From positions 1 through 60,636 of the forward strand of contig WRAJ01000009.1 in NCBI GenBank assembly GCA_009780245.1: DNA of 60,636 bases. The letters are read 5' to 3'. This DNA is from Turicibacter sp. Its GTDB lineage: Bacteria; Bacillota_I; Bacilli_A; MOL361; Turicibacteraceae. Positions within the stretch are counted from its first letter, which is position 1. Every line of letters begins with the position of its first letter. This document shows positions 1 through 60,636 of this stretch, piece by piece. Both the position numbers and the translations under genes were made by a program. Under the pieces are notes generated by a model that was not told the DNA's origin, made no database searches, and saw only the letters and a list, made by a program, of their open reading frames with translations.

Positions 1-225
1 GTTAGTCGGGTGCGAGAAATTAGAGACAAGAACGGAAATCTAATGGCATTTTTAGAATTAACCGACGAAGCGACTCAGCTTGACGTGACGATTTTTGCAC
101 GCGAGTATCGCACTGAGTATAAAAATTTAATCAACCAAGTCGTTGCGATTCAAGGCGTAGCAAAGATGAGAAATGATCGTATTGGCTTGAACTTCGGTCG
201 TTTTATTTCAACTCACCTATCGTAA
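1..225 (+). CDS. dnaE: DNA polymerase III alpha subunit DnaE, C-terminal end (partial)
   Basis: This is the last 74 codons of a gene that starts outside the window; the frame is open from base 1. The sequence reads VREIRDKNGNLMAFLEL near its start and ends in an OB-fold-like strand pattern (LDVTIFAREY, VAIQGVAK). This matches the C-terminal nucleic-acid-binding OB domain of DnaE-type replicative polymerase. A GTG at base 10 is internal, not a start. The catalytic PHP and polymerase domains are not in view. The assignment as DnaE rather than PolC rests on this OB tail; PolC carries its OB domain at the N-terminus. Confidence 0.82.
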   Translation, partial: VSRVREIRDKNGNLMAFLELTDEATQLDVTIFAREYRTEYKNLINQVVAIQGVAKMRNDRIGLNFGRFISTHLS

Positions 226-293
226 TAGAACCGAGCGTACCAATGGAAGTGCAATGCTTGAAGAAAAAAAATACAAAAAAATCTCGAATCCTG

Positions 294-322
294 TTGAAGT
301 TGAGCTTGATGTGTAGTATAAT
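294..322 (+). promoter_or_regulatory. sigma-A promoter of first M23 gene
   Basis: TTGAAG (294-299), a 17-bp spacer and a consensus TATAAT (317-322). The segment GTGTAGTATAAT is repeated almost exactly at the promoter of the third M23 gene (3226-3254), so both probably share regulation. The leader to the ATG at 405 is about 75 nt. Confidence 0.75.
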
Positions 323-404
323 TGAATTAACTTCGACCATACTTTTCGTCATTTTTGACATTTTGAAGGCGAGCTGAAGTGGCATCAAAAAGGAGCGCGA
401 GATT

Positions 405-1709
405 ATGTTTAAGCGAATAGGAATCGCACTTTTACTAGCATTCACCATGCTACTAGCACTACTACACCTAGAGACGGAAAACCCTACAGTGGTTGCGTAT
501 GCATCACCCACTTGTTCGTCGGTATCGGAATGCGCAGATCTTGCAACTGAGGCACGTGATAGTATCACAGAACTTGTTGGGCAAGAGAACGAATTGAGCG
601 ATGACATTGCGAGATTAAATGCGGAAATCACGGATTTAAGGACGACAAACGACGGTTTAGAATTCTCAATTAGTGCCGCGATGATTGACATTGCGAATCT
701 TGAAATTGAGATTGCAGAAAATAGGGAATGGTTAGCAGAAACAGAAATTGAAATTGAAGGCTTATTAGACGCGGTTGCTGCGCGCATGCGTTTAACGCAG
801 CAAATCGATGGCATCAATCCGATCGCGCTCATTTTAACTGAGAACGATGATTTGACGGACATCATTGCTCAAATTCGTTTCTTCAGTCGCATCGTGGCAA
901 CTGACGCAGACATCATGGATCAACTGGTCGCGCTTGTTGGCACTTACGATACCATCATTGAAGACTTGGCTTATCAAGCAGAAATGTTAGCGGCGACTAG
1001 AGCCAGTTTAGAAATTGAACAAAGTGTGCTGATTGCTAATCAAAACGACTTGTTGTTTTTAGAAGGGCAACTACGCGAGGAATTGTACGGCATCGGCATT
1101 CAACGCATGAACGAAGAAGAAACGCTTGCTGCCATCGAAGAGATGCGTTTGGTTTTAGAACAGACGCCACCACCACCAATCGCAACGCCACCGGCAGCAC
1201 CGGTGCCAGATGTGCCACCGCCGGCAGCGGATACAGGTTCGACGCCAGAGGCACCGGTGGCTCCTGCGCCACCACCACCGGCAGCACCAGAGGCGAACAC
1301 GGGAATGACACATCCTATGCCTGCTGGACGAGGCAATATCACTTCTCATTTTGGTCCAAGAACATTGGACGGCTTTCATTGGGGCATTGACTGGGCGGCT
1401 CCTGGATTTCCACCGATCTTAGCCGCAGCATCAGGTACAGTCGTAAGAAACGGGTACAACGCTGGCGGATGGGGCTATTACATCATCCTTTCTCACATGA
1501 TCAACGGTGAACGAGTAGATACCGTATACGCTCATTTCCATTATCAATCATCAATTGCTGTCGGAACGATTGTCTCACAGGGACAAGTGATTGGAACACA
1601 AGGGAATACTGGGTTTTCGTTTGGGGCACATTTACACTTTGAAGTGCACCCAGGCGGATTCGGCTGGCAGACTGCGGTGGATCCAATAAGTTGGATTCCT
1701 AATCCTTAG
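405..1709 (+). CDS. Secreted M23 murein hydrolase with N-terminal coiled coil (PcsB/CwlO-like), paralogue 1
   Basis: The 434-aa protein has a signal peptide (residues 1 to about 32), a short Cys-containing motif (TCSSVSECADLATEA), a long coiled-coil region (about 50-245) and a Pro/Ala-rich linker (about 250-295). A C-terminal M23 (LytM-type) zinc endopeptidase domain follows. The zinc ligands are visible as HWGID and GAHLHFEVH. Such proteins cut peptide cross-links in peptidoglycan, and the coiled coil usually holds the enzyme inactive until a partner such as FtsEX activates it. AAAGGAG lies upstream of the ATG. It is the first of three tandem paralogues (1878 and 3326), each with its own promoter and terminator. 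The exact bond cut is not shown by sequence. Confidence 0.9.
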   Translation: MFKRIGIALLLAFTMLLALLHLETENPTVVAYASPTCSSVSECADLATEARDSITELVGQENELSDDIARLNAEITDLRTTNDGLEFSISAAMIDIANLEIEIAENREWLAETEIEIEGLLDAVAARMRLTQQIDGINPIALILTENDDLTDIIAQIRFFSRIVATDADIMDQLVALVGTYDTIIEDLAYQAEMLAATRASLEIEQSVLIANQNDLLFLEGQLREELYGIGIQRMNEEETLAAIEEMRLVLEQTPPPPIATPPAAPVPDVPPPAADTGSTPEAPVAPAPPPPAAPEANTGMTHPMPAGRGNITSHFGPRTLDGFHWGIDWAAPGFPPILAAASGTVVRNGYNAGGWGYYIILSHMINGERVDTVYAHFHYQSSIAVGTIVSQGQVIGTQGNTGFSFGAHLHFEVHPGGFGWQTAVDPISWIPNP

Positions 1710-1712
1710 CAG

Positions 1713-1748
1713 AAAATAGACTTTACTGAATCCGGTAAAGTCTATTTT
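1713..1748. terminator. Bidirectional terminator after M23 paralogue 1
   Basis: A 14-bp perfect stem (AAAATAGACTTTAC pairing with GTAAAGTCTATTTT) with an 8-nt loop. A-runs and T-runs flank it on both sides. Confidence 0.8.
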
Positions 1749-1800
1749 GATGTATGAGCGGTTTTAAGCAGAAAAATCTTAAGAAAATTTTAAGATTTTC

Positions 1801-1829
1801 TTGAAATCTCAATGATTTTCATGTAAAAT
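1801..1829 (+). promoter_or_regulatory. sigma-A promoter of second M23 gene
   Basis: TTGAAA (1801-1806), 17-bp spacer, TAAAAT (1824-1829). Its sequence differs from the matched pair of promoters at 294 and 3226, so this middle paralogue may be controlled differently. Confidence 0.65.
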
Positions 1830-1877
1830 CAAAGGTGACTTTGCTTAAAAAAGTAGAAACAAGAAGGAGCGTTAATT

Positions 1878-3101
1878 ATGATGAAGAGGATAGGAACAAG
1901 CTTACTTTTAGCTTCCACTATGCTTGTATCAACATTAAACTTAGGAGTAACACAAGCGTATGCAGCACCTACGTGTCGTACCATCTCAGAATGTGCAGAT
2001 CTTGCAACTGAAGCACGCGATAACATCGCAGATTTTATGATTCTAGAAGATGCATTAAACGCAGACATTGCCGAGCTAGAGGCTCAAATCACGCAATTAC
2101 GTAGTGAAATTGATGAGCTAGAAGTGTCAATCGCTGAGACAGAGTTGGCGATTACAGGATTACTAGAGGAAATCGTGGCAAACACGGAAGAGCTAGAGCG
2201 CATTTCAGAAGAAATTGACGTTTTGCTTGCGAACGTGGCCGAGCGTATGGTGATTACGCAACGCATGGATAACAGAAATGCCACACTTGTTCTGTTTACT
2301 GAAAGTGCCGATTTAACTGATTTCATCGGTCAATTAAGATTTTTCAACCGCATTGCGACAACCGACGCGGACATCATGGATCAACTTTCTGATTTATTAG
2401 ACGAGTACGATTCGATTTTGTATGAGTTACAAGAAAGCATGCTGATTCATGAAGAGATTCAAGCTGAACTCGAGGAAGACCTTGCTGTTTTAGAACAGAG
2501 CCAAGAAGAGCTTGCTGATTTAGAAGCAGCACTAAGAGAAGAGTTATACGAAATCGGTGTTCAAAGAATGTCTGAAGAAGACGCATTAGCAGCAGCGGAA
2601 GCAGCGCAAGCCGTTTTAGAGTACACACCAGCACCGGCGATTGTTACCAATAACACAAGTTCATCTGGTGGTGGCGGTAGTAACGTAAGTGCAGGAACTA
2701 ACAGTGGGATGACGCACCCGATGCCAGGTTCACGCGTCACGTCAGAATTCGGCCCAAGATGGGGCGGACACCATTCAGGGATTGACGTTCAAATTTTTGG
2801 TGCTAGGCCGGCTATTTTAGCAGCAGCATCAGGCGTTGTAACGGTTAACACTTGGCACGATGCACTTGGTTGGTACATGATTATTTCACATGACATCAAC
2901 GGTAGTCGCGTGGATACGTTATACGCTCACATGGAATACCAATCGCCACAATCGGTTGGAACGGTTGTTTCACAAGGACAAGCGATTGGGACACAAGGAA
3001 ACACTGGTTTCTCTACGGGTGCGCATTTGCACTTTGAAATTCACCCAGGTGGCTTCTCATGGAACGGTGGGGTTAACCCGCGAAACTGGATTATTTTCTA
3101 A
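1878..3101 (+). CDS. Secreted M23 murein hydrolase with N-terminal coiled coil, paralogue 2
   Basis: The 407-aa protein has the same layout as its two neighbours: signal peptide, Cys motif TCRTISECADLATEA, a long coiled coil rich in Glu/Leu heptads (about 45-245), then an M23 domain with HHSGIDVQ and GAHLHFEIH zinc-ligand motifs. Its linker (about 255-275) is Gly/Ser-rich and short, unlike the Pro/Ala-rich linker of paralogue 1. AAGGAG precedes the tandem ATGs at 1878 and 1881. It is expected to act outside the membrane on peptidoglycan peptides. The M23 domain is more diverged than in paralogues 1 and 3, which share the HWGIDWAAPGF block, so it may have a different substrate or partner. Confidence 0.9.
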   Translation: MMKRIGTSLLLASTMLVSTLNLGVTQAYAAPTCRTISECADLATEARDNIADFMILEDALNADIAELEAQITQLRSEIDELEVSIAETELAITGLLEEIVANTEELERISEEIDVLLANVAERMVITQRMDNRNATLVLFTESADLTDFIGQLRFFNRIATTDADIMDQLSDLLDEYDSILYELQESMLIHEEIQAELEEDLAVLEQSQEELADLEAALREELYEIGVQRMSEEDALAAAEAAQAVLEYTPAPAIVTNNTSSSGGGGSNVSAGTNSGMTHPMPGSRVTSEFGPRWGGHHSGIDVQIFGARPAILAAASGVVTVNTWHDALGWYMIISHDINGSRVDTLYAHMEYQSPQSVGTVVSQGQAIGTQGNTGFSTGAHLHFEIHPGGFSWNGGVNPRNWIIF

Positions 3102-3125
3102 ATTCGATTTTTAATAACAAACAAG

Positions 3126-3160
3126 AAATGAGCGTTGCTACATCAGCAACGCTCATTTTT
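3126..3160. terminator. Terminator after M23 paralogue 2
   Basis: Stem AATGAGCGTTGCT with AGCAACGCTCATT, 5-nt loop, followed by a T-run. Confidence 0.85.
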
Positions 3161-3225
3161 AATTCGTCATTTGGTAACAAAACGGGACGAAATGGCATGA
3201 TTTTTCAGATTTATCTCAACGGCCA

Positions 3226-3254
3226 TTGAAGTGTCGCCTAAGGTGTAGTATAAT
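3226..3254 (+). promoter_or_regulatory. sigma-A promoter of third M23 gene
   Basis: TTGAAG (3226-3231), 17-bp spacer, TATAAT (3249-3254). The -35, the TGTAG before the -10 and the -10 itself match the promoter at 294-322. Confidence 0.75.
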
Positions 3255-3325
3255 AGACATAGCTTTGCTTATATTTCTAATTGTTTGGGTGTAAACAAAG
3301 TGGCAGTAAAAAAGGAGTGTAAATT

Positions 3326-4564
3326 ATGTTTAAGCGAATAGGAAGAAGCTTTATATTAGCGTTCACTATGCTTATAGCACTAATATATTTTGTAGGACTA
3401 ACCCCAACAGTAGCCTATGCAACGCCAGTATGCGGTAGCATCTCAGAATGTGCTGAACTAGCATCCGAAACTAGTGACAATATTGCAGAAATTATGGGCC
3501 GCGAAAATGAACTTAGTGAAGACATTGCTGATCTAAATGCAGAAATTACAACCATGAGGGCTGAAATTGAAAGTTTAGAATTAGCCATTGCTTCAACCGT
3601 GATAGAATTGACTAATCTGCAAGATGACATGGCAGAAAATAGAGAATTGCTTGAAGCAACAGAAGAAGAAATTGAAGATTTGCTTGAAGCGATTGGCGCA
3701 CGCATGCGTGTGACGCAACAGATCGAAAGTGTGAATCCCGTCATTATGATCTTTACGGAAAGTGAAGATTTGGTGGACATCATTGCTCAGATCCGATTTT
3801 TTAATCGCATTGCGGAGTACGATGCGGATGTGATGGATCAGCTGATTGAATGGCTTGATATTTATGACACGATCATTGAAGAATTAGCGATTCAGGTTGA
3901 GGTGCATGCAGACATGCAAGCGAGCTTAGAGGTGCAACAAAATGAACTGCTTACCGCTCAATTTGATTTGATCTTTCTAGAAGGAGAGATTCGCGAAGAG
4001 CTCTATCAACTTGGACTTGAAAGAATGAGTGAAGAAGACATGCTAATTGCAGCTGAAGAAGCGCAATTAATTTTTGAACAATCACCGCCGCCTCTAACTA
4101 CAACCGGTACGACGACGGCGTCACCAGGTAATCTTGCTAACAATTCTGGCATGACGCATCCGATGCCAGCAGGGCGTGGTAATGTGATGTCTGAGTTTGG
4201 GATGAGAACGCTAGGCGGAAGTACACACATGCATTGGGGCATTGATTGGGCAGCGCCTGGTTTCCCACCGATTTTAGCAGCAGCATCAGGCACTGTGGTA
4301 AGAAACTCGTATAACGCTGGTGGCTGGGGGTGGTACGTGATTATCGCCCACATGATCGACGGTCATCGTGTGGATACTTTATACGCACATTTTCATTATC
4401 GATCACCACTTGAGGCAAATACAGTTGTCGCACAAGGCGATGTGATTGGGACGCAAGGTAATACGGGATTTTCTTTCGGTGCGCACTTGCACTTTGAAGT
4501 ACACCCAGGCGGATTCGGTATCGGGAACGCCGTTGACCCAAGAGGATGGATTCCTAATCCTTAA
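3326..4564 (+). CDS. Secreted M23 murein hydrolase with N-terminal coiled coil, paralogue 3
   Basis: The 412-aa protein carries a signal peptide, the conserved Cys motif VCGSISECAELASE, a coiled coil (about 50-250) and a short Thr/Ser linker. The M23 domain has HWGIDWAAPGFPP and GAHLHFEVHPGG. Both the M23 domain and the promoter are closest to paralogue 1, which suggests these two are the more recent duplicates. AAAGGAG lies before the ATG. The gene lies just upstream of mbl, whose product guides cylindrical wall synthesis. That neighbourhood fits a role in wall growth, but this is inference. Confidence 0.9.
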   Translation: MFKRIGRSFILAFTMLIALIYFVGLTPTVAYATPVCGSISECAELASETSDNIAEIMGRENELSEDIADLNAEITTMRAEIESLELAIASTVIELTNLQDDMAENRELLEATEEEIEDLLEAIGARMRVTQQIESVNPVIMIFTESEDLVDIIAQIRFFNRIAEYDADVMDQLIEWLDIYDTIIEELAIQVEVHADMQASLEVQQNELLTAQFDLIFLEGEIREELYQLGLERMSEEDMLIAAEEAQLIFEQSPPPLTTTGTTTASPGNLANNSGMTHPMPAGRGNVMSEFGMRTLGGSTHMHWGIDWAAPGFPPILAAASGTVVRNSYNAGGWGWYVIIAHMIDGHRVDTLYAHFHYRSPLEANTVVAQGDVIGTQGNTGFSFGAHLHFEVHPGGFGIGNAVDPRGWIPNP

Positions 4565-4587
4565 GACAATTTTGTTCTACTTCAAAC

Positions 4588-4623
4588 AAATGAGTTTCAC
4601 TAAACTTAGTGAAACTCATTTTT
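4588..4623. terminator. Terminator after M23 paralogue 3
   Basis: A 16-bp perfect stem (AAATGAGTTTCACTAA pairing with TTAGTGAAACTCATTT), two-base loop, then T-run. Confidence 0.85.
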
Positions 4624-4822
4624 ATACGAAGCGATACGTTTTCCAACGCACGTCAATGTCAATTTTGAAAGAAAAATGAAAGAAGGTAGTAGATTAATAA
4701 AAATAAATATGATAAAATGTAAGGTAGCTTAAAAAATGGACATAATAAATGGTAGCTAAAAAGCTTGAGTAAGAAAAGCTCAACTCATGGTTATTACTAT
4801 ACATGGTTTGGAGGAATTTGAC

Positions 4823-5827
4823 GTGTTATTTTCAAAAGATATTGGTATTGATTTAGGAACAGCGAACGTTCTTATTTATGAGAAAGGCAAAGGAATCGTT
4901 TTAGAAGAGCCTTCGGTGGTAGCAAAAAATTCACAAACTGGTAAAGTGATTGCAGCTGGAGAAGAAGCAAGGCAAATGATCGGTCGTACACCGGGTAAAA
5001 TTGAAGTCATCAAGCCGATGCGTGATGGCGTTATCGCAGACATTGAAGCAACTGAGCTGATGCTTAAGCGTTTTATCAGTGCCGTTAAAATCAAAGGATT
5101 ATTGTCGCAACCTTCTATTTTAATTTGTTGCCCGAGTAACATTACGTTGGTAGAGAAAAATGCCATTCGTGAAGCAGCAGAAAAAACAGGTGCACGCGAA
5201 GTCATCATCGAAGAAGAGCCAAAGATCGCAGCGCTTGGCGCAGGTATGGATATTTCAAAACCGTCAGGGAACATGGTCATTGATATCGGCGGTGGAACGA
5301 CAGACATTGCCGTGTTATCACTGGGAGATATTGTGACGTCGGCTTCGATTAAAGTTGCCGGAAATCGCTTTGACCAAGACGTTGTTGATTATTTAAAAAT
5401 GAATTACAAATTATTAATTGGTGACCGTACCGCAGAGGACATCAAGTTTGGTGTCGCAACGGTCTATTTAAAAGATCGCGAGGAAGAATCGATCCAAGTT
5501 CGAGGGCGAGACCTTGTTTCAGGGTTACCAAAAACCATTACCATTACTTCAACAGAGATTGAAGAAGCGTTACGTGAGTCGGTGCGCATTATTTTGCACG
5601 CGACGAAAAACGTGTTGGAGCAGACGCCGCCAGAGCTAGCAGCCGACATCATGGATAAAGGGATTGTCCTAACAGGTGGCGGTGCGTTACTGCAAGGGCT
5701 AGACCGCTTATTCTCAGAAGAACTAAACGTCCCGGTATTTGTTGCTGACAACCCGCTCCACTGCGTAGCAGTTGGAACCGGGATGATGTTAGACCACGTG
5801 GAACGCATCAACCGCAGAGACAGATAA
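4823..5827 (+). CDS. mbl: Rod-shape actin homologue Mbl (MreB family)
   Basis: The 334-aa protein is an actin-like ATPase that forms membrane-bound filaments and guides lateral cell-wall synthesis. The N-terminus DIGIDLGTANVLIYEKGKG is the phosphate-1 loop. DIGGGTTDIAVLSLGDIV is phosphate-2, and GIVLTGGGALLQGLD is the adenosine motif. The EEPKIAALGAGMDI and VRGRDLVSGLPKTI blocks match Bacillus Mbl better than MreB. I chose the GTG at 4823 because GGAGG (4810-4814) lies 8 nt before it. The longer frame from ATG 4787 would add 12 residues not seen in the family. It stands alone, away from mreCD. Confidence 0.93.
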   Translation: MLFSKDIGIDLGTANVLIYEKGKGIVLEEPSVVAKNSQTGKVIAAGEEARQMIGRTPGKIEVIKPMRDGVIADIEATELMLKRFISAVKIKGLLSQPSILICCPSNITLVEKNAIREAAEKTGAREVIIEEEPKIAALGAGMDISKPSGNMVIDIGGGTTDIAVLSLGDIVTSASIKVAGNRFDQDVVDYLKMNYKLLIGDRTAEDIKFGVATVYLKDREEESIQVRGRDLVSGLPKTITITSTEIEEALRESVRIILHATKNVLEQTPPELAADIMDKGIVLTGGGALLQGLDRLFSEELNVPVFVADNPLHCVAVGTGMMLDHVERINRRDR

Positions 5828-5842
5828 GTTTAGATAAGACAT

Positions 5843-5870
5843 GCAGTCGCTTGCAAAGCGATTGCTTTTT
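5843..5870 (+). terminator. Terminator after mbl
   Basis: Stem GCAGTCGCTT with AAGCGATTGC (one G-T pair), followed by TTTTT. Confidence 0.75.
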
Positions 5871-5900
5871 CTTGCCAGTGAATAAATAGTAAAAGTCCGA

Positions 5901-6280
5901 AGCGTGCCTTTTCGATGAAAATACGAGAAAAGGCGTGTTCTTCAGTTGATGAGTTCCTCAAAACCACGCCTTTTCAGTAAAAACGAAAGAAAAGGCGCTC
6001 ACTCCGGCTGATGAGACACTCAAAACCACGCCTTTTCCGAGAAAACACTAAGGAAAGGCATGTTCTCCAGCTGATGGTCTCTTCAAAACCACACCTTTTC
6101 CGAGAAAACACAATAAAAGGCATGTCTTCCAACCGATAAGACGCTCAAAACCACGCCTTTTCGAGGAAAAAAGAATAAAAGGCATGTTCTCTAGCTGATG
6201 GTCTCTTCAAAACCACGCCTTTTCAACAAAAACATAAGAAAAGGCGCATTCTCCAGCTGATAAGACCACTCAAAAACATG
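5901..6280. repeat. Hairpin array A: six 62-bp units between mbl and rarA
   Basis: Six tandem units, each with left arm GCCTTTTC and right arm GAAAAGGC. The left arms start at 5906, 5968, 6030, 6093, 6155 and 6217 (spacings 62, 62, 63, 62, 62). Within each unit left to right arm is 21-22 bp, and right arm to next left arm is 41 bp. Arm changes in units 3-5 leave partial stems. The remainder of each unit is also conserved (ending CTTCAAAACCA or similar). It fills the whole 510-bp gap. No gene is visible here. Confidence 0.9.
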
Positions 6281-6338
6281 CTCTATGTGCGAAAGCGATA
6301 TAATATAAACTTAATGATACAATAGAAGGAGAAGTAAA

Positions 6339-7607
6339 ATGAAACCACTCGCGGATTTAGTTAGACCCCAGGTGCTGGATGAAGTCGTTGGGCAGCAACA
6401 TTTAATTGCAGAAGAAAGCATGTTAAAGAAATTGCTAGATGTCGGGCACATTCCGAATATGATTTTTTACGGCCCCTCTGGTACGGGTAAGACGACCATT
6501 GCGAATATCATTGCGAAAACGTCAAACAAGAAAATCTTTAAATTGAATGCGACGGAGGCGAAGACGTCGGATATCAAGGACGTCATTAGTCAAATTCATA
6601 CGTTAGAAGCATCAAACGGTATTCTTTTGTACTTGGACGAGATTCAAAACTTTAACAAGAAACAACAGCAGACGGTTTTAAAATACATCGAAAGCGGTGA
6701 GATCACTTTAATTGCGAGTACAACGGAAAACCCGTACTTTACGATTTTTGGCGCGATCTTAAGTCGGTCGACAATTTTAGAGTTTAAGGTGTTGACGCTG
6801 GAGGACATTGCTTTAGGGTTGCAGCGGGCATTTGATTTTGTTAATGAAGAATTTATGGGGAATGCGGCGTCTTATGAGGAAGCGGCTTTGACGTATATGG
6901 CGAACATGGCGGGGGGCGATTTGCGAAAGGCGTTGAACTTTTTGGAGATTGCGATGTATCCGAATGTGAAGCAGGATGCGTTTGTGTTGACGGTGGACGT
7001 GGCGAAGGATTGCACACAGACGGCGGGATTTTCTTACGACAAGTTTGGCGATGTTCACTACGACACGCTCTCTGCCTTTCATAAGTCGCTTCGCGGTAGT
7101 GATGCGGATGCGGCGATTCATTATTTGGCACGGCTCATTAACGCAGGGGATTTGATTTCGATTTGCCGGCGCTTATTGGCGGTAGCTTCGGAGGATGTCG
7201 GGTTGGCTTATCCACAGGCGGTGGTGATTACGAAAGCTTGCGTGGATTCGGCTGTGCAGTTGGGATTTCCGGAAGCGAATTTACCTTTGGCTCAGGCGGC
7301 TGTGCTACTCGCATTGGCGCCGAAGTCGAATAGTACGTGCTTAGCGATTGGTGCCGCTTTGGCTGATTTGAAAAGCGGTGATGTTGGGGAGATTCCGCTT
7401 CATTTGAAGGATTCGCATTATGCGGGGGCGGCGAAGCTGGGACGTGGGGTTGAGTATCAGTATCCGCATGCGTTTGAGCTGAATTATGTGGAGCAGCAGT
7501 ATTTACCAGATGCATTGGCGGATCGGACGTATTACGAGGCGGGTGGGAATAAGACGGAGCAGGGCTTTCAGACTTACTGGCGGGAGTTGAAAGAGCATTT
7601 GAAATAG
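6339..7607 (+). CDS. rarA: Replication-associated recombination protein A (AAA+ ATPase, MgsA/WHIP family)
   Basis: The 422-aa protein is a clamp-loader-like AAA+ ATPase that acts at stalled replication forks. The N-terminus has MKPLADLVRPQVLDEVVGQQ. Walker A is YGPSGTGKTT (about residues 47-56) and Walker B is LLYLDEIQNFNKKQQ. A sensor ASTTENPYF and the C-terminal tetramerisation/MgsA domain (RLINAGDLISICRRL, YAGAAKLGRG) follow. The length is normal. AGAAGGAG precedes the ATG. It stands between hairpin arrays A and B. From about base 6800 the coding strand becomes notably G/T-rich and C-poor. Confidence 0.94.
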   Translation: MKPLADLVRPQVLDEVVGQQHLIAEESMLKKLLDVGHIPNMIFYGPSGTGKTTIANIIAKTSNKKIFKLNATEAKTSDIKDVISQIHTLEASNGILLYLDEIQNFNKKQQQTVLKYIESGEITLIASTTENPYFTIFGAILSRSTILEFKVLTLEDIALGLQRAFDFVNEEFMGNAASYEEAALTYMANMAGGDLRKALNFLEIAMYPNVKQDAFVLTVDVAKDCTQTAGFSYDKFGDVHYDTLSAFHKSLRGSDADAAIHYLARLINAGDLISICRRLLAVASEDVGLAYPQAVVITKACVDSAVQLGFPEANLPLAQAAVLLALAPKSNSTCLAIGAALADLKSGDVGEIPLHLKDSHYAGAAKLGRGVEYQYPHAFELNYVEQQYLPDALADRTYYEAGGNKTEQGFQTYWRELKEHLK

Positions 7608-7625
7608 TGTCGCGTTATATGCGGA

Positions 7626-7862
7626 GCCTCGAAAAGTCACAGAACGAGTAGATCCACGAAAATCATGACTTTTGGCTCCCAGTTTGAGCCGTCAAAAGTC
7701 ACAGAACTGAGGAAACCGCGAAAATCATGACTTTTCGCTCCCAATTTGAGCCTCGAAAAGTCACAGAACTAATGGATCCGCGAAAATCATGATTTTTGGC
7801 TCCCAATTTGAGCCCCGAAAAGTCACAGAACTAATGAAACTGCAAATCTAATGACTTTTGAT
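7626..7862. repeat. Hairpin array B: four 62-bp units between rarA and rpmB
   Basis: Left arms AAAAGTCA at 7632, 7694, 7756 and 7818 (spacing exactly 62 each time). Right arms TGACTTTT follow 34 bp after each left arm. A second small palindrome (GGCTC, 7 nt, GAGCC) bridges consecutive units. The array starts right after the rarA stop and ends about 20 bp before the rpmB promoter. The sequence is unrelated to array A although the unit length is the same. Confidence 0.9.
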
Positions 7863-7880
7863 GGAACGCAGAAAAAATCC

Positions 7881-7910
7881 TTGACAATTAGTATCGATAT
7901 GTGATATGAT
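7881..7910 (+). promoter_or_regulatory. sigma-A promoter of rpmB
   Basis: Perfect TTGACA (7881-7886), 18-bp spacer, TATGAT (7905-7910) with an extended -10 TGA just before it. Confidence 0.8.
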
Positions 7911-7966
7911 ATTTCAGTTCTTTGTGAAATAAGAGTATACTTACATAGAAGAAGGAGGCCTTTCAA

Positions 7967-8158
7967 ATGGCACGTGTTTGTTATGTTACGGGACGCCGTA
8001 CAACAAGTGGAAACAACCGTTCACACGCGATGAATAAAACAAAGCGTACGTATAAGCCTAACTTACAAAAAGTTAAAATTTTAGTTAACGGTAAACCAAA
8101 GAAAGTTTATGTTTCTGCAAAAGCATTAAAATCAGGACAAGTTGAGCGAGTTCTTTAA
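7967..8158 (+). CDS. rpmB: 50S ribosomal protein L28
   Basis: The 63-aa protein is typical in length and begins [20 protein letters not shown], the conserved L28 start. The [21 protein letters not shown] core and [10 protein letters not shown] end also fit Bacilli L28. It is a large-subunit structural protein. The first residues contain one Cys, not the four-Cys zinc-binding form. AGAAGGAGG lies before the ATG, a strong site fitting high expression. It is monocistronic, with its own promoter and double terminator. Confidence 0.97.
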
Positions 8159-8171
8159 TACATATAAAAAA

Positions 8172-8212
8172 AATCAAGAGGAAAGCCGTTGATAAGCTTT
8201 TCTCTTGATTTT
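8172..8212 (+). terminator. Terminator of rpmB (first)
   Basis: 15-bp stem AATCAAGAGGAAAGC with GCTTTTCTCTTGATT (one G-T pair), 9-nt loop, then T-rich sequence. Confidence 0.8.
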
Positions 8213-8233
8213 GCCTTTTAAGGCAACTTTTTT
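8211..8233 (+). terminator. Terminator of rpmB (second, back to back)
   Basis: TTGCCTT with AAGGCAA, closely followed by six T. Tandem terminators suggest tight insulation of a highly expressed gene. Confidence 0.65.
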
Positions 8234-8431
8234 GTTTAGGTGCTTTTGATTAGAAAGCTCCTAATACAAAGATGAGTGATAAGAAATGATACTAAGCACT
8301 AATTCATGTTTTGTACTTGAACTAGTAAATCTAGTAAATAAGGTAACTGTACATAATGGGTTTGTTTCATCGTCGAAACACTTCCAAAATGATCCCTATA
8401 ATAATTATGTATGATAATCATCACAAAAATG

Positions 8432-8659
8432 TTACTTTTTATTTCTTAAACTTTTTGCGACTAAACGCTTTGTGATTTCTCCGCCTACTTGACCGTTTTT
8501 ACGTGCACTTGTATCAGGTCCTAGGTTTACACCAAGCTCATTGGCAATTTCTGTTTTCATATTGCTAAGCGAAGTCGGCGTCGTCTTTCTAGTACGTTGC
8601 GTTTTTGAACGTGACTGAGTTGACTTTGATTTAGTCGAATTTGATTTATTTCTAGCCAT
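8432..8659 (-). CDS. Alpha/beta-type small acid-soluble spore protein (SASP) with basic N-terminal tail
   Basis: The 75-aa protein ends in a clear alpha/beta SASP core: [17 protein letters not shown], then [20 protein letters not shown]. SASPs coat and protect spore DNA and are degraded at germination by the Gpr protease, whose recognition segment is visible as EIANE. The first 30 residues are unusual, a Ser/Thr/Lys/Arg-rich low-complexity tail not found in classic SASPs. I chose ATG 8659 because a G-rich Shine-Dalgarno (GGGGGGTC) lies about 8 nt upstream; a longer frame reaches 8695. This gene is the best evidence that the organism sporulates. It is probably made in the forespore, though I could not define a sigma-G promoter. 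Confidence 0.87.
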
Positions 8660-9026
8660 TGTAAATGACCCCCCATAAATAGTCAACGCGTTCATTAAAT
8701 GATCAGTTTAATGAAGTTGCTGTTGATTTGTGAATTTACGTCACAGCCCTATATTTAGGAATAATTTAAGTTTTAATTTGTAAAAGATCCTTTTGCGTAT
8801 GCCTACGCACCTGTCATCAGATTACGTTTTAACTTAGGTGGTTACGCGTCGCGTCGATTGACATCTTGCAGTAACCGAGAAGTTACTAAATGACTTTCCT
8901 CATACAGTAACATCAAGTAAAATTAATCAATTAATTTTGTAACTAGTTGTGGTCGACACAGTTAATTTAACCAACTTCGACAATTTAATACATGAAAATC
9001 TATATGAAAATTAAAATTTTTTCAGC
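8660..9026. other. Intergenic region between divergent SASP and methyltransferase genes
   Basis: About 370 bp, AT-rich, with no reading frame of note. It must hold the SASP promoter and part of the methyltransferase promoter region. I see short inverted repeats but no array and no RNA gene. Confidence 0.5.
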
Positions 9027-9056
9027 TTGTTTTAAACACCTAATTTAGTGTATAAT
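9027..9056 (+). promoter_or_regulatory. Promoter of rRNA methyltransferase gene
   Basis: TTGTTT (9027-9032), 18-bp spacer, consensus TATAAT (9051-9056). Confidence 0.55.
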
Positions 9057-9092
9057 GAGTAGATTCATGACATATTTAGCAGAGGTTTTCAG

Positions 9093-9833
9093 ATGATAAC
9101 ATCAAAAGATAATTCGAAATATAAACTGTGGTTGAAATTGTCACAAAAAAAGCACCGGCTAGCAGAGCAGCTGTTTTTAGTCGAAGGTGAACATTTAGTG
9201 AACGAGGCCGCCACAGCCGGTGTCATTGATACGCTCTTAGTCTGTGAAGGCGTTGCGTTTGAAGCGGATGCAGATGCCGCGATCACGTATTTGGCGCGGC
9301 CATTGTTCGAAAAGCTAGCTTCGACGGTGACGACGGCGGGCGTGATGGCTGTGTGTCGCATGTGGGAAAGTCACATGAAAGCTCATAACCGATTGCTGCT
9401 AGTTGACGATGTTCAGGATCCGGGTAACTTAGGCACGCTCATTAGAAGTGCGCTCGCATTTGGTTTTGACGGTGTTGTCCTTAGCGAGGATACCGTAGAT
9501 CTTTATAACGACAAAGTGGTGCGCGCGACGCAAGGTGCGTTATTTTATTTGCCCATCCACCGAACGAACCTGACAACCTATATCACCCAGCTACAACAAG
9601 CAGGTACAACGGTTTATGCCACTGCGCTAACGGACGATGCTAAACCGATGGCAGAGATACCAAAGCAGACATCCCTGGCTTTCGTCGTCGGCAATGAAGG
9701 GGCCGGTGTTAACAAAGATTTGATCGCTGTTTGCGACGGCAGTGTCATCATCGCCATGACCGAAGCCGTCGAATCTTTGAACGTTGGTGTAGCAGGCAGT
9801 ATTCTGATGCATCATTTTAACGACATTGGTTAG
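9093..9833 (+). CDS. TrmH/SpoU-family RNA 2'-O-ribose methyltransferase
   Basis: The 246-aa SPOUT-class methyltransferase transfers a methyl group from S-adenosylmethionine to a ribose 2'-OH in rRNA or tRNA. The N-terminus (NSKYKLWLKLSQKKHR, FLVEGEHLV) is the L30e-like substrate-binding domain. The C-terminal trefoil-knot motifs are visible: DDVQDPGNLGTLIRSALAFG (motif 1), FVVGNEGAGV (motif 2) and ESLNVGVAGSILMH (motif 3). Length and domain order match the Bacillus YsgA family. The target nucleotide cannot be read from sequence. It is a single gene with its own promoter. Confidence 0.9.
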   Translation: MITSKDNSKYKLWLKLSQKKHRLAEQLFLVEGEHLVNEAATAGVIDTLLVCEGVAFEADADAAITYLARPLFEKLASTVTTAGVMAVCRMWESHMKAHNRLLLVDDVQDPGNLGTLIRSALAFGFDGVVLSEDTVDLYNDKVVRATQGALFYLPIHRTNLTTYITQLQQAGTTVYATALTDDAKPMAEIPKQTSLAFVVGNEGAGVNKDLIAVCDGSVIIAMTEAVESLNVGVAGSILMHHFNDIG

Positions 9834-9850
9834 AATAAGCTTATTACAGC

Positions 9851-9879
9851 TTTACTTCTACACCAAAGTGTGGTAAAAT
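9851..9879 (+). promoter_or_regulatory. Promoter of the rimP-nusA-infB operon
   Basis: TTTACT (9851-9856), 17-bp spacer, TAAAAT (9874-9879). A leader of about 120 nt follows before rimP, containing two hairpins. Confidence 0.6.
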
Positions 9880-9939
9880 AGTTGTGTTCGTGTTTGAAGA
9901 GCTTGCTCTTCTGATGCGTTGAAGCTTTATAAAGGTTTG

Positions 9940-9972
9940 AGAGAGTGGACATTCCACTCTCTTTATTTATCG
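9940..9972 (+). terminator. Leader hairpin/attenuator upstream of rimP
   Basis: AGAGAGTGGA, loop CAT, TCCACTCTCT (10-bp perfect stem) followed by TTATTTAT, inside the untranslated leader. A second hairpin with GAAGAGC and GCTCTTC lies just upstream at 9896-9911. It looks like a premature terminator that may regulate the NusA operon; regulation is inferred. Confidence 0.6.
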
Positions 9973-10000
9973 AAAATTTTTGGTAGAGGAGGTTATTACG

Positions 10001-10465
10001 ATGAATGTGATAGAAAAAGTTGAAGAGCTGATGCTACCAATCTGTGGCACAACCCGTACGCATTTAATTGACGTCGCGTATGAAGAAGAACATGGTACCT
10101 GGTACTTGCGTATTTTCGTTGATACGGATGAGGGTTTAACGATGGAAGACTGTGTGGCGGTGACTGAGTTGATCAGCGCGCAGCTAGATGAAAAGGATTT
10201 TATCGCTGAGGAATACATGCTAGAAGTTTCCTCACCTGGTGCTGAGCGCCCGTTAAAAACAGCAGACGCTTTGCGTGAAGCAGTCGGACGTTATGTGAAC
10301 GTCACGGTGGATGAGCCGATCGAGAACATGACAGAGTTTCAAGGTGATTTACTCGCGTTTGCGTCAGAACAATTAGTGCTTGAATGCCTATTCAAGACCA
10401 GAAAGAAAAAAATTGAAATACCATACAATAATGTCAAAAAGGCAAGATTGGCTGTTAAATTTTAA
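10001..10465 (+). CDS. rimP: Ribosome maturation factor RimP
   Basis: The 154-aa protein helps assemble the 30S subunit by aiding early uS12 binding. The family block LEVSSPGAERPLKTADALREA is visible, as are the N-terminal alpha/beta domain (WYLRIFVDTDEG, MEDCVAVTELIS) and a C-terminal SH3-like domain ending KIEIPYNNVKKARLA. I chose ATG 10001 because GAGGAGG sits about 9 nt before it; the frame could run to 9980. It is first in a six-gene operon with nusA, ylxR, ylxQ, infB and rbfA, the standard Bacilli order. Confidence 0.94.
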   Translation: MNVIEKVEELMLPICGTTRTHLIDVAYEEEHGTWYLRIFVDTDEGLTMEDCVAVTELISAQLDEKDFIAEEYMLEVSSPGAERPLKTADALREAVGRYVNVTVDEPIENMTEFQGDLLAFASEQLVLECLFKTRKKKIEIPYNNVKKARLAVKF

Positions 10466-10494
10466 AATAAAAAGATGGAGTGGTGAAGGGATAA

Positions 10495-11736
10495 ATGAAT
10501 ACGAAGGAATTTTTCTTAGCGTTGGATCTGATTGAAAAAGAAAAAGGGATTTCGCGCGAAATTGTCATTGAGGCATTTGAACATGCGCTGGTTAGTGCTT
10601 ATAAGCGAAATTTTAACGAAGCAGCTGAGATTGTGGTTAAGATTGATCAGAAAGCTGGCACAATTGGTATCTTCTCACAGAAGACGGTTGTCGGTGAAGT
10701 CAGTAACGATGCAACGGAAATGACGCTTGAGGCGGCAGAGGAATTCAAAAAGGATCCTCAGTATGGCGACGTGTTAGAATTCGAAGTAACGCCAAATGAT
10801 TTTGGCCGCATTGCCACTCAGACGGCAAAGCAGGTCGTGCGTCAGCGCTTAAAGCAAGCGGAGCAAGATGCGCTCATTTCTGAGATGGAAGAACGCATGG
10901 GTGAGCTCATTACCGGGATCATCACAAAAATTGACGATCGCAATGCGTACATTGATTTAGGGAAATTAGAGGGTGTGTTACCTTTAACCGAAGTCACAAA
11001 CGTGGCGGAACTTAAAAAAGGATCGCGTATCAAAGTCTACATCACGCGTGTAGACATGCGCGGTAAAAATTTAGTGGTGCTAGTTTCGCGTCGTGATCCG
11101 AATATCATTAAGAAACTATTCGAATTAGAAGTGCCTGAAATTTACGACGGAACAATTAAAATTGTCAACGTCGTGCGAGACATCGGGATTCGTGCAAAGG
11201 TCTGTGTGTCATCAGCGGACGCTAACATTGACCCGGTGGGGGCTTGTATCGGAGCTGGTGGAAGCCGCATTCGAACCATTATTGACGGGCTCAGCGGTGA
11301 AAAAATCGATTTAATTCCTTTTTCTGAAGACCCAGCAGAATTTGTCGCGAGTGCTTTAAGCCCAGCGCAAGTTCAGTCGGTCACCGTCGATGAAGAAGAA
11401 AAGCGTGCATCAGTGATCGTTGATGCTGATCAGTTATCATTGGCCATTGGTAAGAAAGGTCAAAACGTTCGCTTAGCTGCGGGCTTAACGGGCTGGAAGA
11501 TCGACATTAAGATTGATGAAGAAATGGAAGAACAAAGAAAATCTGATTTGGAACAACAGAAATTAAAAGCCGAACAAGCACGCGAATTAGAAGAGCTTGC
11601 GCACAGGCAAGCAGAAGAAGAAGCACGAAAAGAAGCAGAAGTCGAGGCTCAAAAAGAGGCAGAGGCTGAAGATTTTGCTAGTAAGTTAGACGCACTTGAA
11701 GCTTTACTCGGCGTTGACGATGATGACGATGAATAA
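10495..11736 (+). CDS. nusA: Transcription elongation/termination factor NusA
   Basis: The 413-aa protein binds RNA polymerase and nascent RNA and modulates pausing and termination. In order: the N-terminal polymerase-binding domain (LALDLIEKEKGISREIVIEA), an S1 domain (GELITGIITKIDDRNAYIDL), and two KH domains (GACIGAGGSRIRTIIDGL; LAIGKKGQNVRLAAGLTGWK). It ends in a long Glu/Ala/Lys helix and an Asp-rich tip (VDDDDDE). The C-terminal acidic tail is longer than in Bacillus NusA. The next start (ylxR, 11729) overlaps its stop. Confidence 0.96.
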   Translation: MNTKEFFLALDLIEKEKGISREIVIEAFEHALVSAYKRNFNEAAEIVVKIDQKAGTIGIFSQKTVVGEVSNDATEMTLEAAEEFKKDPQYGDVLEFEVTPNDFGRIATQTAKQVVRQRLKQAEQDALISEMEERMGELITGIITKIDDRNAYIDLGKLEGVLPLTEVTNVAELKKGSRIKVYITRVDMRGKNLVVLVSRRDPNIIKKLFELEVPEIYDGTIKIVNVVRDIGIRAKVCVSSADANIDPVGACIGAGGSRIRTIIDGLSGEKIDLIPFSEDPAEFVASALSPAQVQSVTVDEEEKRASVIVDADQLSLAIGKKGQNVRLAAGLTGWKIDIKIDEEMEEQRKSDLEQQKLKAEQARELEELAHRQAEEEARKEAEVEAQKEAEAEDFASKLDALEALLGVDDDDDE

Positions 11737-12004
11737 GCAAAAAGAAAATCGCATTCGGAAATGCGTGGTAACCAACGAGCGTCATCCGAAAGAGGCGTTA
11801 TTACGTGTTGTTCGTGTAGACGGCCAAGCAGTGGTTGATCCGACCGGTGTGCAAGAAGGTCGCGGTGCTTATGTGACGGCAGACACTCAGGCGATCGAAA
11901 AAGCAAAACAGAAAAACGCATTTGCACGAAGTTTGCGCATGAAAGTTGACGAACAGATTTACGATGAATTGTTGAAAAGGATACAGGAGAGTTGCGATGA
12001 ATAA
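11729..12004 (+). CDS. ylxR: YlxR family nucleoid/RNase P-associated protein (RnpM)
   Basis: The 91-aa basic protein has the family signature IRKCVVTNERHPKEALLRVV near its N-terminus and RGAYV in the middle. In Bacillus subtilis, YlxR (RnpM) binds the RNase P RNA and affects its activity. I chose ATG 11729, which overlaps the nusA stop (ATGAATAA) and gives a normal N-terminus. Three upstream in-frame starts (11696, 11720, 11723) lie inside nusA. It overlaps the next gene by an ATGA-type junction, so translation is probably coupled. Confidence 0.9.
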   Translation: MNKQKENRIRKCVVTNERHPKEALLRVVRVDGQAVVDPTGVQEGRGAYVTADTQAIEKAKQKNAFARSLRMKVDEQIYDELLKRIQESCDE

Positions 12005-12329
12005 AAAGGCTTTGAATTTTCTCGGATTGATGAACCGGGCCGGCGCGTTAGTAACAGGGACTGACTTAGTTTTAAACGGGGTAAGAAGCGGGAAGGTACA
12101 GATGGTCTTAATCGATGCTTCGGTCAGTGCTAATACGCTTAAAAAGGTCACGGATAAATGTCAGTTTTATCATGTGCCTTATATCAAAGTAGCTGAAGAC
12201 ATTGACTTAGGGTTGACAATAGGCAGTAATCGTAAAATAATCGGGGTTGCGGATCAGAAATTTGCCAAAGCATTAAGGGAAAAATTAGAAACAGAATTAA
12301 AGGAGGCGCATGCGAGTGAGAGTACATGA
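11997..12329 (+). CDS. ylxQ: L7Ae-family K-turn RNA-binding protein YlxQ
   Basis: The 110-aa protein has the L7Ae/L30e fold: [20 protein letters not shown] at the start and [19 protein letters not shown] in the middle. Members bind kink-turn RNAs and in Bacilli are encoded between ylxR and infB, as here. Its start overlaps the ylxR stop (ATGA). The C-terminal stretch runs into the infB ribosome-binding site. Confidence 0.9.
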
Positions 12330-14595
12330 ATATGCAAAGGAAGCCAACGTCAAAAGTAGGGAAATTATTGACTTGTTAACGGCAGCTGGTATTGAAGTAA
12401 AAAGCCATATGTCAGTCATAGATCCAGAGGTAGTTAAAGTTCTGGATAAAAAATATAAGAAAAAAGCTAAGCCTAAATCAGCGCCAAAAACGGAAAAGAA
12501 AAGCGAAGAGCAGGTTGTAAGTAAGAAAGCGGAAGAAAAGGCACCAAGACGCACGGATGCCGAAAAGTTTGAGGTTAAGAAGCCTGCGCCAAAGAAAGAA
12601 GCGCCGAAGAAGGAGATTACGAAAATTTCGAAGAAAGTATTAAAGCCAATTGAAGTCGTTGAAGACCCAGATGAGACGGGTGATATTTTTGCTGAGGTAG
12701 ACGCGGATGAGTTATTCAAATACGACGATTACGCGCAGCGTGCTAAGCCGAAAATCACGAAGAAGAAAAAAGGGTCTAATGTGAAAAAGGTGAAAGCTGA
12801 GGAAGAGGTGCGTGTTTCTAATGTCGTCGCAGAGGTTGAGGCTGAGGAGAACGTGGTTTATTACAGCGAAGAATTAACGGTTGGCGATTTGTGTGACACG
12901 ATTGGAAAGTCATCAGCTGAAGTGTTAAAACAATTGTTGATGCTTGGGATCATGGCTTCTGTGAATCAGTCACTTGATCGTGACACGGTTGAGTTGATTG
13001 CGGATGAGGCTGGTTTCGAAGTGAAGGATAAAGTGTTCACGGACGTTGTTGAGTTTGAGAAGCTTGATATTATTGAGGACGAGGCAAACTTGATTAAACG
13101 CCCGCCTGTTGTGACGATCATGGGTCACGTTGACCACGGTAAGACGACGTTACTGGATACCATCCGCAAGTCACGTGTCACGTCTGGTGAAGCCGGTGGG
13201 ATTACGCAACACATCGGTGCTTATCAGGTTGAGCACAACGGTGACTTAATCACGTTCTTAGATACACCAGGTCATGCGGCGTTTACGTCGATGCGTGCAC
13301 GTGGTGCTAAGGTCACGGATATCTGTATTTTAGTCGTGGCAGCGGATGACGGGGTGATGCCACAGACGAAAGAAGCGGTGGATCATGCCAAAGCAGCCGG
13401 TGTGCCGATTATTGTGGCCGTGAATAAGATGGATAAGCCAGAAGCGAATCCGGATCGTGTCATGCAGGAATTACTTGAGCAAGAGCTAGTGCCGGAAGAG
13501 TGGGGTGGCGATACGATTTACGTGAAGATTTCCGCAAAAGCCGGTGAGGGCATTGAGGATTTACTAGAGATGGTGACCTTGACGGCTGAGATGCAAGATT
13601 TCAAAGCGAACCCGAAGCGTTTATCATCAGGAACAGTGATCGAAGCGAAGCTTGATAAAGGTCGCGGACCGGTTGCGACGTTACTCGTTGAAAACGGAAC
13701 GCTGCAAATTGGTGATGCGATTGTTGTCGGTGACCAGTACGGCCGTGTACGGACGATGATTGATGATTTAGGTAAGAATATGAAAAATGCGTCACCGTCA
13801 ACACCGGTTGAAATTACGGGGATTCACGGTGTGCCACTGGCTGGCGACCGCTTCATGGTCTTCCCTAGCGAGAAAGAAGCGCGTCAGATTGCTGAGAAGC
13901 GCGCGGTGAACACAAGCGCCCGTAAAAACATGCCAACAGCAGCCGTTACGTTGGATGATCTATTCTCGCAAATTAGCGAGGGCGATATTAAAGAGTTAAA
14001 CGTGATCATTAAAGGTGACGTTCAAGGCTCTGTAGAAGCACTAAGTGGCAGTCTCCAGAAAATTGATGTGGAGGGGGTTGACGTTAAAATCATTCGTGCA
14101 TCGGTTGGTACGATTACGGAGAACGACGTGACCTTCGCTTTGGCCTCTCATGCGATCATTATTGGGTTTAACGTACGTCCAACGTCAAGTGTCCGCCTAG
14201 CTGCTGATAATGCTGGGGTTGATATGCGATTGCATTCTATCATTTACAACGCGATTGACGAGATTGAAGCGGCGATGAAAGGGCTACTTGATCCAGTGTT
14301 CGTTGAGAAAGTAACGGGTCAACTTGAAATTCGTCAGTTGTTCAAAGTGTCTAAGGTCGGTACGATCGGTGGGTGTTACGTGACAGAAGGAACGGTTAAC
14401 CGAAATTCGGGTGTGCGTGTTATCCGTGATGGCATTGTGGTGTTTGAAGGAAACTTAGCGTCGTTGAAACGATTCAAAGACGAAGTGCGTGAAGTGAACG
14501 CTGGTTACGAGTGTGGAATTTTGGTTGAGCGTTTCAATGATATTAAAGAGGGCGATGTGATTGAAGCTTACATCATGGAAGAGGTGCCACGCTAA
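12316..14595 (+). CDS. infB: Translation initiation factor IF-2
   Basis: The 759-aa GTPase positions initiator tRNA on the 30S subunit and promotes subunit joining. A short N-terminal IF2N domain ([20 protein letters not shown]) is followed by a Lys/Glu/Pro-rich linker (about 45-160) and a second IF2N ([20 protein letters not shown]). Then come the G domain ([35 protein letters not shown]) and the C-terminal beta-barrel and tRNA-binding domains. The GTG at 12316 lies 9 nt after AGGAGG; the ATG at 12310 would leave only 3 nt and is less likely. The last base overlaps the rbfA start. Confidence 0.96.
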
Positions 14596-14945
14596 TGCCG
14601 AGTAATAAAGTGTTGAAAGTTGCGGAGCAGATGAAGCGACATCTCAATGAAATTTTGCAACGAGAAGTCAAAGATAAGAAAGTTGGATTTATTACCATTA
14701 CGGCGTGTGAAGTGACGAACGATTTATCGTTTTGTAAGGTTTATTACACGGTGTATGGGCCTGGCTACAGCGAAAGAGACGCAGCAGCAGCATTGGAACG
14801 TGCGAAAGGGTTTATTCGTACGGAACTTGCGAAGCGCATGTCTAATTTGCGAAAGATGCCGGAGCTGGTGTTTACGGTGGATGAATCGACGAAGTATGGG
14901 AATAAAATTGATGCCATGTTGGCGGATTTGAATCGAAGGGATTAG
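14595..14945 (+). CDS. rbfA: 30S ribosome-binding factor RbfA
   Basis: The 116-aa KH-like protein binds immature 30S subunits and helps 16S rRNA 5'-end processing. Visible family blocks are VAEQMKRHLNEILQREVKD, ITITACEVTNDLSFCKVYY and MRKMPEL-like (NLRKMPELVFTVDES). It starts one base inside the infB stop (TAATG). In many Bacilli truB and ribF follow; here a structured repeat (15085-15335) follows and the operon ends. Confidence 0.95.
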   Translation: MPSNKVLKVAEQMKRHLNEILQREVKDKKVGFITITACEVTNDLSFCKVYYTVYGPGYSERDAAAALERAKGFIRTELAKRMSNLRKMPELVFTVDESTKYGNKIDAMLADLNRRD

Positions 14946-15084
14946 TAGAGGCTGTTTGCTTCTGCTTTTTCTTTTGGGATGGAAGTTCATATTGGTGGGG
15001 TTGGTTCATAAGCTAGTTGTATGGGGTTTGGTTTGGTTTAAGTTTGAGTGCCTTTTAGCTGCCCCCTTTTTGGTTATTAGGCTG

Positions 15085-15335
15085 GTGTGCTCTTTAGTTT
15101 TTTGAGGGTTAGCGCCCTTTCGGTGACCATGACGTGAACGACCCTTGATTTTGTTTTAGGTCATTGCGTTTGTTTTTTGCTCTTTAGCTACCGCGTCTTT
15201 TGGCTTACTGGGGTAGTGATTAGGTGTTACCTGCACCGGTTTTTATGTAGCGAATGGCATTCAAGACTTCGCAATTTATTGCGATATAGTCTTGTAGCAT
15301 GCAGCTACAAGCAGCTAACACCTAATCACTACCTT
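15085..15335 (+). repeat. Structured dispersed repeat R1, copy 1 (longest)
   Basis: The copy shares with 55567-55745 and 59878-59932 the module GGGTTAGCGCCCTTTCGGTGA and a T-rich flank. It continues with the TAGCTACCGCG and CTTTTGGCTTACTGGGGTAG modules. An outer stem GGTAGTGATTAGGTGTTA (15212-15229) pairs perfectly with 15316-15333. Inside are two more hairpins: AAGACT/CGCAAT with ATTGCG/AGTCTT (15263-15293) and CTTGTAGC with GCTACAAG (15291-15311). It fills the 447-bp gap after rbfA together with a G/T-rich lead-in (14946-15084). No convincing gene is visible; the element could be a structured RNA or a miniature mobile element. Confidence 0.8.
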
Positions 15336-15410
15336 ATATGTAGGGTTAATGTGTATGAGGTGTATGTATTAAGTATTTGGTAAAATAGGGTTGTGAAGGA
15401 TATGAAAATA

Positions 15411-16148
15411 ATGGTTATGAAATTTGGCGGCATCTCTGTTGCTGATGAAGAGGCACGGCTGTTGGCTGTGAGCCACATTATCCGTGAGGTTAAAGCGGGA
15501 TTTAAAGTACTAGCCGTTGTGTCGGCGATGGGCCGGTTGGGTTCGGCTTATGCAACCGATAGTCTGGCAGGTTTGGTTACAAAAAAAATAACCCCGCGAG
15601 AGGGTGATCGGCTGCTGAGTTGTGGGGAGATTATTTCTAGTATTGTCATGTCGGATTTGGTGCGATCGGAAGGTGTGCGATCGGTGAGTTTGGCACCTTG
15701 TGAATTGGGTATTTTGACGGATGGTGCACACGGCGATGCGAATGTTTTGTTGGTTGATACGCTGGATTTGGCTGGCAAATTTGCTGAGCACGACGTGTTG
15801 ATTGCCCCTGGTTTTGTCGGGTTGAGCGAGGCGGGTTTTATCACAACGCTTGGGCGTGGGGGCAGTGATACTTCTGCGATTGCGCTCGGGGCTTCGTTGG
15901 GCGCGGACTATGTGGATATTTACAGTGACGTTGTGGGTGTGATGACCACCGACCCAAAGATTGACCCTAATGCCACATTAATTTCAGAAATGGCTTACGA
16001 TAAACTAATTGAAATGGCCGAGGGTGGCGCTCGTGTGATTCATCTAAAAGCGATTAAGTTGGCAAAGGATTGCAAGGTAAATCTGCGCTTCAGGTCGACG
16101 TTTACAGATTTTATTGGAACGGTTGTGCAAGGAGGTGAAGAGGAGTAA
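15411..16148 (+). CDS. Aspartate kinase, catalytic domain only (no ACT domains)
   Basis: The enzyme phosphorylates L-aspartate, the first step to lysine, diaminopimelate, methionine and threonine. The 245-aa protein has KFGGISVADEEA (ATP/aspartate loop), LLSCGEIISSIVM, TTLGRGGSDTSAIAL, DYVDIYSDVVGVMTTDPK and YDKLIEMAEGGARVIHLKA. It stops where other aspartokinases would begin their two regulatory ACT domains, so feedback control by lysine or threonine is probably lost. Starts are possible at 15393 (GTG), 15402 and 15411. I prefer 15411, with AAGGA 10 nt upstream. dapA lies 1 kb downstream on the same strand. A role in making dipicolinate or diaminopimelate for spores is an inference. Confidence 0.85.
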   Translation: MVMKFGGISVADEEARLLAVSHIIREVKAGFKVLAVVSAMGRLGSAYATDSLAGLVTKKITPREGDRLLSCGEIISSIVMSDLVRSEGVRSVSLAPCELGILTDGAHGDANVLLVDTLDLAGKFAEHDVLIAPGFVGLSEAGFITTLGRGGSDTSAIALGASLGADYVDIYSDVVGVMTTDPKIDPNATLISEMAYDKLIEMAEGGARVIHLKAIKLAKDCKVNLRFRSTFTDFIGTVVQGGEEE

Positions 16149-16192
16149 GACGGTTAAGAATTGTCGTGTAGCACTAGCAGACGGATAAAGTG

Positions 16193-16347
16193 CCCTGTTT
16201 TCAAAAAGGCAGCGCTTAACAGGGGACTTGTCGATCTTAAAATCTCTAAATATGGAAATCAACATCAATTGTTGAAGAATTTAAGTGATTTGACACGAAC
16301 TAGATGTCGAAAGTACCCTGTTTTTCGAAAGATAGCGCTTAACAGGG
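16193..16347. repeat. Hairpin pair I: two palindromic repeats 123 bp apart
   Basis: CCCTGTT (16193) with AACAGGG (16218-16224), and CCCTGTT (16316) with AACAGGG (16341-16347). Both enclose an 18-nt loop ending AGCGCTT. Start-to-start distance is 123 bp, about two of the 62-bp units seen in arrays A and B. They lie in the gap between two convergent genes. Confidence 0.7.
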
Positions 16348-16410
16348 TAATTCGGCACTCTGAGCCAGTGATATTGATTGAAACAAAAAAGCCCATAGAA
16401 GCAACGGCGA

Positions 16411-16656
16411 TTAATCTAGTAGTTCGTCGTATGAAATCTCAAGTGCTTGGGCAATCATCTTGATTTCAATATCAGTGACAAAGCGATGACCTGATTCAAT
16501 GCGTTGAATCGTATTTTTATCAATCTCTAATCCGGATAACTGCAACATCTCAGCGAACGCTCTCTGAGATGTTTTTTCTTGCAAATTTTTTCTGAAATAC
16601 GTAATTCTTTCCCCTGAAACATTGCGACTCCCGCTTTCTGTACGATTTTTAAACAT
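16411..16656 (-). CDS. Small XRE-family helix-turn-helix regulator
   Basis: The 81-aa protein is mostly one Cro/CI-type DNA-binding domain: ITYFRKNLQEKTSQRAFAEM, then IDKNTIQRIESGHRFVTDIE as the turn and recognition helix, ending QALEISYDELLD. It is a typical stand-alone DNA-binding regulator. GGTGAT lies 5 nt before the ATG. It is divergent from another small XRE gene (16842), so they share the 185-bp gap as promoter region. The target is unknown. The arrangement resembles a small genetic switch, but no phage or plasmid genes accompany it. Confidence 0.8.
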   Translation of the reverse strand: MFKNRTESGSRNVSGERITYFRKNLQEKTSQRAFAEMLQLSGLEIDKNTIQRIESGHRFVTDIEIKMIAQALEISYDELLD

Positions 16657-16841
16657 CTTTCATCACCACTTTCAAACGAATTGCCACCTTGCAACAAAAT
16701 AAGATATTAAATAGCAAGAACGGACAGTGGGAACTATTTTTTGCTAATGCTACACAGGCATGGTACGATGATTATAGCACAGAAGCGGAATCTTGTGCGG
16801 TCTTTGGCGTAGAATGTTCCGATTCTGAACACCCTAATGAT

Positions 16842-17066
16842 ATGAATATACTAGAAGATATTAGACATCGGATCATTAAGATCCGATACGACCACGACTA
16901 CACACAAAAAGACGTTGCTAAAAAAAGCGGCATTAAATTCGGCACGTATCGCAAAATTGAAAGTGGCTCGCGTTCCACGATTTGCGTCAGAGAAGTGTTG
17001 CAGCTATGCAAAGCATACAAGCTGGTATCCGCTGACTATTTTCTCTTTGGGAAAAAGCCAGAATAA
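16842..17066 (+). CDS. Small XRE-family helix-turn-helix regulator (second)
   Basis: The 74-aa protein is a Cro/CI-type domain: ILEDIRHRIIKIRYDHDYTQ, DVAKKSGIKFGTYRKIESGS, VLQLCKAYKLVSADYFLFG. The frame is open back to a TTG at 16689, which would give 125 aa. That start would leave only 32 bp to the divergent neighbour, and the added residues look unrelated to any domain, so I prefer ATG 16842. No strong Shine-Dalgarno is visible for either. It may regulate the nearby ask/dapA genes or its divergent partner; this is unproven. Confidence 0.65.
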   Translation: MNILEDIRHRIIKIRYDHDYTQKDVAKKSGIKFGTYRKIESGSRSTICVREVLQLCKAYKLVSADYFLFGKKPE

Positions 17067-17186
17067 TGAAACGCGACGAAGATTCTTCCTTTTTGTGGAA
17101 AGCTTCTTGCGCACCATCACCATTCACACCCACCCCTAAACATTCATATACTAGCATATCGAGATGAATGTCTAGGGGGTTATTTA

Positions 17187-18074
17187 ATGTGTGATTTAAA
17201 CTTTGGACCGCTAATCACGGCGGCGGTGACACCGTTTGATGAGTGTGGGCAAGTGGACTTGAGGCAGCTGGAAAAACTAATCACCCATTTGCTTGATCAC
17301 CATTCAACGTCCATCTTGCTGACTGGCACGACAGGAGAAGCACCGACGCTCAATGCCATCGAAAAATTGCGCATCTGGGAGCGGGCGGTTGATTTCATCG
17401 ATGGGCGTGTTCCGACGATTGCGGGGGTTGGGACGAACAACACGAAGGCAACGATCCATAACGCAAAATTGGCGGAAGAGGCGGAGGTAGATGCGCTCCT
17501 TGTCGTCGTGCCGTACTACAATAAACCGTCACAAAAAGGACTTTTGAAGCATTTCAAATTGGTCGCTGAGAACACGGATTTGCCGATTATTTTATACAAC
17601 ATCCCGTCGCGTTGTGGGACTGGCTTGACGATCCAAACGATTTTGGAGCTGGCGAAAATTCCAAACATCATCGGGATCAAAGAGTCGACCGGTGACATGG
17701 CGCTGCTGACAAAATTGAAACTGTTGCTGCCTGAGGATTTTCTGCTATATAGCGGGGACGATGCTTTATATCTCGACACGTTAAAACTCGGAGGTGCGGG
17801 GGTGGTGTCGGTTTCAAGCCACCTTGTAGGTAAGAAAATGATGCGCATTTACGACCTATTAGTCGCGGGTTGGACACTAGAATCCGAGGATCTCAACACT
17901 AGGCTGCTCCCTTTCTACCAAGCAATTTTTACGTACCCGAATCCGTCACCAGTTAAAGCGTTGCTAGCTAAATACGGGATTGACGTTGGGGGTGTCAGAT
18001 TACCGCTGGCTAGTTTAGAGGAGCACGAGGCGGATGCCTTATGGGAAGAGGTTGAAGATGTGATTGACCAGTGA
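17187..18074 (+). CDS. dapA: 4-hydroxy-tetrahydrodipicolinate synthase
   Basis: The 295-aa class I aldolase condenses pyruvate with aspartate semialdehyde in the lysine/diaminopimelate pathway, also feeding dipicolinate in spore formers. Visible are GTTGEAPTLNAIEKLRIWE (pyruvate-binding TTGE), VVPYYNKPSQKGLLKHF (catalytic Tyr), YNIPSRCGTGL (Arg for substrate carboxylate) and IIGIKESTGD with the Schiff-base Lys. Length is normal. TAGGGGGT lies before the ATG. No lysine riboswitch is visible in the 120-bp gap upstream. The terminator overlaps the stop codon. Confidence 0.96.
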   Translation: MCDLNFGPLITAAVTPFDECGQVDLRQLEKLITHLLDHHSTSILLTGTTGEAPTLNAIEKLRIWERAVDFIDGRVPTIAGVGTNNTKATIHNAKLAEEAEVDALLVVVPYYNKPSQKGLLKHFKLVAENTDLPIILYNIPSRCGTGLTIQTILELAKIPNIIGIKESTGDMALLTKLKLLLPEDFLLYSGDDALYLDTLKLGGAGVVSVSSHLVGKKMMRIYDLLVAGWTLESEDLNTRLLPFYQAIFTYPNPSPVKALLAKYGIDVGGVRLPLASLEEHEADALWEEVEDVIDQ

Positions 18075-18091
18075 GGAATCGCTGGTTTTTT
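18067..18091 (+). terminator. Terminator of dapA
   Basis: ACCAGTGA with TCGCTGGT (one G-T), 3-nt loop, then TTTTTT. The stem includes the dapA stop codon. Confidence 0.75.
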
Positions 18092-18219
18092 ATTAGAAAT
18101 TTTGGCAATTTGACTTTAAAAGTGCGCTTCTTCTCTTGACATGAATGCGCTTTTATTGTAAACTGACAGTGTGTTTATTTTCATTGAATTGAATACAAAA
18201 TCGTAGGAGGTTTTATGTG

Positions 18220-20004
18220 ATGAAAAAGAACAAATTGTTATTTTTTATGTGTGTGGTAGGGATCGGATTACTGTTCTTAGCTGCTTGTACGCCGGATGCG
18301 GATGATTCAGCAGACGACAACGATGTTGTTGAAGAAGACAACGGCGACGACAATGGGGCGTTGGCTGCATCAGGTGATTTTGCTCCAGGCACGTTTTTAG
18401 GAGCTGGACCAGGACTTTATGGGCCGATTGTGGTTGAAGTGACGATGTCAGCGGTGGATGTGATCGATGAGATTCGCGTGATTGCGCACGATGAAACGCA
18501 CAATACAGGAAATATACCATTTGAAGTGTTGCCAGCGTTAATTGTAGAGCACCAATCGCTACAAGTGGATGCCGTAAGCGGGGCAACGATTTCTAGTATG
18601 GGCTTCATGGTCGCTGTGCGTGATGCGATTGCAACGGCTGGTGCAGATGCTTCGGTCTTTGTTGGTGAGGCCTTGCCAGATGTGCCACACGAAGATACGA
18701 CGACAGATATTGTCGTGATTGGCGGCGGTGGTGCTGGTTTAACGGCTGCGATTCATGCCGCTTATGAAGGGCACGATGTTATTTTAGTTGAGAAATTAGG
18801 TATCCTTGGCGGTACAACGAATTATGTGTTAGAAGGATTCGGTTCGATTAATAACCTTGTCCATGGGAACTTAGGCATTGAAAACGACCCGGATGCTTTA
18901 GTAGAAACGTTAGCCACGAACAACCCACAAGGCGATCCAGAGGCGTTTGAGATTCTGGCTCATAATAACGGTTGGGCGGCGGATTGGCTTCGTAGCATTG
19001 GTGCGATGATGAACGTGGCACCAGGTAGAATGTCGGTGGCGAGTTCACGTGAAGTGGGGATCATGGGTGTGACGATTGTGTCAGCGTTAGTGCAAGAAGC
19101 ACAGTTAAGCGGTGTGGATATTCGGACGAATAGCGAAGCGATTGAAATTTTAATGGAAGACGGCGCAGTAAGCGGTGTTGTGATTTCAACGCCTCATGGT
19201 GAGTATACGATCAACGCTTCGGCGGTGATCATTGCAACGGGTGGTTTCGCAGCCAATTTAGAAATGGTGGCTGAGCACAGACCAGAGCTTGAAGGATTCC
19301 CGGCTGCACCGTCACCTGGAAACCAAGGTAGCGGGCATATGATTGCTGAGGCTATTGGCGCTGAGCTGTTAAACATGGATCATATTCGCATGAATTATAC
19401 GTATTCAATTGCTGAAAGTGGTCTGTTCTATTATGTGGCAAGTGTTGTAAACACAGGTGCCATTGTGGTTAACGATGCTGGTGAGCGTTTCATCAACGAT
19501 CAGCAAGGACATGGCGCCGGCCCGGCTGTTTTAGAGCAAGGTGGAACGGCATGGGCGATCTTTGATAACACGATTTACGAAGGTGTTAGTGAAGTACGTC
19601 GCCTTGCAAACGTGGATTTATTTATTATCGCTAATACGTTAGAAGAGCTGGCTGATTTAACAGGTATTGATCAAGCAGGGTTAATGGATACGATTGAACG
19701 TTATCAAGGCTTTGTAGAAGAAGGCGTTGATGAAGACTTTGGACGTGCGATGGTCAACATGCGATTTGTGACCGCGCCGTTTCATGCGTTGCCGTTAACG
19801 GTTCATGCACAAGGAACGTTTGGTGGTGTTAGCACGAACGTTGATGCTGAGGTGTTAAACGCTGATGCAGAACCAATTCCAGGTCTATTTGCAGCTGGAG
19901 AGGTAGCAAATGACGGGACGTGGGGAGCAAACCCAGCGGTGGTGAACGTGGTGTTTGGTCGCATTGCTGCTTTGAGTGCATCTGAATTTATTAATGGGCA
20001 GTAA
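18220..20004 (+). CDS. Lipoprotein flavocytochrome-type reductase: FMN-binding domain plus FAD fumarate/urocanate reductase domain
   Basis: The 594-aa secreted lipoprotein has a signal peptide with lipobox LAAC (Cys 23), then an acidic low-complexity linker. An FMN-binding domain (about 50-140) carries the flavinylation motif VSGATISS, where ApbE-type enzymes attach FMN to the Thr. A FAD-binding oxidoreductase domain follows, with dinucleotide motif IVVIGGGGAGLTAAIHAA, and ends ANDGTWGANPAVVNVVFGRI. This layout matches surface-anchored fumarate/urocanate reductases that use external electron acceptors fed by flavin-based electron transfer. The substrate cannot be read. ATG 18220 lies 9 nt after AGGAGG; an ATG at 18215 is followed at once by TGA. 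It is a single gene with its own terminator. Confidence 0.9.
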   Translation: MKKNKLLFFMCVVGIGLLFLAACTPDADDSADDNDVVEEDNGDDNGALAASGDFAPGTFLGAGPGLYGPIVVEVTMSAVDVIDEIRVIAHDETHNTGNIPFEVLPALIVEHQSLQVDAVSGATISSMGFMVAVRDAIATAGADASVFVGEALPDVPHEDTTTDIVVIGGGGAGLTAAIHAAYEGHDVILVEKLGILGGTTNYVLEGFGSINNLVHGNLGIENDPDALVETLATNNPQGDPEAFEILAHNNGWAADWLRSIGAMMNVAPGRMSVASSREVGIMGVTIVSALVQEAQLSGVDIRTNSEAIEILMEDGAVSGVVISTPHGEYTINASAVIIATGGFAANLEMVAEHRPELEGFPAAPSPGNQGSGHMIAEAIGAELLNMDHIRMNYTYSIAESGLFYYVASVVNTGAIVVNDAGERFINDQQGHGAGPAVLEQGGTAWAIFDNTIYEGVSEVRRLANVDLFIIANTLEELADLTGIDQAGLMDTIERYQGFVEEGVDEDFGRAMVNMRFVTAPFHALPLTVHAQGTFGGVSTNVDAEVLNADAEPIPGLFAAGEVANDGTWGANPAVVNVVFGRIAALSASEFINGQ

Positions 20005-20039
20005 GAATCATTGCCATTTCGTTAACAAGTTAAAAAAGG

Positions 20040-20072
20040 TCTAAAGATGTAATAATCTTTAGATTTTTTTTT
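20040..20072 (+). terminator. Terminator of the reductase lipoprotein gene
   Basis: 9-bp perfect stem TCTAAAGAT with ATCTTTAGA, followed by nine T. Confidence 0.88.
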
Positions 20073-20196
20073 ATGTAGAATCTAAAAATAGTGGGAGCAT
20101 AAATTGATAAAACCAGATATAATGATAAGCACAGTGTTAAAAAGCTGAAATAAAACTTCCCTGTTAAAAGAGGATGAAGTATGGAGGAATTTAATA

Positions 20197-21264
20197 ATGA
20201 AAAAAGGTTTATTGGCTTTATTGGCATTGTTTGCTTTGGTGGCTTTAGTGGCTTGTGGCAACGATAACAGTAATGGGTATGAGGACGAGGCATACGAGAA
20301 CGGTGCAGCTGCGTCAGGCGGGCGTGAATTGGTGACGATTACGGATTTCGAAGGAAATACGGTTGAAGTGATGACGAACCCAACGGTCGTGGCGATTTAT
20401 GACTTTGGTGTGTTGGATATTTTATATCACGTTGGGTTTGAGCGAACGGGCATTGAGACGTTGATTCTTCCTGGTGCAACGGGTGGTTTACCGGCATCTT
20501 TATCGTATTTTGACGGTGCTGACTTTGTTCATAACGGTGGGACGTTGTTCTATGTTGATCGTGACGTGTTAGATTTGGTTCAGCCAGAATTAGTGATTTT
20601 AGGGGCACGTTCGTTCGGGATGAACGCGGCTGGTGATCGTTTAGAGCCGGGAGACGTTGAGGCGTTTAGAGAAGAGACACTTGAGCGTTATGAAGATACG
20701 GCGTGGATTCGTTTAGGTCCTGGGCGTGAGATTAACATTTTAGATGACATGGCAATTAGTGTCAACGTGTTATCGGCCATTTTCCCAGATTTAGCGGATG
20801 ATTTGCAAGCAGAGTTTGATGCAATTTTGGATGAGGTTGCAGCGGTTAATGAACTGGCAAGTGCATCGGATGGGGCAGCGTTATTTGTGATGATGATGGA
20901 TTCAGATTCGTTAAGTGTGTTCCATCCAGGAAGCCGTTTCAATATTTTATACGATGAGTTTGGATTCACGGCTGCGGATCCAGAAGCTTCGCTTGAATTT
21001 ACAGATCAGCATGGTTTTGAAGCGCGTGCGGAATATGTGTTAGCTTTAAACCCAGACATTATTTTCGTGCTTGATCGTAGTAATAACATGATCGGTCCAG
21101 GTGCTGCGTTTGATACGTTGACGTCTGATCCAATCATTGCTGAAACGTCAGCGGCGCAAAACGATGCGATTATTGCTTTAGACCCAACTTCTTGGTATAC
21201 CATCACCGGTGGATTCGGTGCAACGCGTCAAATGATTGCGGACATGATGAATTACTTGGATTAA
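20197..21264 (+). CDS. yclQ: Siderophore ABC transporter substrate-binding lipoprotein (YclQ-like)
   Basis: The 355-aa protein starts with a lipoprotein signal (LVALVACG, Cys 20), then a TroA/FhuD-type two-lobe binding fold. The segments IYDFGVLDILYHVGF, RFNILYDEFGF, LNPDIIFVLDRSN and IIALDPTSWYTITGG align with Bacillus YclQ, the petrobactin receptor. It captures ferric siderophore outside the membrane and passes it to the permeases encoded next. GGAGG precedes the ATG, and a TATAAT is visible at 20118-20123. I see no clean Fur box. A 558-bp gap holding hairpin array C separates it from the permease genes. Confidence 0.9.
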   Translation: MKKGLLALLALFALVALVACGNDNSNGYEDEAYENGAAASGGRELVTITDFEGNTVEVMTNPTVVAIYDFGVLDILYHVGFERTGIETLILPGATGGLPASLSYFDGADFVHNGGTLFYVDRDVLDLVQPELVILGARSFGMNAAGDRLEPGDVEAFREETLERYEDTAWIRLGPGREINILDDMAISVNVLSAIFPDLADDLQAEFDAILDEVAAVNELASASDGAALFVMMMDSDSLSVFHPGSRFNILYDEFGFTAADPEASLEFTDQHGFEARAEYVLALNPDIIFVLDRSNNMIGPGAAFDTLTSDPIIAETSAAQNDAIIALDPTSWYTITGGFGATRQMIADMMNYLD

Positions 21265-21383
21265 TCAAGCTTTTGTTAGAACTTCCGAATGTTGCGATAT
21301 TAACGTAGCATTTGGGGGTTTTTGGCATTAGCGAGACTCCAGTAGTTTCATAGCATTCACTCTTATTATATAGATCATTCCGG

Positions 21384-21688
21384 AATGTCAACTTTTTCAC
21401 GATTTTCATCGAAAAGTTGACATTTTCGGAGGGTTGATTCGCATGGAATATCAACTTTTGTTTTATTTTCATCGAAAAGTTGATATTATCAAAAATTCTA
21501 TCTGAATAAAATATCAACTTTTGATCGATTTTAAATAAAAAGTTGATATTATCAGAGAATTCCTTTGGGTATAATGTCAACTTTTTCGAGTTTTAGCTCA
21601 ATAAGTTGACATTATACAAAAAACGATCTTGTTCGATCGCTGAAGAATATCAACTTTTACATAATTTCCGTTAAAAAGTTGACATTTT
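21384..21688. repeat. Hairpin array C: five units inside the siderophore locus
   Basis: Left arms TCAACTTTT at 21388, 21451, 21514, 21577 and 21650 (spacings 63, 63, 63, 73), each followed by right arm AAAAGTTGA or a near match. The arm extensions co-vary: units 1 and 4 read TGTCAAC with GTTGACA, units 2 and 3 read TATCAAC with GTTGATA. It fills most of the gap between yclQ and yclN. A single unit of the same family is at 35468-35504. Confidence 0.9.
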
Positions 21689-21822
21689 GCGAAACGGCTT
21701 TAATAACGGGTGAAACGGGCGTGAAGGATTCGACTGTATCCTTGATAAAAAGCTAAAAATATTGTAAAATAATGGTTTGAGCAGAATTCTTTAGGGGTCT
21801 GCTAAGTGATAGGTGTGTTAAC

Positions 21823-22824
21823 ATGGAAAAGCGGAAAAATATTTTACAACGTAACTGGAAGCGAATGGTCATTGTGGCGCTATTCGTTATTTTTGCGCTG
21901 TTATCGTTGTTTATTGGGGCCTACGAAGACATGACCTTGCAAGCGTTACTTGACGGTAATGAGCGAGCGCGATTAATCTTCATTCACAGTCGTGTTCCGA
22001 GAACGATGGCGGTGATTTTATCCGCAGCCGGCTTGTCAGTGGCAGGGCTTGTGATGCAAGCGATCAGCCGTAATAAGTTTATGTCACCGTCAACCGCTGG
22101 CACCACGGACGCGGCAGCCTTAGGTTTGCTCATTTCCTTCGTATTTCTCGGTGAGCAATCGGGCGCTGTTCAAACGATCTTTTCTTTTGCCTTCGCATTA
22201 ATCGGGACGTTTATTTTCACGCTTGTGATTAGCCGCTTGAAAATTCGTGAGACGGTGTATATTCCGCTACTTGGCATGATGTACGGCGGTATGATTTCAG
22301 CCCTGTCTTCGGTGATCGCCTTTCATTTCGAAGCGGTCCAGTTCGCCAATATGATTAACCTCGGAAGCTTTGCACGCTTAGGCGGCTTTTGGGGCGTGTA
22401 TTTGGTGATTGTACCCCTCATTATTGCGGTTTTCTTTGCGACGAAATTCAGCATTATCGGGCTGGGCGAGGAGTTTGCTAAAAACCTCGGCGTTAACTAT
22501 AACCGCGTCGTGATGACCGGACTTGTCGTTGTTTCATTAATCAGTGCTTCCACGTTTGTGACGATTGGGCCGTTGCCGTTTATCGGTTTGATCATTCCCA
22601 ACATGGCAACCTCGTTTTATGGGGATAACTTAAAAAAGTCAATTTACGATTTAATGCTATTCGGCGCGGTCTTCGTGCTTATTTGCGACATTATCAGCCG
22701 TTTAGTCATTTTCCCGTTTGAAATGAACGTCAGTTTAACCATCAGCCTCGTCGGTGGTGCCATCTTTATGGTTTACTTAATAAAGGGGGTGTTTGGCGAT
22801 GACGAACGTAAAGCAAAAGCGTAA
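21823..22824 (+). CDS. yclN: Siderophore ABC transporter permease (YclN-like, FecCD family)
   Basis: The 333-aa membrane protein has about nine hydrophobic segments. The blocks VMQAISRNKFMSPSTAGTTD, ARLGGFWGVYL, GLGEEFAKNLGVNYNRV and IGPLPFIGLIIPNM align with YclN. It forms half of the channel for ferric siderophore uptake. Its C-terminal 26 bases overlap yclO. The start is preceded by AGGTG. The order yclQ-N-O-P differs from Bacillus yclNOPQ, where the binding-protein gene is last. Confidence 0.92.
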   Translation: MEKRKNILQRNWKRMVIVALFVIFALLSLFIGAYEDMTLQALLDGNERARLIFIHSRVPRTMAVILSAAGLSVAGLVMQAISRNKFMSPSTAGTTDAAALGLLISFVFLGEQSGAVQTIFSFAFALIGTFIFTLVISRLKIRETVYIPLLGMMYGGMISALSSVIAFHFEAVQFANMINLGSFARLGGFWGVYLVIVPLIIAVFFATKFSIIGLGEEFAKNLGVNYNRVVMTGLVVVSLISASTFVTIGPLPFIGLIIPNMATSFYGDNLKKSIYDLMLFGAVFVLICDIISRLVIFPFEMNVSLTISLVGGAIFMVYLIKGVFGDDERKAKA

Positions 22825-23881
22825 AGGGATGGTGTCACAACCCGAAAGCCCGGATTGCCCGAAACTAACCACGTTTGAAGAAATAAAAAAAGCCGAACGC
22901 CGCAACCTGGTATTTGTCTCTAGTATCATCATCACGCTGCTGATACTGGGGATATTCTTATACATCTTCTCAAGAACCTATGCCAAGGCTTGGCGCTTAG
23001 GCGTACCAATGCGACCGGACGCGTTTAATAGCATTCTGCAAAGAAGCATTCCTGCTCTGGTTGCGATGGGCGGTTCGGCTTTCTTGATTGCGGTGGTCAG
23101 TTTGAGCTTTCAAACCATCGTCGACAGTAAAATCTTAACGCCGTCCATGATTGGCTTTGATTCGATTTTTATGGGAACGCAGACGTTACTTGTCTTCTTA
23201 TTCGGAACGACCACGCAATTCTTCTTGAATCCGCACGTTAATTTCATTGTTTCTGCGGGTGTGATGGTCGTTGTTTCATTCTTTATGTACAGCGCGATTT
23301 TGCGGCGCAGCAAGAACAACATGATTTTTCTGTTGATGTTTGGTCTCGTTTTGTCCGGGGTGGTGAGTAGCGGGACGCGGTATTTGCAGACGATCATGTC
23401 GTTTTACGAGTTCACTCAAGTGCAGGCCTTAATCAACGTTAGTCTGAATAACGTGAACGAGACGCTCATTTACATGGTTGTGCCGCTCATGCTAATCTTA
23501 TCGTTCTTTATGCTTTTTAGGCATCGCATTTATAACGTGTTGACGCTAGGTTCGCAGCAAGCGCGTGGATTGGGAGTCGACTATCAAAAAGAACTAAATT
23601 TCAACTTGATTCTGATTGCGATTGGGATGAGCTTATCGACAGCTTTGATCGGGTCGTTGACGTTCTTGGGGCTACTGGCGGTGAACTTTGCAAGGATGGT
23701 TTTGAAAACCCATCGTCACTTACCCCTGTTTATGATCTCGGGTCTTGTGGCCGTGATCACCCTCATTCTAGGAGAGGCGATCGTTGAACTCATCCAAGGT
23801 GCCGTCCCCGTTACCGTCGTGATCAATCTTGTCGGTTGCTCGTGGGTGTTTTACTACATTATCAAAGATAACAAAATTTAA
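22799..23881 (+). CDS. yclO: Siderophore ABC transporter permease (YclO-like, FecCD family)
   Basis: The 360-aa membrane protein is the second half of the permease pair. SLSFQTIVDSKILTPSMIGF, LQTIMSFYEFTQVQALINVS and GSLTFLGLLAVNFARMVLKT match YclO. It has a longer cytoplasmic N-terminus than usual (about 45 residues, Lys/Glu-rich) before the first membrane segment. I chose ATG 22799 (AAAGGGGG about 9 nt upstream) over the TTG at 22793. Overlap with yclN indicates coupled translation. Confidence 0.92.
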   Translation: MTNVKQKRKGMVSQPESPDCPKLTTFEEIKKAERRNLVFVSSIIITLLILGIFLYIFSRTYAKAWRLGVPMRPDAFNSILQRSIPALVAMGGSAFLIAVVSLSFQTIVDSKILTPSMIGFDSIFMGTQTLLVFLFGTTTQFFLNPHVNFIVSAGVMVVVSFFMYSAILRRSKNNMIFLLMFGLVLSGVVSSGTRYLQTIMSFYEFTQVQALINVSLNNVNETLIYMVVPLMLILSFFMLFRHRIYNVLTLGSQQARGLGVDYQKELNFNLILIAIGMSLSTALIGSLTFLGLLAVNFARMVLKTHRHLPLFMISGLVAVITLILGEAIVELIQGAVPVTVVINLVGCSWVFYYIIKDNKI

Positions 23882-23900
23882 TTGGAGTAGGTGTCGCAGT

Positions 23901-24701
23901 ATGATCGAAGTAAGAAACGTTAATCAATCTTATAGCAAACGTTCGTCGAAAAAAACGTTGACGGATGTGAGCATGGTCGTGAAAGAAAATGCCATTACGG
24001 CACTAGTGGGGGCCAACGGTGCCGGGAAATCGACGTTGCTTAGCGTGATGACCAATATTTTACCGGCTTTGTCGGGGGTGGTGCTACTTGACGGCAAAGA
24101 CGTGCGTAAAATGAAAGCGAACGATTTATCAAAGCGTGTGGCCTTCTTGCGCCAGAGTCAGCAACTCAACGTGCGAATCACCGTGAACGACTTGGTTGAA
24201 TACGGCCGGTTTCCTCATTGCGGCGGTCGGTTAAAAGACGAAGATCATCAGAAAGTTGAAGAAGCACTCAGCTACATGAATCTAACCGATCTGCGTCATC
24301 GCTACTTGGAGGAGTTATCCGGTGGCCAATGTCAGCGTGCCTTTATCGCGATGATTTTAGCCCAAGATACGCCGTACATTTTTCTGGATGAGCCGTTAAA
24401 TAACCTGGATATTAAATACTCCGTGGAAATGATGAAAATCTTGACCCAGTTGGTTGAAGAGTTAAATAAAACGATTATTGTCGTGTTGCACGATATTAAC
24501 TTTGCCGCGGCTTATGCCGATCACATTGTAGCGATGAAAGACGGGGAGATTTATTACGAAGGTCCGCCGCAAGACGCGATCACGCCAGAGGTTTTGAACC
24601 CGGTGTTTGACCATGATTTCCACATTTCAAACAGCGCTGGGCGACCGGTTTTTTTGTATTACGACGAGGACGATCCGAACTGCGAGGTTTGTGTGAGTTA
24701 A
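23901..24701 (+). CDS. yclP: Siderophore ABC transporter ATPase (YclP-like)
   Basis: The 266-aa ATPase powers siderophore uptake. Walker A is GANGAGKSTLLS, the signature is ELSGGQCQRAFIAMILAQDT, Walker B is YIFLDEPLNNLD and the switch His is in VVLHDINFAAAYADH. The run QCQRAFIAMILAQDTPYIFL is almost the same as YclP. I chose ATG 23901 (MIEVRNVNQSY), with GGAG upstream. The C-terminus ends with an unusual Cys-containing tail (EDDPNCEVCVS). Confidence 0.94.
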   Translation: MIEVRNVNQSYSKRSSKKTLTDVSMVVKENAITALVGANGAGKSTLLSVMTNILPALSGVVLLDGKDVRKMKANDLSKRVAFLRQSQQLNVRITVNDLVEYGRFPHCGGRLKDEDHQKVEEALSYMNLTDLRHRYLEELSGGQCQRAFIAMILAQDTPYIFLDEPLNNLDIKYSVEMMKILTQLVEELNKTIIVVLHDINFAAAYADHIVAMKDGEIYYEGPPQDAITPEVLNPVFDHDFHISNSAGRPVFLYYDEDDPNCEVCVS

Positions 24702-24720
24702 TCGTTACCTGCTGGCAAAA

Positions 24721-24763
24721 AAAAGAAGGGCATCAATCGGTTACGCACGATGCCCTTCTTTTC
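24721..24763. terminator. Bidirectional terminator between yclP and pgpA
   Basis: 14-bp perfect stem AAAAGAAGGGCATC with GATGCCCTTCTTTT. It serves both convergent genes. Confidence 0.9.
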
Positions 24764-24789
24764 TATATACTCGAAATAGACTTGGTTTC

Positions 24790-25296
24790 TTATGCAAAAT
24801 TGCCACTGTGGGCAATGCGACTAGCCGCCGCTGCTGCCACCGCACCCACTAAATCATCAAGGAAGGTGTGGCAGACGTTGTTTGAATCGTCCTTAATGTC
24901 GATGTCTTTTAGCACACCCGGCTTCACCTTATCGATGTAACCAAAATTAGTAAACCCGATTGATCCGTACACGTTCACGATGGAAAAGGCTAAAATCTCA
25001 TCGATCCCGTATAAGCTGTAATCTTTCGCAACCATGTCTTGCAGCGGGTAATCAAGCAGCCCTTTTTCGGCTAGTTCATCGAGCTGAATGCCAGTGAGGA
25101 TGGCATTTTGCACCTCGCGCTTTTTCAAAACAGCCAAGACATTCTCAATGCAATCCTCCACGGTTAAATTGGTATAATATTTTTCCTGTAAAAAATAAGT
25201 CAGTTCACCGATTTGTTTCATCGTGACACCGCGATCTTCAATTTTTTTGATAACCAACTGATCTAACGCTTTTCTTTCGTCGCTTCGTAATTCCAT
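24790..25296 (-). CDS. Phosphatidylglycerophosphatase A family protein (YutG-like)
   Basis: The 168-aa protein matches the Bacillus YutG/PgpA family: REVQNAILTGIQLDELAEKG, YGIDEILAFSIVNVYGSIGF, TFLDDLVGAVAAAAASRIAH. PgpA enzymes remove phosphate from phosphatidylglycerophosphate in phospholipid synthesis; the Gram-positive YutG branch lacks the E. coli membrane segments and its substrate is less certain. I chose ATG 25296, 9 nt after GGAG; ATGs at 25311 and 25302 are alternatives. It is divergent from the acetyltransferase gene. Confidence 0.85.
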   Translation of the reverse strand: MELRSDERKALDQLVIKKIEDRGVTMKQIGELTYFLQEKYYTNLTVEDCIENVLAVLKKREVQNAILTGIQLDELAEKGLLDYPLQDMVAKDYSLYGIDEILAFSIVNVYGSIGFTNFGYIDKVKPGVLKDIDIKDDSNNVCHTFLDDLVGAVAAAAASRIAHSGNFA

Positions 25297-25528
25297 TCTC
25301 ATCAACTCCATTTGCTTATTTTGTATCTTTCACTATGATATGATACCGCAAAACTATTAATTAATTATAAAGGAAGTGAGAACCGTTTGCAAGTGCGGTT
25401 AAAATCAGCTATAATAGATGAAATTCCATACACAAAGGCATGCATGTCCTGTGGAAAACTTGTGCACAAATGAAAATTCTTACAAAAGCCTGTGGAATAC
25501 TATAAGGATAAAATGGCGGTGACGAGTA

Positions 25529-26089
25529 ATGAAACAGTTAGGAACACAAAAACTAGAAACAAAAAGGTTAATTTTGCGACCCTTTCTACTGGCCGATGCG
25601 GAAGCCATGTATCACAACTGGGCAAACGATGACGAAGTGACTAAGTACCTAATGTGGCCAACGCATGAAACGGTGGAAGTAAGTCGCGGTGTTCTAGAAG
25701 AATGGACAGCGGGTTATCGCAAAGCGGATTATTACCAATGGGCCATTACACTCAAAGCCGAGGATGATGCACCGATTGGCTCAATTAGCGTGGTGTCCCA
25801 AGATGATAAGGTTGAGATGGTTCATATTGGTTATTGCATCGGCAGAAAGTGGTGGCAACAGGGCATTATGCCAGAAGCACTCGCTGCTGTGATGCAATTC
25901 TTTTTCGAAGAAGTGGGCGTGAATCGCATTGAATCACGCTTTGATCCTAGGAATGTTGGCTCAGGAAAAGTCATGGAAAAATGCGGCATGACGTACGAAG
26001 GTACACTGAGAGCTGGCGACTGGAACAACCAAGGCATTTGTGACGCTGTCATGTATGCGATTTTAGCTAGTGATTACCTGGCTAATTAG
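25529..26089 (+). CDS. GNAT-family N-acetyltransferase (RimJ/RimL type)
   Basis: The 186-aa protein has the RimL-like GNAT layout: LETKRLILRPFLLADAEAMY at the start, PIGSISVVSQDD, IGYCIGRKWWQQGIMPEALA (acetyl-CoA loop) and GVNRIESRFDPRNVGSGKVM with the Asn for catalysis. It transfers an acetyl group to an amine on a protein, peptide or small molecule; the target is not readable. GGCGGTGA precedes the ATG. The 230-bp upstream gap holds three short TGTGGAA/TGTGCAC-like words, which I could not turn into a confident site. Confidence 0.85.
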   Translation: MKQLGTQKLETKRLILRPFLLADAEAMYHNWANDDEVTKYLMWPTHETVEVSRGVLEEWTAGYRKADYYQWAITLKAEDDAPIGSISVVSQDDKVEMVHIGYCIGRKWWQQGIMPEALAAVMQFFFEEVGVNRIESRFDPRNVGSGKVMEKCGMTYEGTLRAGDWNNQGICDAVMYAILASDYLAN

Positions 26090-26137
26090 TAAAAGGTCGC
26101 TGACTGACGGTTAAATCTCGCCCAAGGAGTCATACTA

Positions 26138-26674
26138 ATGACTAAGAGGTGGATCGGGATGTTTAATGGCTTAGATGTTGAAGCGGTTTTTAGTTATTTT
26201 GAGACGTATGATGTTTATTTTTTATTTATTGTGATGTTTTTAGAGCACTTAAACGTTCCAGGATTGCCTGCAGGTATCATCATGCCAGCAGTCGGCTTTT
26301 TGGTTTCGCAAGGCAGTTTTACGTTTTGGTATACGATTTTCATTGCATCATTTGGTGGGTTACTTGGGAGTATTGCTTTATTCGGGATTGGTTATTACTT
26401 TGGGCATCGTGCGCTTGATTGGCTTTCGAGAAAAAGTAAGCGAATGAGAACAGCAACGGAGAAATTATCTCTTTACTTTGATCAACACGGGGATAGAAGC
26501 GTCTTTTTTACACGCTTGATCCCGGTTGTGCGAACGCTTATTTCGCTGGTTGCTGGGGTAACAAGGTTGAACATAAGGGATTTTATCCTTTATTCGGCGC
26601 TAGGGATCTTTATTTGGAACACCTTTTTGATTTCACTGGGGTATTTTTTCGGTTCCTGGATTTTGAACCTTTAA
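26138..26674 (+). CDS. DedA/VTT-family membrane protein
   Basis: The 178-aa protein has about four membrane segments and the DedA (SNARE-associated) motifs: LEHLNVPGLPAGIIMPAVGF near the start and FFTRLIPVVRTLISLVAGVT before the last segments. DedA proteins are thought to flip or traffic lipid carriers such as undecaprenyl phosphate and phosphatidylethanolamine. CAAGGAG precedes the ATG, 48 bp after the acetyltransferase stop, so they may be cotranscribed. Confidence 0.88.
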   Translation: MTKRWIGMFNGLDVEAVFSYFETYDVYFLFIVMFLEHLNVPGLPAGIIMPAVGFLVSQGSFTFWYTIFIASFGGLLGSIALFGIGYYFGHRALDWLSRKSKRMRTATEKLSLYFDQHGDRSVFFTRLIPVVRTLISLVAGVTRLNIRDFILYSALGIFIWNTFLISLGYFFGSWILNL

Positions 26675-26707
26675 TGATTGCTGTAACCTTTCGGCAACAA
26701 CGCACAT

Positions 26708-26745
26708 AAAAAATCGTGATCCCTGATGCAAGGAATCACGATTTT
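26708..26745. terminator. Bidirectional terminator after dedA
   Basis: AAAATCGTGATCCCT with AGGAATCACGATTTT (one mismatch). The right end overlaps the stop codon of the small gene on the other strand. Confidence 0.8.
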
Positions 26746-26872
26746 AACTTGGCTGTAAATCTTTTTGATAGCTTCTAATGGCGGTGACAAGGCTGAAGAC
26801 GGCACCGAGCACCCAAAATATCGAGGCCCAAATGCGCGTTTTATCCGTGACCCAGGTATCAAAATCAATCAT
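26744..26872 (-). CDS. Small single-span membrane protein (42 aa)
   Basis: The short frame begins MIDFDTWVTDKTRIWASIFW and continues with a hydrophobic helix (WASIFWVLGAVFSLVTA) and a charged tail (IRSYQKDLQPS). A Shine-Dalgarno GTGGAGAA lies just before the ATG, and a terminator overlaps the stop. These features together make it a real gene despite its size. The predicted form is one membrane helix with charged ends. No family is recognised. It lies alone between dedA and lysS. Confidence 0.65.
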   Translation of the reverse strand: MIDFDTWVTDKTRIWASIFWVLGAVFSLVTAIRSYQKDLQPS

Positions 26873-27067
26873 TTCTCCACATCCCTACACTTATACTGTT
26901 GTTATTAGTATATGGGATTTCGCCAATTAGGTCACTACCTAATTACTTTGTCGGAAATTAACAAAATCAAATGTGTTCGGCAAAGATGCTTTTGAACAGA
27001 GTTGTTATTCTAGGTAAGATTTATTTTTTGTCTATGATTTAACGATTTCGCTTAAAAAGTAGACGCT

Positions 27068-28561
<1,494 letters not shown>

Positions 28562-28661
28562 TTAAATCTCTCCTTTGTGGTATGCGCTTGGCATCAGCTG
28601 TCGACTTCGCATAGAAGCTTATCTTTGATGCTAAAGGGGATACCTAAAACATAGTAGTACC

Positions 28662-28670
28662 ATTATAACA
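28662..28670 (-). promoter_or_regulatory. Extended -10 promoter of lysS
   Basis: On the minus strand TGT followed by TATAAT. No good -35 is visible, as is common for extended -10 promoters. The leader is about 95 nt. Confidence 0.5.
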
Positions 28671-28848
28671 TGAAAATCGTATTTTGTTTAGAGTGAATTT
28701 TGTTCTAAAGGAGAAGAATTGTGTAAAAGTGAGCTTTGATACGCGTTGCTGGCTGTGCTTTAGGGTTGAAGAATGAAGAAAAAGGTAGAAAAGTGTAGCG
28801 ATTTTTGATATAATAACGCTATAGAATGAGTGAGGGAGGTGTTTACGG

Positions 28849-29505
28849 ATGGATTTATCAAGAGCGGTTATGAATGAATTGAGGATGGCCAATTTGCAGG
28901 GAGCGATCGTGACTGGCATCACGGTTTTAGCGAATGACACTCGCATTTCCTTTGTGATTGAGGGAATAGAAGTTCATTTTGTTGCGCGCAATGAGACCGT
29001 TTATTCGATTACGTCCGTCGTTCACCACGGGCAAGTGTTTGAGGATGCTGAGCTTTTAAATCAGTACGATGCCTGGGTGAGGTACATTGCTTCCGTTGTT
29101 TTTCCTATGATGAAAGCAAAAAAGCGCCAAAAAGAAAACAAAACGTTGCGCACAGAAGTAGCGAATAAATCGAACACGAGAGGATTGCTTCCTGATGAGC
29201 GTGCTGCGTTTAAAGAAGCGGAGAAAAGGGGTTCTTATCGGAGTTCTGCAATAAAGCATACGACGGAAACGGCTGGTAAGGCAGATGTGATCGCTCTGAC
29301 ACAAGCGACAGAGAAATTAAAAACAGAAATGGAAGACCGCATCAAAGAGGCGGAATCGCGAGGAAGAAAAGAAGGGTTTAAAGCAGCTAGAAGAAGGCAT
29401 CTGCGAGAGATGAAAAATTTGAAAAGAAAGTATCATGCGTTGATCTTTTTGATTATTTTGGTGATAACCGTTGCCTTTGCTGTCTTTTGGTATTTGAATG
29501 GGTAA
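28849..29505 (+). CDS. Uncharacterised tail-anchored protein (218 aa)
   Basis: I do not recognise a family. The first 90 residues look like a small folded domain (FVIEGIEVHFVARNETVYSI). Then follows a strongly charged Lys/Arg/Glu helix-rich region (about 95-190), and a single C-terminal membrane helix (HALIFLIILVITVAFAVFWY), so the body would face the cytoplasm. GGGAGGTG precedes the ATG, and a TATAAT is visible about 40 bp upstream. It stands alone next to the tRNA cluster. Confidence 0.75.
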   Translation: MDLSRAVMNELRMANLQGAIVTGITVLANDTRISFVIEGIEVHFVARNETVYSITSVVHHGQVFEDAELLNQYDAWVRYIASVVFPMMKAKKRQKENKTLRTEVANKSNTRGLLPDERAAFKEAEKRGSYRSSAIKHTTETAGKADVIALTQATEKLKTEMEDRIKEAESRGRKEGFKAARRRHLREMKNLKRKYHALIFLIILVITVAFAVFWYLNG

Positions 29506-29552
29506 GGAAAGAAGAAAAGCTGTTTTTAATGTAATGGCTTTTTTTTAAATAC

Positions 29553-29582
29553 AAAAAAAAACGCTGCTTTCGCAACGTTTCA
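29553..29582 (-). terminator. Terminator of the tRNA cluster
   Basis: On the minus strand AAACGTTGC, GAAA loop, GCAGCGTTT and a run of T. It lies just after tRNA-Leu. Confidence 0.8.
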
Positions 29583-29612
29583 CGGTTGTCCACATGGACC
29601 TTCATTTTAAAA

Positions 29613-29696
29613 TGGTGCGAGTAACAGGAGTTGAACCTGCACACCAAAGGTACTAGAGCCTAAATCTAGCGCGTCTGCCAATTCCGCCATACTCGC
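29613..29696 (-). tRNA. tRNA-Leu (anticodon TAG)
   Basis: 84 nt with encoded CCA end. Acceptor GCGAGTA pairs with TACTCGC. Anticodon stem CTAGA/TCTAG with loop TTTAGGC, a long variable arm as in all Leu tRNAs, and the T-loop GGTTCAACTCC are visible. It reads CUN codons. Confidence 0.93.
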
Positions 29697-29702
29697 ATAA
29701 GA

Positions 29703-29778
29703 TGGTGTCCTGTAGAGGATTCGAACCTCTGACCCTCTGATTAAAAGTCAGATGCTCTACCAACTGAGCTAACAGGAC
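29703..29778 (-). tRNA. tRNA-Lys (anticodon TTT)
   Basis: 76 nt with encoded CCA. Acceptor GTCCTGT pairs with ACAGGAC. Anticodon loop reads CTTTTAA, D arm TAGCTCAGTTGG, T arm GGTTCGAATCC. A 5'-half copy of this gene is repeated upstream (29906-29955). Confidence 0.95.
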
Positions 29779-29955
29779 TAACTAGGTAAATATTAAATTT
29801 TAAACACGCGTGGTGCATCTGACGGTCAGTTCCTGACCAATCGCTAGGCGCGATGATTCGGTTCGCAAGCTTCACCTCAGTCGTCGCAACTTCGCCTGCT
29901 CCTCGTGCTCTACCAACTGAGCTAACAGGACTAACTAGGTAAATATTAAATTTTA
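29753..29955. repeat. 50-bp perfect direct repeat containing the 5' part of tRNA-Lys
   Basis: Bases 29753-29802 are identical to 29906-29955 (offset 153). Each copy holds the acceptor 5' strand and D arm of tRNA-Lys plus its upstream flank. The 103 bp between them (29803-29905) is GC-richer and unrelated to the neighbouring tRNAs. The outer copy is a broken tRNA with no anticodon or T arm. Confidence 0.9.
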
Positions 29956-30001
29956 GCTGTCATAGTAAAATAACTTGGCAGTTACTATCGTGGTTAACAA
30001 A

Positions 30002-30077
30002 TGGTGAAGGATGACGGGCTCGAACCGCCGACCTCTTGCAAGTCAGGCAAGCGCTCTCCCAGCTGAGCTAATCCTCC
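30002..30077 (-). tRNA. tRNA-Val (anticodon GAC)
   Basis: 76 nt with encoded CCA. Acceptor GGAGGAT pairs with ATCCTTC (one G-T). Anticodon stem CTTGC/GCAAG with loop CTGACTT, D arm TAGCTCAGCTGG, T arm GGTTCGAGCC. Confidence 0.92.
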
Positions 30078-30112
30078 ATACCAACAAGGTGCTTCGGTGA
30101 TAATTAAATAAA

Positions 30113-30188
30113 TGGTGACCCGTACGGGGTTCGAACCCGTGAATGCCTGCGTGAAAGGCAGGTGTGTTAACCGTTTCACCAACGGGCC
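30113..30188 (-). tRNA. tRNA-Glu (anticodon TTC)
   Basis: 76 nt with encoded CCA. Acceptor GGCCCGT pairs with ACGGGTC. Anticodon stem CCTGC/GCAGG with loop CTTTCAC, T arm GGTTCGAACCC. It is the first gene of the four-tRNA cluster Glu-Val-Lys-Leu. Confidence 0.94.
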
Positions 30189-30281
30189 AAATTTCAAGTA
30201 CCGAAATATAATAACACAAATCCTCCTATAGGTCAATTCTTTTTTTAAAATGATTTGCGTTTTCATTTTATTTTTTTCATG

Positions 30282-30332
30282 AAAAAATGACCATGCGAGA
30301 GGGAGTATCTGAGCTCACCTTCACATGGTCAT
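30282..30332 (-). terminator. Terminator of the YtxH-like gene
   Basis: On the minus strand ATGACCATG pairs with CATGGTCAT, followed by six T. The loop is long (28 nt) and may fold further. Confidence 0.65.
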
Positions 30333-30338
30333 GAATAC

Positions 30339-30686
30339 TTACTGCACTTCAATTTCTTCGACAACTAATTCTTCCGCTTCCTCAGTTAATGGGATGTGTT
30401 TCTTAACTGATTTAAGTTGGTTTTTTAGTTCATAAAATTTCTTCTCAACTTCTTCTTTCGGCTTATTCCAATCAAAATTTTTGATGTCTTCTTTGATTTC
30501 GACTAACTTCATTTGGATCGCGTCTTTTACTTCAGAAACTTCAATGTCTTTGATTTTCACTTTTAGCGAATCAACCTTTTCAAGCAAGTCCTCTTTTAAT
30601 TCAGGTCCTTTTTTTGCAACAAAGATTGCTGCTCCAATGGCTGCAAGGGCTGCGAGTGCTGTAATAACGACTGTTTTCTTCTTCAT
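30339..30686 (-). CDS. YtxH-like small membrane-anchored protein
   Basis: The 115-aa protein has one N-terminal membrane helix (VVITALAALAAIGAAIFVAK) followed by a Lys/Glu-rich amphipathic helical region (KEDLLEKVDSLKVKIKDIEV) and a Glu-rich end. This is the layout of YtxH/DUF948-type general-stress proteins of Bacilli. Function is unknown. I chose ATG 30686 because the helix then starts at once. The ATG at 30722 adds 12 residues, and a GGAGGT lies only 2 nt before it, too close to be ideal. Confidence 0.75.
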   Translation of the reverse strand: MKKKTVVITALAALAAIGAAIFVAKKGPELKEDLLEKVDSLKVKIKDIEVSEVKDAIQMKLVEIKEDIKNFDWNKPKEEVEKKFYELKNQLKSVKKHIPLTEEAEELVVEEIEVQ

Positions 30687-30844
30687 ACATGTTAGAAAAT
30701 AAATGCGACATTTATTTTCCATTCACCTCCGTTTATTTGATATGGTTTGTTTATTATATCACATTTTTAACCGTTTATCCAATGTTTTTTTGTGAAAATT
30801 TGATAATACTTACAATTTTTATGTTAGATCAAGCGAAGCAGTGT

Positions 30845-32014
30845 TTAAATCAACAAATGAACGAGCTGTTCAATGAATTCTGCTCTTTTTTCAGTAAAAT
30901 CAATGCCAACTTTGCTTAAGAGGTTTTCGGATTTCGGGGTAGGTGTTGATGTGATGAGCTTGCAAAAAGCTTCAAAAGGGTAGACTTCGTATCGCTCAAT
31001 TTCTTTTCGAAGGGCGGTGAATTCAAAACAAGCCAAGATAAAATCGGCATAAGTGAAATTCCGATCTAGGGCTAAATATTCCGCCAGCTCTGGAATCAAC
31101 TTTTCAAATAACGCACGCCTTCTAGAAACCAATGAACTTTTCAAAAAAGGAATCTCGGTCAATGCTTCTTCGGTGATCAAGAAGAGTTTCTCGGTCGTTA
31201 GGGTTGTGTCAACGTCTCTTAAATAATAGTAGCTGCCGGAAAGCCCGTTGATCGCACGCATCCCGTCGCAATAGCCGCGTTTGATGTTTTGCTTGGCGAT
31301 GCCCGAATCGAAGGAGAGAAAATGACCGAATAGCGTTTCATCAGGTTCAATGAGCGTCACGTTTGCGCTTTTGTCGTAGCGCCTGAACACACCGAAGCCT
31401 TTTGTCCGAATGGCCAGAATTTCATCGTAGCCTTGATCGATGAGCATGTTAATCGGGCAGCTGTTGATCACACCCCCATCGACGAAGCGGTTTTCATCGA
31501 CGTGGTGCGGCGCCAAAAAAGGCAGCTTGGCACTGGCGAGTAAATAATCAATGAGCTTACCATCCGGAATTTCATTCAAAAAAACCTCGTAAGGCTTTCG
31601 CTCACTCAAAGAAAAAGTCACCAAACCAAAATCAATGCCCGAGGCTCTGATCTTCGCTTCGTCAATATAGGAATCTAGAAAATGCCTGATTTTTGAATGA
31701 TCGACCCCTCGGTCAATGATTAACTTTTTTAGCGCTGTTGTTATATTTCCTGGGAAATTACTGTCGAGCTTTAGTGCATCAAGCAATTCCTGGTCAAACA
31801 GATGATCCATGCTAATGGTCTCCCACACCGACATGGCGGTATCAAATTCTCCCATCGCCATCATCGCTGCATTGATCGCCCCAATCGAAGTCCCGACAAC
31901 ACCATGGAATTCATAACCCGCTTCCATGTACGCTTTGCAAACCCCCATGTGATAAGACCCTCGCGCACCGCCCCCCTCTAATGCAATGCCACGCTTAAGT
32001 CTAACTTCTGACAT
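30845..32014 (-). CDS. Patatin-like phospholipase
   Basis: The 389-aa protein has the patatin Ser-Asp dyad fold: oxyanion loop ALEGGGARGSYHMGV, nucleophile GTSIG and the Asp in VDGGV. Patatin enzymes hydrolyse acyl chains from phospholipids or lipids. The C-terminal 130 residues are extra and of unknown role. I chose ATG 32014 with AGGAGG 9 nt upstream. Its promoter region directly abuts hairpin array D, which shares a flank with the array upstream of rseP. Confidence 0.88.
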   Translation of the reverse strand: MSEVRLKRGIALEGGGARGSYHMGVCKAYMEAGYEFHGVVGTSIGAINAAMMAMGEFDTAMSVWETISMDHLFDQELLDALKLDSNFPGNITTALKKLIIDRGVDHSKIRHFLDSYIDEAKIRASGIDFGLVTFSLSERKPYEVFLNEIPDGKLIDYLLASAKLPFLAPHHVDENRFVDGGVINSCPINMLIDQGYDEILAIRTKGFGVFRRYDKSANVTLIEPDETLFGHFLSFDSGIAKQNIKRGYCDGMRAINGLSGSYYYLRDVDTTLTTEKLFLITEEALTEIPFLKSSLVSRRRALFEKLIPELAEYLALDRNFTYADFILACFEFTALRKEIERYEVYPFEAFCKLITSTPTPKSENLLSKVGIDFTEKRAEFIEQLVHLLI

Positions 32015-32041
32015 TTCCAACACCTCCTAGTATAATAAAGT

Positions 32042-32217
32042 CAATTGCGAAACAGTTGTAGACTGCACCTTTTTGCTTGCATAGAAACCATTGAGGTGCA
32101 GAGTTGCACCCTTTTGCTGTATAGAAGTGCATTAAGGTGCACACCTGCACCCTTTCATTTAGATTTGATGCATTAAGGTGCAATTCACTAGCTTTACCAC
32201 TAATTAAATTTCGCAAT
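32042..32217. repeat. Hairpin array D: three 41-bp units upstream of the patatin gene, with inverted flanks
   Basis: TGCACC at 32064, 32105 and 32146 (spacing 41), each followed by GGTGCA 31 or 30 bp later (32095, 32136, 32176). The array is flanked on one side by CAATTGCGAAA and on the other by its exact inverse TTTCGCAATTG (32207-32217). Same repeat family as array E (59941-60082), and in the same orientation relative to the downstream gene. Confidence 0.85.
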
Positions 32218-32249
32218 TGCCTATAATAAAATCAATAGATGCCTACGCG

Positions 32250-32606
32250 TTAACCTAACGGGATTTTCCCTTCTGTATCGAATTCTTTGCAATAGTCCGT
32301 GCCCCAATGGTACATCGCTTCCAGAACCGGGATTAAACTTTGGCCGCGCTCCGTCAGTGAATACTCGACCCGTGGCGGCACTTCAGGATAGATTTTGCGA
32401 TGTACTAAGTGGTCGTCTTCTAAATCACGCAACTGTTTCGTTAAAATTTTTTGCGTGACACCTGCTACCGATTCTTTCAATTCGTTGAATCGTTTTGTGC
32501 CTTCTTTTCCTAATCGCCATAAAATCAACATTTTCCATTTCCCACCGATTAAGGCGAGCGTTAATTCTTTTCGGCAATGAAAATCTTTATCTAATGTTCT
32601 TGCCAT
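32250..32606 (-). CDS. HxlR-family transcriptional regulator
   Basis: The 118-aa winged-helix protein starts with [20 protein letters not shown], containing the conserved Cys near the N-terminus, and has [20 protein letters not shown] as recognition helix and [19 protein letters not shown] in the wing and dimer helix. HxlR regulators often sense aldehydes, quinones or oxidants through that Cys. GGAG lies 10 nt before ATG 32606. It starts 13 bp after the polA stop and may be cotranscribed with polA. Confidence 0.9.
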
Positions 32607-32619
32607 GCTCTTAAGTCTC

Positions 32620-35259
32620 CTATTTTGTCTCAAACCAGCTCTGACCGCTGCTAATATCAGCACGCAACGGCACTGATAATTTCGTGGCATTTTCCATGGC
32701 TGTTTTGATCATCTTTTTCATCGTTTCCACTTCGTCTTTCGGCACATCGAACAAGAGTTCATCGTGCACTTGTAAAACCATTTTCGATTTGACTCCTTGT
32801 GCTTTCATTAATTTATCCACTTCAATCATGGCGACTTTAATAATGTCCGCCGCTGATCCTTGGATCGGCGCGTTGATCGCGGTGCGCTCGGCCATCGACC
32901 TGACCATGAAATTCTTATGCGTGATCTCAGGTACATAGCGCCTGCGCAAGAACAGCGTCTCGACGTAACCGGTCACTTTGGCTTCTTTAATGGTATGCGC
33001 CATGTAGTCTTTAATACCACCATACGTTTCTAAATAATTTTCAATGTAGCGTTTCGCCTCAGCAGGGGAAATGTTCAGATTTTCTGACAACCCGAACGCC
33101 GACATCCCATAGACGATACCAAAGTTGATCGCTTTGGCTGCTCGACGGTCGTCTTCGGTGACAGCGTTAATATCTAGCCCGAACACTTCGGCGGCGGTTT
33201 TGGCATGAATGTCCTCGTCGTTATTGAAGGCTTCGATCAAACTTTCCGTTTGGCAAACGTGCGCGAGGATGCGCAGTTCGATCTGTGAATAATCCGCTCC
33301 GATTAAGACGTTATCACTTGATTCTGGCACGAAAGCCTTGCGGATTAAGCGCCCTTCTTCCAAGCGAATCGGAATGTTTTGGACGTTTGGTTCCGTGGAC
33401 GACAGACGACCGGTTTGCGTCAGTGCTTGATTAAAAATCGTGTGGACTTTTCCGTTGTCAAATCGGACTTTCTGCAGGCCTTCGATGTAGGTTGAATCAA
33501 GTTTTGTTAACGTGCGGTATGCGAGAATCTTTTCGATGATCGGGTGTTCGTGCTTCAATTTCTCTAACACATCGGCACTCGTCGAATACGAACCGGTCTT
33601 GGTTTTCTTCCCTGGCAGGCCGATGTCTTCAAATAGCACTACCCCTAGCTGCTTCGGACTGCCGATATTAAAGGTCGTGTCTGCTAATTCATAAATGTCA
33701 GCCGCCAACTTTTCGATGCGCGCGTTCAAATCCACGCCCATCGCCTTTAGCACCTCCGCATCCACCGCAATGCCGTTAAACTCCATCTCAGCGAGAATGA
33801 ATGTGAGCGGCAGCTCGATTTCTTGGTATAAAATCCACTGATCAGCCTCTTTTAATGCGTGGGAAAGTTCTTGTGTCAACCCGTGAATCCCGGCTACTAT
33901 GCTTAAACAATGGTTCGCCATGACCGTGATTTCCGGGACTGCCCGTTTTGCACCTTTGCCGTAGACTTGCTCGTTATACTGGATGCCGTCGGTCCCGTAA
34001 TGAAGGGCGACTTTTGCGAATTCAGGATCGGCGGTTGTGGGGTTTAAGACGTAGGCTTTGAGGAGTAAGTCGCCCGCGACACCTGCCAGTTCTAGCCCGG
34101 CCCACTTTAATGCTACGACAGCCCGCTTCGCATCGAACATCTCTTTCTTAATGGCAGGTGACGCTAAGAAAGACGCGAACGGGTCCGACTGCTTTGCGAT
34201 CTCAAAGGGAACGTAATAAGCGTCTTTCTTATTCATTACTGCGAAGCCGATCACCGTCCCGCGATGGTAATTCGCTTCGAATATTTCGACGTGCAAGGCA
34301 CAATCGGTGAAATCTTTTCCGTTCAATACCGCGACATCGGTCACAACCTCCACCTCAACCGGTGGGACAGGCTCTGCCGTAGAGGTTGTCACGGCAAGGT
34401 TTTTCAAAAATGAATTGAACTCCATCTCGGTGAAAAGGTCCTTTAGCCCCTCCAGATCAGGGTCCGCCGGCACCAGCGTCGCGATACTTGGCAAATCGGT
34501 CATCTTCGTATCCAGCGTCGCCATCTCCTTACAAAGTAGCGCCAGTTCCTTGTTATTCTCCACGTTTTCTTTCTGCTTCCCCTTCAGCTCATCCGTGCGC
34601 GCAAGCAGCTCCTCAAGTGAGCCAAATTGCTTAATCAACTTAATCGCCGTCTTTTCACCAATCCCCGGCACACCTGGCAAATTATCCGACGAATCGCCCA
34701 TCAGCCCCTTCAAATCCGGAATGAGGTCCGGCGTGGTCTCGTACTTTTCCCTAATCGCATCCGGCGTAAAACTGTGCAGCTCCGTCACACCTTTCACTGT
34801 AAAATGCACCGTCACACAATCGTTCACCAACTGCAGCAAATCCTTGTCGCCGCTAATCACGTCAATCGTTTCAAACTTCTCATCACAGCCAATTTGTGCC
34901 ATCGACCCAATAATATCATCGGCTTCATAATTTGTAACCTCATGGCGATGAATCCCCATCAAATCCAAGTACTGTTTAATATAAGGAATCTGGGCCTTAA
35001 ACTCATCCGGCGTCGCCGCGCGCCCGTCTTTGTAACTGTCAAGCAAGTCATGACGAAACGTTTTTCTCCCCGCATCAAACGCGACTAGCACGTGCGTATA
35101 ATCAAAGTCCTTTTGAATCTTATTCATCATATTGATAAAGCCGTGCAACGCATTCGTGACAAACCCCGCTTTCGTCTGCATCAAGCGTCCGCTATAAGCC
35201 GTTGAAAAATAAGCCCGATACATGATGCTGTTCCCGTCGATTAATAGTAATTTACTCAT
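32620..35259 (-). CDS. polA: DNA polymerase I
   Basis: The 879-aa protein has a 5'-3' exonuclease/flap domain ([43 protein letters not shown]). A 3'-5' exonuclease-like domain follows, and then the polymerase domain with motif [13 protein letters not shown], motif [19 protein letters not shown] and motif [14 protein letters not shown]. In the middle domain the metal-binding Asp-X-Glu is missing ([11 protein letters not shown]), so proofreading is probably absent, as in Bacillus Pol I. It fills gaps in repair and removes RNA primers. I chose ATG 35259 with GAGGG 6 nt upstream. Confidence 0.96.
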
Positions 35260-35315
35260 CGTTATCCCTCGTTTCATAACACGCTGAAATTGAGCGTGAA
35301 TTCCTTTAGATTAGT

Positions 35316-35343
35316 ATACCACAATCGTGAAAGTTATGATACA
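35316..35343. repeat. Left direct repeat bounding AT-rich island 1
   Basis: 28 bp matching 38533-38560 at 25 positions, with a shared core AAGTTATG. Between the copies lie 3.2 kb of visibly AT-richer DNA with secreted and membrane protein genes. The right copy sits in the promoter region of the metallophosphoesterase-fold gene. Confidence 0.7.
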
Positions 35344-35467
35344 TTAGTCAGGGTTCAATAAAACTTTAGTCAGGGTGAATGGTCACTTTCTGTGGAGTGG
35401 TGCATGGTTAAGCATTGACCACACCCATTCTATAAAATCCATTCGCCGTACAACTTATCATTGATAA

Positions 35468-35504
35468 TATCAACTTTCGCACGATTTTTTTAAAAAAGTT
35501 GACA
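35468..35504. repeat. Single hairpin unit H of the array C family
   Basis: TATCAACTTT (35468) pairs with AAAGTTGACA (35495-35504). Stem sequence and loop resemble array C units at 21384-21688. It is isolated, not tandem. Confidence 0.6.
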
Positions 35505-35593
35505 TTATTAATGCGATCAGACCGATTAGCAGTTACATTGGCTTTAAATTTGTAAGAAGTCGTTGATAAAACAAGAAAAAGCTAGATGTAAAA

Positions 35594-35894
35594 ATGATCG
35601 AAGTGGCACAGCATACTATTGTCGATTTAGGCATTGGTCACATTAATAAAGATTTAACGCGCATTTACCATTCAAGTAGATAGGGAGACTCGCATCGCTA
35701 TCTTATCAAACAAGCTTGATGATGCTCAAACCCATAAGTTAGCACGTGAGATTCGTGAGAAAATTGCGGCTGAACCTAATTACCCAATTAACATTAAAAT
35801 CACTGTTATTAGAGAAATACGAGTTGTTGAAATAGCAAAGCAGCCATACGATTGTTTGATATTTTATTGTAATAAAACGCACAAAAATATTTAA
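35594..35894 (+). pseudogene. Ribonuclease Y remnant with internal deletion and frameshift
   Basis: The first part (frame from 35594) reads VAQHTIVDLGIGHINKDLTR, resembling the GEQTTFEVGVHGLHPDLIK segment of RNase Y that precedes its HD domain. The second part (about 35676-35894, another frame) reads KLAREIREKIAAEPNYPINI and TVIREIRVVEIAK, the family's C-terminal end. The whole catalytic HD domain between them is missing and the two parts are out of frame. An intact rny is presumably elsewhere. The remainder of the gap from 35345 to 35593 shows only hairpin H. Confidence 0.75.
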
Positions 35895-35927
35895 AAGTTG
35901 TAAATTGTTTTTTTATTGCAAAAATAC

Positions 35928-35956
35928 TTGATTTTTGATGGTTAGTATGATATACT
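35928..35956 (+). promoter_or_regulatory. Promoter of the secreted basic peptide gene
   Basis: TTGATT (35928-35933), 17-bp spacer, TATACT (35951-35956). Confidence 0.7.
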
Positions 35957-36018
35957 TACTATATAACTAACGGAGCTTCTGCAATAAAGTAGAACTCCTA
36001 AAAAAGAGAGGTTTCATT

Positions 36019-36363
36019 ATGAAACGATTAAAGAAAATGGTTTTAGGATTCATTGTAGCAACCATGTTGTTTGCAGGTGGTCTTTGGGTTACGAATATCG
36101 TAGAAGCAGCATCAGCTCCAGTGCCACAGCCAAGAGCAGTATTTGTATCATTGCCTCTTTACAGGCCAAGAGTAGGAGGGGCCCCTTTTTCAAATACAAT
36201 TGGGGGTGCAAATCGCGGAACTATCCCAACAGGCACAGATTTAGCTAGAATTGGAACAAGCGGTAGCTACAGGCAAGTCAGAAGAGTTAGAGCTGGTGAC
36301 AATGTATGGGTCAGGCATTATCATATAGTAGCTATGGGGTGGAATATAGAAATTATTTGGTAA
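36019..36363 (+). CDS. Secreted small basic protein of unknown family (candidate bacteriocin-like or signalling peptide)
   Basis: The 114-aa protein has a clear signal peptide (MKRLKKMVLGFIVATMLFAG, cleavage near VEAASA) and a mature part of about 84 residues. The mature part is rich in Arg (about eleven, no Lys), Gly, Val and aromatic residues, and ends MGWNIEIIW. It is strongly cationic. I recognise no family. A good promoter lies upstream, GAGAGG precedes the ATG, and a small palindrome (GTTTCAT and ATGAAAC) encloses the start codon. A terminator and then an FtsX-like permease gene follow. A decayed copy of the same peptide-permease arrangement lies downstream (38171). A bacteriocin/immunity or peptide/sensor role is speculation. 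Confidence 0.7.
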   Translation: MKRLKKMVLGFIVATMLFAGGLWVTNIVEAASAPVPQPRAVFVSLPLYRPRVGGAPFSNTIGGANRGTIPTGTDLARIGTSGSYRQVRRVRAGDNVWVRHYHIVAMGWNIEIIW

Positions 36364-36390
36364 TAGGAACGTATGATTCTAAATCTGTGG

Positions 36391-36418
36391 AAAGAAAGTT
36401 GAGTAAACTTTCTTTTTT
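36391..36418 (+). terminator. Terminator after the secreted peptide gene
   Basis: AAAGAAAGTT with AACTTTCTTT, 5-nt loop, then TTT. Partial read-through to the permease gene is possible, since no strong separate promoter is seen. Confidence 0.75.
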
Positions 36419-36466
36419 GGTATTCACTTAAAAGTAAGCGGTAGAATGATGTTTTAGGAGGATGTT

Positions 36467-37996
36467 ATGAAATATACAAAGCGAGCACTTAAAAGTATTT
36501 CGAGACGGCTAAGAGAGACACTGCTCCTATTTGCTTTAGTCTTTACCTTAGTCATGATCGTTTCGGGAACAATTTCTATTCGAAGAGCTATACAAAGTAC
36601 AGAAGCTAATCTAGTTAATCAATTACCGGTTGTGACAACAACTTTTTGGGATTGGGACGAAGCGCCTTTTGGTATGTCAGAATTAGATTATCAGTTGACC
36701 GCGGAAGTGATTAGAGAGGTGGGTGCACTTTCATATGTAGAATCTTATGATTTTTCAATGTGGGTTCGATTGTACAGCAGAGATTTATCAGCATACGCTG
36801 ATAAAACTCCGCCAGAAGAATGGGGGATTCTCCCAGAAGAAAGGTTTTTTGTTGCTAGTTTATCTCAGCTTTTTAATGCCTATGGGTTAGAGGTTTTCAT
36901 CGTAGAGGGTGTTAATAATACTATACCTATTATTTTTCAAGAAGATATCCTTGGCCTAATTGGTGGTCGAACATTCACTGAACAGGAAATTGAGCAAGGA
37001 GGTCACGTTGTATTAATTTCGGATCGCTTTGCAGAGTATAACGATTTAACAGTGGGTTCGACTTTTATTTTAGAATCAATGCTGTTTGATGAATTTGGTG
37101 CAAATTTATACATGCGAACAGTTGATGAAATAATAGATAACTTATATGCTTCTAAGGAATTTGAGGTAGAGGTTATTGGCATTTTTGAGATTAATACTCA
37201 AATCAACCCCATGAGTGATCAAGCTGATTGGCAAAGATATCAATGGACGAACTACATGTTAAATCAAATTTTTGCTCCATTAGTTTTCACAGAATCTGCA
37301 CATGACTTTATTGCAGATGCCCAAGAAGAGTTCTTTTCTGAGGAAAGCTGGCCTATTATTCAACATTTTGAACCAGATTTTATTTTGCATGATCCACGCG
37401 ATTTGCAATCTTTTGCAACTAGTGCAAATCAAATTCTTCCAGGAATGTGGTCGATTGAGGATTTATCAGGTAGCTTTGATGGATTTATTTTAACAATGGA
37501 AACTATGACTTGGATTGCAGATCAAATTCTTATTGTCGGAATTGGCGCAACAATTGTCATTTTAGGGTTGATGATTACATTATTTTTGCGAAATAGACGT
37601 CATGAGATCGGAACTTATCTAGCTTTGGGCGAAAGGAAGTCAAGAGTAATTGCACAATTTCTAATAGAGTTTTTAACTATATCAATAATAGCAATCACTT
37701 TTGCTGTTGGAGCTGGGAATATAATGGCAAATACTTTTTCTCGCATGATGATCGAAAATCATTTAGTTGCACACACTTACAATGCTATGCAAGAAGCAGG
37801 ATCAGGAATTGCATTGAGCCTTGCTTGGCATAATCCCAGCGTTCAGGATTTACTGGAAATGTATGATACATCTTTAACTGTTGGAACAATTGCAATTTTG
37901 TATGCTGTAGGAACAGTAGTTATCTTGATTTCCACGATTATCCCTGTTATTTACATTACTCGTCTCAATCCAAAGGAGATTTTAATGGAATTTTGA
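36467..37996 (+). CDS. FtsX/MacB-type ABC transporter permease without ATPase partner
   Basis: The 509-aa protein has one N-terminal membrane helix (TLLLFALVFTLVMIVSGTIS), a large external domain (about 55-345) and three C-terminal helices. The C-terminal block resembles the FtsX domain: RNRRHEIGTYLALGERKSRV and a final VIYITRLNPKEILMEF. Such permeases work with an ABC ATPase in peptide sensing, resistance, lipoprotein release or murein hydrolase control. No ATPase gene is adjacent, so it must borrow one or act alone. AGGAGG precedes the ATG. AT-rich composition like the rest of the island suggests acquisition. Its C-terminal tail is duplicated as a relic at 38292-38441. Confidence 0.82.
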   Translation: MKYTKRALKSISRRLRETLLLFALVFTLVMIVSGTISIRRAIQSTEANLVNQLPVVTTTFWDWDEAPFGMSELDYQLTAEVIREVGALSYVESYDFSMWVRLYSRDLSAYADKTPPEEWGILPEERFFVASLSQLFNAYGLEVFIVEGVNNTIPIIFQEDILGLIGGRTFTEQEIEQGGHVVLISDRFAEYNDLTVGSTFILESMLFDEFGANLYMRTVDEIIDNLYASKEFEVEVIGIFEINTQINPMSDQADWQRYQWTNYMLNQIFAPLVFTESAHDFIADAQEEFFSEESWPIIQHFEPDFILHDPRDLQSFATSANQILPGMWSIEDLSGSFDGFILTMETMTWIADQILIVGIGATIVILGLMITLFLRNRRHEIGTYLALGERKSRVIAQFLIEFLTISIIAITFAVGAGNIMANTFSRMMIENHLVAHTYNAMQEAGSGIALSLAWHNPSVQDLLEMYDTSLTVGTIAILYAVGTVVILISTIIPVIYITRLNPKEILMEF

Positions 37997-38014
37997 AAAA
38001 GTATGGGAGAAATT

Positions 38015-38110
38015 CTAGTATATTATAATTCGAGCGTCGAAAAAGCTGAACAAGGGTTTTGCGGTTATTGTAGGGTGAAAAACCGTAAATTAGCAATTAT
38101 AATATATTAG
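38015..38110. repeat. 16-bp inverted repeat pair in the island
   Basis: CTAGTATATTATAATT (38015-38030) is the inverse of AATTATAATATATTAG (38095-38110) except at one position, enclosing 64 bp. It could be a miniature element or a long-range hairpin. It separates the intact peptide-permease unit from its decayed copy. Confidence 0.65.
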
Positions 38111-38170
38111 ATTTTGTGTTGTGCTCCTTAATGTGTGGTAAGATATATGTATAATAAAAGGTTTCAGAAT

Positions 38171-38518
38171 ATGAAACGAATATTTATATCAGCTTTAGCG
38201 ATTTTTGGAGTGCTTGCAATGGTGCTGAGTCCAATGCAGGTAGAGGCAACAGATTATATTGAGATTGCGCCACTGTGTATAATTAATGATGGAAGCTTAT
38301 CAAATTGCATTAACAGTATCAGAAGCTACAATTTTTGTGGGTGTAAGTGCAGTAACTATTTTATTCTCGGCCTCCGCACCAATCCTTCATATTTTGAAAA
38401 TGAACCCGAAAGATATTTTAATGAAAGGCAATATTGGATGATTTTTACTAATCAACTTTCTACTACGAATTTTAGCACATCATCATTCAACCGTTCAAAA
38501 TGTTTATTTATAGATTAA
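38171..38518 (+). CDS. Chimeric reading frame: signal peptide of a second secreted peptide, then out-of-frame permease remnant
   Basis: The 115-aa frame begins with a real-looking signal peptide (MKRIFISALAIFGVLAMVLS, VEATDY) under a TATAAT (38150 region) and an AAAAGG Shine-Dalgarno. After about residue 41 it reads a different frame of a permease tail, so the remainder is probably meaningless. The leader and start-codon palindrome (GTTTCA and TGAAAC) match those of the intact gene at 36019. I read it as the remains of a second peptide-permease unit fused by deletion. A short secreted product may still be made. Confidence 0.45.
   Translation: MKRIFISALAIFGVLAMVLSPMQVEATDYIEIAPLCIINDGSLSNCINSIRSYNFCGCKCSNYFILGLRTNPSYFENEPERYFNERQYWMIFTNQLSTTNFSTSSFNRSKCLFID
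38292..38441 (+). pseudogene. C-terminal remnant of a second FtsX-like permease
   Basis: In the +3-relative frame the DNA reads LTVSEATIFVGVSAVTILFS and then LHILKMNPKDILMKGNIG before a stop. This parallels the end of the intact permease at 36467 (SLTVGTIAILYAVGTVVILI, ITRLNPKEILMEF). The rest of that permease is missing. Confidence 0.65.
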
Positions 38519-38532
38519 TCTTCGCATAACTA

Positions 38533-38560
38533 ATACCATAATCGCGAAAGTTATGTTACA
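38533..38560. repeat. Right direct repeat bounding AT-rich island 1
   Basis: Partner of 35316-35343 with 25 of 28 matching bases. It contains TTACAAT, a possible -10 for the gene at 38572. Confidence 0.7.
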
Positions 38561-38571
38561 ATATAAGCACT

Positions 38572-39387
38572 ATGAAAAAATTACTTACACTGACTGCCGC
38601 ACTTGGCATTTTAGCGATTGGCTTTTATTTTTATTTTATTAACGTGGGACGAATCCGACCGAATGAGAACGAAACGTTCGTTATCTCTTCGGAAATTCCT
38701 CCTGCTTTTAACGGTGTTCGGATTGTTCATATTAGTGATTTGCTTATCCGCAACGAGGCGAGTCTCGCATTGCTTGAAAATGTGGTTGCCGCCATCAATG
38801 AACTGGATCCTGATCTTGTTGCTTTTACGGGGAATTTATTTTTACCAGAGGGATTAATGTTTGAGGAACAAGTGATCGAGCTGTTATCCGGCATTGAGGC
38901 GAACTTGAGTCAGTTGGCTGTGTTTGGTTATCACGATGTGATCAGTGCGTCACATCAAGAGCGAACAAACGATGTGTTAGCAGCGGCTGGCTTTTTAGTG
39001 CTGAATAATGAATCGATTGAGATTTTTAATCAGGCGCCACAAGGGATTCAAGTAATGGGTGTCGCACCGACACTGACCCGTGATTCACTGTTTGCGTTTC
39101 TAGATGGGCACGTACGAGAAGACCGATTTAATTTGTTGTTGATGAGCGTGCCAACTTTTTCAGCGGTCAGTGTGGAACAGCCCGTCCATTTGCAATTATC
39201 AGGGCATTGTTTAGGGGAGCGAGACACCGCTGATCTTAGGCAACCGTGTGCGCAATTTTACAACGGCATTTATCAATTTGCTGATGCATTGACCGTCAAT
39301 GTGTCTGCGGGTGCTGCGCGATTTACCACTACGTTTGGCATGACGCAACGTCCGAGCATTGATTCTTTTTTGCTCATTCGTGAATAA
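38572..39387 (+). CDS. Metallophosphoesterase-fold protein with all metal-binding motifs lost (pseudoenzyme, YkuE-like)
   Basis: The 271-aa protein has an N-terminal membrane anchor (LLTLTAALGILAIGFYFYFI). It then follows the order of YkuE-type calcineurin-like phosphoesterases, but every metal motif is altered. Expected SDxH reads SDLL, GD reads TGNL, GNHD reads GYHD, the His in LLxHxPD is gone (LLLMSVPT), and GHTHGGQ reads GHCLGER. The surrounding fold is well kept (GVRIVHISD, LDPDLVAFTGN, LQLSGH), and the frame is intact, so it looks like a maintained non-enzymatic protein. No Shine-Dalgarno is evident; the ATG lies very near the likely promoter, so the mRNA may have almost no leader. Confidence 0.75.
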   Translation: MKKLLTLTAALGILAIGFYFYFINVGRIRPNENETFVISSEIPPAFNGVRIVHISDLLIRNEASLALLENVVAAINELDPDLVAFTGNLFLPEGLMFEEQVIELLSGIEANLSQLAVFGYHDVISASHQERTNDVLAAAGFLVLNNESIEIFNQAPQGIQVMGVAPTLTRDSLFAFLDGHVREDRFNLLLMSVPTFSAVSVEQPVHLQLSGHCLGERDTADLRQPCAQFYNGIYQFADALTVNVSAGAARFTTTFGMTQRPSIDSFLLIRE

Positions 39388-39463
39388 GCCCCATAAACGT
39401 TTCACCTAATAGGTTTCATCATCATAAACTAATAGGGCAAAGTAAATATTAGGGAGGCAATGC

Positions 39464-39784
39464 ATGATGATGAATCAAGTTCCGAATTTAAATCACTATC
39501 CGATAAACCCGCAAGATGAACGCTTTGGTTTTTTACCGTTTGTCGGTGGTTTAGCGGTGGGGGCATTAGCTGGCGGGTTTGGTGGGCCGCGACCGTGTGG
39601 GCCAATGTGTGGACCGATGTACGGGCCGCCGATGCCAATGCCGATGCAACCGCAAGTTATGCCAATTATACAACCCATGCCGATTCAGCAGCCCATTTTC
39701 ATTGGACAGCCGCAGTTTCAGCAGATGGCACCCATGCCAATGCAAGGGCCAATTTTAGAATCAAACAAATATTTCATCAGATAA
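39464..39784 (+). CDS. Pro/Met/Gln/Gly-rich small protein, probable spore coat or surface protein
   Basis: The 106-aa protein has a short ordered start (NLNHYPINPQDERFGFLPFV), a Gly/Ala-rich segment (GGLAVGALAGGFGG), then repeats of Pro-Met/Pro-Gln with CGPMCGPMYGPP and PMPMPMQPQVMP. Low-complexity proteins of this type are common in spore coats of Bacilli, and this organism sporulates. Assignment is by composition only. GGAGG lies 7 nt before the ATG. Confidence 0.65.
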   Translation: MMMNQVPNLNHYPINPQDERFGFLPFVGGLAVGALAGGFGGPRPCGPMCGPMYGPPMPMPMQPQVMPIIQPMPIQQPIFIGQPQFQQMAPMPMQGPILESNKYFIR

Positions 39785-39785
39785 T

Positions 39786-39806
39786 GAGCCTAAGGGCTCG
39801 TTTTTT
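39786..39806 (+). terminator. Terminator of the Pro/Met-rich protein gene
   Basis: GAGCC, TAAG loop, GGCTC, then six T. Confidence 0.8.
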
Positions 39807-39987
39807 GTGATAAATTCTAGTATAATAGAAACACTAATAGTTAAGGCAAATACTAATTGAGAATTAGTATAAGACAATTGCAAAAAAACGGAATTTGTGA
39901 TACTCTTAAAGGCAGACATCCAAGAACGACTCAAAGCTATGAGTTTTGCAATTTTTTAACAGTAGAATTAGAAAGAGGTGTTTTTAA

Positions 39988-41361
39988 ATGGCGATGGATG
40001 AAGAAACGCTAGCAAAATACGAAGCGTGGAAGAGAAAGAAAATTTTAAAGAGCGTTTCAAAACTAGCTCTTTTGTCTTTCATTGTGATTGGCGTTTTAGT
40101 GCTTGCTTTAGGTGGGTCAGCAGATGAAAGTGAAGTGCCTGTCAATGGAAAGGTAGATGGCAATGATCAGCGTGATGCTGAGACGAACACTGAGGATGAA
40201 TACGAAGACGATGGTAGCACGACGATTAGCATTCAATTTGCTGGTGATGTGTTTTTACATGAGCAACCGATAGCCGTGGCGCGAACGGGTAATAACACGT
40301 ATGACTTTAGGCTGTTTGTCACCCACATCGCCCCGTTTATTGACGGGGATTTAGCGATTGCCAATATGGAAACACCGGTCGATGCTTGGGGTGGGAATCA
40401 AGGTGTTTTAGGATTTCCACTTTTTAATGCCCCTTTTGAAATTTTAGAGGCGTTGCAGTACGCTGGATTTAATCACCTCATTAGTGCAAACAATCATGCA
40501 TTCGATATGGGATTTGAAGGACTGATTAATACGGTCAATAATTTTGAACGAGCGGGGATTAGCCATACAGGTATGAACCGGTCGTGGGATGATTACAACA
40601 CACCAACGATTATTGATGTGAACGGGATTCAAGTGGGAATTCTTGCTTATTCGGAACATTTTAATGGCGAGGAATGGCGCATACCAGAAGCATCTCGTGC
40701 TTATGCGGTTCGCCAGTTTAACTCAGCTAATTTGAATGACATTCCTCGCATTACCGGAGACATGGATACTTTGCGCGCCGCTGGTGCTGAGGTGGTTATT
40801 GTGGCGCTACATTGGGGATATGAATACGGCGATCACCCGTTACCCTCGCAGGAGGCGTTTGCCCACGCGTTAACGGCAGCCGGTGCGGATGTGATTATGG
40901 GGAAACATTCTCATACGGTGCATCCCATTGAATGGCACGAGCGAGAAGACGGGTCTCGTGCGCTTGTGATGTACTCATTAGGCAACTTTGTTGCGGATCA
41001 GACCCGGTTATTTCGATATGCCACGACACCAGCGGAAGTGTTGTATCTCGGCTGGAATGTTGATGGCAGCACTAACTTTGCTGGACGGACGCAATTTGGT
41101 ATGCTGGTTACACTAGCAGTTACAAGAGCCGAAGATGGTACCATTACGTTAGGCACCGTAGATGTATTGCCAACGCTTTGTTTAAGAGACTTCACGGGTC
41201 AAACACTCGGTGCGGCAAATGATGTGACTGTGATGCCATTGATTAACGGTGAACTCCCAGATTTCGTCACGGATGAGGCGTTGCGTCACTGGGGGCAAGT
41301 GGCTTATGAGCATGTCACAAGCATTGTAGGCGAAGCGTTTATCAACGTCATGCGCGAATAA
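39988..41361 (+). CDS. CapA/YwtB-family protein (poly-gamma-glutamate synthesis-type, membrane anchored)
   Basis: The 457-aa protein has one N-terminal membrane helix (LALLSFIVIGVLVLALGG), an acidic linker, then a CapA domain: SIQFAGDVFLHE (metal-binding Asp), DLAIANMETPV, ISANNHAFDMG, VIVALHWGYEY, ADVIMGKHSHTVHPIE and ALVMYSLGNF. CapA proteins have a calcineurin-like fold and are needed for poly-gamma-glutamate capsule release or anchoring, though many stand-alone members have unknown roles. No capB or capC is nearby, so a capsule role is unsupported. GAAAGAGGTG precedes the ATG. Confidence 0.88.
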   Translation: MAMDEETLAKYEAWKRKKILKSVSKLALLSFIVIGVLVLALGGSADESEVPVNGKVDGNDQRDAETNTEDEYEDDGSTTISIQFAGDVFLHEQPIAVARTGNNTYDFRLFVTHIAPFIDGDLAIANMETPVDAWGGNQGVLGFPLFNAPFEILEALQYAGFNHLISANNHAFDMGFEGLINTVNNFERAGISHTGMNRSWDDYNTPTIIDVNGIQVGILAYSEHFNGEEWRIPEASRAYAVRQFNSANLNDIPRITGDMDTLRAAGAEVVIVALHWGYEYGDHPLPSQEAFAHALTAAGADVIMGKHSHTVHPIEWHEREDGSRALVMYSLGNFVADQTRLFRYATTPAEVLYLGWNVDGSTNFAGRTQFGMLVTLAVTRAEDGTITLGTVDVLPTLCLRDFTGQTLGAANDVTVMPLINGELPDFVTDEALRHWGQVAYEHVTSIVGEAFINVMRE

Positions 41362-41428
41362 ATTGTCTTTTTGTGCACGTTGTAGTATAATAATAGTCAT
41401 ATTTAGGCTAAGCCAGAGGAGTAACGGG

Positions 41429-41947
41429 ATGATGCTGAAAAAAACTTTGACCACGCTTGTGGCATTGACGGCGACTTTATTACTAGTTGCATGCGGAACT
41501 AACGGTGATTATGAAGAAGATGTGATTGATTTAGGCGCATTTTTAGAAGAGAACCGAGAACGTTTGATTGATCAAATTGCACCAGATGGCGAAGAGGTTG
41601 ACATCGCATTAAGCGAAGATGCGAATAAATTTGTTTTTACGATTGTGTTGGATACGATTGAGTTGACGGATGAAAATCGAACGGCTTATTCCATGGCATT
41701 CACTTCGAGTTTTGTGCACATGGAACCGTTGTTTGTGGGGCTCGCAGAAGAGATTAGGGAGGCGGTTGAGCGAGACTATTTTGCGCTACGGGTTATTTTT
41801 GTGGACGTTAACCGCGAGGAGATCGCTAGTCAAATTTTTAGCACACTGTTGCCTAGCCCGTTAGAGGCGTTAGAAGCAGTGACTGTGCCTGAGGAAACGG
41901 AAATAGGAACAGAAGCAGAGGCACCGACGGATGATGATGATGAATAA
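41429..41947 (+). CDS. Small lipoprotein of unknown function, with DUF4854-like look
   Basis: The 172-aa protein has a lipoprotein signal (LTATLLLVACG), a small mixed alpha/beta domain (VDIALSEDANKFVFTIVLDT) and an acidic Glu/Asp/Thr-rich end (EAPTDDDDE). Family assignment is uncertain. AGAGGA lies 8 nt before ATG 41429. It starts 67 bp after capA; a TATAAT is visible in that gap, so it can be expressed on its own. Confidence 0.75.
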   Translation: MMLKKTLTTLVALTATLLLVACGTNGDYEEDVIDLGAFLEENRERLIDQIAPDGEEVDIALSEDANKFVFTIVLDTIELTDENRTAYSMAFTSSFVHMEPLFVGLAEEIREAVERDYFALRVIFVDVNREEIASQIFSTLLPSPLEALEAVTVPEETEIGTEAEAPTDDDDE

Positions 41948-41963
41948 GAAGGAAAATAATACT

Positions 41964-42007
41964 AAAAAGGCTGCTTCACTAACGATTCATAGTGAAGCAG
42001 CCTTTTT
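41964..42007. terminator. Bidirectional terminator
   Basis: 17-bp perfect stem (AAAAAGGCTGCTTCACT and its inverse at 41991-42007) between convergent genes. Confidence 0.92.
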
Positions 42008-42009
42008 AA

Positions 42010-42648
42010 TTAATTCTCATCAACAGGTAACTCTTTAAACGAGAGTTCGCCTGTTTCGTAAGTGATGGTGTCGTGGCTAAACTCAATCAGCCACTCGATG
42101 AACGATTCCGTGTTTTGGACATCGACTAGGGCTTCTAGTTTGACGCGGTCGCTATACTCGATTTGTCCCACCGCGTAGCCTTGCTGCTTAATTTTACTTT
42201 GTAGTGTATCAAGTAGTGCGTAATCGCAGGTTAACCAAACGGAACGCATTTTAACGCGCTTCACAAGGCCGACTGCTTTTAGCCCTTCACTGACTGCGCT
42301 ACCGTATGCGCGGATGAGCCCGCCGGCTCCGAGTTTGACACCACCAAAATAGCGGGTAACGATGACTAAGCAGTTTTTGATGCCTTGGCGTTGCAAGACT
42401 TCAAGCATAGGCGCTCCGGCTGTTCCACTAGGTTCGCCATCGTCGGCAGCCCGTCCGAATTCGTTGTTTTCGCCAATCAAATAAGCCACGCAATTGTGAT
42501 TCGCTCGGTCGTGTAGCTCTCGGATTTCATTGATGTACGCGGTCGCCTCTTCAACCGTGTGCACGCGGTAAACGTGACAAATGAAGCGGGATCTGTCGAT
42601 AATGATTTCATGCGAGCCGTTTCGAGCCGGTATTAAATAGCTAGACAT
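42010..42648 (-). CDS. yvyE: IMPACT/YigZ-family protein (YvyE)
   Basis: The 212-aa protein has the UPF0029 N-terminal domain: DRSRFICHVYRVHTVEEATA, ANHNCVAYLIGENNEFGRAA, DDGEPSGTAGAPMLEVL and VTRYFGGVKLGAGGLIRAYG. A C-terminal EF-G-like domain follows. Bacterial YigZ/YvyE binds nucleic acid or ribosomal factors and its role is not settled; the eukaryotic relative IMPACT controls translation. Length is normal. Confidence 0.9.
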   Translation of the reverse strand: MSSYLIPARNGSHEIIIDRSRFICHVYRVHTVEEATAYINEIRELHDRANHNCVAYLIGENNEFGRAADDGEPSGTAGAPMLEVLQRQGIKNCLVIVTRYFGGVKLGAGGLIRAYGSAVSEGLKAVGLVKRVKMRSVWLTCDYALLDTLQSKIKQQGYAVGQIEYSDRVKLEALVDVQNTESFIEWLIEFSHDTITYETGELSFKELPVDEN

Positions 42649-42669
42649 AAACGCACCTACCTTATACTT

Positions 42670-42710
42670 AATCCCTGTTAGAAATCGCTTTAAGATTTCT
42701 AACAGGGATT
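42670..42710. repeat. 17-bp perfect inverted repeat upstream of yvyE
   Basis: AATCCCTGTTAGAAATC (42670-42686), 7-nt loop, perfect inverse (42694-42710). No T-run follows on either strand, so it is not an obvious terminator. The CCCTGTT/AACAGGG core also occurs in hairpin pair I at 16193 and 16316. Confidence 0.8.
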
Positions 42711-42730
42711 AGTGTGATTTTAATAACAGA

Positions 42731-43543
42731 TTAATCACGAGGCTCGCGAACGAGTGGCCCAGCTGCTAATGCCCTGGTTGCCAAAGACACAAACGTCTCC
42801 ACTTCGATGTCAACGTTTGGAATGTCTGTTGAAAACCCGTCCTCATCAAACGAGAAGAGCGTTGGGTCTTGTCTAGCAATGAGCGCTTGTTCAACAAAAC
42901 GGACTTGCGTGACCCATTCCGTGATTTCCTCGTTTGCAATCGTTGTCGGGTCGTACTTCAAAAAACCTTCGTCGTTAACGGCGTTCCAATGTACGGAGAT
43001 AATGTTACCGTGTTGAATAAACAGGTTCACAAAGTGGCGATAGCCCTCGTTAGTATCGCCGATGCCTTGATACCACCCGTCAATGTAGTCGCCGATTTCA
43101 ATCGGACCAGCGTTAATGGCCATCTCTGCTAAATCTGCAAAGTTAGCGGTAGGAAAGCTCACCACGTCATCGGCATAAGCCGCTCGGAGGATCGAAACAA
43201 TTTCAGATCGCTCTAACCCGATCAGAACTAGTTGTAAATCATTAGCTTCTTCATAAAATTTGTTTGGGTACTCGTCGTCTTCATCGTAAAACGCCAGCAA
43301 CGCCAGATCGCGACGCGTCGCCATGACAGTTTGCGAAATACCATTCAACTCAACGTTCGTGACGATGTCCTCAGCGTTGATTTCAATGGAAATAAAATCA
43401 AACCACCCCTCATCACTAACCTCTGTGCTCATCGCAAAGTAAACGTCCGTTGGCACGGATGTGTCTATTTCCGGTACGTCATTGTTATTGTTACAACCAG
43501 CCAGTGCTAAAAGTGCTAAAACAAATATAGTTAATTTAACCAT
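42731..43543 (-). CDS. Lipoprotein with two FMN-bind-like domains (PplA-like fold)
   Basis: The 270-aa protein has a lipobox (LALAGC, Cys 17) and two repeats of the pattern seen in PplA/FMN_bind proteins: YFAMSTEVSDEGWFDFISIE and WYQGIGDTNEGYRHFVNLFI, the second followed by NIISVHWNAVNDEG. PplA carries covalent FMN for flavin-based extracellular electron transfer, but here I do not see the Ser/Thr-Gly-Ala-Thr flavinylation motif. It may therefore be a non-flavinylated relative. GGAGG lies before ATG 43543. Family placement is moderately sure. Confidence 0.65.
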   Translation of the reverse strand: MVKLTIFVLALLALAGCNNNNDVPEIDTSVPTDVYFAMSTEVSDEGWFDFISIEINAEDIVTNVELNGISQTVMATRRDLALLAFYDEDDEYPNKFYEEANDLQLVLIGLERSEIVSILRAAYADDVVSFPTANFADLAEMAINAGPIEIGDYIDGWYQGIGDTNEGYRHFVNLFIQHGNIISVHWNAVNDEGFLKYDPTTIANEEITEWVTQVRFVEQALIARQDPTLFSFDEDGFSTDIPNVDIEVETFVSLATRALAAGPLVREPRD

Positions 43544-43615
43544 ATAAAATCCCTCCATCTTTTTATACCGTAGCCCATTATACCACATCTTTGCGGATTT
43601 GAAAAACTACGCGAG

Positions 43616-43639
43616 TAAAATCAAACGTACGAGGGATTA
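43616..43639. repeat. Left direct repeat bounding AT-rich island 2
   Basis: 24 bp matching 45920-45943 at 22 positions, with core AAAATCAAACGT and CGAGGGATT. The 2.3 kb between holds the protease and lipoprotein genes. Confidence 0.75.
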
Positions 43640-43763
43640 CAGCGGACTGCGGTGGCTTTGTTGAGTGGCAATCTTATTTCTTTCGTGGGCGACTTCCAAG
43701 TTAAATCTCATACCATTCTATTGATATAAAAAGTTAATATTTGATATTTTTAATAAATAAAGT

Positions 43764-43792
43764 TTGACTTTACGGAACATAAGTGATATGAT
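43764..43792 (+). promoter_or_regulatory. Promoter of the secreted protease gene, followed by a long leader
   Basis: TTGACT (43764-43769), 17-bp spacer, TATGAT (43787-43792). A leader of about 270 nt follows (43800-44067), with hairpins at GGCA/TGCC (43885-43903) and GCGCA/TGCGC just before the Shine-Dalgarno. I could not match it to a known riboswitch. Confidence 0.65.
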
Positions 43793-44067
43793 GCAAATAT
43801 CGACATAGTTGTTTATTTACTGGCAGTGAATTGAATAGTATACGAATTAGTGACTAGAAAGTGAATTTTAAAATATGAATGAGGCACTGAAGTTAATGCC
43901 TAATCTTTAGCTTTACCAATATGCTTTGGGTGTTTTCGAAATTTTCCTTAGGGCTGAGTCGTTATCTTGTAGCGCGTTTATCAAGGAAAAATGATGAGTC
44001 TTTTTGAAGTCATAATATAAACTATAAAGCGCAAAAACGTGCGCATAAAGGAGATTTAATCTTACTT

Positions 44068-45339
44068 ATGAAAAAGTTAAAAATTTTTTTAATAACCATG
44101 TTTACCATTGCCTTAATGCTAAATCCGAATATCATTTATGCAACTGATGGAACACTTGAGTGGACATCATCTCTACAAAACGATAGTATGGGGCTGAAAA
44201 TTAATGAATGCTCTGAATATTTAAACCATTTGATGATCGAAGAAATGGGTTATGAATTTTTTTATAATCATATGAAAGCTTTGGACACGATCAATTTTTT
44301 GTATGAATTACTTCCTACTAATCGCTTAGGTGAAACCATGTATCCAGAAAACTTTGGTGGTATGTACATTGATGAGGATGGACATCTTGTATTTCTATTA
44401 CTTGACAATATAGACAATGACATCACTTTATCAAGATTAAGTAATAATGTAATTGAGAAACCTGCTGATTTTTCTTACAACGAAATCATGCTGACACATG
44501 GATACCTAAGCTATTTATTTGAATATCACTATGAAAATCCAGTAATTGAAAATATCGGTGCTCTATGGACAGACATTGTAAATAATCGTGTTGTGATAGA
44601 ACTTTTCGAATATAACACTGAAATGATTCATATTTTCAAAAACGAAATTTTAGATGTTGAACTACTCTATTTTACACCATTCGAAAAGGATATCACTGCC
44701 CTAGAGTTTCATAATGATGTAGAAGGCAAAACACTTGATAGCAGAGTAGAATCTGCAACTTTTTCGCCATTAAATACCATAACAATTACGCCAGGAGATA
44801 CTATTCGGATGGGAAGCCCGAATGGAGGAACGTGTTCAGTCGGCTTTCGAGTCGCAGGTGGTTTCATGACAGCTGCTCATTGTGGAAATATTGGAACGAG
44901 AATATATAATAGTCGTGGTAGTTTTATTGGAACAATGCGTGGCAGAACAGCAAACATAGATGCTGGTTGGGTGAGTATTAACTCAAATGTTTCTGTTTCT
45001 GGAACTATTTCTTCTACTACTCATATAAGCCCCCAAGTTATTGCACCTGTTGTTGGAAGGTTTGTGACTTCAAGGGGAGCTATTAACGGTAGTCGCGGTG
45101 GAACAATTGACCGCGTTAATGTAGATTTTACCTTTAGTCAACCAACGAACGGAATAAGTAGAGTAATAGGTACAACAAGAGCTAATTTTAGATCTGACGG
45201 TGGCGATAGTGGTGGAATCGTAATTTCACATATTAGCGGGCAGTCTCATGGTGTTCAAGGAATTTCTATTGCACGCAGTGGAACTACAGTATCTTTTTAC
45301 ACACCAGCGAATCGGATTACCGCATGGAGACCGCAATAG
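44068..45339 (+). CDS. Secreted chymotrypsin-fold serine protease with propeptide
   Basis: The 423-aa protein has a signal peptide (FLITMFTIALMLNPNIIYAT), a propeptide-like region of about 220 residues, and a C-terminal S1-type protease domain. The triad is visible: His in GGFMTAAHCGNIGT, Asp in NIDAGWVSI, Ser in RSDGGDSGGIV. The short domain with CSVGFRVAGG resembles streptogrisin/alpha-lytic proteases, which need the propeptide to fold. It is exported and would cut extracellular proteins. AAAGGAG is 13-14 nt before the ATG, longer than usual. The last base of its TAG stop is the first of the next gene's GTG. AT-rich composition sets it apart from neighbours. Confidence 0.85.
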   Translation: MKKLKIFLITMFTIALMLNPNIIYATDGTLEWTSSLQNDSMGLKINECSEYLNHLMIEEMGYEFFYNHMKALDTINFLYELLPTNRLGETMYPENFGGMYIDEDGHLVFLLLDNIDNDITLSRLSNNVIEKPADFSYNEIMLTHGYLSYLFEYHYENPVIENIGALWTDIVNNRVVIELFEYNTEMIHIFKNEILDVELLYFTPFEKDITALEFHNDVEGKTLDSRVESATFSPLNTITITPGDTIRMGSPNGGTCSVGFRVAGGFMTAAHCGNIGTRIYNSRGSFIGTMRGRTANIDAGWVSINSNVSVSGTISSTTHISPQVIAPVVGRFVTSRGAINGSRGGTIDRVNVDFTFSQPTNGISRVIGTTRANFRSDGGDSGGIVISHISGQSHGVQGISIARSGTTVSFYTPANRITAWRPQ

Positions 45340-45776
45340 TGTTAGGATATGAATCAAAACTAAGATTTAGCTACTTAGGCATTTTAACCACTCTATTTCT
45401 GTTGTTAGGTTGCTCTGTAAATTCTGAGATTAACTGTGAAGAATATTACGATGCTCAACGCGAGATTAAAACGTATTGCTTGGAAATTGTTGCTATTTTA
45501 GATGAACCACTAGATATTATTACCCACGGGGATTGGATAGTGTATGCTTGTCGGCTAGATGAAGAATGTCAAGGTTTAATCCAAACGGAAGGTCACGGGT
45601 ATGGTATAGATGCTAGCATAGGAATTGATATGGATAATTTAGCAGATATAGGAATATACGAAGGTGCCATCGTTTTTATCATCGAAGATGCTACAGTCAT
45701 ACATCCATTACTTAGACCAGGTCCAATCACAATCATTAATTGGCAATTAGTGGATAATTCTTCCATAAGAGAATGA
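45339..45776 (+). CDS. Cys-containing lipoprotein coupled to the protease gene
   Basis: The 145-aa protein has a lipoprotein signal (LGILTTLFLLLGCS) and a small domain with four further Cys (INCEEYYD, KTYCLEI, VYACRLDEECQG). I recognise no family. I chose GTG 45339, which overlaps the protease stop (TAGTG), with GGAG 9 nt upstream inside the protease gene. An ATG at 45324 would add five residues. Translational coupling suggests it acts with the protease, perhaps as a surface partner or inhibitor; this is inference. Confidence 0.7.
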   Translation: MLGYESKLRFSYLGILTTLFLLLGCSVNSEINCEEYYDAQREIKTYCLEIVAILDEPLDIITHGDWIVYACRLDEECQGLIQTEGHGYGIDASIGIDMDNLADIGIYEGAIVFIIEDATVIHPLLRPGPITIINWQLVDNSSIRE

Positions 45777-45811
45777 GTTAGCGATGTTTTCTTGTGAAAT
45801 ATAGGTAATAT

Positions 45812-45848
45812 AGCAAAAACCGGGAGTATTTTCCCCGATTTTTGCTAT
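45812..45848. terminator. Terminator after the protease-lipoprotein pair
   Basis: AGCAAAAACCGGGAG with TCCCCGATTTTTGCT, imperfect but long, with T-rich right arm. Confidence 0.7.
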
Positions 45849-45919
45849 ACTATTAAATATGTCTAGTACAAAAATAGCTACGTCTAGTGATATCAAAACC
45901 ATCAACTAATTTTACTGGA

Positions 45920-45943
45920 TAAAATCAAACGTGCGAGGGATTT
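45920..45943. repeat. Right direct repeat bounding AT-rich island 2
   Basis: Partner of 43616-43639 (22 of 24 bases). It lies 8 bp from the stop codon of the peptide-binding lipoprotein gene. Confidence 0.75.
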
Positions 45944-45951
45944 TAAGTGAA

Positions 45952-47535
45952 TTAATCGCCAAAATAAACCGTGTGGAACATTGGGATACTGGTCGGTGCT
46001 GGTACTAGACCGTGAACGTTAGTTCTCGTTGCCATCATGACAGATCCCGATGCTAAGAAGACCATCGGTGCTTCTTCGTTAATGATTTCCTGCACTTCAA
46101 AGTAGGCAGCCATACGGACGTCTTCATCAAAAGAGTTTCTTGCTAAGTCTAACAGTTCATCCACGCGGTCATTCGCAAAGAAGGTACGGTTTCCTGGAGC
46201 ACCGTGGTTAGAAGAATGGAATAAAGGGAATAACCCGTAATCACCGTCTCCGGTAACGGTTGTCCAAGCTAGGACAAAGAGGTCGAAATTGCCATTGGCT
46301 GTTTCTTCTAAGAAGATCGGGTTTTCATATTGCGTAATGTGCAAAGTAACGCCGACGTATGCCAAGTTAGCTTGTGCTGCCTGTGCCCATTCGAGGCGAT
46401 CACCAAATTCGTTCGTCACCAACGTTAAAACAAGCGGGTTTTCTTCGTCATAGCCGGCTTCTGCTAGTAATTCACGCGCTAATGCTGGGTTAAAATCAAA
46501 GCCGTCCAAGTGAGGGTTATAACCGAAAATCTCAGGCGTTAATGGCCCGTTTAAAGGTGTGCCTTGGCTGTACAGGAGAACTTCGTGAATTTCTTCGGTG
46601 TTGATCGCATAATTGATGGCACGACGAACGCGAACATCCGGTACGTTATTTACGTTCATGCCGATGTAGAACGTTTGAAAGTTATCGCGGGTGACTAACT
46701 GCAGCTGATCGTTCGCAACGATAGCCGGAATGTTTGTACGACTAAGGATGGCAATGTCAATCTCACCCGTTTCCAGGGCAATCATACGTGAATTCGCCTC
46801 GACAAACGTTCTAATTAATAAACGATCAACCGCAACGGCTCCACCGTGGTAATCTTCAAAGGCTTCAAACTCAATCGAATCGCCGTGCACACGATCGACC
46901 ATCATAAACGCACCGGTTCCCACGATGTCATTTTCAAAATCAACACCGGCTTCATAAGCGGCTTGACTTAATACTGAGGCAGCAGGGTGAGTCAACGTTT
47001 CCACAAGCGGTGCAAAATGTTGATGCGTCCCAATGCGCACGGTGTAACGATCGATCACTTCCACGTTATCCGGATCAAAGACCCCCATGATGGCAACAAC
47101 AGCCGGTGAATTTGCGCCACGCTCAATCGAAAAGGCCACATCGTACGCGGTCATTTCTTCGCCGTTATGAAACAGCACACCCTCACGCAAATGGAAAACA
47201 TACGAATAATCGTCTGCACGCTCCCACGAAGTTGCCAGTACTGGCACTAATTCACCGTCCGCATCGATCCGAACTAGCGTATCATAAGCTTGCGCAAAGA
47301 CTTGCACGTTTGTCATGTTCAACGACATGTGCGGATCAAGATTAAAGGCATCGCCTTCAAAACCAACAATTAGCGTCACCGGCCCGTTTTCGCCGTCTCG
47401 ATACCCATTCCCATTTCTCGTGTTAGCAGCTGTTTCGCCACACCCTGACAATACTAACGTCATCATTAAAATAATCGCCATCACCACACCCGTTTTCGTT
47501 TGTTTCATCATTCTTGTCTCGTTAACGCTCATCAT
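45952..47535 (-). CDS. Oligopeptide/dipeptide ABC transporter substrate-binding lipoprotein (family 5), orphan
   Basis: The 527-aa protein has a lipoprotein signal (MMTLVLSGCG) and the SBP_bac_5 fold: LDPHMSLNMTNVQVFAQAYD, YSYVFHLREGVLFHNGEEMT, ADDYSYVF-type edge strands, and NNVPDVRVRRAINYAINTEE. It binds peptides or similar solutes outside the cell for an Opp/Dpp-type ABC importer. No permease or ATPase genes are adjacent, so it must serve a system elsewhere. AGGAGG lies 8 nt before ATG 47535. The C-terminus ends normally (PTSIPMFHTVYFGD). Confidence 0.9.
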   Translation of the reverse strand: MMSVNETRMMKQTKTGVVMAIILMMTLVLSGCGETAANTRNGNGYRDGENGPVTLIVGFEGDAFNLDPHMSLNMTNVQVFAQAYDTLVRIDADGELVPVLATSWERADDYSYVFHLREGVLFHNGEEMTAYDVAFSIERGANSPAVVAIMGVFDPDNVEVIDRYTVRIGTHQHFAPLVETLTHPAASVLSQAAYEAGVDFENDIVGTGAFMMVDRVHGDSIEFEAFEDYHGGAVAVDRLLIRTFVEANSRMIALETGEIDIAILSRTNIPAIVANDQLQLVTRDNFQTFYIGMNVNNVPDVRVRRAINYAINTEEIHEVLLYSQGTPLNGPLTPEIFGYNPHLDGFDFNPALARELLAEAGYDEENPLVLTLVTNEFGDRLEWAQAAQANLAYVGVTLHITQYENPIFLEETANGNFDLFVLAWTTVTGDGDYGLFPLFHSSNHGAPGNRTFFANDRVDELLDLARNSFDEDVRMAAYFEVQEIINEEAPMVFLASGSVMMATRTNVHGLVPAPTSIPMFHTVYFGD

Positions 47536-47575
47536 ATAAACTGCCTCCTTCTACTCATCGGGAAATTTTAGATAC

Positions 47576-47622
47576 AAAAAAAGCGCCAGCTGAACCGTTT
47601 TGCTTGGTTCAACTAGCGCTCG
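47576..47622 (-). terminator. Terminator of the small membrane peptide gene
   Basis: On the minus strand AGCGCTAGTTGAACC pairs with GGTTCAGCTGGCGCT (two mismatches), followed by a run of T. Confidence 0.8.
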
Positions 47623-47642
47623 TCTTTCATCTACCCGTTAAC

Positions 47643-47747
47643 TTAATTAGCTTTAGAGGTTGACGAAAAGTCAGTGCTGGTGAACCAAGCGCTGATAATG
47701 ACGATAATAATAATAATGACATTAAACGTAACGTTGACTAAGTTCAT
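47643..47747 (-). CDS. Small membrane peptide (34 aa)
   Basis: The short frame reads MNLVNVTFNVIIIIIVIISA followed by WFTSTDFSSTSKAN: one very hydrophobic helix and a Ser/Thr-rich polar tail. AAGGATG lies about 8 nt before ATG 47747, and a strong terminator follows. It resembles small single-span peptides of Bacilli, some of which are toxins or regulators, but I see no antisense RNA and claim no function. The run of seven Ile/Val codons (ATAATAATAATAATGAC region) is low in complexity. Confidence 0.6.
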   Translation of the reverse strand: MNLVNVTFNVIIIIIVIISAWFTSTDFSSTSKAN

Positions 47748-47858
47748 AATCCGGCACATCCTTTCGTTTTTTCTATTGCTCAAATAAGTATTGTGGAGTA
47801 TCTTAGCAGAATAGAATGCTTGTGTCAATACTTTTATGAAAATTTTTTCATTTTTGTT

Positions 47859-49031
47859 TTACAACGCTAACTCATAGATGGCCTTTGCATCTTCAGCGGT
47901 AATTTTGACAAACCCACCGATTGCATCACGGTGTAGGAGCAGGTTCTTCACGAGCCCTTCTATATTATCAGTGGGTAAGTCGGCATCGCTAAAGCGGATC
48001 GGCATCCCGATATCTAAGTAAAATTGCTCCAAAGCGGCAATCCCTGCTAGGGCCGTTTCTTCCAAATCGTTCGTGTTGATCTCAATATCGAAGACACGGT
48101 TGGCGAACTTAGCAAAGAACGCAATGTCATTTTTATAGACGTGCTTCATCCATGCCGGAATAACGATACACAGACCAGCCCCGTGTGCGATGTCGTAAAA
48201 CGCACTAATCTCATGCTCAATCTCATGACTTGACCAATCACCACCGCGGCCTAAACCGAGCCAACCGTTGTGCGCGACCATACCGGCTAACATTAATTCC
48301 GCCCGTAAGTCGTAGTTGTTCGGGTCTTTAAAGATTTTGCGTCCGAGCTCAACCGTTGATTTCATCGCCGCTTCGCACAAACGCCCTGAATAAACGTCGT
48401 GGCGAATCGGATCTGGTGTGAAATAACGCTCAACCACGTGCGCAAACATGTCTGAAATGCCACACGCCGTTTGATAATCCGGTAACGTATACGTCAATTC
48501 AGGGTTTAAAATCGAGAAGACTGGACGCAAATCGCCGTGCCCGTATCCGCGCTTTTCCGTTGTTTTTTCGTTTGTGATCACGGTAGACGTACTTGATTCG
48601 CTACCGGCAGCTGGAATGGTTAGTACCGTCGCTACTTTCAAGAATTTCTCTGGTGCACCGCCTTTTGTATAAAGGTCCCAGAAATCACCGTCGTAGTGAA
48701 CACCTGCTGCGATCGCTTTGGCAGAATCAATCACTGAGCCCCCACCGACAGCTAAGATGAAATCAATCTCTTCTGTGCGACAAAGCTCAATCCCCTCGTA
48801 TACCATCTCAGCACGCGGGTTTGGCTTCACACCGCCTAGTTCAACAAAGGCGATACCGGCTTCGTTTAATGATGCGACCACTTTATCGTATAAGCCAGTT
48901 GCCTTTGCTGAAGCACCACCATAGTGCAGCAACACTTTCTTTGTGTGTTGAGCAAGCTCAGCGCCAACTTGGCTTTCCGTGTCCTTCCCGAAAATAATTT
49001 TTGTTTCGTTGTGATAATTAAAATTTAACAT
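47859..49031 (-). CDS. Iron-containing alcohol dehydrogenase (butanol dehydrogenase-like)
   Basis: The 390-aa group III alcohol dehydrogenase reduces aldehydes with NAD(P)H or the reverse. It has ILAVGGGSVIDSAKAIAAGV (nucleotide loop) and metal ligands in CGISDMFAHVVERYF and HEIEHEISAFYDIAHGAGL. The start MLNFNYHNETKIIFGKDTES matches the YugJ/BdhA group. GGAGG lies before ATG 49031. It is codirectional with a second iron alcohol dehydrogenase (49119), separated by a terminator. Confidence 0.92.
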   Translation of the reverse strand: MLNFNYHNETKIIFGKDTESQVGAELAQHTKKVLLHYGGASAKATGLYDKVVASLNEAGIAFVELGGVKPNPRAEMVYEGIELCRTEEIDFILAVGGGSVIDSAKAIAAGVHYDGDFWDLYTKGGAPEKFLKVATVLTIPAAGSESSTSTVITNEKTTEKRGYGHGDLRPVFSILNPELTYTLPDYQTACGISDMFAHVVERYFTPDPIRHDVYSGRLCEAAMKSTVELGRKIFKDPNNYDLRAELMLAGMVAHNGWLGLGRGGDWSSHEIEHEISAFYDIAHGAGLCIVIPAWMKHVYKNDIAFFAKFANRVFDIEINTNDLEETALAGIAALEQFYLDIGMPIRFSDADLPTDNIEGLVKNLLLHRDAIGGFVKITAEDAKAIYELAL

Positions 49032-49083
49032 GTGACAACCTCCAAAAATATGATATACAAACCATTTTACCATAGTTGCGCGT

Positions 49084-49114
49084 AAAAAAATAGCCTACGA
49101 TCGGCTATTTTTTT
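49084..49114. terminator. Terminator between the two alcohol dehydrogenase genes
   Basis: AAAAAAATAGCC with GGCTATTTTTTT, 7-nt loop. It ends transcription of the upstream (minus strand) gene. Confidence 0.9.
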
Positions 49115-49118
49115 GATT

Positions 49119-50321
49119 TTAGAACGAATCGTTGTAAATCATTTCAACAAACTTTTTATCGTAAGGAATTGGGGCGCAATCCATTAATCCCGCAAGTCCT
49201 GGCGTTTCAAAAGCTAGTTCAACAAGACGTGGAATGTCCGATTTCTCAAAACCGATGTCTCCCATTCTTTCCGTAATGCCAACGGTTGCTAGCCACGCGC
49301 GCATCCCCTCGCTTGCTTTTTCTGCCTCCGTTGCATCACCGGTTAAGCCTGGTACCATCGGAGATAAGAGGTCAGCTAAAATCGCTGCTGAGGTTGGGTA
49401 AATGGCTTTAATGATCGCTGGTAGTAACACAGATAGTCCCAACGCGTGAGCGAGCTCTGGTCTCATCCCACAAAGTGGGTGCTCTAAGGCATGCGTGAAA
49501 TGCAACAGACCGTTATCAAAGCTTGTTCCGGCAATCATCGCCGCATACGTTAAATAATAACGCGCCGTTAAATCATTTGGGTCTTCAATGGCTTTTGGTA
49601 AGTATTCTGCAATTAAAGTCAGTACTTCTTTCCCAAGCGTCATTGCAAACGGGTTATTCAAAACCGTCGTCGACGCTTCGATCACGTGATTGACGGCATC
49701 AACGCTCACGTAGCTAGTTTGATTCGTCGGTAGCGTCGTCATTAAAGCTGGGTCATTAATCGAATACATCGGGTAAATGCAATCGTAAGCGATCGCTGGT
49801 TTGTAATCTTTTTCCGGGATGGTCACCACCGCAAAACGGTTGATTTCAGTTCCTGTACCGTGCGTTAAATTAATGGCAATAAACGGCACGGCTTTTTCAG
49901 GTGTGAACGTCATCTCGTAAAGGTTCTGGCAATTTTGCTCTGGATACTCCAGCAGAATGGCCGCACTCTTACCAGCATCCAGCGGGCTACCACCACCGAT
50001 GGCAATCACGGCTTTCGCACCAGCCGCACGCGCCGCTTCGACAGCTTCATCCACTTGTTGCGTTTCTGGATTAGGCTGTACTTTGTTATAAAGCAAATAG
50101 CTAATGCCATGCGTCTCTAAGGCTTTTGTAACAGGTCCCCACGCGCCAGACTTTTCGTAAGATGATTTCCCGGTCATGACAATGACGCTGTCAATCCCTT
50201 TTTTCTTAAGCTCCTCCGCAACGAAGTCCATTTTTTCAATGGCTCCGACACCTAAAAATACCTTTGAAGCAGCGATAATGGTACTTACATTGTGAATATC
50301 AATCTTTTGTTCCCAAGACAT
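49119..50321 (-). CDS. Iron-containing alcohol dehydrogenase (second, distinct subfamily)
   Basis: The 400-aa protein has VIAIGGGSPLDAGKSAAILL, an NLTHGTGTEINRFAVVTI strand and metal ligands in SVDAVNHVIEASTT and HALEHPLCGMRPELAHALGL. It is only distantly similar to its neighbour, so it is not a recent duplicate. Aldehyde or alcohol substrate unknown. AAAGGAGGAA precedes ATG 50321. The promoter is TTGTGA-17-TATAAT on the minus strand (50357-50385). Confidence 0.92.
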   Translation of the reverse strand: MSWEQKIDIHNVSTIIAASKVFLGVGAIEKMDFVAEELKKKGIDSVIVMTGKSSYEKSGAWGPVTKALETHGISYLLYNKVQPNPETQQVDEAVEAARAAGAKAVIAIGGGSPLDAGKSAAILLEYPEQNCQNLYEMTFTPEKAVPFIAINLTHGTGTEINRFAVVTIPEKDYKPAIAYDCIYPMYSINDPALMTTLPTNQTSYVSVDAVNHVIEASTTVLNNPFAMTLGKEVLTLIAEYLPKAIEDPNDLTARYYLTYAAMIAGTSFDNGLLHFTHALEHPLCGMRPELAHALGLSVLLPAIIKAIYPTSAAILADLLSPMVPGLTGDATEAEKASEGMRAWLATVGITERMGDIGFEKSDIPRLVELAFETPGLAGLMDCAPIPYDKKFVEMIYNDSF

Positions 50322-50356
50322 GAAAATTCCTCCTTTTAATTTGTAATCTATTTGAA

Positions 50357-50385
50357 ATTATAGCAGTTTTTTAAAGAGATCACAA
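50357..50385 (-). promoter_or_regulatory. Promoter of the second alcohol dehydrogenase gene
   Basis: On the minus strand TTGTGA (50380-50385), 17-bp spacer, TATAAT (50357-50362). Confidence 0.7.
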
Positions 50386-50525
50386 GAAAATTGTTAATAT
50401 TTTTACAAATTTCTGCGCTCACCGAGATTTAAAAACGGGTTGATTGTACGAAATTATACTTTTTTATACGAAATAGTTCGTTTGTTTGGGCATTTGTTGG
50501 GCTATAGGTAAAATAAGATTCCCGC

Positions 50526-50554
50526 TTGACAAACTGATTGCAATCCGCTATAAT
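50526..50554 (+). promoter_or_regulatory. Consensus sigma-A promoter of htpG
   Basis: Exact TTGACA (50526-50531), 17-bp spacer, exact TATAAT (50549-50554). Both hexamers and the spacer are perfect consensus. Confidence 0.93.
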
Positions 50555-50565
50555 AAATCTCGTTA

Positions 50566-50592
50566 TTAGCACTCGTTCTAAAAGAGTGCCAA
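50566..50592 (+). promoter_or_regulatory. CIRCE operator (HrcA-binding site) of htpG
   Basis: TTAGCACTC, 9-nt spacer, GAGTGCCAA, one base from the consensus right arm GAGTGCTAA. It lies at the expected transcription start, 12 bp after the -10. HrcA binding here would repress htpG until heat stress. Confidence 0.93.
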
Positions 50593-50611
50593 AGAAAAAG
50601 AGGTGGAAAAA

Positions 50612-52474
50612 ATGAAACAATTTCAAACAGAATCAAAACGCATTCTTGACCTAATGATCAATTCGGTCTATAAAAACCGTGAAATCTTCTTGCGCGAGCT
50701 CATCTCAAACGCAAGCGATGCGATTGATAAAATGTATTACAAATCATTAACGGATGAAGATTTAACGTTTAACGCGGACGATTATTTTATTAAAATCACG
50801 CCAGACGCGGAGGCGCGAACGATTACAATCGAAGACACTGGGATCGGGATGAACGCCGAGGACATGGAGAACAACCTCGGGATCATTGCCAACAGCGGGT
50901 CGTTGAGATTCAAAACCGAAGCGCAAATCGAAGACGATCATGAGATTATCGGACAATTTGGTGTCGGCTTTTACTCGGCGTTTTTAGTCGCGAGCAAAGT
51001 GGAAGTCTATTCGCGTTTAGCGGGTGACGCGACGGGGCATAAATGGACTTCCGAGGGAGCAGAAGGCTATACCCTTGCCGAAGCGGATACGGACATCACG
51101 GGCACGAAGATCGTTCTTACTTTAAAAGAAAACACCGAGGACGACAATTACGACGAGTTTTTGGAGACTCATACTTTGCGTCGCATCATCAAAAAATACT
51201 CGGACTTTATTCGCTATCCGATTAAGATTGACGTGACGACGAATCAGCTGAAGGAAGGCAGCGAGGACGAGTACGAAGAGGTGACCAGCGAGGAGACGAT
51301 CAACTCGCAAATCCCGATTTGGAAGAAAAACAAAAGTGAGCTCACGGACGAGGATTACGTGAATTTCTACCACGAGAAGCATTTTGGGTTTGATCAACCC
51401 TTCGCCCACACACACGTTTCGGTCGATGGGAATGTGTCGTACAACGCCATCCTATACGTCCCAGGCAGCACGCCGTTCGATTTTTACACGCCGGACTACA
51501 AGAAGGGGTTAGAGTTGTACTCAAGCGGCGTGTTGATCATGGATAAATGCGAGGATTTATTACCGGACTTCTTTAATTTTGTAAAGGGGATCGTTGATTC
51601 GGAAGATTTGTCTTTGAATATTTCGCGTGAGGTGTTGCAGAATGATCGCCAGTTGACGCTGATCGCAAAGAACCTGCAGACGAAAATCAAAAACGAGCTC
51701 GGGAAGTTGATGAAAAACGATTTCGAGAAGTACACGGAATTCTTTGAGGCGTTTGGTCGCACCTTAAAATACGGGGTTTATTCGGATTTTGGTGCGCATA
51801 AAGAAGTGTTGCAGGACTTGTTGATTTTTGAGTCGTCATTTGAAGATACTTACACGTCTTTAGCGGATTATGTGGAACGCATGGTGGTGGATCAGGAGGC
51901 GATTTATTACGCGTCGGGGGATTCGTTGGAGCGCATTAAGAAATCGCCGCAGACCGAGGCATTACTGGATGCGGGCTATGAGGTGCTGTATTTCACGGAT
52001 GACGTGGATGAGTTTGCGATTAAGATGTTGCGCACGTATAGCGAGAAGGAATTTAAGCCGGCTGCTGAGTTTAAGGCAGAGGGGGATTCGGCAGCGGACA
52101 AGGAAGCGAACGAGACGTTTAAGGATGTCTTTGAAGCGATGGGGACGCAGCTCGAGGGGAAAGTTGCGTCGGTTGTTGCGTCGAGTCGTTTAAAGAGCCA
52201 TCCGGTGGCTTTGGCGAGTCGCGGTGAGATTTCGATTGAGATGGAGAAAGTGATGAACGCGATGCCAGCTGGGGGCGCTGTGCAAGCTGAGAAAGTGCTG
52301 GAAGTGAACACGAGCCACGCTGTGTTTGATGCTTTGAAGGCGGCGCAGACGGGCGATGAGTCGCGCTTTGCATTGATGACGGATGTGCTGTATAACCAAG
52401 CGCGCTTAGTCGAAGGGTTAGACATTGAAGACCCGGTTGCCTTTGCGCAAAATATAAGTGAGTTAATCGTCTAG
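50612..52474 (+). CDS. htpG: Chaperone HtpG (bacterial Hsp90)
   Basis: The 620-aa chaperone uses ATP to remodel client proteins. The N-terminal GHKL ATPase domain has [40 protein letters not shown] and [20 protein letters not shown]. The middle domain has [20 protein letters not shown] and [22 protein letters not shown]-terminal dimerisation domain closes it. ATG 50612 follows AGAGGTGG. The gene has a consensus promoter and a CIRCE operator, so HrcA should control it; in Bacillus subtilis htpG is not under CIRCE. Confidence 0.96.
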
Positions 52475-52498
52475 CCTGAGTTGTGCGACGTTGCCAAG

Positions 52499-52531
52499 CT
52501 GAGATTCCCGCTGCGGAGTCTCAGTTTTTTT
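52499..52531 (+). terminator. Terminator of htpG
   Basis: CTGAGATTCC with GGAGTCTCAG (one G-T), 6-nt loop, then seven T. Confidence 0.88.
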
Positions 52532-52556
52532 ATCTGAGCTCATGGACGCAGCATGC

Positions 52557-52680
52557 TTTTCCCTATGATACCCGTATATCGGGGTAGTGTAGGGAAAAAT
52601 TTCCCTAGATGGCTCATATATCAGGGGGGTGTAGGGAAAAATTTCCCTACTTTGCTCTGTAGCAGGGCATTCTAGGGAAT
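52557..52680. repeat. Hairpin array F: three 42-bp units between htpG and fbaA
   Basis: TTTCCCTA at 52558, 52600 and 52642 (spacing 42, 42), with TAGGGAAA at 52590 and 52632 and a shorter TAGGGAA at 52673. Right arm and next left arm abut, making near-palindromes such as GGGAAAAATTTCCC. It sits between convergent genes. A worn fourth unit may be at 52693-52702. Confidence 0.82.
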
Positions 52681-52710
52681 CACCGCACCGCCTATGGGAA
52701 AAACGGCAAG

Positions 52711-52732
52711 AAAAAACAGCCATCGCTGGCTG
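52711..52732 (-). terminator. Terminator of fbaA
   Basis: On the minus strand CAGCCA, GCGA loop, TGGCTG, then TTTTTT. Confidence 0.85.
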
Positions 52733-52753
52733 CTTTCCCGACTCGGCCTACAA

Positions 52754-53617
52754 TTAAGCCTTGTCAATTGATCCGAAGATTTCCATTTTTTCTTTTACCG
52801 TTGCTTTCATCGCTTCAAATCCTGGCTTTAGAATGTTACGTGGATCGAACCCTTTTCCTTCTAAGTCTTTCTTAGCTTCAAAGTACTCGCGCGTCGCCGC
52901 TTGGAATGCCCACTGTAATTCCGTGTTCACGTTGATTTTAGAAACACCGAGCGAAATGGCTTTCTTGATTTGATCAGCTGCAATACCTGTTCCACCGTGC
53001 AACACTAATGGCGTATCACCAGTTGCTTCGTTGATCTGCGCTAACACGTCAAACTCTAATCCTTCCCAATTGTCTGGGTAAGCACCGTGAATGTTCCCGA
53101 TACCAGCCGCTAGAATGTCTACGCCGAGCTCTGCAATTTGCACACACTCTTCAACGCTAGCGATCTCACCTGTACCAACGACACCGTCTTCCTCGCCACC
53201 GATCGACCCAACTTCAGCTTCGATTGAAATACCTTTTCCGTGAGCAAGTGCCACCATTTCTTTCGTCTTTGCAAGGTTTTCTTCGATTGGGTAATGCGAA
53301 CCGTCAAACATGATTGAAGAGAACCCAGCTTCCATCGCTGCTTTTCCACCGTCGTAAGAACCGTGATCCAAATGCGTTGCAACTGGAATCGTGATCCCTA
53401 AGTCTTTGATCATGCCGTCGACCATGCCAACAATGGTGTTGTAGCCACCCATGTACTTCGCTGCACCTTCTGATACACCAAGAATAACCGGTGAATTATT
53501 TTCCTGTGCCGTTAGTAAAATAGCTTTCGTCCACTCCAAGTTGTTGATATTGAATTGACCAACCGCGTATTTTTCTGCATAAGCTTTTTTTAACATATCT
53601 GTAACTGGTACTAACAT
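52754..53617 (-). CDS. fbaA: Fructose-bisphosphate aldolase, class II
   Basis: The 287-aa zinc aldolase splits fructose 1,6-bisphosphate in glycolysis. Zinc and phosphate motifs: VATHLDHGSYDG (His ligand and catalytic Asp), SIEAEVGSIGGEEDG, DILAAGIGNIHGAYP, LVLHGGTGIAADQIKKAIS and KINVNTELQWAF. The length and NIHGAYPDNWEGLEFDVL block match Bacillus FbaA. AGGTAATAAG precedes the ATG. A TATAAT is visible on the minus strand near 53669. Confidence 0.96.
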   Translation of the reverse strand: MLVPVTDMLKKAYAEKYAVGQFNINNLEWTKAILLTAQENNSPVILGVSEGAAKYMGGYNTIVGMVDGMIKDLGITIPVATHLDHGSYDGGKAAMEAGFSSIMFDGSHYPIEENLAKTKEMVALAHGKGISIEAEVGSIGGEEDGVVGTGEIASVEECVQIAELGVDILAAGIGNIHGAYPDNWEGLEFDVLAQINEATGDTPLVLHGGTGIAADQIKKAISLGVSKINVNTELQWAFQAATREYFEAKKDLEGKGFDPRNILKPGFEAMKATVKEKMEIFGSIDKA

Positions 53618-53763
53618 CTTATTACCTCCACGAAATTGAAATTATTATTTTCACAATCACTATTATAGCCAAAACAGCTCGAAAAGAAAAGTGGAAAGCG
53701 TACTTTTTCGACAACATTTTTAAACGGCACCGTTTTCTTGCCGTAAGACGCTGCAATAGGGTT

Positions 53764-55536
53764 ATGTCAAATGGTTTAAAAACATATCTTCTTTATAGAG
53801 AGATCAGTACAAACGAGGATGTGTTTAAAATGTTAGCAACTTACAAAGCAGGTGTGTTCGTAACGAAATTCGAGTCGTCTTATGCGACGGTGGACCAGCG
53901 GTATAAATGTGTGATGCAGGGGCGGATTTACAACGCGTCGGAGATTACAGCGAAGTTGAAGAAAGCCGGTATTTATTTGAAGACGGAAGCCCCGGCCGAG
54001 ATGCTCATGGAATTATATCGTTTTAGCGGGGCGGCGGCTTGGAACGAATTGCGAGGTGATTTTGCGATTGTGATGATCGACCAAAAGGCCCAGAAACTGG
54101 TGGCGGTTCGGGATGGCTTTGGTACTCAGCCGCTCTATTATAAGTTGGATGCTGACGGCGTAAGCGTGGCCTCGCGGATCAGCAAGTTAGAAGTGCATCG
54201 CTGCTTGACGGAAAAAGAGCTAGACATCGACGCGCTGAATCACTATTTCACGTTTCAATACATTCCCGAAGAACAGACTTATCTGAAAAACGTGAAGCAC
54301 CTCACCGCCGGGTGCGTCTTAACATATGACGCGAAAAACGGGGTGGAGATTAATCCTTATCAAACCATGAAAGTCATTGAAGGAAGCGATGTGTCAACCT
54401 TAACGCCAGAGCTTGTCCGGGAAACCATCTCCGAATCCATCCACACCCGGTTGCAGGGCGATCTCTGCATCGGCACCTTTTTATCCGGGGGCATTGACTC
54501 CACGATCGTCGCCAAAATCGCCAAACAGTTTCACTCCAATATCAAGGCCTTCTCGATCGGTTACGATTTGCCGGCGTATAGCGAGCTCGGTGATGCGGAA
54601 CGGTCTGCCGAAGCGATGGGCATTGAGCTGATCAGCCGCGTGGTGAACGCTAGGGAATACTGGCAAGCGACAAAAGCCGCGATTGTTCACTTGGAATCCC
54701 CCCTTGCTGATCCCTCTGCGCCTGTTTTGTATTTACTGGCCGAGCTGGCAGCGGGGAAAGTCGACGCTGTGTTATCAGGGGAAGGCGCAGACGAGCTGTT
54801 TGGTGGGTACCCGATCTATCAAGAAGTGGACGGGCTAAAATTATTCACACATGTACCGGATCGGCTGAGGTCACATTTGCGAAACGTCTCGAAGTCTTTG
54901 CCTGACGTGAAAGGAAAAGGGTACGTCGTGCGCGGTACGACACCGTTGAAAGAGCGTTACGTGGGCAATGCCTTCATTTTTAGCGAGGAAGAAAAAGCGG
55001 AACTGCTCACCTTCACAGGCGCCCCGTGGCAACGTGTGACGGATCCGATTTATGAAAAGATTAGTGACTTAGCTCCGCTGGAACAAATGCAAACCATTGA
55101 TTTGCATACGTGGGTGAAAGGGGATATTTTACTTAAGGCGCAGCGGTTGACACAGGCACATGGTTTGGAAGTCCGAATGCCGTTTTTAGACGATAACGTG
55201 TTAGGCGTGGCGAATGAGCTGACGAAGACTGAGAAAATTTTGGGAAAGACGTCCAAGGCGTTGCTGCGTGAAGCATTTAAACATGACTTGCCGGCGCACA
55301 TGTATCAGATGAAAAAACGAGGGTTCCCGGTGCCACTTGCCGTTTGGCTGCGAGGGGAGCTGTATGACGAGGTGCATGCGGTGTTGTGTTGTCCTCACGC
55401 ACGCCAGTTTATCAATCAGGAGATGGCGCTTGAAATGTTGGCGGTTCATTTGAAGGGGAAGCGGGATTTGAGTCGGCCTTTGTGGACGTTGATTGTTTTT
55501 GTTTTGTGGTTGCGGGAGAAGTGTTTGGTGGGGTGA
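53764..55536 (+). CDS. Asparagine synthase homologue lacking the N-terminal catalytic cysteine
   Basis: The 590-aa protein has the two-domain layout of glutamine-dependent asparagine synthetases. The glutaminase half lacks the required start MCGxxG: the N-terminus is MSNGLKTYLLYREISTNEDV, with no Cys at position 2. The synthase half is intact: PP-loop FLSGGIDSTIVAKI, LSGEGADELFGGYPIY and VRMPFLDDNVLGVANELT. It may use free ammonia, a partner glutaminase, or a different amine. The closest context is sporulation AsnO of Bacillus, but that has Cys 2. No in-frame upstream start would restore MCG. Shine-Dalgarno is weak (TAGGG). The 3' third is G/T-rich. Confidence 0.82.
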   Translation: MSNGLKTYLLYREISTNEDVFKMLATYKAGVFVTKFESSYATVDQRYKCVMQGRIYNASEITAKLKKAGIYLKTEAPAEMLMELYRFSGAAAWNELRGDFAIVMIDQKAQKLVAVRDGFGTQPLYYKLDADGVSVASRISKLEVHRCLTEKELDIDALNHYFTFQYIPEEQTYLKNVKHLTAGCVLTYDAKNGVEINPYQTMKVIEGSDVSTLTPELVRETISESIHTRLQGDLCIGTFLSGGIDSTIVAKIAKQFHSNIKAFSIGYDLPAYSELGDAERSAEAMGIELISRVVNAREYWQATKAAIVHLESPLADPSAPVLYLLAELAAGKVDAVLSGEGADELFGGYPIYQEVDGLKLFTHVPDRLRSHLRNVSKSLPDVKGKGYVVRGTTPLKERYVGNAFIFSEEEKAELLTFTGAPWQRVTDPIYEKISDLAPLEQMQTIDLHTWVKGDILLKAQRLTQAHGLEVRMPFLDDNVLGVANELTKTEKILGKTSKALLREAFKHDLPAHMYQMKKRGFPVPLAVWLRGELYDEVHAVLCCPHARQFINQEMALEMLAVHLKGKRDLSRPLWTLIVFVLWLREKCLVG

Positions 55537-55566
55537 GATGGGTTTGGTTTTTCGGTGATCAGTTTC

Positions 55567-55750
55567 GTGTGCTTTTTAGTTTTGTTTAGGGTTAGCGCCC
55601 TTTCGGTGACGAGGTTGTGAACGACTTTTGAATTTGTTTTGGTGATTGCGATTGTTTTTTGCTTTTTAGCTACCGCGCCTTTTGGCTTACTGGGGTAGTG
55701 ATGAGGTGTTAGCTGCTTCCAGCTAACACCTCATCACTACCTTATATTTT
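55567..55750 (+). repeat. Structured dispersed repeat R1, copy 2
   Basis: Same modules as copy 1 (15085-15335): GGGTTAGCGCCCTTTCGGTGA, TAGCTACCGCG and CTTTTGGCTTACTGGGGTAG. The outer stem is 22 bp and perfect (55694-55715 with 55720-55741), closed by a CTTC loop. The stem reads GTGATGAGG here and GTGATTAGG in copy 1, with the matching change in the other arm (CCTCATCAC versus CCTAATCAC). It fills the gap after the asparagine synthase gene; 55751-55938 shows nothing else. Confidence 0.82.
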
Positions 55751-55938
55751 GGGTTTTGTGTGAATGATTGAGCTGGCTTAGTGCGCATGAGAATTTTAAG
55801 CTACTACCTTATACTTTTTTATTTTTTTGGAGGTAAGATGTTTGGGGTATGAGTGAAAGCCTAAGTTGATTTTTGTAGCGTTTTCTGGTATGATACGAGG
55901 GAGGAAAATTAGAATTTGAAAAGAGTAAGGTGAGCGCG

Positions 55939-56427
55939 ATGGGAATGGTATATAAGGTAACAAGGTTGACGGTGAGTGGGCAGGATTTTTTTGATACGGT
56001 GATGGAGGGGGTTGTGGATGATATTCACAAGGCCACGACGAAGAAGGTGCCGCCGCATGCGATTGCTGCGGGGTATACGTATAAGAAGGACATTGTGAAC
56101 CGGTCGCGGAATAAGGAAACGGTCCAAGTGAAGATCACGAAGCTTGAGCCGGGTGTGCTTTATGAGGCGGAGATTGACACAGCGATGGGTGTGCATACGA
56201 CGTCGTTTGAGATTAAGGATCTGGGGAATGATCAGTGTGTGGTGACTGCTGGTCAAGGGACGGCTTTGAAGAGTCAAGAAGGTCAGGATACCAGATTCCA
56301 TCGACAAAATCCGATTGTGAGCGCGTTGATTAAAAGTAGTCAGCGTAAGCAGTTAAAGGAGATGGAGAAGTACATTAAGAATAAGAAATTTGAAGCTTCT
56401 CGTGCTTCGAAGGATGAAGAGAACTAG
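55939..56427 (+). CDS. DUF3284-like protein
   Basis: The 162-aa protein has the DUF3284 pattern: LTVSGQDFFDTVMEGVVDDI, a Lys-rich middle (TYKKDIVNRSRNKETVQVKI), FEIKDLGNDQ, and a C-terminal Lys-rich helix (QRKQLKEMEKYIKNKKFEAS). The family is uncharacterised, common in Bacilli, and resembles START-like lipid/hydrophobe-binding folds. I chose ATG 55939, 5 nt after AAGGTGA. The next gene follows after 16 bp. Confidence 0.72.
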   Translation: MGMVYKVTRLTVSGQDFFDTVMEGVVDDIHKATTKKVPPHAIAAGYTYKKDIVNRSRNKETVQVKITKLEPGVLYEAEIDTAMGVHTTSFEIKDLGNDQCVVTAGQGTALKSQEGQDTRFHRQNPIVSALIKSSQRKQLKEMEKYIKNKKFEASRASKDEEN

Positions 56428-56443
56428 GTAAGAGGTGATGCAC

Positions 56444-56803
56444 ATGTCGTACGGCGTAGCAGTTGGAAAAGGGGACGTAGCTGAAATTTCAAAATATTTG
56501 ACGGAGGGGCTTGAAGGGCTTCATACTTCGTCGGTTTATAAAAATGTGAGCAAGATCGGTGACGAGGACGTTGTTTTGCAAATTTTTGAACGTTACTATC
56601 ATCGCAATAAAGAACGCGCATCACTGACGGTTTTAATTAGCGGAAAAGACGATGAAGTGAGGGTTGAGGTCGCGGCATCGGGTGGCGGCGGTGGCATGCT
56701 GTTTCGGATTAGCCTAGGCGCACACGATGACTTTGCTTCTCGCGCAGGCGAGCTTCTACAAGCCCGTGATTTTAAGATCATTTCATCATCAAGTCGGAAT
56801 TAA
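56444..56803 (+). CDS. Small conserved protein of unknown function (DUF6054-like)
   Basis: The 119-aa protein has an N-terminal helix (DVAEISKYLTEGLEGLHTSS), beta strands (VVLQIFERYYHRNKERASLT, VRVEVAASGGGGGMLFRISL) and a short C-terminal helix. It resembles small cytosolic proteins of Bacillota listed as DUF6054; I am not certain of the family. AGGTGAT lies 7 nt before ATG 56444. It is the second gene after the DUF3284-like one and is probably cotranscribed. Confidence 0.68.
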   Translation: MSYGVAVGKGDVAEISKYLTEGLEGLHTSSVYKNVSKIGDEDVVLQIFERYYHRNKERASLTVLISGKDDEVRVEVAASGGGGGMLFRISLGAHDDFASRAGELLQARDFKIISSSSRN

Positions 56804-56848
56804 GTGGTAGGACGAGGGTTGTTTAACGTTCGTCCTGCCACTTTTTTT
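56803..56848 (+). terminator. Terminator that shares an arm with hairpin array G
   Basis: AGTGGTAGGACGA (56803-56815) pairs with TCGTCCTGCCACT (56830-56842, one G-T), then seven T. The right arm TCCTGCCACT can instead pair with AGTGGCAGGA downstream (56865-56874). Confidence 0.8.
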
Positions 56849-56998
56849 GCGAAAAACGTGTTTTAGTGGCAGGAATTGACATCTGGTGAGTGTTTATGGC
56901 TGTTAAACCACGTTGGAAATGAAATTATTTCCATATTCAGCAGAAATAGCTGGTCGTTCTGCCCCTTTTCACGTGAAAAACGCATTTGAGTGGCAGAA
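56833..56998. repeat. Hairpin array G: two good units 124 bp apart with a worn middle unit
   Basis: TCCTGCCACT (56833) with AGTGGCAGGA (56865-56874), and TTCTGCCCCT (56957) with AGTGGCAGAA (56989-56998). The loops share GTGAAAAACG-like sequence. The distance of 124 is twice 62, and a degenerate middle unit lies near 56895. It lies between the DUF6054-like gene and uppS. Confidence 0.75.
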
Positions 56999-57135
56999 AC
57001 AAAAACGAACCTGCTAGTAAGCACTATAACATGAAAAATTCTAATAAAGGCTTCGAAAATACAACATTTAGTAGTGCACAACGGGCACGCTTGTGCTATA
57101 ATTTATGGAACTGCGTTTTATTTTAGGTGATAAGA

Positions 57136-57927
57136 ATGTTATTTAAAAAGAAATCAAAATTAAAGAACAAGACGGCGTCAACCACGCCAACTACGACTAG
57201 CTTGGACAAGGCGCACATTCGGACGCAACCGATCCCGCGTCACGTCGCTATCATTTTAGACGGCAACGGGCGCTGGGCACAGGAGCGAGGCAAGCCCCGG
57301 ATGTTTGGTCATCAAGAAGGGATGATCAACGTCAAACACGTCGCAGCGGTCGCCTCGAAGATGGGGATCGAAGCCATGACGTTGTACGCTTTTTCAACGG
57401 AGAACTGGAAACGAGCGGCTGATGAAGTGGCCTTTTTGATGAAGCTACCGATTCGCTTTTTTGACGAATTTGCCCCGGTTTTGATGGAACTCAATATTAA
57501 GATGGAAATCATCGGAAAAAAATCCGAGCTCCCAAAAGAACTGCAAAAAGCGATCATGCGTATCGAAGAGATGACCGGTGGGAATACTGGTATGAGGTTG
57601 ATGATCGCACTCAACTACGGTTCGCAAGATGAGATCATCAGCATGGTTGCGCAAGTAGCGACGAAAGTTAAAACCGGCCAGATGAACATCGACGACATCA
57701 CCTCGACTGTGATTGAAGATCATTTATTAACCGCTGGGTTACCACCGGTCGATTTGATGATCCGGACAAGTGGTGAAAGGCGGATTAGCAACTTCTTACT
57801 GTGGCAGATTGCCTATTCGGAACTGTATTTTACGGATACCGCTTGGCCAGATTTTAAAGAAGATGCGCTATACGAAGCCGTTGCTGAATTTCAGCGCAGA
57901 GATCGCCGATTTGGTGGCATAAAATAG
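57136..57927 (+). CDS. uppS: Undecaprenyl diphosphate synthase (isoprenyl transferase)
   Basis: The 263-aa cis-prenyltransferase builds the C55 carrier lipid for peptidoglycan. Motifs: HVAIILDGNGRWAQERGKPR (catalytic Asp and substrate Arg), AFSTENWKRAADEV, RLMIALNYGSQDEI and IRTSGERRISNFLLWQIAYS. The first 33 residues (Lys/Thr-rich) are an extension before the core. AGGTGA lies 5 nt before ATG 57136. A TATAAT lies near 57097. It starts the uppS-cdsA-dxr-rseP cluster. Confidence 0.95.
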   Translation: MLFKKKSKLKNKTASTTPTTTSLDKAHIRTQPIPRHVAIILDGNGRWAQERGKPRMFGHQEGMINVKHVAAVASKMGIEAMTLYAFSTENWKRAADEVAFLMKLPIRFFDEFAPVLMELNIKMEIIGKKSELPKELQKAIMRIEEMTGGNTGMRLMIALNYGSQDEIISMVAQVATKVKTGQMNIDDITSTVIEDHLLTAGLPPVDLMIRTSGERRISNFLLWQIAYSELYFTDTAWPDFKEDALYEAVAEFQRRDRRFGGIK

Positions 57928-57939
57928 GAGGCCAACAGA

Positions 57940-58710
57940 ATGAAAGAACGAATCATCACAGCCATCTGTTTATTGGCGGTTGTTATCCCCATCGTGTTCA
58001 TCGGTGGAAATTGGTTTTTAGGGCTGATGCTAATTGCCGCTACTGTTGCTGCATGTGAAATGATGGTCATGCACGATAAAGAAGAGAAAACCCACAATTG
58101 GATCAAAGGGATGATACTAGTTCACGTTATATTGATCGTTTTTATACCATTTGGAACCGAAGCTGCACTTAGTGGATTCGTCTTTTTAATGATTGTTCGC
58201 CACGGGTTTAAGTTAATTAATACGCACACGACGTCCTTCTATTTTATTGTTCTGCTATACGTGGGGCTGTCATTTAGAGCTTTGCTAGAAATTAGAAATC
58301 ACAGCCTCACCCTCTTTTTCTTCCTGATCGCAACGGTGATTTTAACTGACACAATGGCCTACTTTACTGGCATGTTCATCGGGAAGAATAAGTTAGCTCC
58401 GAAAATTAGCCCCAAAAAAACGATCGAGGGAGCAGTTGGCGGGTGGTTGTCTGGTGCGATGTTTGCGTTCATGTTCGGGTGGTCGCAGCAATTGTTTACA
58501 GACATGTGGATGCTGATCGTTTTGGCGGTTGGCCTTCCGGTGCTTTCACAAATTGGTGATTTGGTCGCGTCGGCGTTTAAGCGGAAATACGACATCAAGG
58601 ATTACGGGAAAATTTTTCCGGGGCACGGCGGCGTGATGGATCGCATTGATTCACAGATGCTCGCGGCGCTTCTGATTTACGTGATTATTCTCATAGGCGG
58701 TGTTATGTAA
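57940..58710 (+). CDS. cdsA: Phosphatidate cytidylyltransferase
   Basis: The 256-aa membrane enzyme makes CDP-diacylglycerol from phosphatidate and CTP. It has seven or eight hydrophobic segments and the CdsA signature region near the end: APKISPKKTIEGAVGGWLSG and FKRKYDIKDYGKIFPGHGGV, then MDRIDS. AGGAGG precedes the ATG, 12 bp after uppS. Its TAA overlaps the dxr start. Confidence 0.95.
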   Translation: MKERIITAICLLAVVIPIVFIGGNWFLGLMLIAATVAACEMMVMHDKEEKTHNWIKGMILVHVILIVFIPFGTEAALSGFVFLMIVRHGFKLINTHTTSFYFIVLLYVGLSFRALLEIRNHSLTLFFFLIATVILTDTMAYFTGMFIGKNKLAPKISPKKTIEGAVGGWLSGAMFAFMFGWSQQLFTDMWMLIVLAVGLPVLSQIGDLVASAFKRKYDIKDYGKIFPGHGGVMDRIDSQMLAALLIYVIILIGGVM

Positions 58711-59867
58711 TGAAACAAATCATCCTACTCGGCGCAACGGGCTCAATCGGCACACAAACGCTGGACATTATTAGAAACCACGCAGATCGTTTCAAACTGG
58801 TTGCGTTTTCTTACGGGAACAATACAGAACTAGCAACCGAAATCATTCAAGAATTTAAACCATCTTTTGTCTCAACCCGCAGCGCAGAAGACGCAGAAAA
58901 ATTGCAAGCAACCTTTACGGATATGGGGATTGCTTCCGGTGATGACGGGCTAGTCGAAACAGCCACTTACAAAGTGGATGACGAGCATCCCGTTTTAGTC
59001 ATCAACGCGTTAATGGGCGGTGTCGGGCTCAGACCAACCCTCGCGGCAATAGAGTCCGGTCGCGATGTGGCACTGGCAAACAAAGAAACGCTCGTCATGG
59101 CGGGTCAGATCGTAACCGCAAAGGCTCGCGAACACGGCATCAAGTTGATGCCAGTAGACAGTGAGCACTCGGCATTATGGCAATGTCTAAACGGCGAAGA
59201 CCCGGAAAAAATCAGCAAAATGATTATCACGGCAAGCGGGGGATCGTTCCGGGATTTGACGCGCGAAGACTTACAGCATGTGACCAAAGAGCAAGCTTTG
59301 CATCACCCGAACTGGTCGATGGGTGAGAAGATCACCATTGATTCAGCGACGATGATGAATAAGGGATTAGAAGTGATTGAGGCGCATTATTTATTTCATT
59401 TAGCATACGATGATATTGAAACCATTTTGCACCCTCAGAGTATCGTGCATTCGATGGTTGAATTTACAGATACTTCTATCATTGCCCATTTAGGGACGGC
59501 GGATATGAAGATTCCCATTGCTTATGCGATGAATTATCCGGACCGAGCGCCCATTGGGAACACGTCGGCGCTTGATTTGGCGAAATTGGGCCGCTTGGAT
59601 TTTAAGGCAATGGATTTTGAACGGTTTCCGTGTTTGGCGATGGCTTATGAGGCCGGGCGAAAAGGGGCGACGTATCCGATGGTGCTGAATGCGGCGAACG
59701 AGGAAGCGGTGGCGTTATTTTTAGCGGGGAAGATTTCGTTTTTAGCGATTGAGGAGATTGTACGCGCGGCGCTGGATGAGCATGTTGGGGTTGAGGGTGC
59801 GGGGGTTGAGGAGATTTTGCAGATTAATGATGCGGTGCGGGTTGGGGTTCGTGAGCGGTGGGGGTGA
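58710..59867 (+). CDS. dxr: 1-deoxy-D-xylulose 5-phosphate reductoisomerase
   Basis: The 385-aa enzyme makes MEP in the non-mevalonate isoprenoid pathway. Visible: NADPH loop LLGATGSIGTQTLDIIRNH, ALANKETLVMAG, metal/substrate block MPVDSEHSALWQCLNGEDPE, and HPNWSMGEKITIDSATMMNK. It starts on the cdsA stop (TAATG). The last 300 bp are strikingly G/T-rich compared with the first part. Repeat R1 copy 3 follows right after the stop. Confidence 0.96.
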   Translation: MKQIILLGATGSIGTQTLDIIRNHADRFKLVAFSYGNNTELATEIIQEFKPSFVSTRSAEDAEKLQATFTDMGIASGDDGLVETATYKVDDEHPVLVINALMGGVGLRPTLAAIESGRDVALANKETLVMAGQIVTAKAREHGIKLMPVDSEHSALWQCLNGEDPEKISKMIITASGGSFRDLTREDLQHVTKEQALHHPNWSMGEKITIDSATMMNKGLEVIEAHYLFHLAYDDIETILHPQSIVHSMVEFTDTSIIAHLGTADMKIPIAYAMNYPDRAPIGNTSALDLAKLGRLDFKAMDFERFPCLAMAYEAGRKGATYPMVLNAANEEAVALFLAGKISFLAIEEIVRAALDEHVGVEGAGVEEILQINDAVRVGVRERWG

Positions 59868-59877
59868 GCCATTCGGG

Positions 59878-59932
59878 GTGCTCTTTAGTTTTGTTGGGGG
59901 TTAGCGCCCTTTCGGTGATCATGATGTGAAAG
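59878..59932 (+). repeat. Structured dispersed repeat R1, copy 3 (truncated)
   Basis: It keeps only the 5' modules of R1: GTGCTCTTTAGTTTTG and GGGTTAGCGCCCTTTCGGTGA followed by TCATGATGTGAA. The stem-forming 3' part is absent, and hairpin array E begins 8 bp later. Confidence 0.75.
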
Positions 59933-59940
59933 TATCGATA

Positions 59941-60082
59941 TGCACCTCAAAGCATTCAAATGCTATCAAAAGGGTGCAACGTTGCACCTTAATGTGCCCT
60001 TATACAAAAAAAGGGTGCAACACTGCACCTTAATGGTTCTTATAGCAACAAAAGGGTGCAGTCAATGAGTGTTTCGTAATTG
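59941..60082. repeat. Hairpin array E: three 41/42-bp units upstream of rseP, same family as array D
   Basis: TGCACC at 59941, 59983 and 60024 (spacing 42, 41), each paired with GGGTGCA (59972, 60013, 60054). One junction, GGTGCAACGTTGCACC, is a perfect 16-bp palindrome. After the array come GGTGCAGTC, six bases, and TGTTTCGTAATTG (60070-60082). The same layout occurs upstream of the patatin gene (array D, other strand). Confidence 0.85.
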
Positions 60083-60131
60083 TACGTTGGTATATTGTTA
60101 TATAAATAGGCAAAAAGGATGATAGACGATT

Positions 60132-60636
60132 ATGGATAATACATGGGTATTAGGGATTATAGGATTTATCTTTGTCATGGGCTTGGCGGTTTTGGTTCAT
60201 GAGATCGGGCATTTTGTGGCGGCGCGGAAGTTTGGCGTGCGGTGTCATGAGTTTGCGATTGGGATGGGACCGGCGCTTTGGAAGAAGCGCAAGGGGGAGA
60301 CGTTATATAAGATCTGTGCGATTCCGATCGGTGGTTATGTCATGATGGGAATGGACGAGAGTGAGCGCGACATTATTAAGGAAAAAACGGAGATTGGTTT
60401 GACGCTTGATCCTGAGGGTCACGTAGTCAAAATTCACGTTCAGCCTGAGGAGGGTCAAATTGCGGGGACTTTAATTTCAAACACGCTTGATGTGGCGAAT
60501 GATTTAGAGATCGCCGTTGAGGTTGCGGGGGAGCGTCAGGTGTACCCGGTCTCGCGTGAGGCGTGGTACGCGGATTCAAAAACGGATCGTGAACAGCAAA
60601 TCGTGCCAAGTGATAAAAGGCTTGAGCGAAAGCCGA
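60132..60636 (+). CDS. rseP: Site-2 metalloprotease RseP (partial, 3' end outside window)
   Basis: 168 codons are visible. A first membrane helix carries the zinc motif HEIGH (LAVLVHEIGHFVAARKFGV), and FAIGMGPALWKKRKGETLYK and IPIGGYVMMGMDESE follow. The protein is an intramembrane protease that cuts anti-sigma factors and signal-peptide remnants. AAAAAGGATG lies about 10 nt before ATG 60132. The start region is also downstream of hairpin array E. The PDZ domain and later helices are beyond the edge. It follows uppS-cdsA-dxr, the standard Bacilli order, but after a 264-bp gap. Confidence 0.95.
   Translation, partial: MDNTWVLGIIGFIFVMGLAVLVHEIGHFVAARKFGVRCHEFAIGMGPALWKKRKGETLYKICAIPIGGYVMMGMDESERDIIKEKTEIGLTLDPEGHVVKIHVQPEEGQIAGTLISNTLDVANDLEIAVEVAGERQVYPVSREAWYADSKTDREQQIVPSDKRLERKP

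Follow-up and report, generated by a model that had tools for sequence, protein, structure and literature searches.

Pneumococcal BOX elements (boxA-boxBn-boxC) are, in the part of the published account drawn on here, intergenic, modular and strongly folded, have variable internal units but no gene of their own, are thought to be parasitic and non-autonomous, and are over-represented between convergent genes; the same part describes no G+T-rich zone around them (PMC3049150). REP and BIME sequences, moved by TnpA-REP, are short intergenic palindromes recognised as folded single strands (PMC8266576). Integron attC sites lie on the 3' side of genes in one orientation, are recognised through their folded bottom strand and conserve structure over sequence (PMC5371416). 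The repeat analysed here, R1, shares the organisation of BOX, including internal units that vary in number (one to three 5' units and an optional 82-nt insert), although its host lineage differs and, unlike BOX, it occurs almost only between co-directional genes and in one orientation. Compared with REP, its hairpin is longer (22 bp) and forms part of a larger modular element. The GTAG found directly 5' of REP palindromes is not conserved: in R1 it lies inside the stem of one allele group only, and the AATTATTTTT alleles are without it. The likeness to attC sites is confined to strand logic, since R1 has no integron context and sits among housekeeping operons. The attC core motifs are GTTRRRY and RYYYAAC, and R'/R'' core sites are not shared at the hairpin ends among R1 alleles. 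MITEs, like R1, are small, non-coding and dispersed, and a copy in the sister species (genome G001) ends in inverted and direct repeats as MITEs do; the R1 copies of the genome studied here show no clear ends and no consistent terminal inverted repeats or target duplications.

Partner enzymes of the known systems were sought by protein family. A Y1 transposase (TnpA-REP type, PF01797) was absent from the recovered 76% of the genome, an absence that is not final, and TnpB (PF07282), the partner expected for an IS605 end or omega-RNA, was absent both from this genome and from G001, the only other genome of the genus. Reverse transcriptases numbered none in the recovered 76% and two in G001. With no reverse transcriptase in the recovered part of R1's own genome and no Rfam intron match, nothing pointed to the relic of a group II intron, retron or DGR.

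R1 was recognised in the window, by which we mean the whole 60,636-nt stretch of DNA analysed. Consistently with the original prediction, three copies in the same orientation follow rbfA, an asparagine-synthase-like gene and dxr, without any convincing reading frame, and two of the three carry a terminal stem (Table 1). The inverted repeats of 18 and 22 bp described for copies 1 and 2 are present, with the qualification that in copy 1 the 18 bp are followed by a C·C mismatch and 4 further pairs; the compensatory change from T-A in copy 1 to G-C in copy 2 falls at the 10th stem pair. The extra sequence in the loop of copy 1 folds as nested helices, as predicted, but measures 76 nt and not 86 bp. 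Chance is excluded as the source of the similarity, with E-values as low as 5e-84 (blastn) between the window repeat and other copies in the genome.

Table 1. Positions of R1, its modules and the surrounding G+T maximum in the window
Feature	Position	Strand	Remark
Copy 1 of R1, from the 5' unit through the core and the terminal hairpin, which carries the loop insert, to the right flank	15068..15347	+	after rbfA
R1 core of copy 1, GCGCCCTTTCGGTGACCA ... TTTTGGCTTACTGG	15110..15211	+	
Left arm, terminal hairpin of copy 1	15212..15234	+	arms of 18 bp, C·C mismatch, 4 bp
76-nt insert in the loop of copy 1, structured	15235..15310	+	common to L002 and L003, partly L018
Right arm, terminal hairpin of copy 1	15311..15333	+	
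R1 copy 2, whole, without loop insert	55549..55755	+	after asparagine-synthase-like gene
Copy 2, terminal hairpin of 22 perfect pairs around a CTTC loop	55694..55741	+	arms 55694-55715 / 55720-55741
Truncated copy 3 of R1, with the 5' unit and the first part of the core but without hairpin	59875..59930	+	after dxr
600 nt with the highest G+T (0.695), belonging to the zone of copy 2 and centred on that copy	55417..56017	+	

The window holds further repeats and features. A dispersed short palindrome, TGCACC..GGGTGCA, adjoins two R1 copies (window 59935-60062, and L012 upstream of dnaG). Other intergenic families of short inverted repeats lie at 5907-6296, 7624-7859, 21382-21706, 35464-35526 and 52558-52680; they are mostly tandem arrays with a 62-63-bp period (CACGCCTTTTC..GAAAAGGCGTG; GAAAAGTCA..TGACTTTT; AATGTCAACTTTT..AAAAGTTGACATT), and one other intergenic array has a 42-bp period (TTTCCCTA..TAGGGAAA). 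An identical 50-nt repeat at 29753-29802 and 29906-29955 spans a portion of a tRNA gene together with flanking sequence, although Rfam does not call a tRNA at the second copy, and three tandem paralogous genes at 405-4564 encode coiled-coil peptidoglycan-peptidase-like proteins (M23-type by eye).

The genome to which the window belongs is a draft MAG of 2.1 Mb in 60 contigs, 76% complete; gene calls were our own ORF calls, and replication direction was taken from skew. About 25 R1 loci were found in it by blastn. A covariance model built from 17 copies gave 31 matches, a few of them second pieces of one copy, so that the draft holds about 30 full or partial copies, all in gaps between genes. 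Outside this genome the model matched two loci in G001, L060 (E=3.6e-17) and, tentatively, L062 (E=1e-6), and nothing in six further family members; a search of 296 genomes of the class added a single weak match (E=7e-4), from another family. Exact core patterns in the genome collection and viral contigs gave none, or one chance match in a GC-rich phage gene, and the candidates L135 and L136 were discarded as chance matches. R1 is thus essentially restricted to the genus and expanded in one species. G001 is the MAG Defluviitaleaceae bacterium Th196P1bin8, where Th196 refers to the gut of the termite Termes hospes (PMC7024585), and the organism of the window probably lives in a similar habitat. 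The single complete R1 relative in G001, L060 (C61, 1478-1684), is flanked by 18-20-bp inverted repeats, a perfect 20-bp one enclosing it, with 10-bp direct repeats outside, and its orientation relative to the neighbouring genes is opposite to that of the window genome's copies. On the antisense strand its small core hairpin reads GGU-GAAA-GCC, against GCC-AAAA-GGC in the window's genome, a paired replacement.

Read on the strand of the upstream gene, R1 consists of one to three related 5' units with GCG at their end, a core 98-100 nt long (GCGCCCTTTCGGTGAYCA ... CGCGCCTTTTGGCTTACTGG), an 82-nt insert that is present in seven copies and forms hairpins of its own, the terminal hairpin and then TTATATGTTGGGTT. 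The terminal hairpin, lost in five copies, is conserved by shape and not by sequence: where no loop insert is present it mostly has 22 bp and a 4-nt loop whatever its sequence, and alleles as different as GGTAGTGATTAGGTG..., AATTATTTTTGG... and GGTATTGGTTTGAGG... occur (arms compared by gapless arm count). In alignment A1, in which apex trimming or manual removal of inserts altered some rows while the outer pairs are natural, 98.6% of the hairpin cells were paired and 17 of the 21 pairs showed two-sided changes. The whole tested structure had a covariation score of 0.52, whereas shuffles scored 0.15 and slid partners no more than 0.13; covariation of the stem exceeded 500 of 500 shuffles and all slid controls. 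The structure originally proposed is therefore right, and far more strongly so than had been stated; other copies keep the stem, and none contains a transposase gene. Covariation alone does not prove an RNA, because correction of palindromes at the DNA level can also keep them perfect. Outside the terminal hairpin the core folds poorly, with almost no consensus fold in the window's genome; an outer CCAGT/GGCGC pairing of the core was rejected, being only 23% paired, and Rfam gave no match above the gathering score, only sub-threshold chance matches.

Departures from perfect pairing were strongly polarised between the strands. Single-arm, transition-type departures in 18 R1 hairpins gave G·U on the strand antisense to the genes in 14 cases and on the sense strand in one. 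By automatic count the antisense-to-sense ratio was 17:2 for R1, whereas 36 other hairpins located between co-directional genes on the same contigs gave 18:33 (Fisher p=9e-5); collapsing shared changes to about 8:1 independent events, by our own estimate, still gave p=0.02 when equal odds were assumed and 0.0015 when the background ratio was the reference. Pairing is therefore kept on the antisense strand, contrary to the trend in the rest of the genome. In the linkers, T<->G (A<->C on the antisense strand) was the commonest base exchange across copies. These and the following p-values are uncorrected and come from many tests on one genome, the main ones being far below any such correction. 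Copy number, this mismatch polarity and the zones described below all lay beyond what the original prediction could see from the window.

Wherever the neighbours could be read, R1 stood behind a gene of its own strand and in one orientation. All but one or two copies lie between co-directional genes, compared with 55 convergent or divergent gaps among 198 comparable ones. The gap between rsgA and rpe measures 20 nt in the sister species and contains about 390 bp of R1 in the window's genome, which makes this at least one clear instance of R1 insertion into an operon. The sister species also lacks R1 after rbfA, where the following gene differs. A TAG stop precedes R1 in 12 of 20 cases, against 89 of 335 elsewhere; this did not lead us to a stop-codon target, since the excess may simply be a by-product of the G+T zones. 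No function is common to the genes next to R1.

Nearly every R1 copy lies at the centre of a zone of about 1.4 kb in which the coding strand is shifted to G and T relative to the sister species; besides the maximum at copy 2 (Table 1), the window has comparable peaks at 15249 (0.653) and 59979 (0.635). In genes before R1, third-position G+T rises toward the gene end and is 0.89 over the final 60 nt, where 335 other genes have 0.56, and genes after R1 are G+T-rich from their start. Among 528 co-directional gaps, the 24 with R1 averaged 0.756 upstream and 0.732 downstream, the others 0.532 and 0.545 (p about 1e-11 each), and the averaged profile peaked at R1 and returned to background near 750 nt on either side. 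Within 250 nt of R1, third-position comparison with G001 gave 0.70 for A->G and 0.52 for C->T but 0.18 for G->A and 0.10 for T->C, whereas beyond 1.5 kb all four lay at 0.30-0.34, with a background of 0.33 for A->G; the comparison used 78 G001 orthologues, and its near bins rest on only 6-10 genes. This asymmetry points to a change that took place in the window's lineage and affected a single strand. Substitutions C->G and T->G were raised as well, so the zones are not purely a deamination pattern, and no clear sequence motif accompanied the substitutions.

The zones extend beyond R1. Segments with G+T above 0.75 make up 5.3% of the window's genome and 0.18% of G001, and most zones have no recognisable R1, some lying inside genes (examples are C4:97365, C2:43338, C34:4766, C1:29683 and C3:91082; the sister genome has almost none). 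The strand of the zone is that of the gene in 82 of 92 cases, and several of the minority running against it are strong. Transcription alone is accordingly a doubtful cause, but most zones agree with the gene strand and a transcription-linked cause is possible. Hairpins in general were rejected as the cause, as gaps rich in other palindromes have no zone.

We tentatively read R1, at somewhat less than an even chance, as a non-autonomous, modular, mobile intergenic repeat of REP/BOX-like character that is handled as a folded single strand and becomes established where the coding strand is exposed. Its mobility is supported by the roughly 30 paralogous copies, the nested shared modules, the empty sites in the sister species and the lack of an ORF, and of the three readings offered originally (structured non-coding RNA, retained 3'-UTR element, non-autonomous mobile element) the last fits best. 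The reading also draws on the hairpin covariation, the mismatch polarity, the single orientation, the lineage-specific zones centred on R1, the many zones without it and the repeats at the ends of L060. The form handled would be that of the antisense strand, on which pairing is kept, and copies would settle behind stop codons, always facing the same way. The zones would be the footprint of a coding strand repeatedly exposed as a single strand and drifting to G and T, in which R1 lands and which it does not make. Several observations count against this reading. The recovered 76% of the genome has no Y1 transposase, TnpB or reverse transcriptase, the copies show neither clear ends nor target duplications, and the zones are not of a pure deamination type and mostly follow the gene strand. 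Moreover, an exposed coding strand predicts G·T on that strand in an IS200/IS605-like element, while the R1 hairpin has it on the other, a mismatch that speaks against a simple route of this type. Copying of the template strand with G·T wobble errors would account both for the zones and for the G·T pairs of the antisense strand. That R1 marks, and perhaps drives, a new localised, strand-specific hypermutation, rewriting one strand to G and T on both sides over zones of about 1.4 kb, we regard as possible but doubtful. On a rival reading, R1 itself would make the zone through recurrent strand-specific damage or error-prone copying over about 700 nt on either side, for instance by polymerase stalling. 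The profile centred on R1, the involvement of nearly all R1 gaps, the grading of substitutions with distance and the zone at the convergent C13 copy, which continues on R1's strand into an oppositely oriented gene, all agree with such a cause, yet hairpin-less or fragmentary copies have equally strong zones and changes among the R1 copies themselves are not directed to G/T. The zones without R1, those inside genes or against the gene strand and the palindrome-rich gaps without a zone favour R1 landing in zones, and we consider its making them rather unlikely, even if zones may be left by lost R1 copies.

A role in mRNA is another reading: R1 would be kept, in the 3' UTR or between cistrons, for the protection or processing of operon transcripts, a function of which REP elements are capable. 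This would suit its fixed orientation behind stop codons and inside operons such as rsgA-rpe; it is nevertheless quite improbable, as the single-arm hairpin changes favour the strand that is not in the mRNA, the G001 operons manage without R1, several copies have no hairpin and the adjoining genes share no function. Slightly less probable again is an ordinary MITE mobilised by a double-strand-cutting transposase, with orientation and position set by selection only and the zones a coincidental strand bias. The inverted and direct repeats of L060 are what such an element would leave, but the window genome's copies show no consistent terminal inverted repeats and keep one orientation throughout, and the zones are distinct from other gaps and have no counterpart in the orthologues of the sister. 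The antisense polarity could also suggest that the antisense strand is transcribed into a discrete structured RNA, which would start near AACCCAACATATAA, given the pairing kept there, the exchange of A and C in the linkers, the GAAA-type loops and the fold of L060 (z = -9.8 on the antisense strand, -7.2 on the other). With no evident promoter in the conserved flank, almost no consensus fold of the core, no Rfam match and tens of variable, often truncated copies, this is highly improbable, and a free-standing non-coding RNA is not supported.

Small interspersed repeats are common, and what moves most of them and decides where they sit is an open question on which R1, as a putative mobile repeat, bears, for its orientation is fixed, its hairpin is conserved in structure only and clearly prefers one strand, and the mutational footprint around it has a defined width. 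Should this footprint be older than the insertion, R1 maps where chromosomal DNA is single-stranded; if it follows insertion, a repeat directs hypermutation of the neighbouring genes.
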